Shown here in pieces: positions 1 to 64,000 of a stretch of 64,000 bases of DNA (position 1 is its first letter; the number at the start of each line of letters is the position of its first letter). A program made the position numbers and the translations under genes. Source of the stretch: Pantoea sp. A4 (GTDB lineage: Bacteria > Pseudomonadota > Gammaproteobacteria > Enterobacterales > Enterobacteriaceae); the NCBI RefSeq assembly GCF_000295955.2, contig NZ_ALXE01000025.1:1-64000 (forward strand). The letters run 5' to 3'. A model generated the notes under the pieces. The model saw only the letters and a list, made by a program, of their open reading frames with translations, did no database searches and was not told the origin of the DNA.

Positions 1-1172
1 ACACCGGCATTGCCACCTACGTCTGGATTATCTCCAACAAGAAAGCGCCTGAGCGTAAAGGCAAAGTACAACTGATTGATGGCACCAACCTGTGCGGAAA
101 AATGCGTAAATCTCTGGGTTCCAAGCGTAATCTGATGGGCGAAGACGACATCAAACTGATCACCCAGACCTTTGGTGAGTTTGAGGTGGTGGATGCCACA
201 ACTCTGGAAGAGTTGGGTCTGGAAAAAGCCGCCGAGCAAAAGTCTAACCGTGGCCGCCAGCCTGCTACCGCCAAAACCGAAGCGCCGAAAACCTTCGCCA
301 GCAAAATCTTTAACAGCACCGACTTTGGCTATCGCCGCCTAACCATTGAGCGTCCGCTGCGTTTATCTGCTCAGGTGACGGATGAGGCGATTGCGACTCT
401 GCGCTTCGCGCCGAAGCCGTTCAACGCGCCAATGGAACGTCTGTATGAAGAGTTTGCAGCCCAATGGCAAGTGGATAACTTTGGTGATTTTTCCGAACTG
501 GAAGCAGAAGCACGCGCCATCATTAAAGCCGAATTTGCTGAATTAAAAGAGAAACAAATTAAAGATCTGCTCGATAGCAAACTGTGGCTGGCGCAGCGCG
601 CCTTAATGGAAAAAGCACAGCAGATTCAAACTGCGTTGGGTACGCAGGCAGGTGGCAAAACGCAGGTGAGCAATGACTTTAACCAGTTCCAGTTGACCCT
701 GAAAGGGGCCATCAAAACCGCTGAGGTGAAGCTGGATGCAAAAGAGAATAAGCAGTTTATCGATGCCATCACCACGAAAAACCCGGATGCCGAGCCGGTG
801 GTGAAGAAGGTGTTGAAAGAAGCCGCCCAGCCGCTGTACGGAGCATTTGAGTATAAAGGCAAGGTTGTTGAGTTTGAACAGGACGGCGAGCTGCGTGATA
901 ACGAAAACGTGCCGCTGAATCCGGCAGAGTCCACCAGCGACCTGATTGAAAACTACTTTAAAGCGGAAGTGCTGCCGCATGTGAATGACGCGTGGATCAA
1001 CGCCGATAAGCGCGATGCGAAAGATAATGAGGTGGGGATTGTCGGCTACGAGATTCCGTTTAACCGTCATTTCTATATCTATCAGCCCCCGCGCCCGTTG
1101 GAAGAAATTGATGCCGATCTGGATGCGGTCAGCGCCGAGATTATGAAGCTGCTGCAGGAGGTACATTCCTGA
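1..1172 (+). CDS. hsdM: Type I restriction-modification DNA methyltransferase subunit HsdM (3' part)
   Basis: The gene enters from the left edge, in frame from base 3; about 389 codons are visible. The first visible residues (YVWIISNKKAPERKGKVQLI) match the conserved segment after the catalytic core of type I N6-adenine methyltransferases. The SAM-binding motif and NPPF active site must lie upstream and cannot be checked. HsdM pairs with HsdS to form the modification enzyme and joins HsdR in the restriction complex. The C-terminal half is rich in charged helices, as expected for the region contacting HsdS. The TGA stop overlaps the hsdS start by one base (TGATG), which indicates translational coupling. 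An internal ATG at 102 is not a start, because coding continues upstream. Confidence 0.93.
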   Translation, partial: TGIATYVWIISNKKAPERKGKVQLIDGTNLCGKMRKSLGSKRNLMGEDDIKLITQTFGEFEVVDATTLEELGLEKAAEQKSNRGRQPATAKTEAPKTFASKIFNSTDFGYRRLTIERPLRLSAQVTDEAIATLRFAPKPFNAPMERLYEEFAAQWQVDNFGDFSELEAEARAIIKAEFAELKEKQIKDLLDSKLWLAQRALMEKAQQIQTALGTQAGGKTQVSNDFNQFQLTLKGAIKTAEVKLDAKENKQFIDAITTKNPDAEPVVKKVLKEAAQPLYGAFEYKGKVVEFEQDGELRDNENVPLNPAESTSDLIENYFKAEVLPHVNDAWINADKRDAKDNEVGIVGYEIPFNRHFYIYQPPRPLEEIDADLDAVSAEIMKLLQEVHS

Positions 1173-2520
1173 TGGCTAAGTATAAGGCGTATCCGGAGTA
1201 TAAAGAATCTGGAGTTGAGTGGTTGGATAAACTTCCACTAAATTGGTCCACAGAAAAAACAAAAAGAATGTTTTCTTTAAAAAGAAACTTGGTTGGACAT
1301 CTATCTAGTTCTTTTCAACTTCTTTCATTAACTCTAAATGGGGTAGTCCCTCGCGATATATCTTCTGGAGAAGGGAAAATTCCTGCAAGTTTTGATACAT
1401 ACCAGTCAGTACAAGCCGGTGATTTGATATTTTGTTTATTTGATATTGATGAAACACCCAGGACTATCGGTCTTGCAGAACAGGATGGGATGATCACTGG
1501 TGCTTATAATGTGTATAGTTGCATGGATAAATGTTTACCAAACTATGCATATTATTATTTTTTACACATCGATTCATTTAAGGGGTTAAAGCCTTTTTAT
1601 ACTGGATTGAGAAAAGTTGTGAGAGCAGAAACATTCGGGTGTATTGAAATGCCGAATCCTTCACTTTCAGAACAAGAAAAGATTTGTATATTCCTCGATC
1701 ACGAAACCGCAAAAATCGATAACCTTATCGAGAAACAGAGTCAACTGATTGATATACTTAAAGAAAAACGACAGGCAGTGATTAGCTATGCCGTTACCAA
1801 AGGACTAAACCCTGATGTGCCGATGAAAGATTCTGGTGTTGAGTGGTTAGGGGAAGTGCCGGATCATTGGAACAAAATAAAGCTTAAACATATTACCATT
1901 CAAATAATTGATGCCGAACATAAAACCGCAGAATATTTTGATGATGGTGAATATTTAGTTTGTCGCACAACAAATGTAAAAAATGGGAAGCTTCATTTAG
2001 ATGGAGGTCTATATACAAACGCGGATACATATAAAAAATGGATAAAGAGAGGTAAGCCAGAAGCTGGGGATATTTTATTTACAAGGGAGGCTCCAGCTGG
2101 GGAAGCATGCGTTTACTCGGGCGAGATACCACTTTGCCTAGGGCAAAGGATGGTGTTGTTTAAGTTGGATCTAGCTCGTGTTATTCCTGAGTTTATTTTA
2201 TACTCTATTTACTCAGGTTTGTCTGATGACTTTGTAAAACAGTTATCACAAGGTAGTACTGTTTCACATTTTAATATGTCTGATATTCAGAATATACCTC
2301 TTTATGAGCCGCCATTCAGTGAACAGAAAGAGATAGAAAAATATCTAAAATATCATTTATCTAAACACGATGTTTTAATTTCATCTGTGCAAGATATGAT
2401 TTTCCTGATGCAAGAACGCCGTACCGCCCTTATCTCAGCCGCCGTCACCGGAAAAATCGACATCCGCGACTGGGTTGCCCCTGACAAGCAGGACATTCAG
2501 GAGCTACAGGAGGCCAACGC

Positions 2521-2524
<4 letters not shown>
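1172..2524 (+). CDS. hsdS: Type I restriction-modification specificity subunit HsdS
   Basis: This 450-residue protein shows the duplicated HsdS architecture. Each half opens with a similar motif (ESGVEWLDKLPLNW near residue 12; DSGVEWLGEVPDHW near residue 219), followed by a variable target recognition domain and a conserved helical spacer (LSEQEKICIFLDHETAKID; FSEQKEIEKYL). It determines the bipartite DNA sequence recognised by the M2S and R2M2S complexes. Both recognition domains are clearly more AT-rich than hsdM, hsdR and the spacers, a usual sign of domain exchange. The gene overlaps hsdR by four bases (ATGA). The recognition sequence cannot be predicted from the sequence alone. Confidence 0.95.
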
Positions 2525-5769
<3,245 letters not shown>

Positions 5770-6111
5770 TTGGTGTACTGATTTGGAGCAACAAGGCAGG
5801 TAATCACCGAGAACAGATGATGTGCCTGCTTTGTTCCTTCTCACTTGTTGAGTTAGTTGGGCTCATTAGTCGAGCTTAGCCAACATGAACGCCTTCATCC
5901 TGTTGCGAATTCTATTCTGGCCATCGAGGGATGAGAGGTTATGGGAGCCGATAGCAGATAATCCATTCGCTAATGAAAAAGAGGCGTAGCAAGCAACATT
6001 TCAGGACTGGGAGCAGCGACAAGAATCATGCTGGTTGAACCAAAAATCCGGAAGAGAAAAACTTAGGGGACAAAAAGGGGACACTTTTGCGACACTCCGT
6101 ACATCACCAAC
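5770..6111. other. Non-coding stretch between hsdR and ileX terminator
   Basis: No convincing coding frame is visible here. The last part carries a repetitive purine-rich stretch (GGGGACAAAAAGGGGACA at 6066-6083). In my recollection, similar sequence is common downstream of tRNA-associated integrase genes, but no integrase frame is present. It may be residue from the event that placed the hsd operon next to the tRNA. Confidence 0.4.
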
Positions 6112-6138
6112 AAAAAAGCCACCCATTAAGGTGGCTTT
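6112..6138 (-). terminator. Intrinsic terminator of ileX
   Basis: Read on the minus strand, a 9-bp perfect stem (AAAGCCACC/GGTGGCTTT) with a 6-base loop is followed by a run of six T. It lies about 27 bases past the tRNA 3' end and should end the tRNA transcript. Confidence 0.75.
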
Positions 6139-6164
6139 AATCTGCTGATTTCACAGCTAAATTT

Positions 6165-6240
6165 TGGTGGCCCCTGCTGGGCTTGAACCAGCGACCAAGC
6201 GATTATGAGTCGCCTGCTCTAACCACTGAGCTAAGGGGCC
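6165..6240 (-). tRNA. ileX: tRNA-Ile(CAU), minor isoacceptor
   Basis: The 76-base cloverleaf folds fully. The acceptor stem GGCCCCU pairs with AGGGGCC, the discriminator is A, and CCA is encoded. The anticodon stem is GGCGA/UCGCU with loop CUCAUAA, so the anticodon is CAU. The TψC stem is GCUGG/CCAGC. The sequence is nearly that of E. coli ileX, which also lies beside mug. The CAU anticodon should be converted to lysidine-AU by TilS to read AUA codons, which separates it from methionine tRNAs. The 3' end faces the hsd operon, consistent with use as an integration site. Confidence 0.93.
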
Positions 6241-6252
6241 AGCGGTGCGGGG

Positions 6253-6258
6253 ATTATA
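6253..6258 (-). promoter_or_regulatory. -10 element of the ileX promoter
   Basis: On the minus strand a consensus TATAAT lies about 12 bases before the tRNA 5' end. It is followed by a GC-rich discriminator (CCCCGC), typical of stringently controlled stable-RNA promoters. No good -35 hexamer was seen at the usual spacing. Confidence 0.6.
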
Positions 6259-6398
6259 AGGTATCTCTACCGGGTGATCCAGCCTTCGCCAGTTGATTGG
6301 TGAAAATAAGAACAATTCGTGAGTTATTGATCTCAAAACAAAAATCCCTTTCTGTTATTGATGATTGCCCAATCACTACGCAGTCATTGCTGGTTTTT

Positions 6399-6427
6399 GA
6401 GACAAGGCTGGTTTGCTGCCTTGTCTC
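6399..6427. repeat. 10-bp perfect inverted repeat downstream of the SDR gene
   Basis: GAGACAAGGC and GCCTTGTCTC flank a 9-base loop just beyond the SDR stop codon. On the SDR transcript the stem is followed by A residues rather than U, so it is not a classic intrinsic terminator. It could protect the 3' end or act with Rho. Confidence 0.45.
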
Positions 6428-6442
6428 CGCAGCGCTCAGGCT

Positions 6443-7225
6443 CTACAGATAGCGTGAAGCGGGCTTATTCAGGGAGATAAACGGCAGCAGCGCGCCACGG
6501 GCTTCATCCAGCTTCTGCCACAGCCCCATATCTTCCACGGAGGGGAGGGTAATCAGCTCGCCATTGTCCAGGCCGCGCAGTGCCGCAGCCACCAAATCAT
6601 CCACTTCCATCATCTTCTCTGCGGGGATATCGCTCATCGATTTTCCAGCACGATCAAAGATTTCGGTGCGGGTAAAGCCGGGTAGCACGGCCTGTAGGAC
6701 TACGCCGCTGCCTGACAGCTCACGATCCATATTGCGCGTCAGCGACAGCACATAGGCTTTACTGGCGTTATAGGCACCATTCATTGCCTCGTGTACCAGT
6801 GCGACCACAGAGGCGATGTTCACGATGGTGCCCCGTCCACGTGCGCGGAAGGCCTGCGCGGCGCTGTGGGCCAGTTCGGTTAGTGCAATGATGTTCAGCG
6901 ATAGCATGGTTTGCAGCGGCTGAATGTCGGCATCAGTAAACTCACCTTCTACCACCATGCCGGCATTGTTTACCAGCAGGGTGATGTCGTGGTTATCACG
7001 CAGTTCACGGGCCACTTTTGCCAGGTCATCCGCTTGAGTGAGATCCGCTGTCAGCACGCTGACGTCTACGCCGTGTGCCTCCCGCAGAGAGTGTGCCAGC
7101 TGGTTGAGGCGTGCTGCATCGCGCGCCACCAGAATCAGATTGCTGCCGCGCGCGGCCAGTTGTTTTGCGTAAGTAGCCCCAATACCGCTGGAGGCTCCGG
7201 TGATCAACGCCAGTTGTTGTGTCAT
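6443..7225 (-). CDS. SDR-family NAD(P)-dependent oxidoreductase
   Basis: This is a classical short-chain dehydrogenase of 260 residues. It has the cofactor motif TGASSGIG (residues 9-16), NNAG (86-89), and a catalytic set of N111, S139, Y152 and K156 (YNASK). The start at 7225 was chosen because the conserved N-terminal strand begins there and an AGGA ribosome site lies 8 bases upstream. A longer reading frame to 7435 would run through the operator region and into the TetR gene. The gene is divergent from a TetR regulator and three matching palindromes lie between them, so it is probably repressed by that regulator. The substrate is unknown. Confidence 0.88.
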   Translation of the reverse strand: MTQQLALITGASSGIGATYAKQLAARGSNLILVARDAARLNQLAHSLREAHGVDVSVLTADLTQADDLAKVARELRDNHDITLLVNNAGMVVEGEFTDADIQPLQTMLSLNIIALTELAHSAAQAFRARGRGTIVNIASVVALVHEAMNGAYNASKAYVLSLTRNMDRELSGSGVVLQAVLPGFTRTEIFDRAGKSMSDIPAEKMMEVDDLVAAALRGLDNGELITLPSVEDMGLWQKLDEARGALLPFISLNKPASRYL

Positions 7226-7240
7226 GGTCGGTTCCTGTAA

Positions 7241-7318
7241 ATGATGGTTGTCATATCTGATGCTCTTAATATGACGATCATCATATTTTTCGTCAAGCTG
7301 GTATATGATGATCGTAAT
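7241..7318. promoter_or_regulatory. Three operator-like palindromes between SDR and TetR genes
   Basis: Three related 14-base imperfect palindromes are present: ATGATGGTTGTCAT (7241-7254), ATGACGATCATCAT (7271-7284, the reverse complement of ATGATGATCGTCAT) and ATGATGATCGTAAT (7305-7318). The last two also form a larger inverted repeat with 13-bp perfect arms (7274-7286 and 7303-7315). Their position covers both divergent promoters. They are the likely binding sites of the adjacent TetR-family repressor, an inference from position and symmetry. Confidence 0.65.
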
Positions 7319-7357
7319 AATTACACTAATTGCCATTAACGATGAGCAGGATGAGAA

Positions 7358-7948
7358 ATGATGGAACAGCTGAGCCACAAAGCGCGTACGCGGCAGCGCA
7401 TACTGGATGAAGCCGCGGTGGTGATGCGCGAACACGGCACCGAAGGTATTGGCGTAGCGGCGCTGATGAAGCGGGCGGGTTTAACGCACGGCGGTTTCTA
7501 CGCGCACTTTGCTTCACGTGAAGCGCTGGTAGAAGCGGTGATTGCCGAAATGTTTGCCGATTCTGCTGCGCGTTTCGCGGCCATCACCAGTCTGAAAGAT
7601 CCCGCTGAGCGGCTGACCCAGCTCATCGATAACTATCTCTCGTTGCATCATCGCAACGCGCCGGGAGAGGGATGCCCCATGCCGGCTTTGGTGAGTGAGA
7701 TGGCCCATCTACCGCTGGAAGCACGCACGTTGTTTTCTCAGCGCCGTAATGCGGTGCAGCAGCTGCTGGCACAGGCACTGCATGAACTCAACCATCCTCA
7801 GGCGGATGAGGTCGCTGTCAGCATATTGGCGGAGATGGTCGGCGCAGTGGCATTGGCACGAGCTTGCCCGGATGAGGACGAAGCAGGTACCCTGTTGGCA
7901 GCCAGCCGCCGTGCGGTAAAACAGCGCGCGGGCCTGGAGGGCGCATGA
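7358..7948 (+). CDS. TetR/AcrR-family transcriptional regulator
   Basis: This 196-residue protein has an N-terminal helix-turn-helix typical of TetR regulators ([16 protein letters not shown] near residue 12, [20 protein letters not shown] near 37). A variable helical ligand-binding domain follows. It lies divergent to an SDR dehydrogenase and most likely represses it and itself through the palindromes in the intergenic region. The ligand is unknown. The stop codon overlaps the mug start by four bases (ATGA), so mug is probably translated from the same message, an unusual pairing for a repair gene. Confidence 0.88.
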
Positions 7949-8463
7949 TCGAACACGATATTCAGGACATCATCGCGCCGGATTTACAGGTGCTGTTCTG
8001 TGGTATCAATCCGGGTAAATCTTCGGCTCACACCGGTTTTCATTTTGCGCATCCCGGTAATCGCTTCTGGAAGGTGATTCATCAGGCGGGATTTACCCAG
8101 GAACAGCTCAAACCAGAGCAGGAACAGCGTCTGCTGGAAACCGGCTGCGGCATCACCATGCTGGTGGAGCGGCCCACGGTGCAGGCGAATGAGCTGGAGG
8201 GCGATGAGCTGCGTGATGGCGGGGTTCGCTTGCAGCAGAAAGTCTTGCAGTGGCAGCCGCGTGCGTTAGCGGTGCTGGGCAAAGATGCGTTCAGACGCGC
8301 TTTTGGGCAGCGCAAAGCGGAGTGGGGCAAACAAGCGGTGATGCTGGGCGAGACGGAAATTTGGGTGCTACCCAATCCCAGCGGGCTGAACCGGGCTTCG
8401 TTAGAAGAGATGGTATGGGATTACCAGAAGCTGTGGCTGGCGTTGCATTCGGAACAGCGCTAA
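7945..8463 (+). CDS. mug: G/U mismatch-specific DNA glycosylase Mug
   Basis: This 172-residue enzyme removes uracil and ethenocytosine mispaired with guanine. The active-site motif GINPGKSS (residues 19-26) and the intercalating loop near NPSGLNR (residues 140-146) are conserved, and the length fits the family (E. coli 168). The gene sits next to ileX and rpoD, as in E. coli. The start overlaps the stop of the upstream regulator gene. A shared terminator with rpoD follows. Confidence 0.94.
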
Positions 8464-8476
8464 GCGGCGCAAACAA

Positions 8477-8501
8477 AAATGGCCTCACAAGGAGGCCATT
8501 T
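8477..8501. terminator. Bidirectional terminator between mug and rpoD
   Basis: A perfect 10-bp stem (AAATGGCCTC/GAGGCCATTT) with a 5-base loop lies between the convergent genes. The A/T-rich stem ends give short U tracts in both directions. Confidence 0.7.
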
Positions 8502-8520
8502 ACACTCAACAAAGCAGCGA

Positions 8521-10365
8521 TTAGTCGTCGAGGAAGCTACGCAGCACTTCTGAACGGCTTGGGTGACGCAGTTTGCGCAGTGCTTTGGCTTCGATCTGAC
8601 GGATACGCTCACGCGTTACGTCAAACTGTTTGCCTACTTCTTCCAGCGTGTGGTCGGTGTTCATATCGATACCGAAACGCATACGCAGCACTTTTGCTTC
8701 ACGTGCAGTCAGGCCAGCCAGAACGTCGTGGGTGGCAGAACGCAGGCTCTCAGAGGTGGCAGAGTCCAGCGGCAGCTCCAGCGTGGTGTCTTCGATAAAA
8801 TCACCCAGATGTGAATCTTCATCATCACCAATCGGCGTCTCCATAGAGATCGGCTCTTTAGCGATTTTCAGCACCTTACGGATCTTATCTTCTGGCATCA
8901 GCATCCGCTCAGCCAGTTCTTCCGGCGATGGCTCACGGCCCATCTCTTGCAGCATCTGGCGCGAAATACGGTTGAGCTTGTTGATGGTCTCAATCATATG
9001 CACCGGAATACGGATGGTACGCGCCTGGTCAGCGATAGAGCGGGTGATAGCCTGACGGATCCACCAGGTTGCATAAGTTGAGAACTTATAACCACGGCGA
9101 TATTCAAACTTATCAACGGCTTTCATCAGGCCGATGTTACCTTCCTGAATCAGGTCGAGGAACTGCAGACCACGGTTGGTGTATTTCTTCGCGATAGAAA
9201 TAACCAGACGTAAGTTTGCTTCCACCATCTCTTTCTTCGCGCGACGTGCTTTCGCTTCACCAATCGACATGCGACGGTTGATGTCTTTTACCTGCTCGAT
9301 AGTCAAACCGGTTTCAGTTTCGATCTGAACCAGTTTCTGCAGGCAACGCTGAACGTCTTCTTCAACTTCTTTCAGTTTCTCTGACCAGGGTTTATTCATG
9401 GCCAGTGCCGCTTTGAACCAGCTCTCGCTGGTTTCATTACCGGTGAACAGGGTAATGAAGTTTTTCTTCGGCATTTTGCAGATTTCAATACACAGCTTCA
9501 TGATGATGCGTTCCTGAGTACGGACGCGCTCCATCATTTCACGCATATTGTTTACCAGGTAATCGAACTGCTTCGGTACCAGGCGGAACTGCTTGAAGAC
9601 ATCAGAGAGATTCTGAATTTCAGCTACGGCATCAGCGTGGCTGCGGCCTTTGCTCTTGATGACGTTACGAGTCTGTTCGTACTGCGTACGCAGCTCGACG
9701 AATTTTTCGCGTGCCAGCTCTGGGTCGATGCTGTTGTCATCGTCCGAGCTGTCGTCGTCGCCATCTTCATCTTCGTCTTCGTCGTCATCACGATCTTCTT
9801 CAGCCAGTTCTGAACCCACGTGGGTTGCAGTCGGGGCCAGATCTTCTTCAGCGTTAGGATCGACAAAACCGGTGATCAGGTCGGAAAGGCGTGATTCGCC
9901 CGCTTCCACTTTGTCATACTGATCCAGCAGGTATGTGATCGCTTCCGGGTATTCAGCAACAGAGCACTGGACCTGGTTAATACCGTCTTCGATGCGCTTC
10001 GCGATGTCGATTTCGCCTTCGCGCGTCAGCAGTTCAACGGTACCCATCTCACGCATATACATGCGCACAGGGTCAGTGGTGCGACCAATTTCAGATTCAA
10101 CGCTGGATAACACCTGAGCGGCGGCTTCCGCTGCATCTTCATCCGTATCGGTGCTGTTTTCATTCAGCATCAGATCGTCGGCATCAGGGGCTTCTTCAAC
10201 CACCTGAATACCCATGTCGTTAATCATCTGGATGATGTCTTCGATCTGATCGGAGTCGACGATATCTTCCGGCAGATGGTCATTGACCTCAGCATAGGTC
10301 AGATAGCCTTGCTCCTTACCACGAGTGACAAGAAGTTTGAGCTGTGACTGCGGGTTTTGCTCCAT
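8521..10365 (-). CDS. rpoD: RNA polymerase primary sigma factor RpoD (sigma-70)
   Basis: This 614-residue protein is one residue longer than E. coli sigma-70. Region 1.1 is at the N terminus, followed by region 1.2 ([16 protein letters not shown] near residue 97). The nonconserved region contains an acidic tract ([20 protein letters not shown] near residue 190). Regions 2.1-2.4 include [15 protein letters not shown], which recognises and melts the -10 element. Region 4.2 ends with the -35-binding helix ([18 protein letters not shown]). It is the last gene of the rpsU-dnaG-rpoD macromolecular synthesis operon. Confidence 0.98.
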
Positions 10366-10664
10366 AAGACGGTATCCACACTTCTGTTAATAAGATTGGT
10401 GTCGGTCGGCAGCAAGCCAACAATAGCAGTGGAAGGCGTTGATTCTTGCCGCGGCCTTCAAACGCGGCTGTGGGGTCTTCCCACTATATATCGGCACTCA
10501 AGCCGCTTAAATTTAATACAGCATGGCGGATTGTTCCGTCATCGCCGTTTTGCGGCAGCGCTCGCAAGTAAGTTAAACAACTAACAAGCCGCATCTGCCT
10601 TGTTCAGTTTGTCCGGTCTGACATAATGCCGTTTCCACGGGGTAGATGCCGAACAGACACAGAT

Positions 10665-12410
10665 CTATTTCTTTGCCAGAGCCTGGCTCAGCGCCCAGTA
10701 TTCACGGCGCTCTTCGGCACTCAGGCCCTGCGTTCGCTCCTGCGCCAGCAGCGTTTCAAGGCGTTGCTCAAGGGCGGAGTCATAAATACTGGCCAGCGAA
10801 TCCTGAAATACAGATTCTGCTTCCTCATCCACTATCATGTGGTCCCAGGTTGCCAGTGTTTCAAGCGTCTGAATAAAATTTGTTCCGCGATATAACTCTA
10901 GTAGCTGACCGGTGGTCAAGCCAGGGTTCTCGTTACATCTCACAACTAACTCTACAAACAGCGGTAAACCCGCCATTTTTGACTGCGTCAACCCATCCAG
11001 AGAAGGCACCAGTTCCGCCATCTGCGGATTCTGGACCAGTAACGCTACCACAACGCGCATCGTAGTCCGCTTTAACGCTGGCGCGGCCGACGGTTGATTG
11101 CTGGCGGCCTGCTTTGGCATCAGCTTATCTAACTGCGCATCATCCAGAATACCCAGCTTATTGCCTAACGTCTGACGCAGATAAATGCGTAGCGTTTCGC
11201 CGGGCACTTGCGTAATCAGCGGCAGAGCAAGGGCACTTAAACGCGCCTTACCATCACGCGAACTCAGATCAACCTGTGGCAGCAGCGTTTCAAATAAAAA
11301 CTCGGAGAGCGGCATTGCCTGCTCCATCCGCGCTTCAAACGCCGCTTTCCCCTCTTTACGCACCAGCGTATCGGGATCTTCGCCATCGGGTAAAAACATA
11401 AAGCGTAGCTGACGACCGTCATTCATGTAAGGCAATGCGGTTTCCAGCGCACGCCATGCTGCTTCTCTTCCGGCGCGGTCGCCGTCATAACAGCAAATGA
11501 CCTGCTCGGTCGTGCGGAACAGCAGTTGGATGTGTTCCGCCGTGGTCGAGGTTCCCAGTGAAGCAACGGCATAATCGACGCCAAACTGTGCCAGGGCCAC
11601 CACATCCATGTAACCTTCCACCACCAGCAAACGTGCTGGCTGAGGATGGCGTTGATGCGCTTCATACAGGCCGTAAAGCTGACGACCTTTATGGAAAATA
11701 GGGGTTTCTGGTGAGTTCAGGTATTTTGGCGTGTCGTTCGTCAGAACGCGTCCACCAAAACCAATCACCCGACCACGTTTATCGCGAATCGGGAACATTA
11801 CCCGCTCACGGAACCGGTCGTAGGTACGGCCTTTATCATTCGACACCAGCATCCCGGCTTCCATCAGCGATTCGCGATCTTCGCGCTGCTGACCAAAGCG
11901 TTTCAGGACGTTGTCCCAACCTGGCGGCGCGTAACCAATCGCAAAGTGACTAATCACTTCTTCGCTCAGCCCTCGATGGACGAGGTAATCACGCGCAGGC
12001 TGTGCCTGACTCTGTTGCAGGCTCTGCTGATAAAAACCATTGAGCTTGTCCATCAACTGATACAAGCTTTGACGCTGATGGCGCTCCATCTGGTTTGGAC
12101 CGTTACCCGCTTCATAGGGCACTTCCAGACCGTTCATGGTTGCCAGCTCTTCGACGCTCTCAACAAACTCCAGTCGATCGAAGTTCATCAGGAAATCGAT
12201 AGCGTTACCGTGTGCACCACAGCCAAAACAGTGATAAAACTGTTTATCGCCGTTCACGGTGAACGAAGGGGTTTTCTCATTATGGAATGGGCAGCACGCG
12301 TGGTAGTTCTTACCCTGCTTCTTCAGCTTAACGCGGGCATCGATAAGATCCACGATGTCCGTGCGGGCAAGTAAATCACTAATAAATACGCGTGGAATTC
12401 GTCCAGCCAT
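10665..12410 (-). CDS. dnaG: DNA primase DnaG
   Basis: The 581-residue primase makes RNA primers at the replication fork. The N-terminal zinc ribbon has its four ligands at C40, H43, C61 and C64. The catalytic TOPRIM region is visible as VVEGYMDVVALAQFG and the metal-binding CYDGDRAGREAA. The C-terminal part (from about residue 430) is the less conserved DnaB helicase-binding domain. It lies between rpsU and rpoD in the same direction, with about 300 bases between it and rpoD. An intrinsic-terminator-like hairpin precedes it and should lower its expression relative to rpsU. Confidence 0.97.
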   Translation of the reverse strand: MAGRIPRVFISDLLARTDIVDLIDARVKLKKQGKNYHACCPFHNEKTPSFTVNGDKQFYHCFGCGAHGNAIDFLMNFDRLEFVESVEELATMNGLEVPYEAGNGPNQMERHQRQSLYQLMDKLNGFYQQSLQQSQAQPARDYLVHRGLSEEVISHFAIGYAPPGWDNVLKRFGQQREDRESLMEAGMLVSNDKGRTYDRFRERVMFPIRDKRGRVIGFGGRVLTNDTPKYLNSPETPIFHKGRQLYGLYEAHQRHPQPARLLVVEGYMDVVALAQFGVDYAVASLGTSTTAEHIQLLFRTTEQVICCYDGDRAGREAAWRALETALPYMNDGRQLRFMFLPDGEDPDTLVRKEGKAAFEARMEQAMPLSEFLFETLLPQVDLSSRDGKARLSALALPLITQVPGETLRIYLRQTLGNKLGILDDAQLDKLMPKQAASNQPSAAPALKRTTMRVVVALLVQNPQMAELVPSLDGLTQSKMAGLPLFVELVVRCNENPGLTTGQLLELYRGTNFIQTLETLATWDHMIVDEEAESVFQDSLASIYDSALEQRLETLLAQERTQGLSAEERREYWALSQALAKK

Positions 12411-12444
12411 AAGCCCCGGATGTTCAGCTCATAAACGGCAATAA

Positions 12445-12471
12445 GCCGCGCTTCCTTTCGGAAAGCACGGC
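12445..12471 (-). terminator. Hairpin between rpsU and dnaG (attenuating terminator)
   Basis: On the minus strand GCCGTGCTTTCC pairs with GGAAGCGCGGC around a GAAA loop with one bulged T, followed by TTATT. It occupies the place of the partial terminator T1 of the E. coli rpsU-dnaG-rpoD operon, which gives high S21 and low primase expression. Confidence 0.65.
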
Positions 12472-12520
12472 CTCTTACTTTACTCGTTGCTGAAGACCAG
12501 GCTCCAGCCAGAGCAATAAC

Positions 12521-14029
<1,509 letters not shown>

Positions 14030-14040
14030 TGGTTGTTCCA

Positions 14041-14065
14041 GGCAAGCCGCGCGGTGCGGTTTGCC
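14041..14065 (+). terminator. Hairpin between tsaD and plsY
   Basis: GGCAAGCCGC and GCGGTTTGCC pair around a 5-base loop (one G-T pair) in the short gap between two convergent genes. Only a weak TTAAT tract follows on the plus strand. Confidence 0.45.
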
Positions 14066-14677
14066 TTAATCCTGCTGCTTTTGCTTCTTCTTCCTGCGCC
14101 AGATTTTACTCTCTTGCCCGCGCCACAGACGCTGAATATTGTCGTGATGACGCAGTAAAATCAGGCAGGAGAGCATAGAAACGGGAAAGGTAAACTGTGG
14201 TTTAAACCACCAGACGTAAAACGGGGCGATCAAGGCGCTGACAATCGCGCCGAGAGAAGAGTAGCCACTTAATAAAACGGTCAGTAGCCAGGTGCCCGTC
14301 ATCAGGCCGGTAAGATCCCAGCCGATGGGTGCAATAGCGCCGAAGGCGGTTGCTACCCCTTTGCCACCGCGAAAACGAAAAAACAGCGGATAGATATGAC
14401 CGAGGCAGGCACCGATGGCGGTTAACCCTAAGGCCAGTGGCGGTAGGTTCATCCAGTAGGCCAGCCACACCGGCAGCATTCCTTTAACCACATCAAACAC
14501 CAGCACCGCCAGTGCGGCGAGTTTTCCGCCAACACGCAAGACGTTCGTCGCGCCCGGATTGCCGGAACCCTGCGTGCGTGGATCGGGCAGGCCCGCCAGC
14601 TTACACACCAGAATTGCACTCGATATCGAGCCGCAAAGATACGCGAAAATAATCATACCAAGCGCGATAGCACTCAT
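14066..14677 (-). CDS. plsY: Acyl-phosphate glycerol-3-phosphate 1-O-acyltransferase PlsY
   Basis: This 203-residue polytopic inner-membrane enzyme acylates glycerol-3-phosphate from acyl phosphate, the first step of phospholipid synthesis. Conserved family motifs are present: [11 protein letters not shown] near residue 37 (phosphate loop), [10 protein letters not shown] near residue 101 and the late segment [16 protein letters not shown]. The strongly basic C terminus (RRKKKQKQQ) should lie in the cytoplasm. It is divergent from folB, as in E. coli. Confidence 0.95.
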
Positions 14678-14783
14678 ATACCGTACCGTTCCTGTGGGGT
14701 CGTTTTGTTCTCGTTAACCGTGGATAATACGCATAAAGCGCCGGAAGTGGTATCCGGCACAGGCAAAAACAGAGACCAACATC

Positions 14784-15143
14784 ATGGATATTGTATTTAT
14801 TGATCAACTCACGGTGTTCACCACCATTGGCGTTTACGACTGGGAACAGGGTATCCAGCAGAAGCTGGTGCTCGATGTCGAAATGGCATGGGATAACCGC
14901 CAGGCGGCGGCTAGCGATGATGTGAACGACTGTCTGAGCTATGCCGATGTTTCCGAAGCGATTCTGAATCATCTGACCGGGCAACGCTTTGCGCTGGTCG
15001 AACGCGTCGCTGAAGAAATTGCCGACCTGTTGATGTCCCGTTTCAAAACGCCAGGCGTACGCATCAAAGTCAGCAAACCGGGCGCGGTAGCGCAGGCAGC
15101 ACAAGTCGGAGTAAAAATTGAGCGGGGGATGATTCCGAAATAA
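14784..15143 (+). CDS. folB: Dihydroneopterin aldolase FolB
   Basis: This 119-residue enzyme of folate synthesis converts 7,8-dihydroneopterin to 6-hydroxymethyl-dihydropterin and glycolaldehyde. The family opening MDIVFIDQLTVFTTIGVYDW is present, as are the substrate-binding glutamate in ALVERVAEEIADLL (E74 region) and the C-terminal VRIKVSKPGAV with the catalytic lysine. The length fits the family. It is divergent from plsY. Confidence 0.95.
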   Translation: MDIVFIDQLTVFTTIGVYDWEQGIQQKLVLDVEMAWDNRQAAASDDVNDCLSYADVSEAILNHLTGQRFALVERVAEEIADLLMSRFKTPGVRIKVSKPGAVAQAAQVGVKIERGMIPK

Positions 15144-15339
15144 TTTTTCTGTGATTGCCATCACGATGAAACCAAACCAAATTATTGTGTGTCTTATCAC
15201 GTGGTCGTTGCGAATTTTCTTGCTACGGCCATGCCGAATCTTAAGGTTATATTCAGGCTTTTTAAGGCAAACTCTTTCAGGCGGAAGCACCAGGCGACCG
15301 CCTTTTTAACGGTTTAAAACGGACAGAGGATGACGTTTG

Positions 15340-16161
15340 ATGGCAGATATTCACCAGCTTTGGATCGCCGCGATCCTTGGGGTTGTGGAGGGGTTAACCG
15401 AATTCTTACCGGTCTCTTCCACTGGCCATATGATTATTGTTGGACACTTGCTTGGGTTTGAAGGTCAAACCGCAGATACGTTTGAAGTAGTCATTCAGTT
15501 AGGTTCGATTCTTGCTGTCGTCGTCATGTTCTGGCGTCGTCTGTTTGGCCTGATTGGCATCCATTTCGGTGAAGTTAAGCATGAAGGCACCGGGAAAGGG
15601 CATCTGACGCTGATCCACATCCTGTTAGGCATGGTGCCTGCGGTGGTGTTGGGGCTGCTGTTGCACGATGTCATCAAGTCGCTGTTCAATCCGGTTAACG
15701 TCATGTACGCGCTGGTGGTCGGGGGCGTGCTGTTGCTGGTGGCTGAAAAGCTCAAGCCGAAAACGCCAAAAGCCGTGGGTCTGGATGATATTACCTATCG
15801 CCAGGCGTTTATGATCGGATGCTTCCAGTGTCTGGCGCTGTGGCCGGGCTTTTCCCGTTCAGGATCGACGATCTGCGGCGGGATGCTGATGGGCGTCAGC
15901 CGTTTTGCCGCCTCTGAGTTCTCCTTCATTCTCGCCGTTCCAATGATGATGGGCGCTACGGTGCTCGACTTGTGGAAAAGCCGCGAGTTCCTCACCATGG
16001 GCGATCTGCCGATGTTTGCCGTCGGTTTTGTGGTGGCGTTTATTGTTGCGCTGATCGCGATTAAAGTCTTCCTTGAGCTGATCAAACGCATCTCCTTTGT
16101 CTCTTTCGCCTTCTATCGCTTCGCGGTGGCGATTGCCGTGTACTTCGTCTTCGTGCACTAA
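15340..16161 (+). CDS. uppP: Undecaprenyl-diphosphate phosphatase UppP (BacA)
   Basis: This 273-residue integral membrane enzyme dephosphorylates undecaprenyl diphosphate to recycle the peptidoglycan lipid carrier; raised levels are known to confer bacitracin resistance. The two conserved active-site regions are visible: [16 protein letters not shown] near residue 17 and [14 protein letters not shown] near residue 169. The start at ATG 15340 follows an AGAGGA site; an upstream TTG is less likely. Its stop overlaps the cca stop by four bases in convergent orientation. Confidence 0.96.
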
Positions 16162-17384
16162 GACAGATTCAGTCCCTCTGCCACGGCGGCAATACGTCGC
16201 CGTGTCAGCTCTTCCCGCACCGCCGCCCCTTTGAATCCTGCTTCAACCACTGCCTTGGTCGGTACCGATCCCGCTAGCGTGAATGCACGACGCAGGTAAT
16301 CCCCCTGCGGATAAGGCTGATGCTCCAATCCGGCTCGTCCACGCGCATCCGCTTCGCTGGTCAGCGCTACCTGCTCAACGCGATGAGGCTTGCGCCACGC
16401 ATCTATCCGGTCGAACAATCCGACCAGCGCTTCAGCGCTCAGACGTTCAATGGTGTGCACCATGTCGTGGAATTCCGTGACGATCAGCGCCAGATCGCGA
16501 ATATGATTCGGCACGCGTAGCCGCTGGCATAACGCTTCTACGAGCGGAACTCCAGCCAGGCCGTGTCCATGATGGCTGGGCCATTTCTCGGGCGGCGTCA
16601 GCGCCTTACCCACATCGTGGAAGAGTGCAGCAAAGCGGATATCCACTTCGTCTGAGAGCGTTGCGGCCATCTCTAGCGTCATCAGCGTGTGAATGCCGGT
16701 GTCGATCTCCGGGTGCCAGCGGGCAGGGGCAGGAATGCCAAACAGGTTGTCGATCTCCGGGAACAGCACGGCCAGTGCGCCACAGTCGCGCAGAACCTGG
16801 AAGAAGACCTGCGGACTGTGTGACAACAGGGCATTTTCGGTCTCTTTCCACACACGTTCTGCGGTGAGATGCGCCAGTTCGCCACTGCTGGCCATTTGCG
16901 TCATCAGCGCCATGGTTTCATCGGCCACGCGAAAACCGAGATGAGCAAAGCGGGCAGCAAAACGCGCTACGCGTAACACGCGCAGAGGATCTTCGTTAAA
17001 AGCAGGGGAAACATGGCGCAGCAGGCGCTGTTCTAAATCGGCTTCGCCGTGGTAGGGATCGAACAGTGCGCCGCTCTCTACATCACGCGCAATGGCGTTG
17101 ATGGTCAAATCACGCCGCTGTAAATCTTGCTCCAGCGTGACATCCGGTGCGAACCAGGTGACAAAGCCGGTATAGCCATTGCCACTTTTGCGCTCGGTGC
17201 GTGCCAGCGCATGTTCTTCCCGCGTCTGTGGATGGAGGAAAACCGGAAAATCCCGTCCCACCTGTTGATAACCCAGCGCCAGCATCTCTTCAGGCGTTGC
17301 GCCTGTCACGACCCAGTCTTTATCCTTTACCGGCAAATTCAGCAGATCGTCCCGCACTGCGCCGCCAACCAGAAAACGTTTCAC
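16158..17384 (-). CDS. cca: Multifunctional CCA tRNA nucleotidyltransferase with HD phosphohydrolase domain
   Basis: The 408-residue enzyme adds or repairs the 3' CCA of tRNAs. The class II nucleotidyltransferase head is visible ([12 protein letters not shown] at the N terminus, KDKDWVV with the two catalytic aspartates, [10 protein letters not shown] near residue 90). A C-terminal HD domain (LFHDVGKAL near residue 253) provides phosphatase and phosphodiesterase activity, as in E. coli (412 residues). It is transcribed in the same direction as ygiM, but a terminator separates them. Confidence 0.96.
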
Positions 17385-17410
17385 TCAACAACTCCAGCTT
17401 AAAACCCGCA

Positions 17411-17435
17411 AAAAAGGGCGCACCCTGATGTGCGC
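17411..17435 (-). terminator. Intrinsic terminator of ygiM
   Basis: On the minus strand a GCGCAC/GTGCGC stem with a 6-base loop is followed by CC and six T. It lies between ygiM and cca. Confidence 0.7.
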
Positions 17436-17537
17436 TTGTTGACATAGTGTTACACAAATCGGTGAATTGCGGGCAGAACAAAAGGGGCATCTGTCGATCC
17501 CCTCATAAAAAATGGTGTAAAGCCGGGATGTAGCGGC

Positions 17538-18158
17538 TTAGTTCATCCAGCGATCTTTCTTCTTACGACGCGGCACCATGTGCGGCAGAACCAGACCTAA
17601 CACCAGGCCCATTCCGAGCACGCCGCCGCCGTACATAAACCACTGCATGATGATGGCGCGTTGCTTATCATCGAGCTGTACGTTGGCAGCATTCACCTTT
17701 TTCTGCGCCACGATCAGCTCGTTCTTCAGCTTCTGGTTTTCATCTTTCAGGCCATTGATTACGCTGTCGCTACTGGAGACTTTGTTCTGCATGTCTGAAG
17801 TGCGCTGGTTCCAGCTGTTATCAATGTTGGCCAGCTTGTCGGTGAGGTCTTTAACCTGCTGCTCAAGCTGCGGCACACGGGTACGCAGGCTAGGATCGGC
17901 ACTCAGTTGTGACAGCGGAATCCAGTTGGTTTTGCCTTCAGAGTCGCGGATTTCGCCATAGTGGGAGTCATTATTGACCTGAAGCAGGGTGACTTGTTCG
18001 CCTGCATTAAGTTTGCCAACCAGGCGATACTGGTCGCCCGGACCGCTACGTACCCAAGTAGAAAGCTCATCGGAAATATAGCGTGTTTCATCGGCATGGG
18101 CAGGCGCAAGGCTGGAGAGCGCCAGCAAAGTAAGTCCAGCGAGAGTGATTTTTTTCAT
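17538..18158 (-). CDS. ygiM: SH3 domain-containing membrane-anchored protein YgiM
   Basis: This 206-residue protein has a Sec signal peptide (MKKITLAGLTLLALSSLAPAHA), a bacterial SH3 domain (YISDELSTWVRSGPGDQYR onward, about residues 26-90), a coiled coil (about 95-165) and a C-terminal membrane helix (WFMYGGGVLGMGLVLGLVLP) followed by a basic tail. The SH3 domain should lie in the periplasm. The precise role is not established from sequence. It is divergent from ygiF, as in E. coli, and the length is identical to the E. coli protein. Confidence 0.92.
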   Translation of the reverse strand: MKKITLAGLTLLALSSLAPAHADETRYISDELSTWVRSGPGDQYRLVGKLNAGEQVTLLQVNNDSHYGEIRDSEGKTNWIPLSQLSADPSLRTRVPQLEQQVKDLTDKLANIDNSWNQRTSDMQNKVSSSDSVINGLKDENQKLKNELIVAQKKVNAANVQLDDKQRAIIMQWFMYGGGVLGMGLVLGLVLPHMVPRRKKKDRWMN

Positions 18159-18363
18159 TCGATCTCGATTTACGTGATGTCTAAAAATTTACCGGCACAG
18201 TCTGGAGAGGCTTCGCAAAATTCTGAATAAGAACTATCCTGGTCTCATTTCGATGTGAAAAGAGCCGGGAAACCGTAAGAAAGCGAAGACAGTAAGCGGC
18301 TTCGTGCATTACTCTTCGACTGAATAACCTCTCAAGTGCCAGCAGCGATTGAATTAAGAAATT

Positions 18364-19668
18364 ATGACCATTGAAATCGAACTAAAGTTCATTGCCACTC
18401 CTGAAGCGGCAGAAAAACTGGGTGAAGCCCTGACTCGTTGGCCACATCAGCATCAGGCTGCCCGTGAGCTGACCAACATCTATTTCGAGACAGAGGATAA
18501 CCAACTGCGCCGTTGGGACATGGGCCTGCGTATCCGGGGCGTTGATCAGCGCTTTGAAATGACGCTGAAAGCCGCAGGTAAAACCATCGGCGGCCTGCAT
18601 CAGCGACCAGAATATAACGTGGATCTGGAACAGCCTGAGCTACAACTGGCACAGCTCCCGCAGGAGATCTGGCCAGAAGGTACCGATGTTACCGCACTCC
18701 AGGCGCGCTTGCAGCCCTTGTTCACCACGCATTTCCAGCGTGAGCAGTGGCTGGTCACTTATGCGGGCAGCGAAATCGAAGTGGCATTTGACCGTGGCGA
18801 AGTCACGGCGGGTGAATTAAGTGAGCCGCTGTATGAGGTTGAACTGGAGCTGAAGCAGGGCAGCCGCGATGATTTAATGCAATTTGCCGCCGAACTAGGC
18901 GCTATTGGTGGACTGCGTCTGGGAAGCCTGAGCAAAGCAGCACGCGGTTATCAGCTGGCGCAGGGGAATCCTCCACGCCCATGTCAGCCATTCCCGCTGC
19001 TGAAAGCCGGGGCTAAGGCGCAGGTGGAAGAGGGGATGGTGGCTGCGATGTCTGCCGCCATGACGCACTGGCAATATCATGAAGAAGTGTGGCTGCGTGG
19101 AGATGCGCAGGCACAAGCGAGCGTGACGGAAGCGCTGGAGGCACTGCGTCAGGCATTTGCCCTGTTCGGCGCCCTGGTGCCGCGTAAAGCGAGCAGTGAA
19201 CTGCGCCAGCAGCTCACCACGCTGGAAGAGTATTTAAACGAAGAGCCACGTGTTGCAAGTGAGAGTGTGTTCTCAACGCTTTCAGTGACCACCCAGTTAG
19301 CACTTACCAACTGGATTGTGGCGGCTCAATGGCAAAAATGGCTAGATGATAAGAGCCGCGCTAAGCTGCAAAGTTCGTTTAAACGCTTCAGCGATATCAT
19401 GCTGAGCCGCCTCAATGCCGATCTCAAAGAGACGTTCGTCGACGTGCAGTTGGCGAATGAGTTCTATGACAAGTCCACCCGACTGACGCGCCAGCTGTTA
19501 GCGGCACATCTGCTTTCGGGTGCCTACCCGGCAGACAAAGTGCATGACTGGCTGTCTCCGTGGCAGGCATTGCAAACCGCCATTGCATCAAAACGTGAGC
19601 ATGAGCTGCGTGCGCTGGCAAAGCTGGCAGTAAAACAGCCGGTATTCTGGTTGAGTAGCCAGAAATAA
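18364..19668 (+). CDS. ygiF: Inorganic triphosphatase YgiF (CYTH-CHAD)
   Basis: This 434-residue protein has an N-terminal CYTH domain with the signature EIELK (ExExK, residues 4-8) and further acidic and basic strands of the triphosphate tunnel. A C-terminal CHAD domain (about residues 215-430) is helical and rich in conserved histidine and arginine; CHAD domains bind polyphosphate. The E. coli orthologue hydrolyses tripolyphosphate. glnE follows 39 bases downstream, so the two are probably co-transcribed. Confidence 0.93.
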   Translation: MTIEIELKFIATPEAAEKLGEALTRWPHQHQAARELTNIYFETEDNQLRRWDMGLRIRGVDQRFEMTLKAAGKTIGGLHQRPEYNVDLEQPELQLAQLPQEIWPEGTDVTALQARLQPLFTTHFQREQWLVTYAGSEIEVAFDRGEVTAGELSEPLYEVELELKQGSRDDLMQFAAELGAIGGLRLGSLSKAARGYQLAQGNPPRPCQPFPLLKAGAKAQVEEGMVAAMSAAMTHWQYHEEVWLRGDAQAQASVTEALEALRQAFALFGALVPRKASSELRQQLTTLEEYLNEEPRVASESVFSTLSVTTQLALTNWIVAAQWQKWLDDKSRAKLQSSFKRFSDIMLSRLNADLKETFVDVQLANEFYDKSTRLTRQLLAAHLLSGAYPADKVHDWLSPWQALQTAIASKREHELRALAKLAVKQPVFWLSSQK

Positions 19669-19707
19669 CGGATATTGCATCGCTATTCATCAGGCAGGAC
19701 AAGGACT

Positions 19708-22545
19708 ATGACCGTATCTCTCCCGGCCCTGTTGCGCGCTCAGGCTGAGCGTGCCGCAGAGCAACTGGCGTTATCTGTCACTGAACTGAACGAGCAGCAG
19801 GTGGCTGCACTGGCGTTCAGTGACTTTATGGTAGAAAACCTGAAAACCCACCCGGAATGGTGGCAGCGGCTGCAACAACAGCCCGCTGAGCCTGATGAGT
19901 GGCAGCAATATGCTGACTGGCTGGCCGAAGAGATGACGCAGGTCAGTGATGAAGCAAGCCTGATGCGGGTGTTGCGTCTGTTCCGCCGCCACATGCTGGT
20001 GCGTATTGCATGGATGCAGTGTCTGGCGCAGGCCAGCACCGAACAGAGCCTGCAACAGCTGAGTGTGCTGGCGGAATTGCTGATCAGCACCGCGCGTGAC
20101 TGGGTATATCAGGAGTGCTGCCGTGACTTTGGCACCCCCTGCAATGCGGCGGGTGAAGCGCAGCCCATGCTGATTCTTGGCATGGGCAAACTGGGCGGCG
20201 GTGAACTGAATTTCTCCTCGGATATCGACCTGATCTTTGCCTGGCCAGAAAATGGCACCACGCGCGGCGGCCGACGTGAGTTGGATAACGCGCAATTCTT
20301 TACCCGAATGGGACAACGGCTGATAAAGGTTCTCGATCAGCCCACGGTGGATGGCTTCGTGTATCGCGTTGATATGCGCCTGCGCCCATTTGGTGACAGC
20401 GGCCCGCTGGTATTGAGCTTCGCAGCACTGGAAGATTACTACCAGGAACAGGGACGTGACTGGGAGCGCTACGCGATGGTTAAAGCGCGATTAATGGGGC
20501 CAGAGCAGGATAGCTGGAGCCAGGAGTTGCAGCAGATGTTGCGCCCATTCGTCTATCGCCGCTACATCGATTTCAGCGTTATTCAGTCACTGCGTAACAT
20601 GAAAAGCATGATCGCCCGTGAAGTGCGTCGTCGCGGGTTAACCAACAACATTAAGCTCGGCGCTGGCGGCATCCGCGAAAGTGAATTCATCGTGCAGGTG
20701 TTCCAGCTCATTCGTGGCGGACGTGAGCGCTCGCTACAGTTGCGTGCCTTGCTACCCACGCTGGATGCTATCGGCAATCTGGAATTACTGACCGCACAGC
20801 AGCTCTCAGATTTGCGCGCTGCATATCTGTTCCTGCGTCGGCTGGAAAATCTGCTGCAAAGCATCAATGAAGAACAGACACAAACCCTGCCAGAAAATGA
20901 GCTGGATCGTACGCGTCTTGCCTGGGCAATGGGCGCTGCCGACTGGGCCGCGCTCTGCCAGCAACTTGAACAGCACATGGCGGCGGTACGCGCGATTTTT
21001 GATGAGCTGATCGGCGAAGATACCCCGGAAATCGACGATCAACGTGGCATCAATGATTTCAGTGGCTTGTGGCAAGATACGCTGGAAGAGGCTGAGTTGG
21101 CACCGCTGGTGCCACAGCTGACGGAAGCGCAGTGCAGCGCGCTGTATCAGGCTCTGAACGCGTTTCGGCAGGATATCAGCCGACGCACCATCGGCCCGCG
21201 TGGACGCCAGGCACTGGACCAACTCATGCCGCGTTTATTAACCGAAGTTTGCCCACGGGAAGATGCTCCTACCGTGTTAGAGCGTTTAACGCCGCTGCTG
21301 CTGGGGATTATGACGCGCACCACCTATCTTGAGCTGTTGACGGAGTATCACGGTGCTCTGCGTCAACTGATTCGTCTGTGTGCTGCCTCCCCCATGCTGG
21401 CTGAACAGCTGGCGCGCTATCCACTGCTGCTGGATGAGCTGCTCGATCCTGCGACGCTGTATCAACCGACCGCAACGGATGCCTACCGTGATGAACTGCG
21501 TCAGTACCTGCTGCGTATTCCGGTTGACGATGAAGAGCAGCAACTGGAAGCGCTGCGCCAGTTTAAACAGGCGCAGATGCTGCGCATTGCCGCTGCCGAT
21601 CTTGAAGGCACACTGCCGGTGATGAAGGTCAGCGATCATCTCACCTGGCTGGCTGAGGCGATGCTCGAATCGGTGGTGCAGCAAGCGTGGCATTTAATGG
21701 TGCAGCGCTATGGCCGCCCTTCTCATCTGCAGGATGAGCACACCCGCGGATTTGCCGTACTGGGTTACGGTAAGCTGGGCGGTTGGGAGCTCGGCTATGG
21801 CTCTGACCTTGATTTAGTCTTCTTACATGATTGCCCGGACGATGCAGTGACCACTGGTCAGCGCAGCATTGATGGCCGTCAGTTCTATCTGCGCCTGGCG
21901 CAACGCGTTATGCACCTGTTCAGTACCCGCACCTCTTCGGGCGTGCTGTATGAAGTGGATGCACGCCTGCGGCCTTCTGGTGCAGCGGGCATGTTGGTCA
22001 GCACCTTTGATGCCTTTGATGACTACCAGCGCAAAGAAGCCTGGACCTGGGAACATCAGGCGCTGGTGCGGGCGCGCGTCGTGTTTGGTGATGCCACGCT
22101 CTGTGAGCGATTCTCCGCGATTCGACGCGGTATTCTGTGCCAACAGCGCGACTTAGTTGGGCTGCAAACTGAGGTGCGCGAGATGCGTGAGAAAATGCGC
22201 CAGCACCTCAGTAACAAACACAAAGGACGTTGGGATATCAAAGCGGATGAAGGTGGTATCACAGATATTGAATTCATCGCGCAATATCTTGTCTTAGGCT
22301 ACGCCGCCGAACAGCCTGCGCTCACACGCTGGTCTGATAACGTGCGTATTTTTGAACTGATGGCGCAGTATGATCTGATGCCAGAAGCAGAAGCGCAGGC
22401 ACTGACTAAAGCGTATGTCACGCTGCGAGATGCGTTGCATCATCGGGCGTTGCAGTCTTTACCTGGCCACGTGGAGCCAGAGACGTACAGTGCTGAACGG
22501 CAAACGGTCGTGCAAAGCTGGCAGCGCTGGCTGGTAGCACCATAA
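19708..22545 (+). CDS. glnE: Bifunctional glutamine synthetase adenylyltransferase/deadenylase GlnE
   Basis: The 945-residue enzyme adds and removes AMP on glutamine synthetase in response to PII and glutamine. Its two nucleotidyltransferase domains are visible: the N-terminal deadenylating one ([20 protein letters not shown], near residue 160) and the C-terminal adenylylating one ([20 protein letters not shown], near residue 690). A central helical linker should hold the PII contacts. The start at 19708 has an AAGGA site and matches the family N terminus. Confidence 0.97.
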
Positions 22546-22627
22546 ACTCACAGCGCGCGGCGGCTGATGTTTTCTAAGCTTGTGGTATCATCCGCGCATT
22601 ATTTTGACTGTAGTCTGGAGTGTCTGA

Positions 22628-24055
22628 ATGAAAGTAACTCTACCCGCCTTTGGCAAGGCCGAAGTGCTGGTTGTTGGCGACGTAATGTTAGATCGCTACT
22701 GGTATGGCCCGACTAGCCGAATCTCACCTGAAGCTCCAGTGCCTGTGGTGAAGGTGGATACAGTGGAAGAGCGCCCTGGCGGCGCGGCCAACGTGGCGAT
22801 GAACATTGCAGCACTGGGCGCGGCTTCACGCCTGATTGGTCTGACTGGTGCAGATGATGCGGCCCGTGTATTGGGTGAAACGCTGAAAGACGTCAACGTG
22901 GAGTGTGATTTTGTAACGGTGGCAAGCCACCCGACGATTACTAAGCTGCGCGTGTTGTCCCGCAACCAGCAGCTGATCCGCCTCGATTTCGAAGAGGGAT
23001 TTGATCAGGTTGATCCTGAGCCGATCCACCAGCGGATGCGTAACTCCCTGGCCTCAGCCGGAGCGTTGGTGCTGTCAGACTATGCGAAGGGCGCTCTGAG
23101 CAGCGTTGAGAGCATGATTAAGCTGGCGCGTGAAGCTAACGTGCCCGTGCTTATCGATCCGAAAGGAACTGACTTTGCACGCTATCGTGGCGCGACCTTA
23201 CTGACACCTAATTTGTCTGAATTCGAAGCGGTGGTGGGCAAGTGCAAAAGCGAAGATGAGATTGTCAGCCGCGGTATGCAAGTCGTGGCAGATTACGATC
23301 TGTCAGCACTGCTGGTTACCCGTTCTGAACACGGTATGACCCTGCTGCAACCGGGCAAAGCCCCGCTGCATCTGCCGACTCAGGCGCAGGAAGTTTACGA
23401 TGTCACCGGTGCCGGAGATACGGTCATTGGTGTGCTGGCCGCTGCGTTGGCCGCAGGGAATTCGCTGGAAGAAGCGTGTTTCCTGGCAAACGCTGCTGCG
23501 GGTGTGGTCGTGGGCAAACTGGGCACGTCAACGGTCAGTCCAGTCGAACTGGAAAATGCCATTCATGCCCGTCCCGATCGTGGTTTTGGTGTGATGGATG
23601 AAAGTGCATTGAAAGCGGCAGTCGCACAGGCGCGTCAGCGCGGCGAAAAAGTGGTGATGACCAACGGTGTGTTCGACATTTTGCACGCGGGGCACGTCTC
23701 TTATTTGGCTAACGCGCGCAATCTTGGCGACCGTCTGATTGTGGCCGTAAACAGTGATGCTTCAACCAAACGCCTGAAAGGGGAAAGCCGTCCGGTTAAC
23801 CCACAGGAAAACCGCATGATTGTGCTGGGTGCACTGGAGTCAGTGGACTGGGTAGTGATGTTCGAAGAGGACACACCGCAGCGTCTGATTGCCGAAGTAT
23901 TACCCGATCTGCTGGTTAAAGGTGGTGATTACAAACCAGAAGATATCGCGGGCAGTAAAGAAGTCTGGGCGAACGGCGGTGATGTGCAGGTGCTGAATTT
24001 TGAAGATGGCATCTCAACCACCAATATTATTAAGACCATTCGCAGCCGCGACTAA
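22628..24055 (+). CDS. hldE: Bifunctional heptose-7-phosphate kinase / heptose-1-phosphate adenylyltransferase HldE
   Basis: The 475-residue fusion makes ADP-heptose for the LPS inner core. Residues 1 to about 318 form a ribokinase-family kinase ([10 protein letters not shown] near residue 58; anion hole [11 protein letters not shown] near residue 258). Residues from about 343 form a cytidylyltransferase-like domain ([16 protein letters not shown] with the HAGH nucleotide-binding motif). It lies downstream of glnE, as in E. coli, and a strong terminator follows. Confidence 0.97.
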
Positions 24056-24063
24056 AACAATCA

Positions 24064-24088
24064 GCGAGGCGTAAGCGCCTCGCTTTTC
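24064..24088 (+). terminator. Intrinsic terminator of hldE
   Basis: A perfect 8-bp stem (GCGAGGCG/CGCCTCGC) with a TAAG loop is followed by TTTTCTTTC. Confidence 0.85.
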
Positions 24089-24102
24089 TTTCGCAACGCC
24101 GC

Positions 24103-24405
24103 TTACTGTGCGTTGTCGCTTTCCGCCGGTGCAGATGCCGCCGCCGCAGGGTGCAATTCTGCTGCCTGAGCACTTTCTAACTGCGCCAGACGTTGTTCCA
24201 GAGCCGCCAGCTTTTCACGGGTACGCAACAGCACCTGGGTCTGCACATCGAACTCTTCACGGTTGACCAGGTCCATACGCGTCAGCTGCGCCTGAAGAAC
24301 CTGACGAATTTTCTTTTCGACATCGTCGCCAAATTCACGAATACCTTTTGGCATCGCGTCGTGGATTTGACGTGCAACTTGTTCAATTTTTTTCGTGTCG
24401 ATCAT
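24103..24405 (-). CDS. ubiK: Ubiquinone biosynthesis accessory factor UbiK
   Basis: This is a 100-residue membrane-fusogenic (BMFP) family protein. An amphipathic N-terminal helix ([19 protein letters not shown]) is followed by a coiled coil (about residues 50-80, [16 protein letters not shown]) and an alanine-rich tail. UbiK works with UbiJ in aerobic ubiquinone synthesis and promotes assembly of the Ubi complex. It lies between hldE and the ribB riboswitch, as in E. coli (yqiC). Confidence 0.9.
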
Positions 24406-24540
24406 GATGTTTTCCTGGTTACGTGTTGCCGGTGACGCTAAGCACAGGCGGATACATCCCTAAGTGTAATCCCAGAAACGAAAAGGTTAAACCTCAAATG
24501 CGTATCGCAAAAAATGCAAAAGCTTTTTAAGTCTTGATGA

Positions 24541-24569
24541 TTGCCGCTCCTGGGGATTGGCGTTATAGT
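24541..24569 (+). promoter_or_regulatory. Promoter of the ribB riboswitch transcript
   Basis: TTGCCG (24541-24546) and TATAGT (24564-24569) are separated by an ideal 17 bases, immediately upstream of the FMN riboswitch. Confidence 0.75.
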
Positions 24570-24580
24570 GATTTTGCTTA

Positions 24581-24730
24581 TTCTCAGGGCGGGGTGTAAT
24601 TCCCCACCGGCGGTAAATCAGCTTTCGCTGAAAGCCCGCGAGCGCTTCACAGTACAGCGTGAAGGTCAGCAGATCCGGTGTAATTCCGGGGCCGACGGTA
24701 TAGTCCGGATGGGAGAGGGTAATGATATCA
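24581..24730 (+). promoter_or_regulatory. FMN riboswitch (RFN element) of ribB
   Basis: The aptamer shows the conserved RFN blocks in order: TTCTCAGGGCGGGGTG, CCCCACCGGCGGTAA, AGCCCGCGAGCG, CAGATCCGGTG, CCGGGGCCGACGGT and AGTCCGGATGGGAGAGGGTAA. FMN binding is expected to shut down ribB. The downstream expression platform (24731-24833) carries GCCCTGATTCTGG (from 24791), which can pair with the 5' CAGGGC strand of the aptamer. The usual E. coli mechanism affects both termination and ribosome access. Confidence 0.95.
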
Positions 24731-24833
24731 GCCCGGGCTTTGCCCGCGTCACGTTATTGCTATGTCTTTTAGACATCACTCCTTAAACACGCCCTGATTC
24801 TGGTAACTCATAGTCAATATAAGGTTTTTTACC

Positions 24834-25490
24834 ATGAATCAGTCTCTATTATCTGAATTTGGCACGCCGGAAGAACGCGTTGAGCGTGCTGTTGCTGCGC
24901 TACGCGCCGGGCGCGGTGTTATGGTCCTGGACGACGAAGACCGGGAAAACGAAGGCGATATCATCTATGCAGCGGAGAATATGACCGTTGAGCAGATGGC
25001 GCTAACCATTCGTCACGGCAGCGGCATTGTGTGCCTGTGCATCACTGAAGAGCGTCGCCAGCAGTTGGATCTGCCAATGATGGTTGAGACCAACACCAGT
25101 TCCTACGGTACCGGTTTTACCGTGACCATTGAGGCGGCTGAAGGGGTGACTACCGGGGTTTCTGCGCAAGATCGCCTGACCACCATCCAGACGGCGATTG
25201 CCGATAATGCCAAACCCACCGATCTGAATCGTCCTGGTCACGTATTCCCACTGCGCGGGCGTGCGGGTGGCGTGCTGGAGCGTGGTGGCCACACTGAAGC
25301 CTCTATCGATCTGGCCGTGTTGGCCGGGCTGAAGCCCGCAGGTGTGCTGTGTGAACTGACCAACGATGATGGCAGTATGGCGCGGGCGCCGGAGTGCATC
25401 GCTTTTGCGAAGCTGCATGATATGCCGGTGATGACCGTTGACGATCTGGTGGCTTACCGCCGCCAGCATGAGACGCGTCAGGCGAGCTAA
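24834..25490 (+). CDS. ribB: 3,4-dihydroxy-2-butanone-4-phosphate synthase RibB
   Basis: This 218-residue enzyme converts ribulose 5-phosphate to the four-carbon unit of riboflavin plus formate. The catalytic acidic loop [11 protein letters not shown] (near residue 32) and the RHGSGIVC and [10 protein letters not shown] segments are conserved. It is the monofunctional form without a RibA domain. An FMN riboswitch controls it from 24581. Confidence 0.97.
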
Positions 25491-25498
25491 TCGTGAGA

Positions 25499-25909
25499 TT
25501 ACGGGCCGGTTTTCCGGCCCGTTTGCATATAGGGGCCACGGTAAAAGATGTGGTTGCCAATCACGACGGTGCGACGCATTGATAAGCGCCACGGTGGGCT
25601 GACATGTTGTGCGTGGTAATGCGTGGAGCCGCGCGTCACATCCCGAACGCCACCCTGAATCGCATATTTCGCAATGAGCTGCGCGCGCTGCCAGCTCGGA
25701 TCGCTGGCAGATGGGCGAAAGTGGGGGCTTTTCGTCAGGGTCCATGAGAACTGTTTCGGTGCATAAACAACGCTGCATACGGCACTGCTATCCTGCTCTG
25801 CACGATTCATAGTGACATTCGCTACCGCAACCTGTCCGATTACCGGCTCCCCGCGTGCCTCATGATAGATATTCAATGCCAGACAGAGCATTGCGGACTG
25901 CGCCAGCAT
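25499..25909 (-). CDS. SleB-like cell wall hydrolase
   Basis: This 136-residue protein belongs to the cell wall hydrolase family named after SleB (Hydrolase_2). Key motifs are LNIYHEARGEP with the likely catalytic glutamate near residue 17, the conserved VTMNRA and CSVVYAPKQFSWT, and THYHA near residue 95. The family cleaves peptidoglycan glycan strands. No clear signal peptide is seen; only a short hydrophobic start (MLAQSAMLCLALN) precedes the domain, so export is uncertain. The ATG at 25909 has a GGGTGAG site; a GTG three codons earlier lacks spacing. Its last residues are encoded by the ribB terminator hairpin. Confidence 0.75.
   Translation of the reverse strand: MLAQSAMLCLALNIYHEARGEPVIGQVAVANVTMNRAEQDSSAVCSVVYAPKQFSWTLTKSPHFRPSASDPSWQRAQLIAKYAIQGGVRDVTRGSTHYHAQHVSPPWRLSMRRTVVIGNHIFYRGPYMQTGRKTGP
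25501..25524 (+). terminator. Intrinsic terminator of ribB, inside a convergent coding end
   Basis: A perfect 9-bp stem (ACGGGCCGG/CCGGCCCGT) with a TTTT loop and a short T tract follows ribB. It overlaps the last codons of the convergent hydrolase gene. Confidence 0.7.
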
Positions 25910-26179
25910 ACAACTCACCCTTTGTCTTTTTCAAAGAGCAGGGAGTTTAGGGAGAGTCGCGCGGGGAAAGTATCTGATGCGTCCTGATTAATCTGTAATG
26001 TTTTTCACACTGTCTGATTGCTCCCTTTCAACAGGAATGTTGTTGTTTCCTGCTTCAGTCGTACGGCAAATCTCTTATTCAAATTCTCTGATAATCATCA
26101 TCACGCTTATCTGCGTTTTTCATTGGGCAAAAGCGCGTATCCTGGAATGAGTAATCACTTTCATCACTGGGGATGTCCG

Positions 26180-26965
26180 ATGCTGTATCCAACTATGCCC
26201 GCTCTGTTCTTAGGCCACGGTAGCCCAATGAACGCGCTCGAAGAGAACCATTACACCGCTGCCTGGGAAAAACTGGGACGCGAGCTGCCACGTCCGCGTG
26301 CCATCATTGCGGTTTCAGCACACTGGTATACACGCGGTACCGCAGTGACGGCGATGAGCATGCCGCGCACGATCCATGATTTTGGTGGTTTCCCGCAGGC
26401 GCTGCACGATGTGCGTTATCCGGCACCCGGCTCACCTGAGCTGGCCCAGCAAATTGCTGAGCTACTGGCACCGATAGCGGTTCGCGCCGATCATGAGTGG
26501 GGACTCGATCACGGCTCATGGGGCGTTCTGGTGAAAATGTATCCGCAGGCCGATATTCCGGTGGTACAGCTCAGCGTAGATGCCACCCAGCCGCCACAGT
26601 GGCACTTTGAGTTGGGGCAAAAACTCGCAGCGCTACGCGATCAGGGCGTGATGATTGTTGCCAGCGGTAACGTGGTACATAACCTGCGTATGTTGCGTTG
26701 GGATGGCAAAGGGGATGTGTTCCCGTGGGCCAATGAATTCGACCACTACGTGCGGGATAACCTTAACTGGAGCGGCCCGATAGAGCAGCATCCGCTAGTG
26801 AACTATCTCGATCATCCGGGAGCAAAACTGTCGAACCCGACGCCAGAGCACTACCTGCCGCTGCTGTACATTCTCGGCACGCGTCAGCCAGGGGAAAGCA
26901 TCTCAATACCGGTAGATGGTATTGAGATGGGTGCGATCAGTATGCTTTCGGTACAGGTTGGCTAA
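26180..26965 (+). CDS. ygiD: 4,5-DOPA dioxygenase extradiol family protein YgiD
   Basis: This 261-residue LigB-type class III extradiol dioxygenase has metal-binding histidines in the conserved places: LFLGHGSPMNAL near residue 12, VSAHWYTRG near 48, WGLDHGSWGVLVKMYP near 111 and VASGNVVHNLRM near 166. E. coli YgiD shows dioxygenase activity on DOPA; the natural substrate is unclear. The start at 26180 lies after a GGGGATG site and matches the family N terminus. Upstream in-frame sequence (26018-26179) is not conserved-looking. Confidence 0.9.
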   Translation: MLYPTMPALFLGHGSPMNALEENHYTAAWEKLGRELPRPRAIIAVSAHWYTRGTAVTAMSMPRTIHDFGGFPQALHDVRYPAPGSPELAQQIAELLAPIAVRADHEWGLDHGSWGVLVKMYPQADIPVVQLSVDATQPPQWHFELGQKLAALRDQGVMIVASGNVVHNLRMLRWDGKGDVFPWANEFDHYVRDNLNWSGPIEQHPLVNYLDHPGAKLSNPTPEHYLPLLYILGTRQPGESISIPVDGIEMGAISMLSVQVG

Positions 26966-26977
26966 GGGATTAGCCAA
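26958..26977. terminator. Hairpin containing both stop codons of ygiD and ygiC
   Basis: A perfect 8-bp stem TTGGCTAA/TTAGCCAA with a GGGA loop spans the 4-base gap of the convergent genes. Each arm carries the stop codon of one gene. No T tract follows. Confidence 0.45.
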
Positions 26978-28130
26978 TAAAGCTGTGAGGATAGAAGCGT
27001 GACAGATCCTGAGTGATCAGCGCGCGATCCTCACGCAAGCCAATGCCTGCGGGTTGATCGTTGATCAACCAACTGCCGATCAGCGTGTAGCTGTCACCAA
27101 ATTTTGGCAACGGATGGAACTGCTGCACGATCATGCCTTCTTCGCCATAGGGGCCGTCAACGCGAGCGATCTCCTGGCCGTGTTCGATGATGTGAATGTT
27201 CGCCCCTTCACGGGAAAACAGTGGCTTCACCACGTACTTTTCCATAGGGGGGAACTGATCTTCAGCGAAGTAAGCAGGAAGCAGATTTGGGTGATTCGGG
27301 AACATCTCCCACAGCAGCGGCAGCAGCGCTTTGTTTGAGATGATACTTTTCCACGCGGGTTCCAGCCAGCGTACGCCAGCGTCAGCCAGTTTGGTGGAGA
27401 ACACTTCGCGCAGCATGAATTCCCAGGGATAGAGCTTAAACAGGTTGCCGATCACCTGATCCTGCGGATCGGTAAACTGGCCTTTCTCACCCAGGCCGAT
27501 CTCTTCAATAAACAGAAATTCATTCGGCACGCCCGCTTCTGTGGCGCAATCCTGCAAATATTGCACGGTGCCACGATCCTCTTCGGTATCGCGGCAGCAG
27601 GCTAAGTGCAGCAGATTGAAGCCATGTTGTTGATGCAGCGTAGCAAAGCGCTCAATCAGCTTCTCTTGCAGGCTATTGAACTGGTCACTGCCCGCCGGAA
27701 GGTTGCCCGCGTTAAGCTGATCTTCCAGCCAGATCCACTGGAAGAATGCCGCTTCATACAGCGAGGTGGGAGTATCGGCATTGTTCTCTAACAGTTTGAT
27801 ATCACCCTTGCCATCCCACGCCAGATCAAGACGGGAATAAAGCGAAGGCTGCTGCGATCGCCAGGAATCGCGCACAAAATCCCAGGTGTGTTTTGGGATG
27901 CGGAATTTGGTTAGCAGCGCTTCGCTGTTAACCACTTTTTCCACCACCTGCAAACACATCTGGTGCAGTTCAGCGGTGACATCTTCCAGCTTTTCAATTT
28001 GTGCCAGGGAAAACTGATAGTAGGCATCCTCACACCAGTAAGGCTCGCCATACATGGTGTGAAATGCAAAACCGTATTCAGTGGCTTTTTCGCGCCAGTC
28101 CGGGCGTTCGTTTATCGCAACTCGTTGCAT
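26970..28130 (-). CDS. ygiC: Glutathionylspermidine synthase-like ATP-grasp protein YgiC
   Basis: This 386-residue protein has the fold of the synthetase half of glutathionylspermidine synthase. It shows the [11 protein letters not shown] opening, the [20 protein letters not shown] core near residue 130 (metal/ATP site) and the late [14 protein letters not shown] loop typical of ATP-grasp phosphate binding. The amidase half is absent, so the bond it forms is unknown. It follows ygiB by 8 bases and belongs to the tolC-ygiB-ygiC cluster conserved with E. coli, where the protein is also 386 residues. Confidence 0.92.
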
Positions 28131-28138
28131 GCTATGGC

Positions 28139-28801
28139 TTAACCTCCGAGTGAGCGGCCGCTGCTGTGTGAGCTGGCGCTACTGCGTTGCATGCTGTTCT
28201 GTTTGGCGACCGTTTCACCAAAGCCACCGCGTGTGATGGTGTTGGTGGTGGCGGGTTTCGGTGCCATAGCGCTTTTTGGAACGTCCATGGTGCGGCCCGG
28301 CGTAGCATTGCCGTAGTTACGGCCAGATGCATCAACAAATTTGCCGTTAGCCGGACTGTTAGGCGTGCGCGGACTGAAGAGTGGCTGCTGAGCAAAGCCT
28401 GCGCCGCCGCCCATCATTCGGCCCATCATATAACCGGCCATCAGCGGCATCCAGAAGCTACCGCTCTGCTGCGGCTCAGCGCTGGTGCTGGCTTGTGCTG
28501 GCGCTTGCTGGCACTGGTTTTCACCAAATTCAGCGACGCAGTCAGCACGTGAAGCGTACTTAGGTGCCGTACGTTCCGCCTCTTTTAAGGCGTTGTTATA
28601 AGCCGTGGTGCACTGGGCGCTCTGGCCTGGATTGGCTTTGCTACAGTCATCTGCGTTTTGGTACAGCGTGACGGTTTCATCGGTTTTTTCACAGCCTGCC
28701 AGCATAAATGCAGCAGAAAGCGCCAGTGCCACAGGGGTCAAATGGCGTGCCTGCCAGCTTTTACGAAAAGCGGCATGACGGATATGTTTTGTCCGTTTCA
28801 T
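28139..28801 (-). CDS. ygiB: DUF1190 lipoprotein YgiB
   Basis: This 220-residue protein has a basic N terminus and a hydrophobic segment ending in LAGC (C36), a lipobox, so it is probably a lipoprotein. Cysteine-containing repeats such as NADDCSKA and [14 protein letters not shown] follow. The C-terminal half is low-complexity, rich in Gly, Ser, Asn and Ala, and ends in SGRSLGG. The function is unknown. It is coupled to ygiC. Confidence 0.88.
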
Positions 28802-28915
28802 TTATCTTTCATCCTTAGCCCAAAGGTGAGGCACAGGATAGGGGAAGGATGGTGAAAATTGAAGCAAATGGCGGGATAACGCGGGGATCTTTACGTTGCT
28901 ATACGTTGAAAACAG

Positions 28916-28940
28916 AGACGGGCCGCAAAGCAGCCCGTCT
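28916..28940 (-). terminator. Intrinsic terminator of tolC
   Basis: On the minus strand AGACGGGCTGC pairs with GCGGCCCGTCT around a short loop, and CTGTTTTC follows. It lies just past the tolC stop and should limit read-through to ygiB-ygiC. Confidence 0.7.
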
Positions 28941-28947
28941 GGGGATA

Positions 28948-30411
28948 TCAGTGACCGAGCAGACGCGAAGAAGAGCGTGCTGCCGCCGGGCGAGCAGTCG
29001 CGGTGCCGCTGCCGGTTGGGCCATTGTCTACACTGGCTTCCTGCTGCGGATTTTCAGGTGCTACCGCATCTGGTGAGGTTGGCACTGGTTTGCCTAGCTG
29101 GCTGTTGAGCAGTTGCAGATCCTGTTCGTTCAACGTACCCAGCGCATACTTGATGTTCAGCTGGTTGATCAGGTAGCTGTAGCGCGCATCAGAGAGTTCC
29201 TGCTTGGCGTTATACAGCGTAGTGGTGGCATCCAACACATCAACGATGGTACGCGTCCCCACCTGATAGCCCGCTTCCATGGCATCAAGGGAGCTTTGCG
29301 CAGAAACCACGGCCTGCTTATAAGCGTTGATGCTGCTAATGGAGGCATTGACGTTGTTAAACGACGAACGCACGGTCTGTACTGCGCTGCGGTGTGCGCT
29401 TTCCAGCTGTTCGCTGGCGCTGACGAAGCTGTACTGTGCTTGTTTCACCTGTGAGCTCACAGAACCACCGCTGTACAGCGGCAGAGAGAAGCTCAGGCCA
29501 ACCTGGTTAGAACCGCTAATCGAGTCACTGGTGCTTGAACTCTGATTGGCACGGCTGCCGCCGTATTTGCTGTTTGACAGGCCGGTTGAGGCGGTCAGAG
29601 AGAGCGTTGGCATATGGCCAGTTTCTGCTGAACGAATCTGCTCGCGGGCCAGATCCTGATTCAGACGCGCAGAGAGCAAGCTCAGGTTGCGGTTTTCCGC
29701 CTCTTTCAGCAGAGCGGCAACAGCATCGGGTTTGCTGGTTTTAAAGCGGTCAATATTCAGTGAAGCCAGGGCGAGGTAATCGTTCCCGGTGATCTGACGC
29801 AGTGATTCAACGCTGTTATCCAGCGTGTTGCGCGCCGTCACTTCATTTGCCAGCACGCTGTCATACTGCGCACGGGCGTTCTGTACATCGGTAATCGCGA
29901 CCAGACCAACATTGAAACGCTGAGTGGTTTGATCCAACTCACGGTAGATCGACTGTTTCTGCGCTTCGGTGTAGGAAAGAGTATCGATCGCTTTCAACAC
30001 GTTGAAATAGGCGGTGGCGGTATTCAGCAGCAGGTCCTGCATCGCAACCTGATAAGTCACGTCCTGAATGCCAGCGGTCTTTTCCTGGAGCGTCAGCGCG
30101 CGCCATTTTGACATATCAAAAATGGTCTGCGTTAATTGCAGCGAAGTACTGGTCGTGTTGGAATGAAGGCCACTACTGTCGCGATAGCCGCCGTTGTAGG
30201 TATAATCTGCACCCAGCCCCAGTTGAGGCAATAATGGGCTACGAGCTTCATTGATCTTCTCAAATGCTGCGTCGCGGTCAGCGGCGCTGCTGCGCAGATC
30301 CGGGTTGCTCACACGGGCTTGTTGCCATACCTGCAGCAGATCTTCGGCCTGGCTATTCAGGCTAATCGCACTCAGGCTGAGCCCAATGAGTAACGGGAGC
30401 AGTTTTTTCAT
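28948..30411 (-). CDS. tolC: Outer-membrane channel protein TolC
   Basis: This 487-residue precursor has a Sec signal peptide (MKKLLPLLIGLSLSAISLNS, cleavage after QAE region). Two homologous repeats form the coiled-coil barrel tunnel: ARVSNPDLRSSAADRDAAFE in the first and ARLNQDLAREQIRSAETGH in the second. A Pro/Ala/Ser-rich C-terminal tail follows. TolC is the exit duct for AcrAB-type pumps and type I secretion. The ATG at 30411 was chosen because its AAGGA site is 6 bases away; an ATG two codons earlier directly abuts the site. It is divergent from nudF. Confidence 0.96.
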   Translation of the reverse strand: MKKLLPLLIGLSLSAISLNSQAEDLLQVWQQARVSNPDLRSSAADRDAAFEKINEARSPLLPQLGLGADYTYNGGYRDSSGLHSNTTSTSLQLTQTIFDMSKWRALTLQEKTAGIQDVTYQVAMQDLLLNTATAYFNVLKAIDTLSYTEAQKQSIYRELDQTTQRFNVGLVAITDVQNARAQYDSVLANEVTARNTLDNSVESLRQITGNDYLALASLNIDRFKTSKPDAVAALLKEAENRNLSLLSARLNQDLAREQIRSAETGHMPTLSLTASTGLSNSKYGGSRANQSSSTSDSISGSNQVGLSFSLPLYSGGSVSSQVKQAQYSFVSASEQLESAHRSAVQTVRSSFNNVNASISSINAYKQAVVSAQSSLDAMEAGYQVGTRTIVDVLDATTTLYNAKQELSDARYSYLINQLNIKYALGTLNEQDLQLLNSQLGKPVPTSPDAVAPENPQQEASVDNGPTGSGTATARPAAARSSSRLLGH

Positions 30412-30623
30412 TTGCATTCCTTTTGTAACAGCATGAAGCGTTGGTAGCGCTGCCGGTAAGCTGAAAAGTAATCGCCGATTCTAGCAGAGCGGGGCCGAGT
30501 CATAATGTGGCTGAATGTGCCTTCTGTACCTAATTTACGGAAATAATTCAAAAAGAACCACTCACAGCGAACAGCGGGTTTGGCTTTCCGTGTTCCATCC
30601 CAATCTACATAAGGACTCAGACG

Positions 30624-31259
30624 ATGGCGGGTGAAAAAAAATCCCCTGTGACTTTCACAAAAAACGATGTAGAAATTATTGCACGTGACACATGTTATAA
30701 CGGTTTTTTTCAGGTTGTACGTTACCGTTTTCGTCATCGTCTGTTTAATGGTGGAATGAGTGGTGAAGTGGTGCGTGAAGTTTTTGAGCGCGGGCACGCT
30801 GCCGTGCTGCTACCCTATGATCCTCAGCGTGATGAAGTGGTGCTGATTGAGCAAATTCGCATTCCCGCTTACGACAGCAGTCCAAGTCCGTGGTTGCTGG
30901 AGCTGGTGGCCGGTATTATCGAGCCAGGCGAGAGCACCGAAGAGGTGGGACGAAGGGAAGCGATGGAAGAAGCGGGGCTGAATGTGGGCCGCGTGAAACC
31001 GATACTGAATTACCTCTCCAGTCCAGGCGGCACCAGCGAGCGTCTGTCGATCATGGTAGGGGAAGTGGATGCCAGCCAGGCAGGAGGATGCCATGGTCTG
31101 GAGGAAGAGAATGAGGATATTCTTGTCCGCGTGGTGAGCCGTGAACAGGCCTGCCAGTGGGTGGAAGAGGGGATTATTGATAACGCTGCGTCTGTCATCG
31201 CCCTGCAATGGCTGGCGTTGCACCATAAGAAAATTCGTGAAGAGTGGAAGGTAAAATGA
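30624..31259 (+). CDS. nudF: ADP-ribose pyrophosphatase NudF
   Basis: This 211-residue Nudix hydrolase cleaves ADP-ribose to AMP and ribose 5-phosphate. The complete Nudix box starts at G97 (GIIEPGE) and continues to R111-E112 and EEAGL (115-119). The [12 protein letters not shown] and SSPGGTSER segments identify the ADPRase subgroup. It heads the nudF-yqiB-cpdA-yqiA-parE cluster. Its stop overlaps the yqiB start (ATGA). Confidence 0.96.
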
Positions 31260-31681
31260 GACAGCGCTACACCCCTGATTTCCCTGAAATGATGCGACTG
31301 TGCGAAACCAACTTTGCCCAGTTGCGCCGTTTGCTACCGCGTCAGGATGAAGCAGGTGCTGCTGTTGTTTATCAGGTGAACGGTGCGCGTTACCAGATCA
31401 CTATTGAAGAGTCGACCCGCTATACCACGTTGGTGGAGATCCGCCAGGTGGCTCCTGCTGTGAGCTACTGGAGCCTGCCTTCGATGTCCGTGCGGTTGTA
31501 TCATGATGCGATGGTGGCTGAAGTGTGTTCCACGCAGCAGATCTATCGCTTCAAAGCGCGCTATGATTATCCTAATAAAAAACTGCACCAGCGTGATGAA
31601 AAACACCAGATTAACCAGTTTTTAGCTGACTGGCTGCGTTATTGTCTGGCGCATGGTGCCGTCGCTGTGGCAGTTTGCTAA
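31256..31681 (+). CDS. yqiB: DUF1249 protein YqiB
   Basis: This 141-residue protein is nearly the same as E. coli YqiB over its second half ([18 protein letters not shown]-type segment, [20 protein letters not shown]). The function is unknown. The start is placed at the ATG overlapping the nudF stop by four bases, which fits the conserved N terminus [14 protein letters not shown]. Conserved order suggests co-expression with nudF and cpdA. Confidence 0.93.
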
Positions 31682-31724
31682 TGGTGTATCAACTCACAAA
31701 TGGCGTGGAGAGTAAGGAATCGCT

Positions 31725-32552
31725 TTGGAAAGCCAGCTAACCCTTCCGGTGGCGCAAGGAGAGAGCATCAGCCTCCTGCAAATTACGGATACACACCTGT
31801 TCGGCGGAAAGCATGAATCGCTGCTTGGGGTAAATACCTGGGCTAGCTACAGTGCCGTGCTGGAGGCTATTACGGCACAGCAGCGTGATTATGCGCTGAT
31901 TCTCGCGACCGGTGATTTAGCCCAGGACCACTCAGCTGAAGCCTACCAACATTTTGTTGAGGGGATTCAGCGTCTGCCTGCGCCTTGCGTCTGGCTGCCT
32001 GGCAACCATGATTTTCAGCCCGCGATGGTGGATACCCTGGCGGAAGCAAAAATCAGCCCGGCGAAGCATGTGTTGCTGGGGGATAACTGGCAACTAGTGT
32101 TACTGGATAGCCAGGTGTTTGGTGTGCCACACGGCATGCTGAGCGAGTATCAGCTGGAGTGGCTAGAGAAAGTACTGAGCCAGGATCTTCATCGCCACAC
32201 GCTTATTTTGTTGCACCATCATCCGTTAGCCTCTGGCTGTACCTGGCTTGATCAACACAGCCTGCGTAATCCTCATCAGCTTGATGCCGTGCTACAGCAC
32301 TTCCCGCTGGCGCAGACGCTAATTTGCGGCCATATCCATCAGGATATGGATGTAGAGTGGCGTGGCCGCCGCGTGCTGGCAACACCGTCTACCTGCGTGC
32401 AGTTTAAGCCACACTGCACCAGTTTCACCATTGATTCGCTGGCCCCCGGCTGGCGCTGGTTAACGCTCCATCCCGATGGCAGAATTGAAACCGAAGTGAA
32501 CCGTCTGCAAAGCACCGCTTTCCGCCCGGATCTCGAGTCTGAGGGCTATTAA
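31725..32552 (+). CDS. cpdA: 3',5'-cyclic-AMP phosphodiesterase CpdA
   Basis: This 275-residue calcineurin-like phosphoesterase degrades cAMP. All metal-binding motifs are present: TDTHLFGG (DxH) near residue 21, ATGDLAQD near 61, PGNHDF near 91, LHHHPL near 165 and CGHIHQD near 204. Translation probably starts at a TTG codon with an AAGGA site 6-7 bases upstream; no better ATG precedes the conserved N terminus MESQLTLP. Confidence 0.94.
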
Positions 32553-32554
32553 AC

Positions 32555-33136
32555 ATGGCGGCTCTGCTCTATCTACATGGTTTCAACAGTTCGCCAAAGT
32601 CTGCTAAAGCGACGCTGTTCGGTCACTGGCTGCGTGAGCATCATCCTGATATTGAGTTGCTGGTCCCGCAGCTTCCGACGTTTCCAGGCGATGCCGCAGA
32701 GATGTTAGAAAATTTAGTGATGGCGCAGTCAGGGTCGCCATTAGGGATCGTGGGCTCTTCGCTAGGGGGCTATTATGCCACCTGGTTATCGCAATGTTTT
32801 GTGTTGCCCGCCGTGGTGGTGAACCCAGCAGTAAGGCCGTTTGAGCTGCTAAGCAATTATCTGGGGGAAAACCGGAATCCCTACACCGGCGAGCAATATG
32901 TGTTAGAGTCACGCCACATTTATGATCTGAAAGTGATGCAGATTGACCCGCTGGAAGCACCCGATTTACTCTGGCTGCTACAACAAACCGGCGATGAAGT
33001 GCTCGACTACCGCCAGGCGCTCGACTACTACAGTGCGTGCCGTCAAACGGTGGAAGAGGGCGGCAATCACGCTTTTATCGGATTCGAACGTCACTTCTCA
33101 CAAATGATGGATTTTCTTGCTCTGAACCGGGCGTAG
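32555..33136 (+). CDS. yqiA: Esterase YqiA
   Basis: This 193-residue alpha/beta hydrolase has the oxyanion segment [12 protein letters not shown] at the N terminus. The nucleophile elbow is GSSLGG (near residue 67), the acid lies in TGDEVLDY (near 147) and the histidine in EGGNHAF (near 171). The E. coli protein hydrolyses short acyl esters. It starts two bases after the cpdA stop and precedes parE, so translation is probably coupled. Confidence 0.93.
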
Positions 33137-35080
<1,944 letters not shown>

Positions 35081-35114
35081 TTATTCGGTTAGTCTGAAAG
35101 CGTGTCCTTAAGAA

Positions 35115-35144
35115 AAATGCCTGAGATTTCTCGGGCATTTTTTT
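35115..35144 (+). terminator. Intrinsic terminator of parE
   Basis: A 12-bp stem AAATGCCTGAGA/TCTCGGGCATTT (one G-T pair) is followed by TTTT. It also marks the boundary to the AT-rich accessory segment. Confidence 0.85.
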
Positions 35145-35269
35145 GCTTTGGTATGGAAATAGTTAATAATACCAGTATAAAATCCATCCATAAATTTTAC
35201 TTTTTTTTCTATGGGTTTTATTTTTCAGCATCGTAAGGCTGGAAGGGCTAACTCCAATTTTGCCATATT

Positions 35270-35548
35270 TCAATCACCATCTGCGATTATAACTTCATCA
35301 TTTTCAATGGCATGATTGAAATATTCAATCAAGGAAAAAATTTCTTTGTCTTTAAAGGATTTTAGAGCATCTATTAGCATTTTTTGATGATCTGGATAAA
35401 TTCTTGTTTTGCCATACGGATCAATATATACACCAGTATTATTTTTTAAATATAAAAATGCAATCTCTATTTTCTTAATTGTTCTATCATTCAGAATAAA
35501 AGATGGCTTAGTTCCATCATTGTCTGACAGATATGATAAGTCCAACAT
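35270..35548 (-). CDS. Small acidic protein, probable orphan immunity protein
   Basis: This 92-residue protein is not a family I recognise. It is AT-rich and acidic, with no signal peptide or membrane segment, and ends in IENDEVIIADGD. A good AGGAG site lies 7 bases before the start. Directly upstream, two bases before its ATG, ends a remnant reading frame that looks like the C-terminus of a polymorphic toxin (35551-35628). It lies downstream of an rhs gene and its immunity candidate, a usual place for displaced toxin/immunity cassettes. The immunity role is inferred from context only. Confidence 0.6.
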   Translation of the reverse strand: MLDLSYLSDNDGTKPSFILNDRTIKKIEIAFLYLKNNTGVYIDPYGKTRIYPDHQKMLIDALKSFKDKEIFSLIEYFNHAIENDEVIIADGD

Positions 35549-35550
35549 AA

Positions 35551-35628
35551 TTAATCTCCTAGAGCTACCGGGTAAGATGTAATGACATTTTCTTTTGCTT
35601 GATTAATTGGCCCATGCTGCGTAACACC
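35551..35628 (-). pseudogene. Remnant of a toxin C-terminus
   Basis: After an in-frame stop, 25 codons (GVTQH, then GPINQAKENVITSYPVAL, then GD) run to a TAA two bases before the 92-residue gene. The composition and the tight spacing to the next start resemble the tail of a displaced Rhs toxin. No start codon or upstream coding frame remains. Confidence 0.4.
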
Positions 35629-35687
35629 TTAAGGCCTTGGTGATCTTTCTCAAAAGTTGCCATTGGGGTGTTACGTCATCTTTCTCA
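35620..35687. repeat. Short inverted and direct repeats in the toxin-remnant region
   Basis: A 9-bp inverted repeat (CGTAACACC at 35620-35628, GGTGTTACG at 35667-35675) overlaps a 10-bp direct repeat (ATCTTTCTCA at 35643-35652 and 35678-35687). They may be scars of recombination at an old cassette junction. No insertion sequence was recognised. Confidence 0.35.
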
Positions 35688-35800
35688 GTAGGCCACTTGT
35701 TTAGGCATACCACTTTACTAGTGGTGAATTTATAAAATCATCGACTATGGAAATAACATTATGATAATAAACTTTTATTAATTCAATTGTATAGTGTCTT

Positions 35801-36283
35801 CTATGCAAGTATTAAACCCTTAAGGTCTGCTGAGAAATTTTCAGGCCAAATCGTGCTGTCATCATAAAGTGCCTTGTCAAAATAAGCGCTGTCAAAACGT
35901 TGTGCACCAGAAAAATTAGTGCCTCTTAAATCAGCACCATTGAATTCGGTATTAAATAAGTCTGCATGAGAAAAATTAGCCATCCTCATGTCAGTTTTAA
36001 AGAAACATGCCCCTGATAATTTTGAATAAGAAAAATCAGAGCTTATCAATACCGAATATGCTAAGTTGGCATTCATCAATAAAGCTCCCTCAAAAACTGC
36101 TCCTTCTAGATAGCACCTGGATAATTCAGCACTTCGTAGGTTTGATTTAATAAAGCTGGATTTATATAAGGAAAATCCACTTAATATTGCTGTATGCAAT
36201 TGAGTGTTATCAAAGTTAACCATGTCAAAACCATTAAAGTCGAATTCTTTTTCTTCGCCTGTTTTAAATTTTATAGAGATCAT
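35801..36283 (-). CDS. Pentapeptide-repeat protein, candidate Rhs immunity protein
   Basis: This 160-residue protein consists mostly of tandem pentapeptide repeats (for example SNLRS AELSR CYLEG AVFEG, and later ANFSH ADLFN TEFNG ADLRG) over about residues 25-135. These should form a right-handed quadrilateral beta-helix. It has no signal peptide. The ATG at 36283 overlaps the rhs stop codon (TAATG) and has a GGGGA site 9 bases upstream, so it is translationally coupled to the toxin gene. That position is typical of immunity genes. An alternative start five codons earlier lies inside rhs. The DNA is AT-rich like the rhs tail. Confidence 0.8.
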   Translation of the reverse strand: MISIKFKTGEEKEFDFNGFDMVNFDNTQLHTAILSGFSLYKSSFIKSNLRSAELSRCYLEGAVFEGALLMNANLAYSVLISSDFSYSKLSGACFFKTDMRMANFSHADLFNTEFNGADLRGTNFSGAQRFDSAYFDKALYDDSTIWPENFSADLKGLILA

Positions 36284-39200
36284 TAGTAATTTCCCCAATC
36301 GAACTCATCTACTGTAGTTTCTGACATCGGTTTAATATGTTGTGCTTGGCTTGGTGACAAATTCCCTGGAACCGTTTCTGGCATTTTTCCAGCCACTTTA
36401 CCTGCAACATATCGATGATTACCTTCGACAACGATATTACCATCAACTTTTATAGGAGGTGCTACATCACCTTTAAGTAATCGATCTACATAACGTTGAA
36501 TAGCAGGAAGAGAAACACTGGCTTGTAGTGTTTGCATAGTGTCACCTTTCAATGATTCACGAACTATATCAGGTGTTACATCTGCACCACTATTGACTTT
36601 GCACAACCCCAGCGGATCGATCCAGCTTAACGCATTCGGCGCATACTGATACGGATTGATCCCGCCCAGTAGCCCGATCGGATCCGGCTGGGTAAAGCGG
36701 CCCGTCAGCGGGCAGAAGTACCGATGAAGATTGTAGTGCAGTCCGGTTTCATGATCCACATACTGGCCCTGCAGCGCCAGATTTTGCTGTAGCCAGGGAC
36801 GGCGGTGGCGGCTGCCCATATCCTGTTCCAGCGCCATGCCGCCCCAGCCGCGCGGGATCCCCCACCAGGTCACGCGACCATTCGCATCGGTCAGCATTTC
36901 CGGGCGACCGTTGAGGGCGCAGTGATACCATTCCACGTCCTGTCGGCTGCCCTCACATACAATACGGGCCAGCGGCTCGTGGCTGTATTCGTGATACAGG
37001 TATTTCACCGCCGTGTCCGGCCAGAGGCTGCTGCGCTCCTCAGCCAGTCGCATGCCCTGCCAGACAAAGGTCACGGTTTCCGGCGGGATGGTTTCCCGCC
37101 CCGGCGGCGTGTGGCGATGCAGTATTTTGTGGCTGCGGCGGCCCAGCGCATCATAAAAGTAGTCGGCGTGGCTGAAGGTGCGGTCGCCGCTGAACTGCAC
37201 CTGGCTGAGCTGATGTTCTGCGTTGTAGAACAGCCGCTGGCGGATGCCGCCGGGCAGGGTGCGCTGCCACACCCGGCCAAAGCCGTCGAAACGCTGTGCC
37301 ACATTGCCCAGCCGGGTCAGCAGGTTGCGCCACACGCGCTGGTCGGCGCGTTCGCTCTGGTTGCCTGCCGCATCGTAGGCAAAACGTTCGTCCTCCTGCG
37401 CGCGGTAGTGCAGCAGGTCACCATCGGCACTGTAGCGGTAGCTGCGGTGCTGGGTAATACCGTCGATCTCCACCATTTCCGCGCTGAGGATATCGCCGGG
37501 ATGCCAGTCGCTGCTGCGCATGATGGCCGGACTGTCGCGCCGCACGGTATGCCCGTCCATGTGATAGCGGGTGCGCTGGGTCAGCTGGCCCATGCTGCGC
37601 GATACCTCACGATGCAGCTGATCGCGCTCAAAGGCGGCTGTCTCCAGCTTTCCACCGTCATGCTCCAGCAAGCGCGTCAGCAGGTGGCCGCTTCCGTAAC
37701 GCTGGAAATGCTCGCGGTCACCGTTTGGATGCTGCAACTGCGTCATATTGCCCAGCACGTCACGGTCGGCGCGCCATGCACCGTGCGGGCCGGACTCTTC
37801 CAGCCACTGCCCGGCGGCGTCATAGTTGAAGTACTGGGTCTCTTCCCATTCAGGTTCGTCGTGCTGCGGTAGCCCGGACTGCCGCACGCGCTGAATGCTG
37901 ACCGCGTTACCGCTGTAACCGTAACGGGTATGGTGATCGGCGCTGTCTCGCGTGGTCAGCCGACCGTCGGCGTCATAGCCAAACCGCAGCGTGAGCGACG
38001 TCATGGCAGGCGGAAGCGCGTCTTGCCAGCCCGCATACTGCGGTGGTGGCGGCTCAGGACAGACAGGGCGCGGGGCTAGCGGTTCCTGCGTCCAGGCCCA
38101 GGGATCGGGCGGTGGCTCGGCCCCGGCTTCAATGGCGGCGCTGGAGGGTAAATCCGTCACTTCAGTGACGCGCCCGCAGGCATCGTAGTGCAGCCGCTGG
38201 CCGATACCGGCGTAATCGGTCTGCCCGCTGAGGCGTCCGGCCGCGTCACGCTCCAGAGACCAGCTTTCCTCATTAGGATTAACCACGGCGCTGAGTTCGC
38301 CGTTGCTGTCGTAGCGCCAGCGGGTAATGCGCCCGGCCGGGCTGGTGTGAGACGTCACCTGGCCGCGTGCGTTGTGAGTCAGAGCGGTGACCAGCAGATA
38401 GGTCTCTTCGCCGCAGTAGCGACCGCAGCCGTCGTAGCGGTAATGCGTCTTGATATGCGAGGGTGTTTCAGCTACCTGCAACCGGCCGGCCGTGCTCCAC
38501 TGCCAGGAATGAATATTCCCGGCCTCATCGCAGGCGGCGATCAGCCTGCCGCGTGCGTCATAGCGCCACCAGGCGCTGTCACCCGAACAGTTGGTGCGCC
38601 GGGTCAGGCGGCCACAGCTGTCGTAGCGATATTCACGCAGGTTGCCTACCGCATCGGTCTCGGCTTTTACATCGCCGTAGTGGTTGACGGTAAAAGTGGT
38701 GGTGGCATCCCGCGCATCGGTCATGCTGATCATGTCGCCTTTGGCGTTGCGCTCACAGCGCCAGGTGCCACCGGCTTCATCTACTTCACTGACTGGCAGC
38801 GCCCACAGCGGATGCCAGCGGGTGCTGCGAGTGCGACCCAGCGGGCTGGTGATATCTTCCAGCCTGCCTTGCGTGTCGTAGCCATACTGCCAGCACGCGC
38901 CGTCTGGCATACGGGTGCTCAGCAGCAGTTCGTCGTGCGCGGCCCAGGTATAGTGCCAGGCGTGCTGCCACGGATCAACGTAGCGGGTGATGCGCTGGTG
39001 TTTATCCCACTCGTGACGGGTCGTGGCACCGCCCGCCTGCGTCACGGTGGCCCAGCGAGCCTGTTCATCCACGACGATGTACCAGCTTTCCAGCAGGCCA
39101 CTACTGCCGGGCAGTGCGCCGGGGCCGGTCAGGGTGGCATCATTCGCTGAATCAGTAACTGAAGGGGGCAGCGGGCAGGCAGCGGCTTCAGCACGCCAGG

Positions 39201-40962
39201 CAATCTCCTCGTCTTGCGGCGTATCGTCATACACGCGATAGCCGCATACCCGCCAGTTCGTACCGGGCTGCCAGTCATAGCTGACGCGCAGCCCGCCCGC
39301 ATAGCGGTGCGAGGACAGCAGGCCGTTGTGATGCCAGCCAAAGGCGCGGGTCACCACCAGGTCCGCATCGGTAACGCGCAGCAGCTGACCGGCCTCGTCG
39401 TAGTGGTACGCCACCAGCAGGTGCTCCGAGCCATCATCAACCACTACCTGATGCACTGTAGCCAGCCTGCCGCTCTCAGGGTGATAGCGCAGCCGGACTT
39501 TCATTGCCTCGTTATCGCCGGAGATGAATTCCAGCTGCCCGGCGCTGTTCCAGTCGAGGTACTGCACGTTGCCGTGCCGGTCGTGGATCTCCACTATGCG
39601 CCATTCGCCGACCCGCAGCGGGTCCGCCGCATAGCGCTGGCTTTCGCCCAGCTCGTTCTGCAACAGCAGCACGCCGTTGATGCTGCAGAACAGTGTCAGC
39701 CCGTCGACGGGGAACTGCACCACATCACCGGGCTCTACGGCACCCAGGCCGCATTCGCGTCCGCTCTGGTCGCGCCAGCGCAGGTACAGCGTGCCGTTTG
39801 CGTTTCTTTCGCCTAGCAGCCGGGTTTCCCAGGGTAGCATCCAGCCGCGCCCGAGCATGCCCTCGGCCGGGTTAAGGCTGTGGTAGATACGCTGCCAGCG
39901 CAGCGGGATTCGGTCATCAAGGATGAAGTCGAGCTCTTCTTCGGTGGCCAGCAGTTTGGCACCGGTGGCGAGGTTCACCGGGTGAGCTGTCTGCATGGCG
40001 CGGGCCGGAAGTTGCCCGAACCTGGCCGCAGTGCCCGCCGCATGGCCGCTGGCGTAGAGTGGACAGGGGATGTTTTTCAGCATGCGCGCGGTACGCACCC
40101 GGCGGTAGAGATGCTGCGCCAGCGCGGTGGCCCGTTGCAGCGCTTTGCCGCCCGACAGGGAGCCGATAAACCACGCCAGCGTGTTTTTGCCGCTGCGGAT
40201 GTCGCGCACCACCACCGGGTCGCCGCCGATACGCACCCGATGATCCTCCAGCACTTTAATCATGGCTTCACAGGTGCTGCGGTCGCCGTGGCGTGCCGCA
40301 GGCTGGCCGTTGATAAACACCTTGCTGGAACCTTCTGCCAGCCACAGCGGGCCGGGAGCCAGGTGCAGTTTGCTGCACAGGATCTGGTCTTGCCCGGCGG
40401 GGGTGCTATGGGGCGCGGCGCTGGCCACCAGCGGCTGGACCATTTCGCTGAGCAGGGATTCCAGCAGCGCGGCGCTGTCAATGTCGCTCAGGCCCTTGCC
40501 CATCGCCGCCAGCAGCGGCTGCGGGTTCATCACCACTGCGCTTATCGTGGCCGCGATGGCCAGCGCCTGCTGTAGCGCGCTGCCACTGTCTGCAACGGCG
40601 GGCTGGTTGATCCAGGCTGGGTCGACAGTGCCCGCCGCACGGGCGGCCGGTTTGCCGCCAATCATCACGTCGGGTGAGCCGCTGACGATCAGACCATCGG
40701 GCGTGGGCGTCAGTCCGAGCAGGTCGGCCACCGCCTCCCCGGCGGCATTGCCCCAGCGTTCAGGAAACCCGTCCACCGCTGCGCTGACCACCAGCGCCAC
40801 GCCAATCGCGGTGCCGACACCGCTGGCGGCCAGGGCGGTACCGCCAATAAAAGCGGCGGCGTAGAGTGCGCCTTCGGTGATGCCGCTGACGAAATCAGCC
40901 AGCACCGAAGGGTGCTCAAGCACATCACCAGCGCGCGCAGCTAGAGGGGCGTTACTGCTCAT
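36283..40962 (-). CDS. Rhs-family polymorphic toxin with PAAR-like N terminus and variable C-terminal domain
   Basis: This protein has 1559 residues. The N terminus has an AARAGD..H motif like that of PAAR proteins, a hydrophobic segment (about residues 30-65) and further PAAR-like strands (DVMIGGKPAARA, VFINGQPAARHGD). These suggest delivery by a type VI secretion system. YD repeats fill the middle (YDACGRV, YDAAGNQ). The core ends with the Rhs signature PDPIGLLGGINPYQYAPN and DPLGL near residue 1453. The final 106 residues are a separate toxin domain coded by AT-rich DNA, with KVDGNIVVEGNHRYVAGKVA as its most conserved-looking part. The start at 40962 has a GGAG site 6 bases upstream. No vgrG or EagR-type chaperone gene is adjacent. 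Confidence 0.92.
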   Translation of the reverse strand: MSSNAPLAARAGDVLEHPSVLADFVSGITEGALYAAAFIGGTALAASGVGTAIGVALVVSAAVDGFPERWGNAAGEAVADLLGLTPTPDGLIVSGSPDVMIGGKPAARAAGTVDPAWINQPAVADSGSALQQALAIAATISAVVMNPQPLLAAMGKGLSDIDSAALLESLLSEMVQPLVASAAPHSTPAGQDQILCSKLHLAPGPLWLAEGSSKVFINGQPAARHGDRSTCEAMIKVLEDHRVRIGGDPVVVRDIRSGKNTLAWFIGSLSGGKALQRATALAQHLYRRVRTARMLKNIPCPLYASGHAAGTAARFGQLPARAMQTAHPVNLATGAKLLATEEELDFILDDRIPLRWQRIYHSLNPAEGMLGRGWMLPWETRLLGERNANGTLYLRWRDQSGRECGLGAVEPGDVVQFPVDGLTLFCSINGVLLLQNELGESQRYAADPLRVGEWRIVEIHDRHGNVQYLDWNSAGQLEFISGDNEAMKVRLRYHPESGRLATVHQVVVDDGSEHLLVAYHYDEAGQLLRVTDADLVVTRAFGWHHNGLLSSHRYAGGLRVSYDWQPGTNWRVCGYRVYDDTPQDEEIAWRAEAAACPLPPSVTDSANDATLTGPGALPGSSGLLESWYIVVDEQARWATVTQAGGATTRHEWDKHQRITRYVDPWQHAWHYTWAAHDELLLSTRMPDGACWQYGYDTQGRLEDITSPLGRTRSTRWHPLWALPVSEVDEAGGTWRCERNAKGDMISMTDARDATTTFTVNHYGDVKAETDAVGNLREYRYDSCGRLTRRTNCSGDSAWWRYDARGRLIAACDEAGNIHSWQWSTAGRLQVAETPSHIKTHYRYDGCGRYCGEETYLLVTALTHNARGQVTSHTSPAGRITRWRYDSNGELSAVVNPNEESWSLERDAAGRLSGQTDYAGIGQRLHYDACGRVTEVTDLPSSAAIEAGAEPPPDPWAWTQEPLAPRPVCPEPPPPQYAGWQDALPPAMTSLTLRFGYDADGRLTTRDSADHHTRYGYSGNAVSIQRVRQSGLPQHDEPEWEETQYFNYDAAGQWLEESGPHGAWRADRDVLGNMTQLQHPNGDREHFQRYGSGHLLTRLLEHDGGKLETAAFERDQLHREVSRSMGQLTQRTRYHMDGHTVRRDSPAIMRSSDWHPGDILSAEMVEIDGITQHRSYRYSADGDLLHYRAQEDERFAYDAAGNQSERADQRVWRNLLTRLGNVAQRFDGFGRVWQRTLPGGIRQRLFYNAEHQLSQVQFSGDRTFSHADYFYDALGRRSHKILHRHTPPGRETIPPETVTFVWQGMRLAEERSSLWPDTAVKYLYHEYSHEPLARIVCEGSRQDVEWYHCALNGRPEMLTDANGRVTWWGIPRGWGGMALEQDMGSRHRRPWLQQNLALQGQYVDHETGLHYNLHRYFCPLTGRFTQPDPIGLLGGINPYQYAPNALSWIDPLGLCKVNSGADVTPDIVRESLKGDTMQTLQASVSLPAIQRYVDRLLKGDVAPPIKVDGNIVVEGNHRYVAGKVAGKMPETVPGNLSPSQAQHIKPMSETTVDEFDWGNY
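36286..36603 (-). other. Rhs C-terminal toxin domain, ParB/sulfiredoxin-like
   Basis: These codons encode the 106 residues after the DPLGL core boundary. Composition shifts abruptly from GC-rich core to AT-rich tail at the boundary, as in other Rhs proteins whose tips are exchanged. The segment PPIKVDGNIVVEGNHRY (residues 49-65 of the domain) resembles the basic motif of ParB/sulfiredoxin-fold proteins ([GC]xHR). A helical region precedes it (SLPAIQRYVDRLLKGD). The assignment is from motif reading only; the activity (nuclease, nucleotide transfer or other) is unknown. Confidence 0.5.
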
Positions 40963-41379
40963 AGCGGACTCCGCAGGATAATTTTCCCGGGGCAGGAATA
41001 TAAATCGGGCGCACAAAAAAAACGTGCTGCCTGAGCGTCAGGCAGCAAAAAGGAATATCAACGGGCATAGTTAATCCAGCGAGATTATTATGAACGTGAA
41101 AAAAGGTAATATTGATGAGGCGCTGAGTCTGGCAAAATAATAATGTTGTCGCCAGTGTTATTTTTCTGCCAGAAATGCATAGTGAAACAGCTAATTGCGT
41201 GAAGTCCTTGTGTGACAAGGGATTGATGGCAATAAGGCGTGAAATTAAAGATGGCGGGAATGGTCTGGGTTTTGTTTTTACTTCAATCGCTAATTAATAA
41301 GCTAACTTTCCGATGGAATAAATAAAAAGTTCACCTAAAAAATAATTATTTATTGCGGGAGGACACACAAATAATAGCT
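40963..41379. other. AT-rich non-coding stretch upstream of rhs
   Basis: No gene was found. Apart from the hairpin at 41014-41046, the sequence is AT-rich and may hold the rhs promoter. No chaperone gene or remnant is visible. Confidence 0.5.
41014..41046 (-). terminator. Terminator-like hairpin in the rhs leader
   Basis: On the rhs strand a perfect 9-bp stem (GCTGCCTGA/TCAGGCAGC) with a CGC loop is followed by ACG and a run of eight T, 52 bases before the rhs start. It could attenuate rhs or block read-through from upstream. Confidence 0.55.
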
Positions 41380-41421
41380 AATGGCCCCGCCACGATGAAT
41401 TATTCACGTAACGGGGCCATT
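41380..41421 (-). terminator. Hairpin downstream of the glutamine amidotransferase gene
   Basis: AATGGCCCCG and CGGGGCCATT pair over 10 bp; the 22-base loop can form an inner stem (ACGTGAAT with ATTCATCGT). A weak U tract (TATTATTT) follows on the minus strand. Confidence 0.55.
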
Positions 41422-41426
41422 TAACA

Positions 41427-42146
41427 TCAGGCTGTCTGGTAGCGAGCGATCAGTTTATCGAGGAAGGTAAACAGCAGCTGATTCATCTCACTGTAATCAT
41501 GGGCGCGCAGTTGTTCTGGGGTATCGACGAAGCGAAACTCAGCAGCGCGGCTCAAATCACTTTGCGAATGAGCAATCAGCAGTTCAACCACCTCTGGCGT
41601 CAGCTCCATATGACACTGGAAGCCATAGACCCGGTCGGAGTAGGCGACGATTTGACGCGGACAGCCTGCACTGGCGGCGATGATTTTCGCGCCGGGTGTC
41701 AGGCCGGGCATGTCGTTGTGCCAGTGGCCCACCTCCAGAACGGCGGGGAAGTGGGAGAACAGTGCGTCGTGCTGTGCGTCTTCGGTCAGGGTTATCGGGA
41801 ATTTGCCAATCTCTTTCTCTGGGCTATGGGCAAACGGCGCGCTCAGCGCTTCACCGATCAGCTGCGAGCCGAGGCAAATGCCCATCACCGCTTTACCGGC
41901 TTTTACTGCTGCGGCAATCACCGCCTGTTCGGCTTTGCTGTCAAAGTGCGCGCACTCTTCCAGCGTTGTCGCAGGGGACTGTGGACCGCCCATCACGATC
42001 AACAGATCGATATCGTTGACCTGCTGCGGCAGTGCTTCCCCTGCATAGACGCGCGACCAGCTGATGTGATGGCCTCGCTGGTTAGCCCAGGCTTCATAGG
42101 CACCGGGAGCTTCAAAATCTTCATGAACGATGAAATGGACCTGCAT
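41427..42146 (-). CDS. Class I glutamine amidotransferase-like protein
   Basis: This 239-residue stand-alone amidotransferase domain resembles the GATase half of GMP synthase. The catalytic triad is visible: cysteine in MGICLGSQLIGEAL (near residue 90) and His-Glu in YGFQCHMELTPE (near 172). LIVMGGPQSP near residue 50 forms the oxyanion strand. The substrate accepting ammonia is unknown; relatives are often annotated as GMP synthase-like or gamma-glutamyl hydrolases. The start at 42146 has a GGAG site 9 bases upstream; an ATG five codons earlier has none. It follows the MocR-type gene on the same strand. Confidence 0.82.
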   Translation of the reverse strand: MQVHFIVHEDFEAPGAYEAWANQRGHHISWSRVYAGEALPQQVNDIDLLIVMGGPQSPATTLEECAHFDSKAEQAVIAAAVKAGKAVMGICLGSQLIGEALSAPFAHSPEKEIGKFPITLTEDAQHDALFSHFPAVLEVGHWHNDMPGLTPGAKIIAASAGCPRQIVAYSDRVYGFQCHMELTPEVVELLIAHSQSDLSRAAEFRFVDTPEQLRAHDYSEMNQLLFTFLDKLIARYQTA

Positions 42147-42170
42147 TGCGGATGACTCCATAAAATTAAA

Positions 42171-43478
42171 TTAACCCCGGTGTGTTGCCAGCACGCTGGC
42201 AAGGGCGTGGGCGAAGTGGGAGATGTCTTGGTAATCGAGCTCAGCAACGGTGATACGGAGGCCAGAAGAGGAGCTGCCAAGGGTGAAAGCATCACCGCCG
42301 CGCACCAGCCAACCGCGCTGCGCCATTTTCAACACCACGTCGCTGCTGCCGTTTGCCAGTGGCACCCAGATATTCAGGCCGTCATGATGTTCAGAGACGC
42401 TAACCCCCTGTTGCATCAGGGTTTGTGTCATCGCCTCGCGCTGTTCGCAGTAGCGTTGACGTGTGGCTTGTAGCTGAGTTTGAGCCTGTTCGGCGATTAA
42501 AAACCCGGCAGCCATATCTTGCAGAATATGACTGACCCAGTTGGTGCCCGCGTTAAGTCGCTGGCGCAGGCGGATTGCGGTTTCGCTGTCACTGGCGATA
42601 ACCGCCAGGCGTAAATCTGGCCCAAGGAATTTAGAGGTAGAGCGGATCAGCGCCCAGTTGCGGCTGCTCTCCGGCACAATGTGGTGGTAATCCTGGGTGG
42701 AGAGCAGCGAGAAGTGATCGTCCACCAGTACCAGCACTTCGGGATAGTGGCTGAGTAAGGCGCGGATCTGCTGTGCGCGGCTAGCGCTAAAGCCAAAACC
42801 CGTTGGGTTGTGCGCGCGTGGAGTGACGATCACGGCCTGAACGCCGCTAGCCAACTGGGCCGCCAGTGCGTCTACCAGCATGCCCTGTTCATCCATCACC
42901 ACGGGAGCTGCGACAAGGCGGCTGTGTTGCAGCGTACTGATACTACTCAAAAAGCAGGGATCTTCGACCGCAACGCGATCGCCTGCGATCAAATAGCTGT
43001 TGAGTAACCGCTCGACGGCATCCACGGCACCGTGGGCCAGATTAAGCTCGAAGGGAACGGTTAAATCAGGCGCTAGCCACTGATGTGCAGCAGCGGCCAG
43101 ATCTGGCCGGATCGGCGGTTCACCATACAGCGCAGGCGTACTGCGAATATGTCGAGCCAGTTCACTCAGTGCGGGCAGCGCGGACGCCGCCGGATTGCCG
43201 CTGGCAACATCATGCAGCACAGCATGCGGAGCGCTGCCTTCAACTTCCACGGGGCCGTTGCTGGCGCGGATCACCGTGCCATTTCGCCCGCGCGACCGGG
43301 CAAAACCCGCATCGGTCAGGCGCTTATACGCGAGGGCCACCGTGTTGCGGTTCACGTCCAACTCACCCGCCAGTTCTCTGACCGAGGGGAGAAGATCGCC
43401 CGCCGCCAGCTCGCCGGAATGGATCAGTGCGCGGATCTGGTCGAAAATTTCACCTGCGGTTTTACCGATTATCTTCAT
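42171..43478 (-). CDS. MocR-type (GntR-aminotransferase) transcriptional regulator
   Basis: This 435-residue fusion has an N-terminal GntR winged helix (LLPSVRELAGELDVNRNTVALAY, about residues 28-50) and a C-terminal fold-type I aminotransferase domain. The PLP-binding lysine lies in IRSTSKFLGPDLRL (near residue 278). MocR regulators sense PLP or an amine and control nearby genes. The divergent neighbour is a YggS-like PLP-binding protein. Two direct repeats lie in the 66-base gap, matching the usual MocR mode of binding. The target may be that gene and the regulator itself. Confidence 0.9.
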   Translation of the reverse strand: MKIIGKTAGEIFDQIRALIHSGELAAGDLLPSVRELAGELDVNRNTVALAYKRLTDAGFARSRGRNGTVIRASNGPVEVEGSAPHAVLHDVASGNPAASALPALSELARHIRSTPALYGEPPIRPDLAAAAHQWLAPDLTVPFELNLAHGAVDAVERLLNSYLIAGDRVAVEDPCFLSSISTLQHSRLVAAPVVMDEQGMLVDALAAQLASGVQAVIVTPRAHNPTGFGFSASRAQQIRALLSHYPEVLVLVDDHFSLLSTQDYHHIVPESSRNWALIRSTSKFLGPDLRLAVIASDSETAIRLRQRLNAGTNWVSHILQDMAAGFLIAEQAQTQLQATRQRYCEQREAMTQTLMQQGVSVSEHHDGLNIWVPLANGSSDVVLKMAQRGWLVRGGDAFTLGSSSSGLRITVAELDYQDISHFAHALASVLATHRG

Positions 43479-43486
43479 TGATCTGT

Positions 43487-43520
43487 GACAAATTAAAGTT
43501 TAGCCTAGGACAATGTTAAG
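43487..43520. promoter_or_regulatory. Direct repeats between MocR and YggS-like genes
   Basis: GACAAATTAAAG (43487-43498) and GACAATGTTAAG (43509-43520) match at 9 of 12 positions and are 22 bases apart, about two helical turns. MocR regulators such as GabR and PdxR bind direct repeats, so these are the candidate operator. Confidence 0.45.
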
Positions 43521-43544
43521 CCAGCGGGGAGACCTTGTCCAGTG

Positions 43545-44357
43545 ATGATCAAATCCACTCAACCAGTTGCATCAGACACAGCGTCTGATGCGCCAACCCA
43601 GCCTCGTCATGAAATGCACAATCGCTGGCCGCGCGCAGAGAGCGTCAGCGATTTTCAAGCCAATCTGGCGGCAGTGCAGGCGCGGATCGATGCTGCCTGT
43701 TTACGCGTAAATCGTGATCCGGCGCAGGTTCGCCTGCTGCCGGTGAGTAAAACCATGGATGAGGCGCACATTCGGCTGGCGCATCAGGCGGGCTGTTTCC
43801 TGCTGGGGGAAAACAAAGTGCAGGAAGCATGGGGGAAAGCGCAGGCAATGGCGGATTTAACGGACCTCCGCTGGTCGGTGATTGGTCACCTGCAATCGAA
43901 TAAGGCGAAGCTGGTGGCGAAGTTTGCCAGCGAGTTTCAGGCGCTGGATAGCCTGCATACGGCGGAGATACTGGATCGTCGCTTGCAGGCCGAGGGGCGA
44001 ACGCTGGATGTGTTTGTGCAGGTGAATACCTCAAACGAACCGAGCAAATACGGTCTTGCGGCTAATGAAGTGGCGGCTTTTATGCTGAAACTGCGGCCGT
44101 TTAGCTGCCTGCGTGTGCAGGGATTAATGACGCTGGCAGAGTTCAGCACCGATGCGGTGCGCGTGCGGGCCTGCTTTGTACGGCTCAGAGAATTAAGCCA
44201 GCAACTTGCGCAACAGCATGGTGCTTTGCAGCTCTCAATGGGCATGTCCGGCGACTTTGAGATTGCAATCGAAGAGGGGGCGAGCGTGGTGCGGGTGGGC
44301 CAGGCTATTTTCGGCGCGCGGTCGCTGCCAGATGACTATTTCTGGCCAAGCCGCTAA
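43545..44357 (+). CDS. YggS-family pyridoxal phosphate-binding protein (alanine racemase N-terminal fold)
   Basis: This 270-residue protein has the YggS/PROSC fold. The PLP lysine lies in LLPVSKTMDEAHIR (near residue 67), followed by LLGENKVQEAWGKA, WSVIGHLQSNKAK, VFVQVNTSNEPSKYG and the late SMGMSGDFEIAIEEG phosphate-binding motif. YggS proteins hold and buffer PLP. The N-terminal 40 residues are an extension not typical of YggS, and an ancestral copy probably exists elsewhere. The start is uncertain: a GTG at 43542 is possible. A hairpin without a T tract (44358-44374) separates it from the convergent gene. Confidence 0.82.
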   Translation: MIKSTQPVASDTASDAPTQPRHEMHNRWPRAESVSDFQANLAAVQARIDAACLRVNRDPAQVRLLPVSKTMDEAHIRLAHQAGCFLLGENKVQEAWGKAQAMADLTDLRWSVIGHLQSNKAKLVAKFASEFQALDSLHTAEILDRRLQAEGRTLDVFVQVNTSNEPSKYGLAANEVAAFMLKLRPFSCLRVQGLMTLAEFSTDAVRVRACFVRLRELSQQLAQQHGALQLSMGMSGDFEIAIEEGASVVRVGQAIFGARSLPDDYFWPSR

Positions 44358-44384
44358 GCCCGGCCAAGCCGGGCCGTTACAGGT

Positions 44385-45209
44385 TCAACCGGTATAGTGA
44401 CTCATATTCTGGTGGACGCGACGAGCCAGTTCCAGGTGATCCATCTCCCAACAGGCCGGGCTGAAGAGTTCGGCTGACCAGACGCCGTCGAATCCGGTCG
44501 TTTTTACTGCGTCAGTCCAGGCCTGAATATCAATCTGGCCTTCCCCTGGCATGTAGGCACGTAGCACCGTTTCCGCCCAGGCTTCGCCGGGTTCAGGCTT
44601 GCGGCCGTCACAGAAGTGCACGCCAAAAATCAGTTCTTTATTCAGTGCGGCGATGTCCGTTGGCGTACTGGCACCGGTAGCGAACAGGTGCCAGAAGTCG
44701 ATGACCAGGCCGACGTTGCTTTTCCCCACGCGCTTAATCACTTCCAGCGCCTGGTTCAACGTATTGAACTGGGTGTGGGCAATCACTTCAATCTGATAAC
44801 GCACGCCATACTGTTCACCAATCTGGGCAATTTCGCCGATGTTGTCGGTCATAATATCCATAATCTGCGCCTGCGGCAGATGATCGATGCCGTGTTGCGC
44901 CAGAATCTGAATGGTTGGGCACTCCAGCTCGGCGGCAACCTGTGTTAAGCGCAGCGCTTCTGCCAATAGCTGCTGTTTCTGCTTGCCCTGATAACGCTCA
45001 ATATCGATCAGCGCATTGAGGCAGGAGGTCTCTAAGCCGTAGCCAGAAACGATTTTTTTCAGTGCGGGGGTGCTGCCGCCGTTATCGAGGTAACGCAGCA
45101 GTTGATAGTGCAAAAACTCCAGGCCATCGTAGCCCGTTTCTGCCGCAATACGACTTTGCGTAACCACATTACAGTGATGAGTGGAGATACCATGCAGGGC
45201 TTTGATCAT
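44385..45209 (-). CDS. Sugar phosphate isomerase/epimerase (TIM barrel)
   Basis: This 274-residue protein is of the xylose isomerase-like TIM barrel family (AP endonuclease 2). Likely metal ligands are E in YQIEVIAHTQF, D-H in VIDFWHLFA, H in GVHFCDGR and E in WSAELFSPACW. IolE/IolI and related epimerases share this fold; the substrate is unknown. The gene overlaps the upstream MFS transporter by four bases, so it probably acts on the transported sugar or polyol. Confidence 0.85.
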   Translation of the reverse strand: MIKALHGISTHHCNVVTQSRIAAETGYDGLEFLHYQLLRYLDNGGSTPALKKIVSGYGLETSCLNALIDIERYQGKQKQQLLAEALRLTQVAAELECPTIQILAQHGIDHLPQAQIMDIMTDNIGEIAQIGEQYGVRYQIEVIAHTQFNTLNQALEVIKRVGKSNVGLVIDFWHLFATGASTPTDIAALNKELIFGVHFCDGRKPEPGEAWAETVLRAYMPGEGQIDIQAWTDAVKTTGFDGVWSAELFSPACWEMDHLELARRVHQNMSHYTG

Positions 45210-46672
45210 GAGGAACTTCCTGGGGTTTTAGGATGAGTAAGTACGTCGGTGTGGGGCTGTGTCGCACCGGATAATTTTGCTAACCGCTGTGCCAGCAGTG
45301 CTTCTATCTCCTCCAGTGCGACGCCACGCGTCTCAGGGATATAGCGCGACAGGAAAAAGAAGCAGCAGATATTCAGCACCACAAAAATCCACATCGCGAA
45401 CGCGCCGTTGAAATGCTGTTGCAGCAGCGGGATTTCGTTGATCATCGGGAAGAACTGAGTGACTAACACGTTGAACAACCACATAAAACTGACCGCCATT
45501 CCCATCGCATAGCCTTTGATGCGCGGCGGGAAAATTTCGCCAATCAATACCCAACAGCCAGACCCCCAGCTGATGGCAAACATAAACATAAAGACCAGCA
45601 CCGCCGTGACCGCGACGTAGCCAGTAGAGTGGGTGTACATGCTCCAGGAGAGTGCCAACAAGCTGAGAATGGCACCAACAGTGCCGATTTTCATGACCGG
45701 CAGACGACCAAACTTATCAAACAGATTCATGGCAATAAAAGCACCGATCGCGTTCAGTAAGCCGATAAAGATGGTCTGGAACAGAATCACTTCTTTGCTG
45801 ACATCACCGGTTTGTAAAATCAGCGGTGCGTAGTACATCACGATAATGGCCCCGGTCAGCTGTTGCAGTACCGCGACCATACAGCCAATCACCAGTGCGA
45901 AGCGCAGCGTACGGTTTTGCCAGATAAAGCGCAGGTTGATCGCATTGCTGCCCGCTGTGTGCGTTTTCTTGAGGCTAAAGACCTGGCTCGCCTCTTCGGC
46001 GTTGATTCCCGGATAAATTTTTCCGTAGATGCGCAACGCTTCTGTTTTACGGCCGTGGTTGATACACCACTGTGGCGATTCGGGCAGAATAAAAGTGCTA
46101 AAAATCATCAACGCCACTGGCACCAGCTGTGCGCCCATCATCCAGCGCCAGCCTTGTTCAACCAGCCAGGCGTCACTCATGCCTTTAGCTATCAGGAAGT
46201 TGACAAAGAACACCAGTGTTTGTGAACCCACAAGAGACAAGTTGAAGATGCCAGAAGCTTTACCCCTGATTGCTGCCGGTGAAATCTCGCTCATATAAAT
46301 CGGGATAACGGTACCGGCCAGGCCAATGCCTAATCCGGCAACAATGCGTGAAAGTGAGAACAGCAGAAAAGAGTCAGCAAAGGTGCTGCCTAGTGAGGAG
46401 AGGGCAAAGGCCAGCGAAGCCAGCATAAGTGCCGGTTTACGCCCCAGTTTATCGGCGATACGCCCGGCAAACAGGGAACCAACAATACAGCCGACAAAAA
46501 TACTGGAAACCAGCCAACCGGTGGCGGCAGAATTTAAATGGAAATAACCTTGAATCGAGTCAACCGTCCCAGAAATGACCCCGGTTGAGTAGCCAAACAT
46601 CACGCCACCGAGCGTTGACAGGCAACAAAGCCCGTAAACGTATCCCGCATTAATTCGACTCTGTACAGACAT
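45206..46672 (-). CDS. MFS sugar porter (major facilitator, sugar:H+ symporter type)
   Basis: This 488-residue, twelve-helix transporter has sugar-porter signatures: GRIADKLGRKPALM after helix 2, RIVAGLGIGLAGTVIPIYMSE near helix 4, and PETRGVALEEIE at the end. The helix 7 motif QLTGAIIVMYYAP is typical of the xylose/inositol/galactose symporter group. A CAGGAG site lies 8 bases before the start. The downstream TIM-barrel gene overlaps by four bases; an AraC regulator lies directly upstream on the same strand. The substrate is unknown. Confidence 0.9.
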   Translation of the reverse strand: MSVQSRINAGYVYGLCCLSTLGGVMFGYSTGVISGTVDSIQGYFHLNSAATGWLVSSIFVGCIVGSLFAGRIADKLGRKPALMLASLAFALSSLGSTFADSFLLFSLSRIVAGLGIGLAGTVIPIYMSEISPAAIRGKASGIFNLSLVGSQTLVFFVNFLIAKGMSDAWLVEQGWRWMMGAQLVPVALMIFSTFILPESPQWCINHGRKTEALRIYGKIYPGINAEEASQVFSLKKTHTAGSNAINLRFIWQNRTLRFALVIGCMVAVLQQLTGAIIVMYYAPLILQTGDVSKEVILFQTIFIGLLNAIGAFIAMNLFDKFGRLPVMKIGTVGAILSLLALSWSMYTHSTGYVAVTAVLVFMFMFAISWGSGCWVLIGEIFPPRIKGYAMGMAVSFMWLFNVLVTQFFPMINEIPLLQQHFNGAFAMWIFVVLNICCFFFLSRYIPETRGVALEEIEALLAQRLAKLSGATQPHTDVLTHPKTPGSSS

Positions 46673-46737
46673 CTGTTGTTCTCCTGAGTTTGTAGTGATG
46701 CTTAATGCGGTGAAATATCCCCAAAATTAAATCGGTA

Positions 46738-47595
46738 TTACTGGCAATGCTTTATGTTTTCATCGAGCCAAAACTTGCGGTATTTGACGGGCGGTATCCC
46801 GACCAGTTTGCTGAACATCCGGTGGAAATTGTTGACGTTGCTGTAGCCCACGCTGTTGGCAATATAGGTCACGCCAGCATCTGTACCGAGCAGCAGCGAC
46901 TGTGCTTCACCAATGCGCAGGCGCGCCTGATACTGTTTCGGTGAATAACCCGAAAATTTCTTAAATACGTGCACCAGATAAAACAGGTTCATGTTCAAGG
47001 CGCGCGTAATGGCATTAAGTTCAATTTCTTCACGGTAGTGGTTTTCGAGGTATTGCTGAATGCGATGCCCCAACACAAACTCCGAAGCCGAGAGCGTGGC
47101 GGGTTCCGCGTTAAACAGATCTTCCGCAATACACACAATCGCCTGTAACAAGGGTGCCGTCAGGCTGCTGACCCCGGCATCGTTATGCTGTAAGTGCTGC
47201 CACAGTGCATTAAACAGATGGAACACCTCCGCCTGGCGCACGCCACAGTTCCTTACTGCACGGGTATCACCCCGAATCAGATGATTTTCAGGCCGTCCCG
47301 CGAGCGACAACCCATTGATGCCACAGCTAAACGTATGGAGTTCCTCACTGGCTGTCGGGCTTTCGTCATGCCAGCTCCCGGCGTTGAAGATCAGCAGGTC
47401 TCCCTGTTGCACTGCATAGCGATGTCCGTCGATGGTGTAATGGCCAGATCCCCCGGCAAAAAACATCATCTCTAACCGCTCAGTATGGCGATGCATCACG
47501 CGGGGTATCGCTGCACAGGCCCCCTGTGCCTGGCAGAGAAACAGTAACTCCGGCGTTGAAGCGCCATTTTTTTCACTGTGGCCACGTATTAACAT
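46738..47595 (-). CDS. AraC-family transcriptional regulator with cupin sensor
   Basis: This 285-residue regulator has an N-terminal cupin-like ligand domain (HRHTERLEMMFFAGG, QQGDLLIFNAGSWHDE) and a C-terminal pair of helix-turn-helix motifs (ITRALNMNLFYLVHVFKKFS near residue 200; VTYIANSVGYSNVNNFHRMF near 247). It lies 65 bases upstream of the sugar porter and TIM-barrel genes on the same strand and is their likely activator. Confidence 0.9.
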   Translation of the reverse strand: MLIRGHSEKNGASTPELLFLCQAQGACAAIPRVMHRHTERLEMMFFAGGSGHYTIDGHRYAVQQGDLLIFNAGSWHDESPTASEELHTFSCGINGLSLAGRPENHLIRGDTRAVRNCGVRQAEVFHLFNALWQHLQHNDAGVSSLTAPLLQAIVCIAEDLFNAEPATLSASEFVLGHRIQQYLENHYREEIELNAITRALNMNLFYLVHVFKKFSGYSPKQYQARLRIGEAQSLLLGTDAGVTYIANSVGYSNVNNFHRMFSKLVGIPPVKYRKFWLDENIKHCQ

Positions 47596-47910
47596 CGTTT
47601 TCCCTTCTCTGTGACGGCTATTTTTACATTGGTTTCTGGTAGGGTAGTCATGTGGTTTGCTTTTTTTTATTTATTATCGTATTGAATTTAAAGTGATTTA
47701 TTTAGAGGTGATAACCCTGAATGATCCATCTTGCTTTCACAATGCTTAAGCCAGGCTCAGGGGTTGATGCAGTTCACAATTTTGCATACCCGCAACCCGA
47801 ATAGTACAGGTTATGCTCTCGGGTGCATGGTATTCTCGCCAATGCTCGTAGCAAGGCAGAGAGTGGGGTAAGCCGGTTATTGTTTTCAGCCAGGGCAGGA
47901 AAAAATCAGT
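47596..47910. other. Divergent control region between AraC and LacI genes
   Basis: This 315-base gap separates two divergent regulator genes. It holds one operator-like palindrome near the LacI gene (47813-47828). The part next to the AraC gene is T-rich, and I saw no clear promoter hexamers there. Confidence 0.5.
47813..47828. promoter_or_regulatory. Operator-like palindrome upstream of the LacI gene
   Basis: ATGCTCTCGGGTGCAT matches the ATGCACCCAGGTGCAT palindromes found upstream of the transporter at 53780 and 53812 in 12 of 16 positions, with a perfect GTGCAT half. It suggests autoregulation of the LacI-family gene that starts 83 bases downstream. Confidence 0.5.
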
Positions 47911-48927
47911 ATGAAGAAGAGTGATTCTGAAAACGCGCGGATCAAAGCCACCGCCAGCGACGTTGCGAAGCTGGCAGGCGTCTCTAAATGGACCGTGTCG
48001 CGCGCATTTATTCCCGGTGCGCCGATCCTGAGCGAAACCCGTGAACGCATTCTCGCCGCCGCAGATTCACTGGGGTATCGCCCCAATTTGCTGGCGCGCA
48101 GCCTGTCACAAAAGCGCACTCATATTATTGGCGTAACGGTGGATGAAACTAAAAACCCGAATATGACGCTGCTGCTGGATGAAGTGACCCGGCAGCTGCA
48201 GGAGCGCGGCTATATGGCGCTGCTGCTCAATATCTCTGATAAGCAGAAATATAATGATGTGATGTCGCTGGCTTACCAGCTTCAGGTGGATGGCATTCTG
48301 TTTATGGCGACCTGGCTCACCGCCGAGCTGGCGGACGTTGCGCGAACCATGCATCACGTACCGCTGGTGCAGATTGGGCGCAGCACGGAAAATCCGGGTA
48401 TTGATATCGTCAGCATCGATGGTCATCGTGCGGGCAGCGAAATTGCCGATCTGCTGCTGGCGCAGGGTCATCAGCGCTTCGGCTATATGAAAGGGCCAGA
48501 CACTGCCAGCTCGCACCTGATGCGTTTTGACGGCTACCGGGATCGCCTGGTGGAGCGAGGAAAAGCGCTGGATGTGCATCTGATTGTCGGCAGCTACGAC
48601 AAAATTCGTGGCTACCAGACGATGGTGAGCTATCTCGATTCAGTGCCGCCCGGGCAGTGGGTGGAAGCGATGTTCTGCGAGAATGATATTTTAGCCATTG
48701 GCGCATTGCAGGCGATCCACGATCGTCCAGGCTGTAACATCGCGATCGTTGGCTTTGATAACATTGATGAAGCGGCAGATCCCCATTGGCAACTCACCAG
48801 CTACGATCAGCGTAAAGATCGGCTGATTCACGAAGCGATCAACCGATTGATTAACAAAAAGCGGACCGATCAGGGTGCCTGGCGCTACGGCGAGCTGATC
48901 GTACGCGGATCTCATCGCAAAGCTTAA
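47911..48927 (+). CDS. LacI-family transcriptional regulator
   Basis: This 338-residue protein has an N-terminal LacI helix-turn-helix (TASDVAKLAGVSKWTVSRAF, residues 14-33) with the hinge YRPNLLARSLSQKRT. A periplasmic-binding-protein-like sensor domain follows (IIGVTVDE, DGILFMATW, VSIDGHRAGSEIADLL, IVGFDNIDEAADP). The matching palindromes upstream of the gene and upstream of the transporter operon at 53648 suggest that it represses both. The ligand is probably a sugar or polyol. Confidence 0.9.
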   Translation: MKKSDSENARIKATASDVAKLAGVSKWTVSRAFIPGAPILSETRERILAAADSLGYRPNLLARSLSQKRTHIIGVTVDETKNPNMTLLLDEVTRQLQERGYMALLLNISDKQKYNDVMSLAYQLQVDGILFMATWLTAELADVARTMHHVPLVQIGRSTENPGIDIVSIDGHRAGSEIADLLLAQGHQRFGYMKGPDTASSHLMRFDGYRDRLVERGKALDVHLIVGSYDKIRGYQTMVSYLDSVPPGQWVEAMFCENDILAIGALQAIHDRPGCNIAIVGFDNIDEAADPHWQLTSYDQRKDRLIHEAINRLINKKRTDQGAWRYGELIVRGSHRKA

Positions 48928-49080
48928 AGTCCTGTACGGCGAAAAAAACGCAGATCTGTACCTGTTATCGGCCACAACCTCATGTTGAACTAACCTCCAG
49001 CTTTTTCCGCTTAAAGCGGGCTGTTGGCGGGAAGCCAGTTACCACTGGTACCTCAGGGAAACACAGGATAGAGGGTAGGG

Positions 49081-49710
49081 ATGATGTGGGATATGTCTTC
49101 GTTTTTTGCCGCCTTGCTGGTGTATAGCATTGGCACGGTTTCGCCAGGCCCCGGCAACTTATCCATTGCCAATACTGCCATGCACTATGGCCGCAGGGCC
49201 GGTTTTGTTCTGGCTACCGGGGTCATCTCCGGTTCAATTTGTTGGGGTATGCTCACTGCGCTGGGGATTTCAGCCATTTTGGTCTCGTCACAGAGTTTTA
49301 TGGTGTGGCTGAAACTTTTAGGTGCGGCTTATCTCCTCTGGCTCACGGTGAAAGCTGTGCGCAGTGCCTTGCGTTCTGGCGATCTCGCGGCACGCCCAAC
49401 CCGGCAGCATCAGCGCTTGCGGGGTTATTACCTGCAAGGATTTGGCCTGCATCTGACCAATCCCAAAGCGGCCTTAACCTGGTTTACCGTGACCAGCGTT
49501 GGGCTGAGCGCGAGCGCTCCGCAGTGGCGTGTTTATCTTCTGGTCGTGACCTGTGCGCTGCTGGGGGTGCTGATTTTCAGCCTGTACGCGCTGATCTTCT
49601 CGTCGCGCTCGGCGGAGAACTACCTCAATCGTGCCCGACGCAGTTTCGATGTGATCTGTGCGGGATTCTACGCGCTGGTCGCGATCGGCTTTCTGCTGTC
49701 ATTGAGATAA
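49081..49710 (+). CDS. LysE-family amino acid/metabolite exporter
   Basis: This 209-residue membrane protein has six predicted helices and the family signature SPGPGNLSIANTAMHYGRRAG after helix 1 (near residue 21), and HLTNPKAALTWF near residue 123. LysE/RhtB exporters move amino acids or related metabolites out of the cell. A GAGGG site lies 6 bases before the start. It is downstream of the LacI gene on the same strand but separated by 153 bases. The substrate is unknown. Confidence 0.88.
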   Translation: MMWDMSSFFAALLVYSIGTVSPGPGNLSIANTAMHYGRRAGFVLATGVISGSICWGMLTALGISAILVSSQSFMVWLKLLGAAYLLWLTVKAVRSALRSGDLAARPTRQHQRLRGYYLQGFGLHLTNPKAALTWFTVTSVGLSASAPQWRVYLLVVTCALLGVLIFSLYALIFSSRSAENYLNRARRSFDVICAGFYALVAIGFLLSLR

Positions 49711-49741
49711 AAAAACGCCCCTCTGCTGAGGCAGAAGGGCG
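49709..49741. terminator. Terminator between LysE gene and the sugar operon
   Basis: CGCCCCTCTGC (49716-49726) pairs with GCAGAAGGGCG (49731-49741) with one mismatch. On the minus strand six T follow, ending the operon that starts at 53648. It lies between convergent genes. Confidence 0.8.
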
Positions 49742-49759
49742 CTGTTATTCAGGCGTTGA

Positions 49760-50698
49760 TTAACGGCTCAGGGTGGCATTCAGCGCATCAATCGAGGTCT
49801 GCAACCCGGCTTCTACGCTCATGGTCAGGTCTTCCATCTCCAGAGAGACATAGCCGTCATAGCCGGTCATCCGCAGCACGGAGAAGAACTCTTTCCACCA
49901 CAGCAGGTCTTTACCGCAGCCCACCGCCACGTAGTTCCAGGTACGGTTTTTGGTATCGGTGACGGGCTTGTATTCCAGCAGGCCATCCACGTCCGCCAGA
50001 CCACGCTCAATACGCGCATCTTTACCATGCACATGGAATACCGCGCCTTCCAGTTTACGCGCCGCCGCAATAGGATCGGCACCCATGGCGATCAAGTGAG
50101 AAGGATCGAGGTTCATGCCGATCATCTCATCCACTTCACGCAGGCGCAGCAGTGTGGAAGGGTTGTACACCAACTGGCTCGGGAACTCTTCGATGGCGAT
50201 CTTCTCTACGCCATGTTTACGCGCGTGTTGCGTAAACGCTTTCCACCAGGGAATAGCGACTTCGTTCCACTGATAGTCGATCACCCCTGGCATGTAGTCC
50301 GGCCAGGAAACGGTAGAGGTGATCCAGTTCGGGATCTTATCCTCTTTGCAGCCGCCCGGCAGGCCGCTCATCATGACGATTTTTTTCACGCCGAGTTTGC
50401 CAGCCAGCTCAACCGCTTTGTAGCTGCTTTCGCTGTGCTTCGCGCCCAGTTCGCCGGGTGCCAGCGGGTTACCGGAGCAGTTCAGCGCCACAATTTCAAT
50501 ATCACGCTTTTCCAGCTCAGCGCGGAACTGTGCCAGTTTTTCTGGCGAAGCCAGCAGCTCATTGGTATTGACGTGTGGGCAAGGAGACCAGCCACCGGCC
50601 GTCATTTCAACGCCAGAAATGCCGTAGCTTTTTACGCGATCTAACATCTCCGGGAAGGAGAGGTTGGCTAATACATCAGTACAGAGTGCGAGTTTCAT
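49760..50698 (-). CDS. Sugar phosphate isomerase/epimerase (TIM barrel), operon-linked
   Basis: This 312-residue protein has the xylose isomerase-like TIM barrel fold. Candidate metal ligands are E in KIAIEEFPSQL, D-H in NLDPSHLIAMG, H in VFHVHGKDARIE and E in YVSLEMED. It is distinct in sequence from the similar protein at 44385. It is the last gene of the transporter-dehydrogenase-EIIA operon and probably isomerises the oxidised product. The substrate is unknown. Confidence 0.87.
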   Translation of the reverse strand: MKLALCTDVLANLSFPEMLDRVKSYGISGVEMTAGGWSPCPHVNTNELLASPEKLAQFRAELEKRDIEIVALNCSGNPLAPGELGAKHSESSYKAVELAGKLGVKKIVMMSGLPGGCKEDKIPNWITSTVSWPDYMPGVIDYQWNEVAIPWWKAFTQHARKHGVEKIAIEEFPSQLVYNPSTLLRLREVDEMIGMNLDPSHLIAMGADPIAAARKLEGAVFHVHGKDARIERGLADVDGLLEYKPVTDTKNRTWNYVAVGCGKDLLWWKEFFSVLRMTGYDGYVSLEMEDLTMSVEAGLQTSIDALNATLSR

Positions 50699-50733
50699 TT
50701 TTGATCCTTATGAGCGTTGCCTGGCGCTGGTGT

Positions 50734-51162
50734 TTAGCGCTCGTGCAGAATGTCGAGAAATTGTTTGATCTCTTTGATCTGGCGTAAGCGTTCGGTTTTC
50801 ACTTCATCACTGAACAGATCTGCCAGGTCCGCGATCACATCAATGTGATCGTTGTTATGCGCCGCGACAGCGACCACCAGACATGCCACTTTGCCTTCGC
50901 CCCAGCTGACACCCGCAGGGAATTGCAGGATCTGAAAGCCGGTCTTGAGCACCATTGACTGGCCTTGTTTGGTGCCGTGTGGCATCGCCACGCCAGATCC
51001 CAGATAGGTCGACAGGGCCTTTTCACGATCCATCATTGAGGTGAAGTAATCCTCAGTGACATAACCGTTCGCCACCAGTGAAGCCGCTGCAATCTCCAGC
51101 GCTTTGCGCTTGGAGTTGGCGCTACAGCCTAAAAAAATGTCTTGTTCTGCTACCGTTAACAT
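50734..51162 (-). CDS. PTS EIIA component of the mannitol type, stand-alone
   Basis: This 142-residue protein matches the EIIA domain of MtlA/CmtB. The phosphorylated histidine lies in SGVAMPHGT (H62), and AAHNNDHI (H102, H106) supplies the second active-site histidine. The pattern of the mannitol enzyme is retained through VLKTGFQILQFPAGVSWGEGK-like residues, so it is probably competent. No EIIB or EIIC is encoded nearby; its neighbours are an MFS porter and an oxidoreductase. It may link PTS phosphorylation state to this operon, or serve a distant permease. The start at 51162 has a GAGGA site at 7 bases; an earlier ATG is too close to it. Confidence 0.88.
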   Translation of the reverse strand: MLTVAEQDIFLGCSANSKRKALEIAAASLVANGYVTEDYFTSMMDREKALSTYLGSGVAMPHGTKQGQSMVLKTGFQILQFPAGVSWGEGKVACLVVAVAAHNNDHIDVIADLADLFSDEVKTERLRQIKEIKQFLDILHER

Positions 51163-51198
51163 AATCATGTCCTCACGCCGCCCTGAGGTGACGTCAGA

Positions 51199-52212
51199 TT
51201 ACTGACGATATAAGGCCGGGCATTCCGGGATGTTGACCGCGTGTTTTTCACCATCTTTCAGTGAAGCAAGACCGGCGTCGCACACCAGAGCCACGACGTA
51301 GCCATCCCATGATGAAGGGCCGGTCATTTCAGCGCCTGCACTCACCTGATCGACAAAGTTCTGCACTTCACGATCGTACGCGGTGGCAAAGCGTTCCATG
51401 CAGGTGGTGGTAATGTGGCGGCTGTTGCCGTGCTGGGTACGGGTGGTGGTCAACGCTTGCTCTGTCAGCGCAGTGATGCCATCTTCCCCGATCACTTCAC
51501 AGCCGATGTCGTAACCGTAGTTACAGTTCACAAACAGCTCGTCATCAATACGCACGCCAGATTCGGTTTCGAAAATCACGATCAGCGGATCTTGCAGATG
51601 CGGCAGGGCACGACGTGTTTTCTTCGCGGGTTTATCAACGCGCACCGACACAATGTTTTCATCCAGCAGGTAGCGAATGATGTCGATTTCATGGGTAGCG
51701 GAGTCGTTAACCGCCATTTCCAGCGTGTAGCTTTCGGGCACGGAAGCGTTGCGGTGTGCGCAGTGCATCAGCAAGATTTCACCCAGTTTGCCGCTGTCGA
51801 TGGTGGCTTTCAGGGCGTTGTAGCCTGGGTCGAAACGGCGCATAAAGCCAAGTTGCAGCAGGCGTTTGCCAGTGCGGACCTCGGCTTCAATGATCTCTTT
51901 GGCTTCAATGGCGGTTGGGGTCAGGGGTTTTTCACAAAACACCGGCTTACCGGCGTTAAATGCGGTGAGGATCTGCGCTTTGTGCACCGGGCCAATCGAG
52001 CAGATGAACACAGCATCCACCAGCTCAGAGTTGATCATCTCTTCGGCGTCGTAGAACGCGGTTGCGTTGTACTCTGTGGCAACGGCGTCGGCGGCGTTTT
52101 TATTGATGTCACAGACCGCTGTGACTTTGGCATTTTTAATGACGCTGCTAAAACGTTGCAGGTGATCGCGGCCAATCATACCTAAACCGATAAGACCAAT
52201 TTTTACTGTCAT
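51199..52212 (-). CDS. Gfo/Idh/MocA-family oxidoreductase, inositol 2-dehydrogenase-like
   Basis: This 337-residue NAD(P)-dependent dehydrogenase has an N-terminal Rossmann fold (IGLIGLGMIGRDHLQRF), the conserved EKPLTPT (lysine of the EKP motif near residue 96) and an active-site helix with D-S-A-T-H-E-I-D (catalytic His in NDSATHEIDIIRYLL). It most resembles myo-inositol 2-dehydrogenases such as IolG. The start at 52212 has a GAGGA site; longer frames to 52242 are less likely. It lies between the MFS porter and the EIIA gene. Confidence 0.88.
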   Translation of the reverse strand: MTVKIGLIGLGMIGRDHLQRFSSVIKNAKVTAVCDINKNAADAVATEYNATAFYDAEEMINSELVDAVFICSIGPVHKAQILTAFNAGKPVFCEKPLTPTAIEAKEIIEAEVRTGKRLLQLGFMRRFDPGYNALKATIDSGKLGEILLMHCAHRNASVPESYTLEMAVNDSATHEIDIIRYLLDENIVSVRVDKPAKKTRRALPHLQDPLIVIFETESGVRIDDELFVNCNYGYDIGCEVIGEDGITALTEQALTTTRTQHGNSRHITTTCMERFATAYDREVQNFVDQVSAGAEMTGPSSWDGYVVALVCDAGLASLKDGEKHAVNIPECPALYRQ

Positions 52213-52238
52213 GTCTGCTTCCTCAGGGATTCTCTGGT

Positions 52239-53648
52239 TCAAAAACGGAATTTCTTTTCAATCTGTTCAAGTGACAGGCCACGGGTTTCCGGCAGGTATT
52301 TCACCAGCAAAATCAACATCACGATGTTGGTCGCAGCGAAGAAGCCGAAGGTCATACCTCCGCCATAGTTGCTCAGTAGCAGCGGGAAGATGGACTGGAT
52401 AATGAAGTCGAAGATCCACAGGCCGAAGACCGCAAAGCCCATGCCCAGCCCGCGCATCCGCAGCGGATAAATTTCAGCCAGCATCAGCCAGAAGACCGGT
52501 GCTATCCATCCCTGCATAAAGACCAGGAATACCAGCATCAGGCCAAGGATCACGTAGCTGGCACCGTCAAAGTTCGCGACCAGTGTTTCAGTGCCGTTGA
52601 TCATTTCGTTATGGAAGAAGAACTTGAAGGCAAGGCCAATCAACACCAGGCTTAAGGTCACGCCTGACTGCCCAATAAAGAACATGCTGCGACGCGAGCA
52701 TTTGCCGATCAGTGACATGCCGAGCAGGGTGGCAAGAATCGATACCACGCCGTTGGCCACGGCCCCAGTGACAGCCGCTGCATCACCCAGTCCGGTCGCT
52801 TTCAGTACCGTTGGTGCGTAATACATGATGGTGTTTACGCCGGTGACGCGGGTCGCGAGGACGATCATCAGGCCAATCAGAACCAGCTGGATCACCCAGG
52901 GCTTCTTCAGCTCCTGCGACAGCTTCAGTTTGTCCTTATCGATATCAATAACCTGTTGGATCTCTTTGATCTCGCGATCCACTTCTTCAGGCAGGCGCAC
53001 CGTTTTCAGGACTTTGATCGCTTTGTCCGTCTCTCCACGGCGCATAAAGAAGCGTGGCGATTCCGGCATCGCCAGCATGCCAAACCACAGCAGCGCACCA
53101 GGGATCGCGGGGATCGCCAACATGATGCGCCAGTTATGCGACATATCTGGGTAGAAGTTGACGATGGCCGCATTGACGGAGTATGCGAGGAACTGACCGG
53201 TTACAATCATCAGTTCGTTGACGGTCACCAGGCTTTCACGCTGCTGCGGACGAGCCAATTCGGTGATGTAAACCGGCACTGTAACCGAGGCGCAGCCTAC
53301 CGCCAGCCCGAGTACAAAACGGGCTACAATCATTGACTGAACGTCCCATGCCAGCGCAGTCCCCAACGCGCCGAAAATAAAGATCACCGCGACCCACAAA
53401 ATGTTTTTGCGTCGACCCTGGCGATCCGAGAGATAGCCGCCAAGCAGTGAGCCTAAAGCCGCACCAAACAGCAGGAAGGAGGTGATAAACCCTTCCTGGA
53501 CAGGTGTCAGATTGAGATCGTACTTCATGAAAATCAGCGCACCGGAAATTACGCCGGTGTCATAACCGAAACAGAGCCCCCCGAAGGTCGATACAAGGGT
53601 AATCAGTTTGATCCTGTTAGGGTTTTGCAGGTTCGTTTTGTTGTACAT
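52239..53648 (-). CDS. MFS sugar porter, inositol/sugar symporter type
   Basis: This 469-residue, twelve-helix transporter begins MYNKTNLQNPNRIK and has sugar-porter signatures (GGYLSDRQGRRKNIL, RFVLGLAVGCASVTVPVYITE, PETRGLSLEQIE). Its sequence style resembles IolT-like inositol porters. The start at 53648 is preferred over an ATG four codons earlier because of the GGATGG site. It heads the four-gene operon porter-dehydrogenase-EIIA-isomerase, behind two tandem operator palindromes. The substrate is inferred as a polyol or sugar. Confidence 0.88.
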   Translation of the reverse strand: MYNKTNLQNPNRIKLITLVSTFGGLCFGYDTGVISGALIFMKYDLNLTPVQEGFITSFLLFGAALGSLLGGYLSDRQGRRKNILWVAVIFIFGALGTALAWDVQSMIVARFVLGLAVGCASVTVPVYITELARPQQRESLVTVNELMIVTGQFLAYSVNAAIVNFYPDMSHNWRIMLAIPAIPGALLWFGMLAMPESPRFFMRRGETDKAIKVLKTVRLPEEVDREIKEIQQVIDIDKDKLKLSQELKKPWVIQLVLIGLMIVLATRVTGVNTIMYYAPTVLKATGLGDAAAVTGAVANGVVSILATLLGMSLIGKCSRRSMFFIGQSGVTLSLVLIGLAFKFFFHNEMINGTETLVANFDGASYVILGLMLVFLVFMQGWIAPVFWLMLAEIYPLRMRGLGMGFAVFGLWIFDFIIQSIFPLLLSNYGGGMTFGFFAATNIVMLILLVKYLPETRGLSLEQIEKKFRF

Positions 53649-54057
53649 GTAACCATCCATTCTTGTGACGTATTATTGGATTAAGATGTTCTGTACTGCC
53701 TGAAATAACTTGTTATTCAAATATTTATAAATAATCCCGATGGGATGAATCGGGGTTTTGCCTGGTGGTTTGTGTCGCCATGCACCCAGGTGCATGGAAA
53801 GGCGGATTGCTATGCACCCAGGTGCATGGCCTTCCCAACGTTATACTCAAACGAAAAAAAAACACCATAATGATTAAAAGTGAAATTTCAATTTCGTGTC
53901 GCAGTTCAAATTTTTATCGCATTTGTCGCGGGTGATGTGACCCTGTGCACACTGCAAAAAAGTTGCGGTTGAATTCCCTAACTTGTTGTTAAGTTTATGG
54001 TGTGCGGGTTTGCGCGAGGGAGAGGTGCCGCATCTGAGCTCGACGCGGCATGCTGTG
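53649..54057. other. Non-coding control region of the sugar operon
   Basis: The stretch holds the two operator palindromes (53778-53827) about 130-180 bases before the porter start. An AT-rich leader lies between 53690 and 53740. A hairpin (ATCCCGAT/ATCGGG around 53734-53756) lies between operators and gene. The part beyond 53830 has no clear feature. Confidence 0.5.
53778..53827. promoter_or_regulatory. Tandem operator palindromes upstream of the sugar porter
   Basis: The identical 16-mer ATGCACCCAGGTGCAT occurs at 53780-53795 and 53812-53827. Each has perfect 7-bp arms around a CA centre; the first extends to CC...GG flanks. Spacing is 32 bases, about three helical turns, so two dimers could bind the same face. 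They fit a LacI-family operator; the LacI gene at 47911 carries a related site. Confidence 0.75.
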
Positions 54058-54603
54058 TTATGGATTAGCGAAGCTACCCACCAGAGTGGTCGCGGCCAGG
54101 GCATGGCCTTTTAATTTGCCGAACAGCTCGGGCTGGGTTAGTCCTGCGGGCAAGCTATTGGCTGGCAGGTCGGTTGCAATCAGCACAAAGTTATAGTGAT
54201 GCAAGCCACTACCTGCGGGCGGACAAGGGCCATAATATTTATCGGTCCCTGGGGTGTTTTTACCGCCGGTGTAACCGTTACCCTGGGCCAGATCGCCCTG
54301 CGCGAAACTGCTGCGATCGGCCGCGATATTGTAGGCAACAAGGTGGGTTACGCCCAATCCTTTCGCACCGACCGGATCGGTGATCACCAATGCGAAACTT
54401 TTTGTCTCGGCTGGCGCATGTTGCCACTGTAGCTGCGGCGAGATGTTTTCGCCGGTGCAGGAAGGGTTGTTTTTGTTGTTACCTGCAAAGCGTTGTTGCA
54501 GTACGGTATTGTCTTTAAAGTCTTGGGATTGCAGGGTGAAAATCGGTGCAGCCAGAACGGGCAACGGTAGCAGCGCTGCGAAGAGCAGAGAGTTGAGTTT
54601 CAT
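54058..54603 (-). CDS. Exported YbhB/YbcL-family (Raf kinase inhibitor-like) protein
   Basis: This 181-residue protein has a Sec signal peptide (MKLNSLLFAALLPLPVLA) followed by a PEBP-like domain: GENISPQLQWQHAP (near residue 50), FALVITDPVG, the THLVAYNI segment and YYGPCPPAGSGLHHYNFVL, which forms the anion-binding site. The function in bacteria is unknown. The start at 54603 is set by the signal peptide and the AGGA site. It is divergent from a LysR regulator, which probably controls it. Confidence 0.86.
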   Translation of the reverse strand: MKLNSLLFAALLPLPVLAAPIFTLQSQDFKDNTVLQQRFAGNNKNNPSCTGENISPQLQWQHAPAETKSFALVITDPVGAKGLGVTHLVAYNIAADRSSFAQGDLAQGNGYTGGKNTPGTDKYYGPCPPAGSGLHHYNFVLIATDLPANSLPAGLTQPELFGKLKGHALAATTLVGSFANP

Positions 54604-54700
54604 TTTCCGTGATCCTGTCGCAATAAAAAGGAAACGTCCCAGAGACGGGCATAACATCACCCGCGCCTTTAACTATAGGATCCACTGAGGAGTTGTCAGA

Positions 54701-55600
54701 GTGAAAATAACGCTGGAAGAGTTGCGTGCCTGGGTAGCGGTGGTGGATACCGGTTCGATCACCGCCGCAGCGGAGTTGCTGGATCAGACCAGTTCTGGCG
54801 TCAGTCGTGCATTAACCCGGCTGGAAGGGAAACTACAGACCAATTTGCTGAACCGCACGACCCGGCGGCTGGCATTGACGGAAGAGGGGCAAATCTTCCT
54901 TGAACATGCGCGGCAGATCCTGGCCTCAGTCGAGCAGGCGGAAACGCACATCGCCCAACGGCGCGAGATGCCCTCGGGTAAATTGCGGATTAACGCGGCT
55001 AGTCCGTTTATGTTGCATGTGATTGTGCCATTGGTGGATGAGTTTCGCCGCCGTTACCCGCTGATTCAGCTGGAGTTGAATACCGATGATGTGGTGATTG
55101 ACCTGCTGGAGCAGCAAACCGATATTGCGATCCGTATTGGACAGCTGCGCGACTCCACGCTTCATGCCCGCCTGCTGGGCAGCACGGTGAGCCGACTGAT
55201 GGCCAGTCCCGGCTATGTGGCCCGCTTTGGCGATCCGCAAACCGCCGCAGAGTTGGCACAACACACGTTAATTGGCTTCAGTGCGTCTGAAGTGCACAAC
55301 CGTTGGCCGGTTCGCCATCAACAGCAAGATGTGTTGGCGATTAAACCCGATCTGGCGGCTTCCAGCGGGGAAACCATCCGCCAGTTGGTGATTGCCGGAC
55401 AGGGCATTGGTCGGCTGTCTGATTTCCTGACGCGTAAAGACAGGCAGGAGGGCAAAATGGTACAGGTGATGATCAATAACACCAGCGAACAGCGTTTGCC
55501 GGTACATGCCGTGTTTTACCGCAACAATACGCTGGCGGCACGTACCCTCTGTTTTCTGGATTTTTTGCAGGAAAAGATTGTCGAGCAGGGGCTGTTATAA
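54701..55600 (+). CDS. LysR-family transcriptional regulator
   Basis: This 299-residue protein has the LysR winged helix (LRAWVAVVDTGSITAAAELL, with SSGVSRALTRLE as the recognition helix) and a two-lobed effector domain (MPSGKLRINAASPF to the C terminus). It resembles the CrgA subgroup. Translation starts at GTG 54701 behind a strong GAGGAG site. The divergent YbhB-like gene is the likely target. Confidence 0.9.
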   Translation: MKITLEELRAWVAVVDTGSITAAAELLDQTSSGVSRALTRLEGKLQTNLLNRTTRRLALTEEGQIFLEHARQILASVEQAETHIAQRREMPSGKLRINAASPFMLHVIVPLVDEFRRRYPLIQLELNTDDVVIDLLEQQTDIAIRIGQLRDSTLHARLLGSTVSRLMASPGYVARFGDPQTAAELAQHTLIGFSASEVHNRWPVRHQQQDVLAIKPDLAASSGETIRQLVIAGQGIGRLSDFLTRKDRQEGKMVQVMINNTSEQRLPVHAVFYRNNTLAARTLCFLDFLQEKIVEQGLL

Positions 55601-55660
55601 CAAGGCAGGATGCCCCGAGGCGATAAATGCTCTGCCTCCGGGGACTCAATGGTGCAGAAA

Positions 55661-55969
55661 TTACTTAGCGGCTTCCAAAATCAGGATTTTTACGTCCTGC
55701 ACATCATCTTTAATACGGGCGCGATGGGTTTCCATATGCGCAGCCTGCTGATGTTGCTCAAGATGGCGTAAAGAGGTCCACTGCTCCAGCATGAAAATAG
55801 AGTCCGGTGAGTTATGCTTCCACGGCACCTGCGCCTGGTGATCCACCAGCGCGTCATACTGATGACAGCCCTCTTCGGCTAATACCAGCGGGATTACAGT
55901 GTTAATCGCATCCAGCACCGCCTGACGGCGGCCTGGCTTAATGCAAATCTCGGCAACAACAGTCAACAT
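55661..55969 (-). CDS. ygiN: Quinol monooxygenase YgiN
   Basis: This 102-residue protein is of the antibiotic biosynthesis monooxygenase (ABM) family, a ferredoxin-like dimeric fold. MLTVVAEI, LAEEGCHQY, DSIFMLEQW and HLEQH match E. coli YgiN, which oxidises menadiol. It follows mdaB (31-base gap) on the same strand, and the two enzymes are thought to form a quinone redox cycle. Confidence 0.9.
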   Translation of the reverse strand: MLTVVAEICIKPGRRQAVLDAINTVIPLVLAEEGCHQYDALVDHQAQVPWKHNSPDSIFMLEQWTSLRHLEQHQQAAHMETHRARIKDDVQDVKILILEAAK

Positions 55970-56000
55970 AACAGCATCCTCATAGGGTTCCTGCTTTCAG

Positions 56001-56582
56001 TTAAGCAAAAATTTCGTTCAGATGAGTCTGTAAACGTGCGATATCTTGCGGGATATCGGGCTGTTTAATCACATCATTACAGATGAATGTTGGCAGCGCT
56101 TCCATTCCCAGGAACTGATTGGCTTTGTGGAAGTGCAGATACAGCCCGTCGACGCCGTAGCCTTCGAAGAACTGGTCCGGATCGGTAAAGGCTTCCAGAG
56201 GTGCGTTCCAGGTCAGGGAGAGCATATATTTTTTGCCCTGTAGCAGGCCGCCAGAGCCATACTTTTTGCTGGCATCACTGCGCGAGCGCCCGTCGCTGGC
56301 ATATAACGCACCGTGGCCTGCGGTGAAGATATCATCGATATACTTTTTCACCGTCCAGGGCTCACCCATCCACCAGCCAGGCATTTGCCAGATAATCACA
56401 TCACTGTTAAGGAACTTCTGTACCTCATCGGCAATCACATAATCATCATCTGCGATGGTTACGCTTACCTGATGACCCAAATCACGTAGCTGGGCAGCAG
56501 CCACTTCTGTCAGTGTATGGTTGAGTTCACCTTTGGAGTGGGCAAACGTTTTTCCGCCGTCGATGATTAAAATGTTGCTCAT
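56001..56582 (-). CDS. mdaB: NADPH:quinone reductase MdaB
   Basis: This 193-residue flavodoxin-fold enzyme is the same length as E. coli MdaB and very similar: QMPGWWMGEPWTVKKYIDD near residue 65, YASDGRSRSDASKKYGSGG near 95 and HKANQFLGMEALPTF near 155. It reduces quinones by two electrons with FAD and NADPH. The start MSNILIIDGG at 56582 was preferred over an ATG four codons earlier. It probably shares a transcript with ygiN. Confidence 0.94.
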   Translation of the reverse strand: MSNILIIDGGKTFAHSKGELNHTLTEVAAAQLRDLGHQVSVTIADDDYVIADEVQKFLNSDVIIWQMPGWWMGEPWTVKKYIDDIFTAGHGALYASDGRSRSDASKKYGSGGLLQGKKYMLSLTWNAPLEAFTDPDQFFEGYGVDGLYLHFHKANQFLGMEALPTFICNDVIKQPDIPQDIARLQTHLNEIFA

Positions 56583-56730
56583 GTTTTCTCTCATTCAATT
56601 GCATAATATGCGTTGCACTCTACCTGGCTGGCGCAGAGAGAAAAAGGTCGAGTAAAGCAGAATACTTTTGCCTGGCAGGCAACAATGCCTGACTTTTGTT
56701 AACCTGAAGTAACTGAAAGGACCTTCCGGG

Positions 56731-56967
56731 ATGATGATGAAAAGCTACCCCCTGTTAGCACTTTTGCTGTTGGTTTCTACTCTGGCGCAGGGTCAGGATC
56801 GCTTCGGGCAGAGTGGACATTCTTTGCTGAAATGCAGAGAAAAAGCCTGCATGGTGACGCATACGCAAAGTAGCTGGCGGCAGGGGTTGGCCCCATGGAA
56901 CCACCTGGGAGATTCCACCAGTGAGTTCGCACATATCGCGCGGCAGTGGATGGGCGTAATGAAATAG
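56731..56967 (+). CDS. Possible small secreted protein
   Basis: This is a 78-codon frame with a clear signal peptide (MMMKSYPLLALLLLVSTLAQG) and an AGGA site 9 bases upstream. The mature part has two cysteines (KCREKACMV), which could form a disulfide. I do not recognise the family, and the second half has no strong coding signature. It may be a real small exported protein or a chance frame. Confidence 0.4.
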   Translation: MMMKSYPLLALLLLVSTLAQGQDRFGQSGHSLLKCREKACMVTHTQSSWRQGLAPWNHLGDSTSEFAHIARQWMGVMK

Positions 56968-57185
56968 GGACCAATAGTCTTTCTTTCAGCTTCAGGCTGC
57001 GCACGCAAAGCTCAGCCGACGTAGTGTAACGTTACTGTGACGCTACTTTTTATTGTCGCTTCCTGGCTGAAATCCCCCTCCCAAAGACCCTCTGTACATG
57101 GCCACCTTCTCCTGCTGATTACGGGCTGCATAACTCCTTATCAGGACGATACAGAGGCAGTGAGTCCGAATCCCGGAGGGCGCTT

Positions 57186-57239
57186 ATGACTCGCGTAAAA
57201 GTTGCTTTGATCGCAGGATGCAGGCCAGCCTGTGACTAA
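57186..57239 (+). CDS. Candidate 17-residue small ORF upstream of parC
   Basis: ATG at 57186 opens MTRVKVALIAGCRPACD and ends at TAA 57239. A strong GGAGG ribosome site lies 8 bases before it. It could be a leader peptide or chance; no family is known to me. Confidence 0.3.
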   Translation: MTRVKVALIAGCRPACD

Positions 57240-57270
57240 GCTCGTTGAATAGGTTACTATCCTCGCCAAA

Positions 57271-57297
57271 CCACCGCAGGGTGGCTCGCACCGCGAG
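57271..57297 (+). other. Two tandem hairpins in the parC leader
   Basis: CCACC/GGTGG with a GCAG loop is directly followed by CTCGC/GCGAG with an ACC loop, ending 24 bases before the parC start. The second lies close to the ribosome site GAGGACGAG and may influence translation. Confidence 0.4.
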
Positions 57298-57321
57298 ACA
57301 CGAAGTGAGGACGAGAGATTA

Positions 57322-59595
57322 ATGAGCGAATTGACGCAGGATGGTGCAGAGCGCCTTGCCCTGCACAAATTTACTGAGAACGCGTACCTGAATTACTCCA
57401 TGTACGTGATCATGGACCGTGCTTTGCCCTACATCGGGGATGGCCTGAAGCCGGTACAACGCCGTATCGTCTATGCCATGTCAGAACTGGGCCTTAGCGC
57501 CAGTGCCAAATTTAAGAAGTCAGCCCGTACCGTGGGTGACGTATTGGGTAAATACCACCCACACGGTGACAGCGCCTGCTATGAAGCCATGGTGCTGATG
57601 GCTCAGCCATTCTCTTACCGCTATCCGCTGGTGGATGGTCAAGGGAACTGGGGGGCACCGGACGATCCGAAATCGTTCGCCGCGATGCGTTATACCGAAT
57701 CACGCTTGTCGAAATATGCTGAAGTACTGCTCGGCGAGTTAGGTCAGGGAACGGTAGACTTTGCCCCGAACTTTGACGGCACCCTGCAGGAGCCGAAAAT
57801 GCTGCCTGCACGCTTGCCAAATATTCTGCTCAACGGCACCACCGGCATCGCCGTGGGTATGGCGACGGACATTCCGCCACACAATCTGCGCGAAGTTGCG
57901 CAGGCCGCGATTGCCCTGATTGATAAGCCTGAGACGACGCTGGATCAGCTGCTGGATATCGTCCAGGGGCCGGATTATCCAACAGAAGCCGAGATCATCA
58001 CCCCGCGTGAAGAGATCCGTAAGATCTACCAGAATGGTCGTGGATCGATTCGTCAGCGCGCTGTCTGGAAGAAAGAAGAGGGCGATGTGGTGATCACCGC
58101 ATTGCCGCATCAGGTTTCTGGTGCTCGCGTGCTGGAGCAAATCGCCACCCAGATGCGCAACAAAAAGTTGCCGATGGTGGAAGATTTACGTGATGAGTCT
58201 GATCACGAGAATCCAACACGCCTGGTGATTGTACCGCGCTCTAACCGTGTGGACCTGGAACAGGTGATGAACCACCTGTTTGCCACCACCGATCTGGAAA
58301 AGAGCTACCGCGTTAACCTCAACATGATTGGGCTGGATAATCGCCCGGCGGTGAAAAACCTGCTGGAGATTATCAGTGAGTGGCTGGTATTCCGCCGTGA
58401 TACCGTGCGCCGTCGTCTAAATTACCGTCTGGATCGGGTACTGCGCCGTTTGCACATCCTTGAAGGCTTGCTGAAGGCTTTCCTCAATATCGATGAAGTG
58501 ATCCACATCATCCGTAGTGAAGATGAGCCGAAGCCAGTACTGATGGCGCGTTTTGAGCTGAGCGAAACTCAAGCCGAATCGATTCTTGAACTGAAACTGC
58601 GCCATCTCGCCAAACTGGAAGAGATGAAAATTCGCGGTGAGCAGAGTGATCTGGAGAAAGAGCGCGATCAGCTGCAGGCGATTCTGGCTTCAGATCGTAA
58701 GATGAGCAACCTGCTGAAGAAAGAGCTGCAGGCGGATAGCGCGGCTTACGGTGACGAGCGTCGTTCACCGCTGCGCGAGCGCGAAGAGGCGAAAGCCCTG
58801 AGTGAAACTGAGCTGACGCCTTCCGAGCCTGTCACCATTGTGCTGTCACAAATGGGCTGGATCCGTAGCGCAAAAGGTCACGATATCGATCCAACGGGCT
58901 TGAGCTACAAAGCGGGGGATAGCTTCCTCGCGGCGGCGCGTGGTAAGAGCAATCAACCGGTTGCCTTGCTGGATTCAACCGGCCGCAGCTATACCCTTGA
59001 TCCTACTTCGCTGCCTTCGGCACGCGGCCAGGGCGAGCCACTAACCGGCAAATTGACGCCACCACCGGGTGCGCTGATGCAGCAAGTGCTGATGGAAGCG
59101 GATGAGCAGAAGCTGTTAATGGCTTCGGATGCGGGTTATGGCTTTATCTGTACCTTCAGTGATTTAGTGTCACGCAACCGTGCGGGTAAAACGCTGTTAA
59201 CCCTACCAGAGAATGCCAGCGTGATGACGCCATTGGCGGTATATCACGAAGATGACATGCTGTTAGCAATTACCGCCGCCGGAAGAATGCTGATGTTCCC
59301 GGTGGGTGAGCTGCCGCAGATGTCCAAAGGCAAAGGCAACAAGATTATCTCCATTCCGGCGGCAGAAGCGGCATCGGGTGTGGATAAACTGGCCTGGCTG
59401 GTGATCTTGCCTGTGGGGAGCAGTGTGACCCTGCATGTTGGTAAGCGTAAGCTGATTATGCGCAGCGAAGAGTTACAAAAATTCCGTGCCGATCGTGGCC
59501 GCAAAGGGACGTTGCTCCCGCGTGGTTTGCAAAAAATTGACCGGGTTGAGCTGGATGCACCGCAGCGTGCGGGTGATGCTGGCAGCGACCAGTAA
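57322..59595 (+). CDS. parC: DNA topoisomerase IV subunit A ParC
   Basis: The 757-residue catalytic subunit breaks and rejoins DNA with ParE. The winged-helix region has the catalytic tyrosine in AAMRYTE (Y124). The quinolone-resistance region reads [11 protein letters not shown], with S84 and E88 (E. coli S80 and E84) in the wild-type state. The C-terminal beta-pinwheel follows from about residue 500. The N terminus is four residues longer than in E. coli ([12 protein letters not shown]). plsC and ftsP follow, as in E. coli. Confidence 0.97.
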
Positions 59596-59637
59596 GCCAC
59601 AGGCAACGCTTCTCAGGAAAGGGATAAAGAGGAAACT

Positions 59638-60375
59638 ATGTTACTCGTTTTGCGCACATTGATTGTTGTGCTGTACTCAATCTTAGTCTGTGTTTTTGGC
59701 TGTGTCTGGTGTCTGTTTACGCCGCGCGATCCACGGCATGTTGCGCGTTTCGGCCATATGTTTGGCCGACTTTCCACGGTCTTTGGCGTGAAGGTTGAGC
59801 TGCGTAAACCGGCGGATGCAGAGCAGTATGGCAATGCGATTTACATCGCGAATCACCAAAATAACTACGACATGATTACCGCAGCCAAAATTGTGCAGCC
59901 GTATACTGTGACCGTAGGGAAGAAGAGCCTGTTCTGGATCCCGTTTTTTGGCCTGCTTTACTGGCTGACGGGTAACCTGCTGATTGATCGTGATAACCGT
60001 GCTAAAGCACACGGCACCATCGGTGAATTAGTCGATCAGTTTAACAAAAAGCGCATTTCCTTCTGGATGTTCCCGGAAGGAACGCGCAGCCGTGGTCGTG
60101 GCCTGCTACCGTTTAAGACCGGAGCATTTCATGCTGCTGTCGCTGCGGGTGTACCTATTATTCCAGTGGTGGTTTCAGATACCCACGGTAAAGTGAAGCT
60201 GAATCGCTGGAAGAACGGCCTGGTGATTGTCGAGATGTTACCGCCGGTAGATGTGAAGCAGTTTGAAACGGCTTCGGTACGTAAGCTGGCGACCCATTGC
60301 CGTGAGTTAATGGCAGCCAAGCTGGAAGAGCTGAATGCGGAAGTCGCCGAGCGCGAAAAAAGCGGTAAGATTTAA
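59638..60375 (+). CDS. plsC: 1-acyl-sn-glycerol-3-phosphate acyltransferase PlsC
   Basis: This 245-residue membrane enzyme makes phosphatidic acid from lysophosphatidic acid. An N-terminal membrane helix (LIVVLYSILVCVFGCVW) is followed by the acyltransferase blocks NHQNNYD (HX4D, near residue 73), FPEGTRSRGRG (near 146) and the late GVPIIPVVVSD. The gene lies 42 bases after parC, as in E. coli. Confidence 0.95.
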   Translation: MLLVLRTLIVVLYSILVCVFGCVWCLFTPRDPRHVARFGHMFGRLSTVFGVKVELRKPADAEQYGNAIYIANHQNNYDMITAAKIVQPYTVTVGKKSLFWIPFFGLLYWLTGNLLIDRDNRAKAHGTIGELVDQFNKKRISFWMFPEGTRSRGRGLLPFKTGAFHAAVAAGVPIIPVVVSDTHGKVKLNRWKNGLVIVEMLPPVDVKQFETASVRKLATHCRELMAAKLEELNAEVAEREKSGKI

Positions 60376-60497
60376 CCCAGTGTCTACCCGGAGGTCACTC
60401 CCGTTGCCTCCGGTTTCCTGCCCAGTTTTACAGCAATAACAATAGCAATAAGCAAGGGATGGCGCAGATGCGCCCCGCGTAAAAGGTCGGATGTTTT

Positions 60498-61928
60498 ATG
60501 TCTTTTAGCAGACGTGAGTTTATTCAGCTTTCCGCTGCCGCCGCGTTAGGCAGCACACTCTCCACCCCGGCAATGGCTGCTGTGGGTGGCGATACGCCAT
60601 TGCCGATCCCGCCGCTGCTGGAGTCGCGCCGTGGTCAGCCACTGTTTTTGACGCTGCAACGCAGTAACTGGTCGTTCAGTGGCGATAGCAACAAAGCCCC
60701 GGTCTGGGGCATTAATGGCATGTATCTTGGCCCGACGGTGCGCGTCTACAGCGGCGATGATGTCAAACTGGTTTACAGTAATCGCCTGAGTGAATCGGTA
60801 GCGATGACCGTGAGTGGCTTGCAGTTGCCGGGAGCGCTAATGGGCGGCGCGGCGCGCCAGATCAGTGCTGGTGTTGACTGGGCACCGGTACTTCCCATCC
60901 GTCAGGGTGCTGCCACCTGTTGGTATCACGCCAACACCCCCAATCGCATGGCGCCGCACGTTTACAATGGCCTGGCGGGCATGTGGCTGATTGAAGATGA
61001 TGTCAGCAAAGCGCTGCCACTGCCGAAACATTATGGTGTGGATGACTTCCCGCTGATTATTCAGGATAAACGCCTCGATAACTTTGGCACCCCCGTATAT
61101 GACCCGCCGCAGGATGGCGGTTTCATCGGTGATACGTTGTTAGTGAACGGGGTGCAAAATCCCTTTATCAACGTCTCGCGCGGTTGGGTGCGTTTGCGTC
61201 TGTTGAATGCGTCGAATGCCCGTCGTTTCGAGCTGTCACTCAGCGATAACCGTCCGTTTACCGTGATTGCCAGCGATCAGGGCTTTTTGCCTGCGCCGGT
61301 CGCGGTACAGCAGCTTTCTCTGGCACCGGGTGAGCGACGTGAAGTGCTGATTGATATGTCACAAGGGGATGCTGTTACCGTGACGGCCGGTACTGCCGCA
61401 GGCTTGATGGATCGCCTGCGCGGGCTGTTCCAGCCGTCCAGTATTTTGACATCCACCCAGGTGCTGACGTTACGCCCAACCGGCTTACTGCCCCTGGTGA
61501 CGGATAATTTGCCGATGCGACTGCTGGCCGATCAGATCCTCGATGGCATGTCAGCCCGTACCCGCGAATTCCGTATCGGAGACGCTTCTCCTGGCATTAA
61601 CGGCGCGGTATGGGATCTGAACCGCATTGATACCACGGTGCAGCAGGGCAGCTTTGAGCGCTGGATCCTGCACGCAGACCACCCGCAGTCATTCCATATT
61701 CAGGGCGCGATGTTCTTGATTAAGCGAGTGAACGGTGCACAACCGATGGGTGAAGATCGTGGCTGGAAAGATACCGTCTGGGTCGATGGTGACGTTGAGC
61801 TGTTAGTGACGTTCCCGCAAACCTCGTCGGAACACTTCCCGTTTGTCTACTACAGCCAAACGCTGGAACTGGCCGATCGCGGCACTGCTGGACAGATGAT
61901 GGTCTTGCCCACAGCGGGATCGTTTTAA
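60498..61928 (+). CDS. ftsP: Cell division protein FtsP (SufI)
   Basis: This 476-residue periplasmic protein has a twin-arginine signal (SRREFIQLSAAAALG, cleaved near AMA). Three cupredoxin domains like those of multicopper oxidases follow, but the His-Cys-His copper-binding motifs are missing in the final domain, as in E. coli FtsP. FtsP stabilises the divisome under stress. It lies downstream of plsC in the conserved order. Confidence 0.94.
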   Translation: MSFSRREFIQLSAAAALGSTLSTPAMAAVGGDTPLPIPPLLESRRGQPLFLTLQRSNWSFSGDSNKAPVWGINGMYLGPTVRVYSGDDVKLVYSNRLSESVAMTVSGLQLPGALMGGAARQISAGVDWAPVLPIRQGAATCWYHANTPNRMAPHVYNGLAGMWLIEDDVSKALPLPKHYGVDDFPLIIQDKRLDNFGTPVYDPPQDGGFIGDTLLVNGVQNPFINVSRGWVRLRLLNASNARRFELSLSDNRPFTVIASDQGFLPAPVAVQQLSLAPGERREVLIDMSQGDAVTVTAGTAAGLMDRLRGLFQPSSILTSTQVLTLRPTGLLPLVTDNLPMRLLADQILDGMSARTREFRIGDASPGINGAVWDLNRIDTTVQQGSFERWILHADHPQSFHIQGAMFLIKRVNGAQPMGEDRGWKDTVWVDGDVELLVTFPQTSSEHFPFVYYSQTLELADRGTAGQMMVLPTAGSF

Positions 61929-61945
61929 GTCTGATACCCGCAAGT

Positions 61946-61979
61946 AAAAAAAGCCCGGCAAACCATGCCGGGCTTTTTT
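61946..61979. terminator. Bidirectional intrinsic terminator between ftsP and dkgA
   Basis: AAAAAAGCCCGGCA and TGCCGGGCTTTTTT form a long perfect stem with an AACCA loop, giving T runs on both strands between convergent genes. Confidence 0.92.
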
Positions 61980-61999
61980 ATGGATGAGCGGGGGCGATT

Positions 62000-62827
62000 T
62001 TAACCGCTAAAACTGTCCGGGTCCGGGCCGAGGCGTTTGCCCTGATCCAGTTTAGTGATTTCACTGATTTCTGGTTTTTCCAGACGGAAATCAAACACGG
62101 CAAAGTTCTCTTCGATACGTGATGGCGTGACAGATTTGGGAATGACGACCAGGCCACTGTCCAGATGCCAGCGAATCACAATCTGTGCCGGGGTTTTGCC
62201 ATACTTCTGCGCCAGGTGCTTAATGATCTCCTGATCAAATACCCCTTCGCCCCCCTGAGCCAGCGGGCTCCAGGATTCGGTCTGAATCTGGTGTAGGGCA
62301 TTCCAGGCGTGCAATTCTCGCTGCTGCAACAGTGGATGTAGCTCAATTTGGTTAATCACCGGTTTAACCCCGGTTTCATTCGCGAGCCGCGTCAGGTGTG
62401 GCTGGTTGAAATTACACACGCCGATGCTTTTGATTTTCCCCTGCTGCTGCAACTTAATCAGCGCTTCCCAGGCCTGCACATAGTGATCCTGCTGCGGCAC
62501 TGGCCAATGGAGGAGGTACAAGTCCACGTAGTCCAGCTGCAGTTTTTTCAGGCTTTCATTCAGTGCCTGTTCCGCATTCTGCTGCTGGTCATTCCACAGC
62601 TTGGTGGTAACAAAAATCTCTTCGCGCGGTACGCTGGTGTTTTTCAACGCCAGGCCCACACCCTCTTCATTTTTGTAGATTGCGGCGGTATCGATGGAAC
62701 GATAACCGACCTCAAGTGCTTTTAGCACTGCTTGCTCTGTATCCTTTTGGCTGGCCTGCCAGACACCCAGACCCAACTGGGGCATCTTATTTCCATCATG
62801 CAGTTTGATAATCGGCTGATCTGCCAT
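62000..62827 (-). CDS. dkgA: 2,5-diketo-D-gluconate reductase A (aldo-keto reductase DkgA)
   Basis: This 275-residue AKR5-type reductase has the catalytic set: D in SIDTAAIYKNE (with Y in the same segment), K in TTKLWND and H in LLHWPVP. The signature KSVTPSRIEENFAVFDF near residue 235 binds NADPH. It reduces 2,5-diketo-D-gluconate and various aldehydes such as methylglyoxal. In E. coli it follows yqhD; here no yqhD lies between it and the divergent yqhC. Confidence 0.93.
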   Translation of the reverse strand: MADQPIIKLHDGNKMPQLGLGVWQASQKDTEQAVLKALEVGYRSIDTAAIYKNEEGVGLALKNTSVPREEIFVTTKLWNDQQQNAEQALNESLKKLQLDYVDLYLLHWPVPQQDHYVQAWEALIKLQQQGKIKSIGVCNFNQPHLTRLANETGVKPVINQIELHPLLQQRELHAWNALHQIQTESWSPLAQGGEGVFDQEIIKHLAQKYGKTPAQIVIRWHLDSGLVVIPKSVTPSRIEENFAVFDFRLEKPEISEITKLDQGKRLGPDPDSFSG

Positions 62828-63019
62828 AACAACTCCTTTCTTTTGCAGTGGGCTAACAACGAGTAATTCTAGTCAACAAACGGCGCTGCTGGGGGAATTG
62901 TGCCGCAAGAAGTGTAAGGACATGCTGCCTGTTTCTACTGCTCTCTTGCCTGATCCTCCAGAACGATGGTGATTTGTACTGTCTGCTGGCAAACTGAATT
63001 TTTCGCGAGGAGCAGCGCT

Positions 63020-63925
63020 ATGGGCAACGAAGAACTCTGTCAGCAACTGGCACAGCAGGTGATAAGCCTGATGACACAGCAACGGGAACAGTTGTGTGCC
63101 GTCAGCAATGTCAGCCTGATTTATGCCAACCAGCACTGCCCGCGCACGCCGCTGATGTACCAGCCCGGCATTGTGATTCTGTTTCAGGGGCGAAAAACCG
63201 GCTATCTCGGCAGCACGGTTTTTCATTACGATGCCACCAAATATCTGATGCTTACCGTGCCTTTACCGGTGGAGTGTGAAACCTGGGCCAGCCCAGAAGC
63301 ACCCTTGGCGGGAATGTGCGTTAGCGTGGATATTGCCGGTGTGCAGGATCTGCTGATGGAGATTGGCCATGATGAGAGCTTCCAGCCCCAGCCGCAAACG
63401 TCAGGCATTCACTCCGCTTCCCTGAGCGCAGAAATGCTCTGTGCCGCCGAACGCCTGCTGGATGTGATGACTCACCAACGCAATGCCCGCGTGCTGGGGC
63501 CACAGATCGTGCGGGAAATTATCTACCATGTACTCACCGGGCCGTGCGGCGGCGCGCTGCTTTCACTGGTGAGCCGCCAGACGCAGTTTAGCCAGATTGC
63601 ACGCGCGTTGCGGCGTATTGAAGCGCACTTTGCGGAAAACCTCAGCGTGGATCAACTGGCAGCCGAAGTGAACATGAGCGTGTCGGCATTCCATCATAAC
63701 TTCAAGGCGGTAACGCAAACGTCGCCGCTGCAATACCTGAAACGCTATCGGCTACATCAGGCCCGTTTGCTGTTACTGGAAGGGGTTCGTGCCAGTGTGG
63801 CGGCGGTACGTGTCGGTTACGAAAGTCCTTCGCAATTCTCGCGTGAGTTTAAACGTTACTTCGGCGTGACGCCGGGGGAGGAAGCAGGGCGGGTGCGCCA
63901 GACGCTGGCAGAACCAGCGAACTGA
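63020..63925 (+). CDS. yqhC: AraC-family transcriptional regulator YqhC
   Basis: This 301-residue protein has an AraC-type N-terminal domain ([17 protein letters not shown]) and a C-terminal double helix-turn-helix ([20 protein letters not shown] near residue 210; [20 protein letters not shown] near 260). E. coli YqhC activates yqhD-dkgA in response to aldehydes. The start at 63020 follows a GAGGAG site 8 bases upstream; the longer frame from 62966 has none. It is divergent from dkgA, which it probably activates. Confidence 0.9.
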
Positions 63926-63935
63926 CGCACTGAAA

Positions 63936-64000
63936 TCAGGCGGTTTTTTGGCGACGTTTACGCCAGATAACCACAATACTGCCGGTCAGACCGAAGAACA
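63936..64000 (-). CDS. DedA-family membrane protein, C-terminal end
   Basis: The right edge carries the last 21 codons of a minus-strand gene: FFGLTGSIVVIWRKRRQKTA and a stop at 63936. The membrane helix followed by a basic tail matches the C-terminus of DedA proteins such as YghB, which lies near yqhC in E. coli. Only the end is visible. Confidence 0.55.
   Translation of the reverse strand, partial: FFGLTGSIVVIWRKRRQKTA

Follow-up and report, generated by a model that had tools for sequence, protein, structure and literature searches.

Pentapeptide-repeat proteins are known as guards of DNA gyrase and have been proposed to be mimics of DNA. In the available passages of the papers cited here, McbG and AlbG are thought to shield the host gyrase from microcin B17 and albicidin (PMC7897471), and TagAB/TagB, TvpB and TseG are described as accessory or effector proteins of vgrG islands (PMC3942780, PMC13373197, PMC12873547). 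On the side of the toxins, the DGHHR motif of Tox-ParB is predicted to be part of a metal-binding active site, phosphotransfer or nuclease chemistry is argued for it, and Imm20, Imm27 and Imm-SuFu are tabulated as its partners (Zhang et al. 2012, PMC3482391); the same passages mention a dispute over whether the ParB fold has nuclease activity, and the word "pentapeptide" does not occur in them. A related motif, DGQQR, is linked to NTP binding in the paper on GmrSD, which also reports for Osa that a single site has both ATPase and DNase activity (PMC4619093). A pentapeptide-repeat immunity protein for a ParB-type or any other polymorphic toxin tip was not found in the accessible passages of the open-licence literature searched, so that for this literature the original prediction, which knew of no described pair of a ParB/Srx-like tip and a pentapeptide immunity protein, still stands. 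To our knowledge, pentapeptide-repeat immunity has not been reported earlier for any secreted polymorphic protein toxin.

Here we analyse a stretch of 64,000 nucleotides from Pantoea sp. A4 (the window), in which the variable tip of an Rhs protein is followed by a pentapeptide-repeat gene. The tip is very probably a divergent cousin of Tox-ParB: as in the passages available on that family (PMC3482391), it sits as a tip at the C-terminus of Rhs and filamentous-haemagglutinin carriers, with a predicted ParB fold and followed by an immunity gene candidate. Unlike Tox-ParB as described there, it has [DE]-G-N-H-R-Y with N for H, and so lacks DGHHR itself; it is not recognised by ParB_N (PF02195) and has a conserved C-terminal D-x-x-D-W; and its partner is a pentapeptide-repeat protein in 26 of 26 loci, not Imm20, Imm27 or Imm-SuFu. 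With sulfiredoxin, SerK and the ParB CTPases the tip shares its predicted fold (for the roles of the fold, see the available passages of PMC12704722), but at 104 aa it has no room for HTH or dimerisation domains, and its carrier is a secreted protein. The pentapeptide protein has the square beta-helix of AlbG, QnrB1 and MfpA (Foldseek); its likeness to the gyrase-protecting proteins McbG, AlbG, QnrB1 and MfpA is a match of fold alone, and unlike them it is paired with a protein toxin domain and has an N-terminal MITIxFxTGE segment and a conserved H30/R50/N71 stripe. Like TagAB/TagB, TvpB and TseG, as far as these are described in the passages cited above, it is a pentapeptide protein of T6SS loci; unlike them, its family follows one type of tip and also accompanies CdiA-like and Gram-positive carriers.

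The rhs gene, its tip and the gene that follows

The rhs gene (36283..41016, minus strand) encodes a protein of 1577 aa that combines a PAAR motif, DUF6531, RHS repeats, a DPLGL boundary and a variable tip (ORF list, Pfam). A T6SS sheath gene (VipB) and four DcrB/Eag-family genes lie elsewhere in the same genome, and delivery of the Rhs protein by the T6SS is therefore possible; with its PAAR motif, its RHS repeats and a sheath gene in the genome, it has the features of a T6SS Rhs effector and would probably be delivered as one. The 106 residues C-terminal to DPLGL (36286..36603, minus strand) contain IKVDGNIVVEGNHRY and form the tip. The original prediction had described an AT-rich tip of this length and motif and a next gene that starts inside the rhs stop codon and encodes pentapeptide repeats, and both descriptions proved accurate. 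The G+C content is 0.33-0.36 in the region of the tip and of the genes downstream (500-base windows lying wholly within it) versus 0.62-0.68 over the rhs core (500-base windows), and the last A of the rhs TAA stop codon is also the A of the ATG of the pentapeptide gene, an overlap of 1 base.

Counted from this ATG, which lies at 36283 and is the start that relatives share at or near this place, the pentapeptide gene (35801..36283, minus strand) encodes 160 aa; in the ORF list it is longer (35801-36298, minus strand) and begins at an upstream TTG. The protein belongs to the pentapeptide-repeat family by both its repeats (Pfam Pentapeptide, PF00805, E = 8.8e-28) and its square beta-helix: the AlphaFold2 model (pLDDT 95.1) is a nearly even coil with a small N-terminal pair of strands, which Foldseek places with synthetic solenoids, HetL (E 2.5e-8), QnrB1, MfpA and AlbG. 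Matches to the Qnr and MfpA families of NCBIfam were all far below the cut-offs. Among the 18 pentapeptide proteins compared, H30 and R50 are invariant, M70 is found in 16 and N71 in 17; spaced by 20 residues, or one coil, these positions would form a stripe, whose exposure is read from the repeat and which is a candidate contact site. Arginine at a place such as that of R50 is common in pentapeptide repeats, and so the stripe is only a lead. All 18 proteins have a net charge of -1 to -13, and plain charge complementarity with the tips is not evident, because the latter are near neutral (-4 to +4).

Fold of the tip

It is highly probable, on the strength of models and alignments, that the tip adopts a ParB/Srx fold, the kinship that the original prediction had suggested from the motif. 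Its AlphaFold2 model, computed from a seven-row alignment, has a pLDDT of 88.1 and a pTM of 0.82. A structure prediction with a fold search had been proposed as a check, and in it the nearest solved structures are ParB/Srx proteins, while the Foldseek E-values are weak: the first-ranked PDB match is Arabidopsis sulfiredoxin at E 0.36, with unrelated enzymes from rank 3 on. When Foldseek's 275 chains, and only these, were re-aligned with VIA-align, the 15 rows shown were all sulfiredoxins, ParB, Spo0J, Noc, KorB or Atu1540 (the last of which we take to be a member of the fold), with Z of 3.5-5.7, middling by the tool's own note (Z < 8). The best match in a viral library is a Serratia phage ParB/Sulfiredoxin protein (Foldseek, E 0.038, prob 0.97); among the first 20 matches, 11 are named proteins, every one of them ParB or sulfiredoxin. 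PHROG family 1033 (ParB-like) is matched by 12 of the 18 tip members (best E 0.0018; window member 0.017), and other PHROG families are also weakly matched, for example a tail protein in 7 of 18.

Sequence profiles of the canonical family fare less well. No Pfam or NCBIfam family recognises members of the tip, and none of the 18 matches PF02195 at E 1; neither the tip nor the 18-row profile found more than chance matches when solved structures were searched by sequence. The comparison of the tip profile with an alignment of 30 canonical ParB_N domains was negative (hhalign score 5.7, exceeded by 5 of 30 column shuffles); single ParB_N sequences scored up to 23.4 against the same profile. In P. 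aeruginosa, an array of orphan tips includes one that is annotated as ParB/Srx and has the DGHHR motif (PF02195, E 3.7e-6). The 18-row profile aligns colinearly with this tip over 61 columns at 28% identity (E 0.0089; HHalign probability 4.6%), with a score of 21.0 that is reached by 1 of 500 shuffles and by none of 83 control ORFs (best control 19.7), and [DE]-G-N-H-R-Y falls at the position equivalent to DGHHR. The gene after the DGHHR tip, judged from its translation by eye and by a profile search, is not a pentapeptide protein. The likeness of the window's tip to ParB/Srx is thus supported by the AlphaFold2 model, VIA-align, the viral-library and PHROG matches and the alignment with the DGHHR tip, alongside weak PDB matches in Foldseek and a negative ParB_N profile comparison.

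The loop itself (G59-N60-H61-R62-Y63, in the numbering of the 104-aa model, 36286-36597, minus strand) keeps its G, N, H, R and Y in all 18 members, and the C-terminal D-x-x-D-W is conserved. Sulfiredoxin-type proteins have a G-x-H-R loop. The loop of the tip lacks their catalytic cysteine, with G-N-H-R-Y in 18 of 18; in our alignment by eye, N60 presumably takes its place. This resemblance suits another reading of what the tip might do: it would be an NTP-dependent kinase or phosphotransferase of the SerK/Srx type, with a metabolite or a protein as its substrate, or a hydrolase that depletes NTP, and the pentapeptide protein would block it directly. The tips are not basic (-4 to +4), which is unusual for a plain nuclease and agrees with a kinase-type toxin, and in the available passages of PMC12704722 the same fold serves SerK, SbnI and Srx as an ATP-binding module for enzyme activity. 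We consider such a kinase or hydrolase unlikely; it differs only in the reaction from the explanation that we prefer (below), and the probabilities behind our wording therefore overlap and need not sum to one.

Distribution, pairing and co-divergence

The tip is rare. A search of 84,980 species genomes with exact peptide words gave 57 candidate stretches, of which six were real loci (three in Pseudomonas, two in Achromobacter and one in Cytobacillus), and one record among 72,556 plasmids, from P. aeruginosa, carries it. In whole-genome searches it was found in one of 60 genomes of relatives and, discounting a false second match, in one of 398 genomes of the phylum, in both cases the genome of the window itself; in three of 343 genomes of the family, again including this one and discounting a false fourth match; in 12 of 398 genomes of the genus of P. 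cichorii; in seven of 268 of the family of A. pestifer; and in one of 299 of the phylum of Cytobacillus, the one already known. Some of the whole-genome matches are remnants. Two scans of viral contigs and the phage records contained no relatives of the tip, and E. coli genomes had no match to the DNA of 35200-36620. Two candidates without a match to the tip profile were rejected as false positives and dropped before loci were counted: G309 (L010, E 7.5e-4) and G607 (L014, E 9.1e-4), which by reading lie within a secretin-like and a CoaE-like ORF, respectively.

The 17 other full-length members are 46-88% identical to the window's tip and, like Tox-ParB, are found as C-terminal tips of polymorphic toxin carriers: Rhs with PAAR, five haemagglutinin-type carriers and orphan tip modules. 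Rhs-type contexts are those of the window, L012 and the orphan modules L013 and L015; in the part of the loci whose carriers were checked with Pfam, the tip ends ORFs with haemagglutinin repeats, DUF637 or a VENN pretoxin domain in L003, L005, L024, L025 and L032, and these CdiA/haemagglutinin carriers belong to Pseudomonas and Achromobacter. The Cytobacillus tip (L008) lies within an array, after ORFs that we read as YD-repeat proteins; the one ORF of this locus that was scanned had no Pfam match. Contamination of this contig by Pseudomonas can be rejected because its G+C is 0.32-0.46 and it has its own repeat-protein array.

At every locus where we saw the tip, a pentapeptide gene of one family follows. 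In 26 of 26 distinct loci it adjoins the tip or its remnant downstream, and in none of 35 control loci (1 VipB, 4 DcrB and 30 ParB_N) does it do so, with profiles built from 18 pairs; the pairing is therefore not due to chance. Duplicate loci were not recounted (L001, L009, L011, L016-L021, L074, and L072/L073, which contain L012, L013 and L015). As the 26 were picked by their tips, the count speaks to whether tips come with the pentapeptide gene; the reverse direction was tested on plasmids, where the window's pentapeptide protein finds, at E 1e-15, one record among 72,556, the same one that carries the toxin. An internal control is provided by the array L072, in which six modules end in different tips and the pentapeptide gene comes after both ParB-like tips and is absent after the remaining four. 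In L073, where the main rhs gene ends in another tip, a different gene comes next.

A full-length pentapeptide gene stands beside a toxin with stops, or with only its last 29-48 residues, in L029, L030, L031 and L035; in L002 the toxin has a stop, and the neighbouring pentapeptide ORF is complete but for the usual start. L026 is the opposite case: its toxin ORF is full-length and its pentapeptide gene frameshifted, and the toxin has glycines at two otherwise conserved aspartates. Both genes are damaged in L028 and L036. These eight loci, with a broken or partial gene, were left out of the co-divergence set, which comprises 18 full-length pairs (L006 was kept, though the first residues of its tip are missing and no carrier is in frame with it). 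In this set the matrix of distances between tips correlates with that between pentapeptide proteins at r = 0.879, a value not reached in any of 20,000 permutations, shared ancestry being uncorrected, and the pentapeptide protein is the more diverged partner in 153 of 153 comparisons. The dN/dS ratio is 0.08-0.19 for the tip (computable for five of seven pairs) and 0.13-0.30 for the pentapeptide gene (seven of seven), rough values in that several dS exceed 1 and are saturated and the pairs share members; because both are low, both genes look maintained by purifying selection.

From the pairing, the array control, the co-divergence, the purifying selection and the broken toxins beside full-length pentapeptide genes, we conclude that tip and pentapeptide gene are very probably a toxin-immunity module, as the original prediction had proposed. 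The contrary reading, in which the tip is decayed or structural and non-toxic and the pentapeptide gene is unrelated cargo, draws on the several loci that are remnants only and on our knowing of no report of toxicity for the tip; it is very improbable, given the strict pairing across carriers and phyla, the selection on both genes and the arrays L072 and L073. Co-divergence also bears on how immunity might work. If the tip poisoned gyrase or topoisomerase IV, the pentapeptide protein could guard that target, as McbG, AlbG and Qnr guard DNA gyrase, and its model does group with HetL, QnrB1, MfpA, AlbG and synthetic solenoids. A partner that diverges more than the toxin, and in step with it, fits better the tracking of a changing protein, and direct contact with the toxin is accordingly favoured over the guarding of a conserved target such as gyrase. 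Guarding also accords poorly with the nearly even coil, which by our reading has no long loop like those described for QnrB1 and AlbG (in the available passages of PMC7897471), and with the ParB/Srx fold, which suggests an enzyme; we regard it as quite improbable.

Possible action of the pair

The explanation that we prefer, and think somewhat more probable than its negation when taken as a whole, is that of a T6SS Rhs effector whose ParB/Srx-fold tip would be an enzyme toxin, moving as a module with a pentapeptide immunity protein that binds and blocks it. Computation supports the fold, the transfer as a module, the strict pairing, the co-divergence and the purifying selection. Tip and immunity gene would be exchanged as one unit among Rhs, CdiA/FHA and Gram-positive YD-repeat-like carriers, and the overlapping start would probably couple translation of the pentapeptide protein to that of the rhs gene. 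We infer that the tip, once delivered, would be toxic in the target cytoplasm: by analogy, nucleotide or phosphate would be bound at its GNHRY loop, with phosphoryl transfer as the reaction catalysed there and the cutting of nucleic acid as the most likely outcome. Direct binding by the pentapeptide protein would block the toxin domain, with the H30, R50 and M70/N71 stripe as the candidate contact site.

A bolder variant seems to us possible but doubtful: that the tip is a nucleotide-dependent ParB-fold toxin and that the DNA-shaped solenoid either imitates nucleic acid and is gripped by the toxin as a decoy, or guards the DNA-topology machine under attack. If true, the ParB switch fold would have been put to a new use, as a weapon. 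On the preferred explanation too, a small toxic version of the ParB fold with a dedicated inhibitor could show how the fold acts in killing, and a pentapeptide family bound to one type of secreted toxin makes recognition by the solenoid testable with a matched protein partner. The pair is also an example of a single module moving among Rhs, CdiA-like and Gram-positive carriers, and annotators could name genes that are now listed, for instance in the P. aeruginosa record, as "hypothetical protein" and "pentapeptide repeat-containing protein".

Two further features of the window may be added. The locus neighbours parE (topoisomerase IV), 82.8% identical to E. coli parE, which together with the gene order agrees with a place in the Enterobacteriaceae; we doubt that this nearness has meaning, as no parE is among the neighbours in L072 and L073. 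Outside the tip/pentapeptide pair lies an AT-rich ORF of 92 aa (35270..35548, minus strand), with no Pfam match above the cut-off and no match among plasmids at E 0.001, which to judge from its position may be the orphaned immunity gene of an older tip.

Module arrays and small circular records

The 24-kb P. aeruginosa record L075 (NZ_CP116719.1) is an array of tip/immunity modules that are, by appearance, of the orphan CdiA type, and the tips in this array are of the deaminase, EndoU, glutamine deamidase, nuclease, and ParB/Srx types. A repeat of about 190 bp recurs along the array (12 matches of at least 130 bases). Two tiny circular records, L002 (NZ_CP137521.1; 2.6 kb) and L076 (NZ_CP137494.1; 1.8 kb), hold one module each. 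Both contain a close copy of the L075 repeat, and the smaller record has a diverged copy as well; they look as if single modules had been excised as circles through recombination, or these circular records may be an assembly artefact.

In a genome from the same family as the window, six Rhs tip/immunity modules form one array (L072; G612, contig C47), two of them being diverged copies of the ParB-like/pentapeptide pair. A Cytobacillus locus (L008, 1-6713) has three tip modules placed after repeat-protein ends, and the pair is the middle one of the three.

Surroundings of the pair in the window

Downstream of the tip/pentapeptide pair, AT-rich DNA contains a 92-aa ORF (35270-35548, minus strand), which had no Pfam family match above the cut-off and no match among plasmids at E 0.001. 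This ORF is perhaps an orphan immunity gene whose tip has been displaced. The rhs island (33185-41016) is directly adjoined by parE, in convergent orientation.

A damaged pair

At a further locus with the pair, L026, the pentapeptide gene is frameshifted and the adjoining toxin ORF is full length. The toxin has glycine at two positions near the C-terminus that are conserved aspartates in other members, as if toxin and immunity were decaying jointly.
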